From NCBI GenBank assembly GCA_027051265.1, contig JALTZH010000178.1:1-11393 (forward strand): DNA of 11,393 bases, given 5' to 3'. The notes beneath the pieces are model-generated. The model made no database searches. It was not told the origin of the DNA and saw only the letters and a list, made by a program, of their open reading frames with translations. Position numbers and translations under genes: made by a program. Source of the DNA: an archaeon. Lineage in GTDB: Archaea > Hydrothermarchaeota > Hydrothermarchaeia > JALTZZ01 > JALUTC01. Below are positions 1-11,393 of this stretch, piece by piece (within the stretch, counting starts at the first letter, position 1; each line of letters begins with the position of its first letter).

Positions 1-215
1 ACGAAGAGTACTTTCATATATAATAATATAGGTTGCTTACTAAACTTTATTCTTAAAAAAATAGAACATGGAGGATAATAAATGATAACTATTGATATTT
101 AAAATTTTAATTAACTTTAATAGATATAAAGTATCATAATCAACTCGAAGCAATCTTTCTTCCAAAAATAAATGGTGCAGAAAAAGCTTTATCCTCTAAA
201 AGAAGTAACGTATAG
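1..215. other. Left-edge stretch without a sure gene
   Basis: No gene can be defended here. On the + strand a frame is open from 111 to the TAG at 213-215. Its last residues read roughly NQLEAIFLPKINGAEKALSS and onward, and its stop directly abuts the ATG at 216. It has no ATG, GTG or TTG start and is closed upstream by a TAA at 108-110, so it is either chance or the tail of a decayed or frameshifted gene. The A/T-rich stretch near 180-193 (a purine run followed by CTTTATCC) sits about 25-30 bases before 216 and could act as BRE/TATA for the next gene, but the match is weak. Confidence 0.3.
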
Positions 216-1367
216 ATGAAGATGAGTGGATTAGATGTTCTTTATAAAGATTTGAAAGAATTCTTATCCAAAGATGAGATTCAAGAACTCTATCTCAGTT
301 TATTTGAACCAAGAAAATATTTTTCAATAAGACTAAACGAGGACCTCAATAAGAATATCAGGCATGAAGTTAAAAAATATATAAATTCTTTAGGTTTTGA
401 AGTAATCGATGATCCCATATTTAATGAGCTTGTTCTAGTAAAAGTTCTTGGAAAATTTGATATAAAACCAGAACCTCATTGTAAAAACGTATTCGTAGAT
501 AAATATACAGCAGAAGCTGTTATTCAAGGAATAGATGTCTATCCACCGGGAATCTCTAAACATGATAAAGGTTTAAGAGTTGGAGATAACGTTAACATCT
601 TTGAAATAAACACAAAAAAATTCGTAGGAATAGGAGAGGTTAAGGAAAATTTCTTCAAAAGAATTAAAGGTAAAGGTGAAGCTATAAAAACCGTTGCTTC
701 GTTTTGGAAAATTCCAAATATAAAAGATTCAAAATATATATTAAATGGTTATATTTATCCTCAAAGTAGAGCTAGTGTTTATACCGTATATCTTTTAGAG
801 CCAAGAGAAAACGATAAAATTTTGGATATGTGCTCAGCTCCTGGTGGTAAATTAACATTGATTTGCAAGAAAACAAGGAACAATGCTAAAGTATATGCTT
901 TTGATAAGAGTAAAGTAAGGATTGAAAAGTTGTTGAGAAATATTAAAGCTCAAAGATGCAGAAACGTGGAGATTTATAGAGATGATTCTAGATTTATTGA
1001 TATGAAATATAAATTCGATGTAAATAAAATTCTAATCGATGCTCCATGTTCAGCAACTGGTGTAAGACCAAAGGTTTATTTAAATCTGGATGAGAAATCT
1101 TTAAAATCTATTGCAACATATCAAAGACAATTTTTAAAAACAGCAGCAAAAGTGTTAAAGAAAGGTATTATCGTATATTCTACTTGTAGTATAACCTATG
1201 AAGAAAACGAAAAAAATATAAAGTGGTTTTTAAAGGAATTCCCAGAGTTTTCTCCAAGAGATATAAAGCCAATATTTGGTGAAAAGGATTTTGAAGATAT
1301 TGGTATAAGAATATTACCAAACAAATTTGGTGATTCCGGTTATTATATTTGCGTACTGGAAAAATGA
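216..1367 (+). CDS. PUA-domain NSUN family tRNA/rRNA cytosine-C5 methyltransferase
   Basis: This is a SAM-dependent RNA m5C methyltransferase of the NOL1/NOP2/Sun group, acting in the cytoplasm on tRNA or rRNA. The 383-residue protein has an N-terminal region, then a PUA RNA-binding domain at about 90-165 (the typical PPGI stretch is at 110-113 and RVGD at 121-124), then the Rossmann methylase. SAM motif I is DMCSAPGGK at 204-212 and Asp230 is the likely ribose-binding acid. Motif IV is DAPCS with Cys278, and motif VI is STCS with Cys324; this two-cysteine pair is diagnostic of RNA m5C enzymes. The C-terminus GDSGYYICVLEK fits the family ending. ATG 216 is taken as the start; ATG 222 is possible. 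There is no clear Shine-Dalgarno. The exact target base cannot be read from the sequence (archaeal relatives include Trm4-like and rRNA enzymes). Confidence 0.93.
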   Translation: MKMSGLDVLYKDLKEFLSKDEIQELYLSLFEPRKYFSIRLNEDLNKNIRHEVKKYINSLGFEVIDDPIFNELVLVKVLGKFDIKPEPHCKNVFVDKYTAEAVIQGIDVYPPGISKHDKGLRVGDNVNIFEINTKKFVGIGEVKENFFKRIKGKGEAIKTVASFWKIPNIKDSKYILNGYIYPQSRASVYTVYLLEPRENDKILDMCSAPGGKLTLICKKTRNNAKVYAFDKSKVRIEKLLRNIKAQRCRNVEIYRDDSRFIDMKYKFDVNKILIDAPCSATGVRPKVYLNLDEKSLKSIATYQRQFLKTAAKVLKKGIIVYSTCSITYEENEKNIKWFLKEFPEFSPRDIKPIFGEKDFEDIGIRILPNKFGDSGYYICVLEK

Positions 1368-1910
1368 ACTACTTTTTATCTTTAACTGCTATGATGTTAT
1401 TTTAATGATGGAGCTATTTTTAAATTTATTAAATTTATTAAGATATTCTAATCCTAAAATTACTTCTAACTTACTTCTCGCTATGAGTAGCAAAGATTCT
1501 AATAGAAGGATGAGAATAGATTTTTGGATGCGGTTTTACTTTCGTTTGGATTACTAATAGTTGCTCGTGTACTAAATTTTGTGGATTTTAAATATTTTGG
1601 AGATGTGCACAAGCTTTCTTCTTAACGCATCATTTATATCTATCAGTGCATCGTTGGAGGTGGTCGTGTACATCACTGAGAGCATTCATTTTATAAGGGT
1701 CAAAACCTCTCTAGGCTTAATCCCGTCATTAAGGTAAGAGTTTTTCTCCAATAATTAAATATAATTTCTAAAATTTCAAAATCAGATTACTTTAAATCCT
1801 CAAATAAACGAATAGTCTACTTAAAATATAAAAAAATACTGATTTACTCGCTTCATAACATCGAGTCTGCCAATAAGACTTAACTTTTAACATTTTAGTT
1901 ATACATTTAT
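1368..1910. other. 540-bp intergenic stretch, no sure gene
   Basis: Nothing here is convincingly coding. Three things are visible. (1) On the + strand, a frame from ATG 1408 (MELFLNLLNLLRYSNPKITS and onward) runs in one phase to about 1505. A hydrophobic stretch in another phase (about 1506-1622, containing LLSFGLLIVARVLNF) continues it, as if a small membrane protein had been split by a frameshift. (2) On the - strand, 1685-1572 encodes an open 37-residue peptide starting MLSVMYTTTSNDALIDINDA. It overlaps the first candidate, so at most one is real. (3) About 1640-1740 is less AT-rich than its surroundings and holds a possible hairpin at 1697-1724. The promoter of metF must lie near 1880-1890, where only a poor TATA-like TTTTAA is seen. 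Confidence 0.4.
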
Positions 1911-2780
1911 ATGAGCAAATTTTCAAATGCCTTAAGGAAGAGACGTTTTGTAATAACTGGAGAAATAGATCCACCTAAAGAACCTATTGTTGAGGAAATA
2001 ATTAGTCAGATAGAATCTTTAAAAAACGTTGTAGTTGCTGCAAACGTAACAGATAATCCTGTTGGAATCCCTTTTGTATCAACAATTTCCGTATGCAAGA
2101 TAATGATTGAAAAAGGTCTTGAACCAATTTATCAAATAACGTGTAGAGATCGGAATAGAATAGCAATACAGAGCGATATTTTAGGATCGTATATGTTAGG
2201 TATTAGAAATATTTTAGCATTAACCGGAGATTATCCTCTCGTATATAAGGAAGCGAAACCTGTATTTGATCTGGATTCCGTACAATTAATATATTTACTC
2301 AATAGGATGAGAAAGGATAAGATCGACTTCTTCGGTAGAAAATTAAGCGTTGATCTCGATATATTTATAGGAGGAGCGCTGAATCCCAATTCAGAACCAT
2401 TAGAATTAGAAATTATGAAACTTGAAAAGAAGATAAAAGCTGGAGTGGATTTTATACAAACGCAAGTTGTGTTCGATCGAAATGTTCTGGAAAAATTAAA
2501 GGAGAAAACATCTCACCTCGATGTTCCTATTTTAATTGGTGTAACACCGTTGAAATCGGTTAAGATGGCAGAATATTTCCTACAAAACGTTCCTGGTATT
2601 AGAATACCAAAGGAATTGATAGATAGATTGAAGAGTTCTAAAAATAAAATTGAAACAGCAATACAGATCGCATCAGAAATAATTAAAGAGGCATATGAAT
2701 TAAAATTTGCGGGTGTTCATATCATGCCTGTCGGAATGCATGGTTATGTAAAGGAAATGATTAGTAGAGCAGGTATTTGA
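1911..2780 (+). CDS. metF: Methylenetetrahydrofolate reductase (MetF type)
   Basis: A TIM-barrel flavoprotein that reduces a methylene-tetrahydrofolate-type C1 carrier to the methyl form. The length of 289 residues is that of short bacterial and archaeal MetF. Family signatures are in order: TGEIDPP at 16-22 with the conserved acid Glu18, LTGDYP at 104-109 with Asp107, VDFIQTQVVFD at 179-189 with Gln185 in the place of the substrate-binding Gln, and GVHIMPVG at 268-275. The start is the ATG at 1911, close after A/T-rich DNA and without a Shine-Dalgarno. The gene stands alone on its strand and converges on the DP2 gene with a 7-bp gap. No MetV-like zinc partner or methionine synthase is in the window, so the electron donor and methyl acceptor are unknown. 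The nearby cobalamin genes make corrinoid-dependent methyl transfer a reasonable inference only. Confidence 0.9.
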   Translation: MSKFSNALRKRRFVITGEIDPPKEPIVEEIISQIESLKNVVVAANVTDNPVGIPFVSTISVCKIMIEKGLEPIYQITCRDRNRIAIQSDILGSYMLGIRNILALTGDYPLVYKEAKPVFDLDSVQLIYLLNRMRKDKIDFFGRKLSVDLDIFIGGALNPNSEPLELEIMKLEKKIKAGVDFIQTQVVFDRNVLEKLKEKTSHLDVPILIGVTPLKSVKMAEYFLQNVPGIRIPKELIDRLKSSKNKIETAIQIASEIIKEAYELKFAGVHIMPVGMHGYVKEMISRAGI

Positions 2781-2787
2781 AAAAATA

Positions 2788-5700
2788 TTAACCGTTATTT
2801 TGGTTTTTAATCTTGTTAAATATTACATCCAATCCTTTATTTTCTGAGCTACCGAACATTTGTTCTATATTCTTTATCATTATCTCAATTCTCTGCTTCA
2901 AATATTCATCCATTACATATTTTGAATTGATATCCAATATTATGTTTAAATATTTTTCAACAGCGCCTCTAGAAACAGTTAATACAAGATTTCCTCCACA
3001 TATACATTTACCTAACAGTGGTATTCTCCTATATATCTTATTGCAACTCGTGCATCTAAAGCTTTGAGTTGAAAAGCTTCTAAGGTTTCCTAAAACATCT
3101 CTTATAAAATGGGATTCTATCAATCTTTTAGCAACATCTTCTTCATTACATGCTTTTATTTTTGATGCGAGTAATAACTGTTTCTTAACCTTATCTTCCA
3201 TTTTACTGAGTTTCTTATACATAGTTACGATTGGTCCGTTTGTAATATTTTCACATTCATGTGTATACATTAATCTCCTGAATTGTTCCTCTTTCCCTAA
3301 TCTTTTAGATACGTTATCTATCAAACTTTCAATATCTGAAGGTTTTGGAAATTCATAGGTTTTTAAATAAAATTCTAATGGATATATTTCACATGTATCT
3401 AATTTATGAACCTCATCATCAACCTCTATTGGGTTTATTCTGGTATTTATTACTAGAGGAGCATCCATTCTTCCACCTCTTGTACTTGGTAGGAATTCTT
3501 TTGAGAAGTTTAAAAATGCATCTAATAGAAGAATTACCGAATCTTCATCACCATCACAGTTTGATGTCAGGATATCATTTACAAAGAGATTATGATGAGG
3601 TTTAGTATTTAATGAGTAAATATATCTGTCATAATATTTTATTACTTCGACATCTTTAACTTTAACGAATTCAATTCCATTGGAATTATATTTTAGCATT
3701 GTATCGTTTTTCTTCACATCTAATGATATTTTTCTTATAACTTTACCATCGTTCCATATAATCACAGGATGATCATACGTTGTAACGAGAGTACTTCCAT
3801 CCGAAAGTATAATCTTAACCAAATGGTTTGGTGCATTCATTTTAATAACCTCATCAATTTCAGCCAACACTATTTTGGAACGTTTTGGATCGTATGAATA
3901 AACTTTTATATCTTTTTTAGCCTTCTTTTTTACATACGCATTCTTATCGTAAACTTCATGCTCAAAGAAATTCTCATACAATTCCTGAATCTTTATCTTC
4001 ATTTTTTTATTCTCTATATTTACAAGAATCTCAGCCTCTCCAGGGAAACAATTCCTTCTTTTAGCAGCATGCCAATATGGATGAGCAAAGCATCCTTGGA
4101 CTTTTGTGTATCCTATTATTCTACCCACTATTCCACAAGAAGTATGAGGTGCCAATCCTATTACGAGATGTCCTATCAAATCTTCTTTTCTTTTAGCATT
4201 ATAAAATGGCTCTAAACCATAAACTTTTACAAGGAGTTCATCTACGAATTTAGATACTTTATATAAATATTCCAAACAATCTTCAGAAACAATTATATCC
4301 TGAGGCAACAATTCTAATATTTGATTTTCATCACGTAACTCGTTTCCATAAATATCTCTCTCATAACCCAATTCTCTAAGTTTATCTACCGATACATTAA
4401 TCTCTTTTGGTTTAAAATGCGTAAGTGGTATGTTTGTCATATCATATCTACATGTTCCATCTTTAAATACGTAGAGACCGTATTTACTTCTCAATATACC
4501 TTTTTCAAGAATCTCAGGAACTTTATTCTTAGATGTAAGTCCTATTACTCCCTTTATTTCTCCTCCAAAACTACCAACTCTCTTTATTGCTTGGGATAAT
4601 AACTTCTCTATCTCAATAGCTCTTTTACTATAGTATATTTTATCTATATTACAATTACATTCCGTTCCTTTACATCTTGGACAAATTCCTTCCAGTATTG
4701 TTTCCGAACCACATTGCTCACAAATAATGAAATATGTATATCTATTACAATTTTTACAATATCTGTTTACGATTTCCACATAAATTTTCTTCTTTTCAGC
4801 TGCTTTTCTAACACTTCTTGTCCTACCGCCGTAGTTTGATAGGGGAAAAAGAACATTAACCGGTGGCTGCATTTTTCTTGCATCAGATTTTTCAGGTCTA
4901 CCCATTCTAGCACCAATATAAAACAATGCTTTTGGTCTAACTTTAATGAACCTGTTCACGAGTTCCAATGAATCTTTGGCTTTATTATATTCTTTTTCAA
5001 ATCTTGATAGGTTGAAATCCCATATACCCAAAGCATATAATAGAGGAAGATAATCCTCGATTATTATCTCGTTATCTTTTACAATATGTGGAACCAATAA
5101 ATCTTCAAGAATTCTCTTCTCCTTTTTAGATAGTTTAACGTGAAGTTTTCCATTTATTATCTTACCACTAACTAAATATCGTGCTAATAACTTTAAATCT
5201 TCCTTTTTAACCTCGTTGTAATTGTAAGTATATCTAGGATGAAGAGGGATATTCAACATCAAAGATATCTCAACCGCTTCTTTGGAAGATGGTATGTTTC
5301 TTAAGTTTAGATATTTTTCATATTTGGCATAAATTTCTTTAGATTGCTTCTTCAAAGCTTCTCGAAGCTCTTGTACCCAAAATTCTTCAACATAACCAGT
5401 AGGCAATAAAATATGATTGTTTTGAATAAACTCACCTACAGCTATTAATATATCTCCAAGGAAAAGTATTTCATCGACATCGTTCTTTATTTTATCGGCA
5501 TCCTTTTCTACTCTTATTACGGAACCATCCTTTAATCTAACAACCGGTGGTTCAATAGTATCACATACAGTTACAACTCCTGCTTTTCCCGGACGTTCTA
5601 ATTTTATTTGAGTTCCTAATGCTATAAATCCATCGAGTAATATAAGGGTTGAAGGATGTAAAGCAACAGCAGCTAATCCAGATGTTCTAGTTCTACCATA

Positions 5701-6642
5701 CCTAAGTCTAAAACCACCTTTTCTCGATGGATGACATAACACTGGCCTTCCAGCAACAATTTCTTTCAAATATTTATCATCCGGTAGGATTTCGATCTCT
5801 TTTTCTTCTTCAACTTCTTCCTTAACTAAATTTTTAAGCCATTCCCATCCATCAAGTTTAAACTTTTCAACGAATTTTATAAGCTTCTTAGCCTTTTGTA
5901 AGATACCTTCAGCTATAACTAATAGTGCTCCTCCTCTTATTTTATTCGTTTCAATTCGATCTAAATCTCTGTAACCGGAGACTTCAACATCTTCCGTAGC
6001 TTCACCAGTTATTTCTACTGGAATATTTTTTATAACTGTCCTTATTTCATCAGCATCAGGTTTATATTGCAATCTACCAACTTCCTGAAAATAAATTTCA
6101 AATTCCTCAACAAACCTTTCTATTTCCTCTTCAGTTGGTTTATAACGATCGAGACCAATTTCTCGTCTTAATATGTCAGCGAATAGTACACTTAACGCCT
6201 GCGCTGTCCCACCAGCTGATCTTATTGGACCAGCATAGTATACTGCCAAATATTTAGTTCCATCAAAATTTTTCTTTATTTTAACCTTAACTATTCCTTC
6301 TATAGGAGCAGAGACAACACCTTCCGTCACTATTGCTAACGCAACTCTTAAAGCCTTGTCGAGTTTTTCCTCGAGATTATCTCCGTTATATTTGTTTAAA
6401 ATTTCCTTTGCAACTTCCATTGCAAGTTCTATTCTTGAGAGATTTTTCAATTCTTTTTCTTTAATTATTTTTGCAACACCTTTAATATTTAACAAACCTT
6501 CAACTCTTGATGCTAGATCTCTAGCTATAGAAATATCAACATCTAAACTTGCATCAAATCCTAATTTTCTTGCTCTACTTGCAAGTTCGTAGCATCTGTT
6601 TATATAATCTTCCAATTGTTTGAAATAAGAATTAATTTCCAT
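2788..6642 (-). CDS. polC: DNA polymerase D large (catalytic) subunit DP2, with intein
   Basis: Catalytic subunit of replicative DNA polymerase D, which works with the exonuclease subunit DP1 (not in the window). The precursor has 1284 residues; removing the intein (865-1028) leaves 1120, close to intein-free archaeal DP2 proteins. Recognisable blocks in order: YYAGPIRSAGGTAQALSVLF in the N-terminal third, the GRTRTSGLAAVALHP block, RMGRPEKSDARKMQPP, a Cys-rich zinc segment at about 628-666, and the active-site stretch HPYWHAAKRRN/CDGDED. Asp1030 and Asp1032 of the precursor (866 and 868 when spliced) are the expected metal-binding acids. A second zinc site has CxxC at 1197/1200 and CxC at 1213/1215. 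The ATG at 6642 is chosen because the N-terminus matches the family and a TATA-like element lies 25-34 bases upstream. Polymerase activity should depend on splicing, because the intein splits the catalytic motif. Confidence 0.96.
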   Translation of the reverse strand: MEINSYFKQLEDYINRCYELASRARKLGFDASLDVDISIARDLASRVEGLLNIKGVAKIIKEKELKNLSRIELAMEVAKEILNKYNGDNLEEKLDKALRVALAIVTEGVVSAPIEGIVKVKIKKNFDGTKYLAVYYAGPIRSAGGTAQALSVLFADILRREIGLDRYKPTEEEIERFVEEFEIYFQEVGRLQYKPDADEIRTVIKNIPVEITGEATEDVEVSGYRDLDRIETNKIRGGALLVIAEGILQKAKKLIKFVEKFKLDGWEWLKNLVKEEVEEEKEIEILPDDKYLKEIVAGRPVLCHPSRKGGFRLRYGRTRTSGLAAVALHPSTLILLDGFIALGTQIKLERPGKAGVVTVCDTIEPPVVRLKDGSVIRVEKDADKIKNDVDEILFLGDILIAVGEFIQNNHILLPTGYVEEFWVQELREALKKQSKEIYAKYEKYLNLRNIPSSKEAVEISLMLNIPLHPRYTYNYNEVKKEDLKLLARYLVSGKIINGKLHVKLSKKEKRILEDLLVPHIVKDNEIIIEDYLPLLYALGIWDFNLSRFEKEYNKAKDSLELVNRFIKVRPKALFYIGARMGRPEKSDARKMQPPVNVLFPLSNYGGRTRSVRKAAEKKKIYVEIVNRYCKNCNRYTYFIICEQCGSETILEGICPRCKGTECNCNIDKIYYSKRAIEIEKLLSQAIKRVGSFGGEIKGVIGLTSKNKVPEILEKGILRSKYGLYVFKDGTCRYDMTNIPLTHFKPKEINVSVDKLRELGYERDIYGNELRDENQILELLPQDIIVSEDCLEYLYKVSKFVDELLVKVYGLEPFYNAKRKEDLIGHLVIGLAPHTSCGIVGRIIGYTKVQGCFAHPYWHAAKRRNCFPGEAEILVNIENKKMKIKIQELYENFFEHEVYDKNAYVKKKAKKDIKVYSYDPKRSKIVLAEIDEVIKMNAPNHLVKIILSDGSTLVTTYDHPVIIWNDGKVIRKISLDVKKNDTMLKYNSNGIEFVKVKDVEVIKYYDRYIYSLNTKPHHNLFVNDILTSNCDGDEDSVILLLDAFLNFSKEFLPSTRGGRMDAPLVINTRINPIEVDDEVHKLDTCEIYPLEFYLKTYEFPKPSDIESLIDNVSKRLGKEEQFRRLMYTHECENITNGPIVTMYKKLSKMEDKVKKQLLLASKIKACNEEDVAKRLIESHFIRDVLGNLRSFSTQSFRCTSCNKIYRRIPLLGKCICGGNLVLTVSRGAVEKYLNIILDINSKYVMDEYLKQRIEIMIKNIEQMFGSSENKGLDVIFNKIKNQNNG
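3559..4050 (-). mobile_element. Mini-intein in the DP2 active site
   Basis: A 164-residue protein-splicing element, in frame, inserted between Asn864 and the Cys that begins CDGDED. Block A is CFPGEAEILV, with Cys1 as nucleophile. Block B is GSTLVTTYDH, with the TxxH pair Thr91 and His94 (intein numbering). Block F is YIYSLNTKPHHNLFVN and block G is ILTSN, followed by Cys(+1). No LAGLIDADG homing endonuclease is present; the stretch between blocks B and F is only about 50 residues. The penultimate residue is Ser163 rather than the usual His, and the block F position that is usually Asp (in a YDL context) is Ser146. Mini-inteins are known from Pyrococcus PolII genes at this motif (family knowledge, not checked). 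The base composition looks like the host gene, so the insertion is probably old. Confidence 0.93.
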
Positions 6643-6666
6643 AAATATTTAGTTTAACTTAAAATA

Positions 6667-6676
6667 CATTATAAAC
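6667..6676 (-). promoter_or_regulatory. Putative TATA box of the DP2 gene
   Basis: On the minus strand the sequence reads GTTTATAATG, centred about 30 bases before the ATG at 6642. That spacing is expected for an archaeal promoter giving a leaderless or nearly leaderless mRNA, and no Shine-Dalgarno is seen before the start. It is a sequence match only; the region is A/T-rich, so chance matches are common. Confidence 0.4.
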
Positions 6677-6783
6677 ATATGATATTTTTGATGAGATTGC
6701 TCTCAAATTAAAGGTAAAGCTTGAGGTTTTTGGTATTTGAAATTTTTGCTATGTTAAATTATTTCACTTTGAAAGTAAATTAA

Positions 6784-7356
6784 TTATATAATAGCAACAA
6801 TGACTAAATTTGATTCGATTTTTGATGTATATATAGGCTTAAATATTCTTTCATTACTATATCCCAAGTTTTCCAAAACATATACATTTTTTCCAAAATC
6901 TTTAGCAACTCTTATTAAAGATCTTAAATCAATTCTTTTTGATCCAAGAATTAATACTTTTCTATTAAGCTTCAGTGCGGAAATTATCTCATCTATACTT
7001 TTAATTCTCGAATGAAAATCAAAGACTATTGTTTCACATAAATCAATCTTTAATCTAGCCAATGCTAGTTGTACTGATGATACGCCAGGTATTATTTCAA
7101 CTTCATATTCAGAATACATGGAACCCAATCCAGAGACCATTGGATCTCCAGTGGATAATATTATCGAATCCTTACTTAAATCTTCTGGATTGAAATTTTT
7201 AAAATCCTTTATAACATGAATGTTTCCTTTTATATAATGTTTAGCAAGATCAATAGCTCTTTTACTTCCATAAACATTTTTAGCTTTAGTTATTAGATTT
7301 TTGGCTATCTCCGTTATATATCCGGGAGCAGGTCCAACACCTATAATTTTTACCAT
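6784..7356 (-). CDS. cbiE: Cobalt-precorrin-7 C5-methyltransferase CbiE
   Basis: A SAM-dependent tetrapyrrole methylase of cobalamin biosynthesis that methylates C5 of the corrin precursor. The 190-residue protein carries the family pattern: GVGPAPGY at 6-13, GSKR at 30-33, STGDPMVSGLG at 68-78, IPGVSSVQLALARL at 89-102, and ENLGYSNERI at 162-171. The GSKRA and SSVQLALAR features separate CbiE from other cobalamin methylases. In many organisms CbiE is fused to or next to CbiT (C15 methylase/decarboxylase); here there is no CbiT domain and no cbiT in the window. The gene is transcribed away from cbiL and preceded by a leader that may fold (see 7369-7436). A 46-codon reading frame ends 2 bp before its ATG. 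Confidence 0.92.
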   Translation of the reverse strand: MVKIIGVGPAPGYITEIAKNLITKAKNVYGSKRAIDLAKHYIKGNIHVIKDFKNFNPEDLSKDSIILSTGDPMVSGLGSMYSEYEVEIIPGVSSVQLALARLKIDLCETIVFDFHSRIKSIDEIISALKLNRKVLILGSKRIDLRSLIRVAKDFGKNVYVLENLGYSNERIFKPIYTSKIESNLVIVAII

Positions 7357-7358
7357 AA

Positions 7359-7499
7359 TTATTTAACGTTGAGGTAATACTGGAATTTACCACTCAATTC
7401 CTCTAAGCCTACTTCGTCACCGATTCGGCTTGAGGATTTTGCCATCAACATCTCCCAATTAACTCTTGCTTTGAAAAATATGGCTTTCCTTAGCGACAT
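7359..7499 (-). CDS. Possible 46-codon leader ORF ahead of cbiE
   Basis: An ATG at 7499-7497 opens a frame of 46 codons beginning MSLRKAIFFKARVNW and ending LSGKFQYYLNVK. It stops with TAA at 7361-7359, only 2 bp before the cbiE ATG. The spacing would suit translational coupling, and an A/T-rich TATA-like TAATAATAAA lies about 30-40 bases upstream. I recognise no protein family. Its codons end in G or C more often (about 21 of 46) than in the genes around it. It overlaps the predicted RNA hairpins at 7369-7436, so the open frame may only reflect a less AT-rich RNA leader. Leader peptide, small unknown protein and non-coding RNA all remain possible. Confidence 0.25.
   Translation of the reverse strand: MSLRKAIFFKARVNWEMLMAKSSSRIGDEVGLEELSGKFQYYLNVK
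7362..7370 (-). promoter_or_regulatory. AACGTTAAA element directly before cbiE
   Basis: On the minus strand AACGTTAAA ends 5 bases before the cbiE ATG. The same nine bases, in the same orientation relative to the gene, lie 15 bases before the cbiL ATG, where they form part of a perfect palindrome. A shared operator half-site or shared mRNA element of the two divergent cobalamin units is a possible reading. Confidence 0.3.
7369..7436 (-). ncRNA. Predicted structured RNA leader of cbiE (two hairpins)
   Basis: Read on the minus strand, two adjacent hairpins can be drawn. Hairpin 1 spans 7436-7399: the 5' arm UCCUCAAGCC (7436-7427) pairs with GGCUUAGAGGA (7409-7399), 10 bp with one bulged A. The inner part reads GAA-UCG-GUGA-CGA-AGUA: a GNRA-type tetraloop on a 3-bp stem, closed by an internal loop GAA/AGUA, the consensus of the bulged-G (loop E) motif. 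Hairpin 2 spans 7397-7369: UUGAG pairs with CUCAA and GUAA with UUAC, with a 2-base bulge and a 9-base loop. An alternative pairing GGAAUU/AAUUCC (7401-7396 with 7387-7382) would break both. The element ends 12 bases before the cbiE ATG. The pairing was found by eye; no known riboswitch class was recognised. Confidence 0.4.
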
Positions 7500-7591
7500 T
7501 TTGTAATGTACAAAACATGGAGATTCTTCCTTTATTATTACGATAACAACTTACCAGTAATAATTAATCTCTTTTCCAAAGAATATTCTAT

Positions 7592-7601
7592 TGTTTAAAC
7601 A
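7592..7601. promoter_or_regulatory. TGTTTAAACA 10-bp palindrome
   Basis: A perfect 10-bp inverted repeat about 36 bp to the left of the larger palindrome at 7637-7654. Both begin with TGTTTAA and end with TTAAACA (overlapping in this shorter one). It may be a second, more tightly spaced binding site for the same regulator, but short A/T-rich palindromes also arise by chance. Confidence 0.25.
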
Positions 7602-7636
7602 TCTTGGGAATATTGTTTCAGATGAAGAATAACCGT

Positions 7637-7654
7637 ATGTTTAACGTTAAACAT
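7637..7654. promoter_or_regulatory. 18-bp perfect palindrome, putative operator of cbiL
   Basis: ATGTTTAACGTTAAACAT is identical to its reverse complement and ends 12 bp before the ATG at 7667. If the cbiL transcript is leaderless, the TATA box should fall at about 7637-7642, inside the palindrome, so a dimeric DNA-binding protein here would block TBP. An in-frame ATG begins the palindrome at 7637, but the CbiL family start points to 7667. The regulator is unknown. Confidence 0.5.
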
Positions 7655-7666
7655 TCTTTGGAATGT

Positions 7667-8254
7667 ATGTTATATGCTTTAAGTTTAGGACCTGGAGATC
7701 CTGAACTTATAACATTAAAAGCTTTGAGAATTATTAAAAGTGTTGATAAAATATATGTTCCTGGAAGATATGCTTATAATATAGTCAAAAGATATAGGAA
7801 ACCAACACTACTAGAAGTACCAATGGGAAAAGGTAAGGATTTTATGATGAAAGTTGCAGATGAAATTATTTCAGAAGCAAAATCTAATGATATAGCATTT
7901 GCAACCATTGGTGATATTCATTTTTTTTCCACGTTTAAATTATTGTTTGAGAAAGCTATAGAATCTGGAATTAAAGTTGAAACAATACCTGGTGTTGCAA
8001 GCTTTTCCTCAATATTTTCTAGACTTAAGATTTTTGTATCAAAGCCTTTTAAAGTTGTTACACAAGATAACTTTAACGATGAAATCATAATCGTACTTAA
8101 AGTAACAAGACCAAGAAATTTAGCAGAGAAATTAAAAGACTTTGGATATAAAAAATTCTTACTCGTCGAAAAAGCATTCATGGAAAATGAGAGAATAACC
8201 GAGAATCTACCAGATAAAAGTGATTACTTTTCAATATTGGTTGGGATGAAGTGA
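7667..8254 (+). CDS. cbiL: Cobalt-precorrin-2 C20-methyltransferase CbiL
   Basis: A SAM-dependent tetrapyrrole methylase that adds a methyl group at C20 of cobalt-factor II / cobalt-precorrin-2, an early branch step into the corrin pathway. From ATG 7667 the protein has 195 residues. It starts [19 protein letters not shown], the usual N-terminal SAM-site block of CbiL, which is why the upstream in-frame ATGs (7604, 7622, 7637) are rejected. Further signatures are the Pro of IYVPG at 29-33, the VPM at 51-53, [10 protein letters not shown] at 81-90 (the GDPxFYSTF block of CbiL, with Pro replaced by Ile), and [10 protein letters not shown] at 107-116. It is somewhat shorter than typical CbiL. 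Its TGA overlaps the cbiG ATG as TGATG, so the two are very likely cotranscribed and translationally coupled. An 18-bp palindrome lies just upstream. Confidence 0.88.
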
Positions 8255-8952
8255 TGAGGATATGTATCATATGTTTTAAAGATGAACTATCTAAAGCAGA
8301 GTTGATCTCCAAAATTCTCAACGCTGATATTTATATTTATGAAAATAATATATTTAATAAAATATATAATAAATATGATTGTATAATATGTTTAATTTCT
8401 CCTGGTATTGTTATCAGAAAGATTTCAAAGATTATTAAGGATAAATTTAAAGATCCAAGTATAGTATTAATTGATAAAAGATTTAAACACTGTATTCCAC
8501 TGATTGGAGCTCATAGATATGGATATAGAATATGTGAAAAGCTAAGCGAAGCAATTGGTATGGAAACAGTTATAACTACAAGAAGTGAAATTTCCAATGG
8601 ATTATGTGTAGGTATTGGATGTAGAAAAGGTAGCAAGAAAGAAGAAATTCTTAGTGCAATATTTAATGCTCTGAAAGAGATAAATGCAAACGTTGATGAT
8701 ATTAGATTATTTGCAACCGTAGATATTAAAAGAAATGAAAAAGGCTTATTAGAAGCGATACGTAACTTAAAGAAACCGATACTTTTTATTGATGGAGAAA
8801 GCTTAAACAAAATACCTGTGAAAGAATCCAAAGCTAAATTAATTGGTATAAAAAATGTTGCTGAAGCTGCTGCGTTGTATTTCTCAAGGAAAAAGAAACT
8901 AATTTTATCGAAGAGGAAATATGGAAACGTTACAATTGCAATTGCTATATAA
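8254..8952 (+). CDS. cbiG: Cobalt-precorrin-5A hydrolase CbiG (short form)
   Basis: CbiG opens the ring-A delta-lactone of cobalt-precorrin-5A, releasing the C20 fragment as acetaldehyde. The C-terminal domain is clear: GIGCRKGSKKEEI at 120-132, FATVDIKRNEKGLLE at 153-167, GIKNVAEAAAL at 198-208, and the ending LILSKRKYGNVTIAIAI. The N-terminal domain shows ISPGIVIRKISKIIKDKFKDPSIVLID and the TTRSE edge. At 232 residues it is about 100 shorter than full-length CbiG. The N-domain runs straight into the C-domain at about 112-120, so the middle domain appears to be missing. The usual GHxGGAN signature is altered to GAHRYGYR (85-92). ATG 8254 overlaps the cbiL stop by one base; the GTG at 8251 is a less likely start. 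It converges on tatD with a 14-bp gap. Confidence 0.87.
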   Translation: MRICIICFKDELSKAELISKILNADIYIYENNIFNKIYNKYDCIICLISPGIVIRKISKIIKDKFKDPSIVLIDKRFKHCIPLIGAHRYGYRICEKLSEAIGMETVITTRSEISNGLCVGIGCRKGSKKEEILSAIFNALKEINANVDDIRLFATVDIKRNEKGLLEAIRNLKKPILFIDGESLNKIPVKESKAKLIGIKNVAEAAALYFSRKKKLILSKRKYGNVTIAIAI

Positions 8953-8966
8953 TTATTAAAAATAAT

Positions 8967-9689
8967 TTACACATTCAAATATATATTTAAATTTTTATTC
9001 AATCTTTTAATCAGAAATTCTTTTGAAACGTTTTTTATTTCGCAGATTTCATCTATTACTTGTGTTAAAACTTTAGGTTCTAGCATCATATTTCTATATT
9101 TATAAGGACCATCGCTCTCAATCAACAGATTGTTGATCGAGACATTTTTCAGTACATCTTCATGTTTTTTTTGAATTTTAAATGCTGGATTTATTCCTAT
9201 AAAATATCCATACGATTCTATTACAGGTATCAAATCTAATGGTCCTGTGTACCAATGAAAATAAACCCTGTTTATATCGTTCTTTATTACTAGGTTTAAT
9301 ATCTCATGCCATGCATTTGGTGCATGTAAGTTAAGCGAGAGATCAAATTCCTTGGCAATTTTCAAAAAGAATTCAAACGTTTCCAATTGTTTCTCAAACG
9401 TTTTTGGTACAAATTTTTTATCCAAACCAATTTCACCAAGAACTTTTAAATCGTATCTGTTTATAATCTTATATATTTCATCCTTTTCTCTTTTTGTTAA
9501 CGATGTACTTATTTTCCATGGATGATACCCAACAGCAGGAATTATAAACTCATAAGCTTCGGAGAGTTTTAATACGGTTTTTGCTGAGATTAAATCTTCA
9601 GATACTGCAATTATAAGATAATTTCTCAAATCTCTTATATATGTTTCATCAAAAGAATATAGGTGACAATGGGCATCGATTATTTTCAT
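8967..9689 (-). CDS. TatD-family metal-dependent hydrolase
   Basis: An amidohydrolase-fold enzyme of the TatD group (DNases and related phosphodiesterases), 240 residues. The metal ligands expected for the family are present: DAHCH with His7 and His9, VGYHPW with His56, GEIGLD with Glu86, LHAP with His122, FHWYTG with His145, and ESDGP with Asp193. The family's HCFSG block is here HWYTG, a mild deviation. The ATG at 9689 is chosen because the HxH motif starts at residue 7 as usual; a TTG at 9695 would add two residues. Its start is only 19 bp from the start of dapF on the other strand, so the promoters must reach into the opposite genes. A TATA-like TTTATAAA at 9722-9729 lies 33-40 bases upstream. 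The real substrate cannot be told; some archaeal homologues are annotated only as hydrolases. Confidence 0.85.
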   Translation of the reverse strand: MKIIDAHCHLYSFDETYIRDLRNYLIIAVSEDLISAKTVLKLSEAYEFIIPAVGYHPWKISTSLTKREKDEIYKIINRYDLKVLGEIGLDKKFVPKTFEKQLETFEFFLKIAKEFDLSLNLHAPNAWHEILNLVIKNDINRVYFHWYTGPLDLIPVIESYGYFIGINPAFKIQKKHEDVLKNVSINNLLIESDGPYKYRNMMLEPKVLTQVIDEICEIKNVSKEFLIKRLNKNLNIYLNV

Positions 9690-9708
9690 AAACAAAAATA
9701 AATATTTT

Positions 9709-10539
9709 ATGACAATAGAATTTTATAAATATCAAGCTAATGGTAACGATTTTATACTTATAGAAGATTTTAAAAAGAGATTAAAGAATCTAAACAGAAT
9801 TGCGAAAAAATTATGTATGAGAAAGTTATCGATAGGTGCTGATGGATTAATAATCTTGGAGAATAGTGATGTTGCAGATTTTAGAATGAGAATTTTTAAC
9901 GCGGATGGAACAGAAGCGGAGATGTGTGGAAACGGTTTATCATGTGCAGCCTTACATTTTTATCTAAAACGTAAAAAATCAAAGCAAAAAGTTGAGACAT
10001 TAGCTGGTATAAAAATAGTTGAAGTATTAAATGGATACGTAAAGATTGATATGGGAAAACCTATATTCGATCCGGATAAGATTCCCGCAATCTCTAACAA
10101 CAAATTTTTTTCAGAGAGAATATATGGTTTTAAAGTTTATGCCGTAAACACTGGAGTTCCTCATGCTGTAATATTTGTTGACAATATCGAATCCATAGAC
10201 GTTAAAGAGATTGGTAGAAAAATAAGGCATCATCCTCTATTTCCAAAGGGAACCAACGTAAATTTTGTAAAAAAGGTACGAGATGGAGAATATTTTGTAA
10301 GAACCTATGAAAGAGGAGTTGAAGATGAAACACTATCATGTGGTACTGGATTATGTGCTGTTAGTAGTGTTATTCATATGTTGGGATTAGATAAAAAAGA
10401 AAGAATTCTGCTACGAACAAAAGGTGGAGAGGTATATGTGGAAGTTAAACATAAAAACAATGAAATCGAAAAAATATATCTCTACAATAAACCGGTATTC
10501 GTATTTAAAGGAGAAATTTCCGAAGATTACTTATATTAG
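9709..10539 (+). CDS. dapF: Diaminopimelate epimerase DapF
   Basis: Interconverts LL- and meso-diaminopimelate in the lysine pathway, without cofactor, by a two-cysteine mechanism. The 276-residue length is standard. The N-terminus FYKYQANGNDFILIED matches the family. The first catalytic cysteine is Cys73 in NADGTEAEMCGNG and the second is Cys211 in ERGVEDETLSCGTG. NTGVPHAV at 147-154 and GTNVNFV at 181-187 complete the active-site pattern. Because these archaea should have no murein, the expected role is lysine synthesis. The other dap genes are not in the window. It diverges from tatD (19 bp between starts), and its 3' end overlaps the 3' end of tmk on the other strand by 9 bp. Confidence 0.96.
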   Translation: MTIEFYKYQANGNDFILIEDFKKRLKNLNRIAKKLCMRKLSIGADGLIILENSDVADFRMRIFNADGTEAEMCGNGLSCAALHFYLKRKKSKQKVETLAGIKIVEVLNGYVKIDMGKPIFDPDKIPAISNNKFFSERIYGFKVYAVNTGVPHAVIFVDNIESIDVKEIGRKIRHHPLFPKGTNVNFVKKVRDGEYFVRTYERGVEDETLSCGTGLCAVSSVIHMLGLDKKERILLRTKGGEVYVEVKHKNNEIEKIYLYNKPVFVFKGEISEDYLY

Positions 10540-11115
10540 TTTTTCTAGTTTAAGAATATTTACAAAGACTTTCTTTACTTCGCTATATACTTCTTCAAAT
10601 TTTTTCTCAGCATTTATCTTATAAAATTTACATGGGAGACTTTTTTTACGAATTATCTCCAAGTATTTCTTTCTAACCTTTTTTAAATAATCCACGTTTT
10701 CAAACAATTCATGATCCTTTACTCTTCTTATAGAAATAACTGGGTCTACATCTAAATAAATAACATAATCCGGAAACTTAACAAACTTGTTTATTTCAAT
10801 GATCCAAGATTCTGGTAGATAGATTGATTGATAAGCCAAGCTTGAAACAACACTACGATCGGATAAAATCACATCATAATTATCTTTGAGAAATTCATAG
10901 GTATACGTTCTATCAGCAGCATATAGTAATGCCAAGAAAATTCCAAATTTTCTTTCTTTAAGATATTCTTTTAAAATCCTACCAATTTTGTTATTTTTAT
11001 TTGGTTCTTTTAATAATTTTATCTTAACTACGTTTTTATACTCATTGTAGAGAAATTTCGATATCGTTGTCTTTCCAGCACCATCTATTCCTTCTATAGC
11101 AATTATAACTGTCAT
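10531..11115 (-). CDS. tmk: Thymidylate kinase Tmk
   Basis: Phosphorylates dTMP to dTDP with ATP, supplying dTTP for DNA synthesis. The protein has 194 residues, usual for the family. The P-loop GIDGAGKTT is at 9-17, followed by the LLKEP segment with Glu37 and Pro38, LLYAADR at 63-69, and SDRSVVSSLAYQ at 85-96. The latter is the DRY/DRH block, here DRS. YLDVDP at 120-125 is the strand leading to the lid region. It starts at ATG 11115, 53 bp after the apgM stop on the same strand, so it could be co-transcribed from apgM or have its own promoter. A GAGGT lies about 24 bases before the ATG, too far for a normal ribosome site. The tail overlaps that of dapF by 9 bp. Confidence 0.94.
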   Translation of the reverse strand: MTVIIAIEGIDGAGKTTISKFLYNEYKNVVKIKLLKEPNKNNKIGRILKEYLKERKFGIFLALLYAADRTYTYEFLKDNYDVILSDRSVVSSLAYQSIYLPESWIIEINKFVKFPDYVIYLDVDPVISIRRVKDHELFENVDYLKKVRKKYLEIIRKKSLPCKFYKINAEKKFEEVYSEVKKVFVNILKLEKLI

Positions 11116-11168
11116 AATTATTCTTATTTATCTTCAACCTCAACATAAAAAACCAATACAGGAAAGAA

Positions 11169-11393
11169 TTATGCTCCATATTTTTCAGCTCTATTTGTTA
11201 AGTTCATGAGATAATTCATTAAGTCCAATCCTCGTATTCTACCTATATATCCCTTATAAGCATCTCTTTCTGAAAATTTTTTCACATCATCTCTTCTAAT
11301 CTCTGGTCCAACAATCATAATAGGAACCTCATCACCTGTATGATCTCTAACTGAGCATGGTGTTGTATGATCAGCTAACATTACGAAATAGTT
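11169..11393 (-). CDS. apgM: Archaeal phosphoglycerate mutase (ApgM), C-terminal part
   Basis: Cofactor-independent 2,3-bisphosphoglycerate-independent phosphoglycerate mutase of the archaeal type, interconverting 3- and 2-phosphoglycerate. Only the last 74 codons are here; the gene runs off the right edge, where the frame is open. The ADHTTPCSVRDHTGDEVP stretch holds the conserved Asp-His of the second metal site of the alkaline-phosphatase superfamily. The ending GYIGRIRGLDLMNYLMNL and NRAEKYGA is the characteristic ApgM C-terminus. The internal ATG at 11381 is not the start. It lies upstream of tmk on the same strand. Confidence 0.92.
   Translation of the reverse strand, partial: NYFVMLADHTTPCSVRDHTGDEVPIMIVGPEIRRDDVKKFSERDAYKGYIGRIRGLDLMNYLMNLTNRAEKYGA

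Follow-up and report, generated by a model that had tools for sequence, protein, structure and literature searches.

A GNRA-capped hairpin upstream of an archaeal cbiE gene very probably belongs to a truncated IS200/IS605-type relic

The window, that is, the whole stretch of 11,393 nucleotides analysed here, carries on its minus strand the gene cbiE, the start of which was correctly placed at position 7356 by a preliminary description made from the sequence alone. In the short region upstream of this gene the same description saw a candidate structured leader RNA, consisting of two tandem hairpins and an alternative stem, that could act as a switch controlling cbiE. The features of the region, in the order in which they are read on the minus strand, are the following.

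7503-7506, minus strand: TTAC, a tetranucleotide resembling a target, which borders the left end on its outer (insertion) side and is conserved among copies
7435-7502, minus strand: left end (LE) with a decayed subterminal hairpin; the junction to the tnpB 3' part lies at about 7437-7434
7359-7499, minus strand: open frame of 46 codons, accidental, in which the LE and the hairpin are joined in a frame other than that of tnpB
7399-7436, minus strand: hairpin 1, GNRA-capped; in full elements the tnpB 3' end and the 5' part of the presumed omegaRNA
7392-7398, minus strand: short tail AGAGGAATTGA, common to copy C208 (96% identity over 24 nt that also take in the 3' arm of hairpin 1)
7369-7391, minus strand: remainder of the proposed second hairpin, without homology to the element and with a fold at chance level
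6784-7356, minus strand: cbiE (cobalt-precorrin-7 C5-methyltransferase; TIGR02467 over cut-off, PF00590), the downstream neighbour, outside the element

Positions 7604-8952 contain a divergently oriented cbiL and a CbiG-like gene (233 aa), and cbiD is not located beside cbiE, unlike in genomes G002 and G028.

Hairpin 1 (7436-7399, minus strand) forms as originally drawn, with a 10-bp stem, one bulged A (7404), the internal loop GAA/AGUA and the apical part UCG-GUGA-CGA. Its calculated energy is -17.3 kcal/mol (z -4.09), which was equalled by none of 200 shuffles. The bulged A results from the loss of one U, still present in most other copies, from the stem of the window copy. Both loop motifs emphasised in the preliminary description are present in the window, and the GNRA loop is common to most well-folded copies of the hairpin (as GCGA, GUGA, GUAA or GCAA), where it is carried by two kinds of apical helix, UCG-GNRA-CGA and CUCC-GNRA-GGAG. 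The GAA/AGUA loop, corresponding to the bulged-G (loop E/sarcin-ricin) module, is particular to the window copy: GAA/UGUA stands at this place in the near-intact copies C194 and C173, and others diverge more. The proposed hairpin 2 (7398-7369) did not survive as a structured element: its energy of -4.7 kcal/mol (z -1.26) is at chance level, being equalled by 22 of 200 shuffles, a counterpart is absent from every related copy compared, and positions 7369-7391 aligned to the distal omegaRNA of eight element copies no better than shuffled sequences. The whole 68 nt folds at -22.5 (z -3.57). For the whole element, the opposite strand has almost the same stability, and stability alone therefore cannot separate RNA from DNA.

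A DNA search with positions 7340-7520 as the query produced ten matches in the own genome of the archaeon, the window included, and further matches in two other genomes. The matches form two blocks. The left block, 7507-7468 (reaching 7435 in C50), is common to C50, C48, C52, C194, G002 and G028, while the hairpin block, at about 7435-7400, with some copies falling short of these limits or extending slightly beyond them, is common to C173, C194, C75, C119 and C208. Identity over hairpin 1 is 92% to C173 and 89% to C194, and 85-92% overall for the 3' ends of the tnpB copies. In C194 both blocks are parts of a single element, with the left block beginning 1265 nt before the hairpin. Between them lies a gene for a 437-aa TnpB, the frame of which crosses the hairpin and terminates at a stop codon close to the right end. 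The protein scores over the cut-offs of both guided_TnpB (NF040570, 139 bits) and PF01385, and is assigned to OrfB_IS605 and Cas12f1-like_TNB (Pfam, NCBIfam). This layout, together with the domain names, identifies the parent as an element of the IS200/IS605 type with the hairpin in the 3' end of tnpB, and C194 as a full-length, TnpB-bearing relative in the same genome.

The own genome contains 46 matches to tnpB, most of them with stops (pseudogenes), and 19 BLAST matches to the tnpB-3'/RE region. The covariance model R1, built on the hairpin and run on 61 genomes, detected 24 hairpin copies in the own genome and five to six in G002, which belongs to the same order, and had no match in the other 59 genomes searched, including 23 of the phylum. 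The copies are typically situated inside the 3' ends of tnpB genes or pseudogenes, and many abut tnpB coding remnants. When 84,980 genomes were scanned for the core of the hairpin, only the same locus in another assembly (L058) and four bacterial matches emerged; the latter are taken as chance, about two being expected.

The LE of the window is 81% identical to that of C50 over 73 nt and 88-90% identical to those of C194, C48, G002 and G028 over 38-41 nt. A pattern comprising the LE and its TTAC border had 12 matches in the own genome and none when reversed as a control; TTAC and LE are common to the window and 11 other copies. TTAC (once ATAC) stands directly before the left end in 11 of the 12 own-genome copies, and the sequence further out is unrelated. 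The distance from the LE to the hairpin model varies widely, being 57 nt in C61, 65 nt in the window, 121 nt in C225, 123 nt in C50, 205 nt in C85, 230 nt in C134, 413 nt in C142 and 1265 nt in the full-length C194. The sibling derivative C61 retains the LE, the hairpin and the right end (..GAGGTCAG). A right end with a subterminal palindrome, present in C61 and other copies, is absent from the window, where nothing recognisable of the element is left downstream of about position 7392.

The LE fused to the tnpB 3' hairpin and the loss of the right end define an internally deleted, right-truncated IS605-type relic. The feature is, with high confidence, a defunct IS200/IS605-type element (tnpB-bearing, IS1341-like) with an internal deletion, situated directly upstream of cbiE; this reading draws on the observed homology, copy number, place within tnpB genes, LE fusion and absence of the right end. 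A tnpB-bearing element would have landed, or remained, directly upstream of cbiE, and an internal deletion would have joined the LE (7502-7435) to the GNRA-capped hairpin of the tnpB 3' end (7436-7399). This copy has lost the right-end hairpins and the guide junction as well, because of which it can neither transpose nor yield a working guide RNA. The relic may lie inside the 5' untranslated region of cbiE, for which it would have no function. Core-deleted IS605 elements of archaea are known as PATEs (PMC3119063), and the relic belongs to this kind, called PATE when complete. Like the PATEs of Haloquadratum (PMC3119063), it is a core-deleted IS605-type sequence with fused terminal sequences and belongs to a set of many heterogeneous copies; it differs in its additional lack of the right end, which makes it a truncated relic rather than a complete PATE, and in coming from another archaeal lineage.

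The original proposal of a riboswitch-like cis-regulatory leader, in which two hairpins and an alternative stem would control cbiE, drew on a stable, GNRA-looped hairpin about 40 nt before the gene and on the complementary segments GGAATT (7401-7396) and AATTCC (7387-7382), which do exist as letters. A switch between these structures is unsupported, given that hairpin 2 is at chance level and without counterpart in the copies. The hairpin is an interspersed repeat linked to tnpB rather than to cbiE, and in both G002 and G028 cbiE begins where cbiD ends or still inside it, so that the comparison of regions upstream of cbiE, suggested in the preliminary description, reveals no conserved leader. 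The Rfam search suggested there likewise found no family over the gathering score in the window, cobalamin riboswitch and other cis-regulatory RNAs included. The hairpin is thus not specific to cbiE, and a cbiE riboswitch, not supported by these data and already largely refuted, is most improbable. Of the earlier view that the leader of cbiE holds a true structured RNA, one part stands: the hairpin probably descends from a structured RNA, though not from a cbiE leader. A candidate B12-related riboswitch is hereby struck off, and the case exposes a trap, since repeats bearing omegaRNA hairpins resemble structured leaders when seen once. At relaxed Rfam thresholds, positions 7330-7620 gave chance-level matches only (C/D-box-like and others). 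Guide RNAs of the C/D or H/ACA kind were also considered and are unsupported beyond a match to sR2 at E 2.5.

A relic of this origin might have been exapted, with the IS605 LE and omegaRNA hairpin now serving as a cbiE 5' UTR or mRNA stabiliser. The window hairpin is indeed among the best-folded copies without a detectable adjoining tnpB (z -4.6) and lies just upstream of an intact gene, but one U of its stem is lost, the right end and guide are absent, and the case consists of a single locus, for which the second assembly (L058, 99.92% identical) is too similar to reveal constraint; exaptation is accordingly very unlikely. Also very unlikely is that the open frame from 7499 to 7359, though directly visible in the sequence, is a small protein-coding gene with its 46 codons. 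This frame crosses the junction of LE and hairpin, and the tnpB of C194 uses a different one, reading PSKPNRRRCRLRGF across the hairpin where the window frame reads SSSRIGDEVGLEEL; the frame consequently has no ancestral protein.

In full elements the hairpin would form the 5' hairpin of the mature omegaRNA. The reRNA of the ISDra2 TnpB matches the 3' end of tnpB plus the RE and ends in the flanking DNA (PMC8612924), and the sotRNAs of the archaeon Halobacterium are omegaRNAs of the TnpB type (PMC12558985). The parent copies agree with these systems in the tnpB-3'-plus-RE segment, overlapping the tnpB 3' end, and in a GNRA-capped hairpin at the expected place; a transcript of a full copy would be processed into an omegaRNA/reRNA guiding TnpB. 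The window differs in that it keeps the 5' hairpin alone, both the RE and the guide that should follow it being absent, and in that its RNA is a predicted one. The covariation analysis of the stems that had been proposed was run on the element copies and revealed little: in the model-fitted alignment, 80.0% of the cells were paired versus 77.8% in shuffles (7/500), and pair-count measures did not exceed shuffles. Stem changes of the GU and AC types were about equal (46 and 59, p 0.24), without the strand asymmetry sought as a sign of RNA-level selection. With covariation weak and these changes balanced, such selection is unproven in this copy set, as expected for decaying fossil copies.

The Rfam model of the archaeal HgcC RNA (RF00062) aligned over its full length to the tnpB-3'/RE region of the parent copy C173 (L016:202-406), with a shared terminal ..GGGGAGGAGGUCAG; the score of 25.8 bits (E 2.4e-4) is below the cut-off of 50 bits, and the window copy itself had no match to HgcC in the relaxed scan of 7330-7620. 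A search for HgcC in 61 genomes yielded 36 matches, 30 of which were examined as loci (L113-L142). At 14 of these a same-strand TnpB reading frame runs into the match, and a further one (L139) abuts tnpB according to tblastn. The overlap with, or adjacency to, same-strand tnpB 3' ends at 15 of 30 loci suggests that HgcC is an IS605 omegaRNA. All ten matches over the cut-off are solo, without a tnpB running in, and their 3' flanks are variable. In Thermococcus kodakarensis, HgcC1-3 show sense expression from within transposase genes (PMC4247193), and the function of HgcC was called unresolved in 2017 (PMC5732400). It appears rather probable that the hairpin and HgcC belong to one family of archaeal IS605 omegaRNAs, in which the tnpB-adjoining members would be ordinary omegaRNAs and the solo ones stand-alone guide genes or PATEs served in trans. 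If true, this would tie an orphan archaeal RNA to TnpB nucleases and give it a testable guide-RNA role. No paper naming both hgcC and tnpB was found in a literature collection of incomplete coverage. One solo HgcC copy (L107/L121, G000:C28:5798-6076) is located in reversed orientation inside an IS605 relic, as if inserted, and has itself the appearance of a PATE-like mobile element.

The locus in L058 (WAOB01000124.1) is the same as that in the window, with 99.92% identity over 6445 bases. The assembly is labelled 'DPANN group archaeon', although its genes, among them those for cobalamin synthesis and diaminopimelate epimerase, make up a set that is unusual in DPANN; the label is possibly wrong. 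Elsewhere in the window, positions 2788-6642 encode a 1284-aa protein that, recognised by eye, resembles the large subunit of archaeal DNA polymerase II (DP2) and seems to contain an intein, the apparent insert extending from near CFPGEAEILV to HNLFVNDILTSNC.
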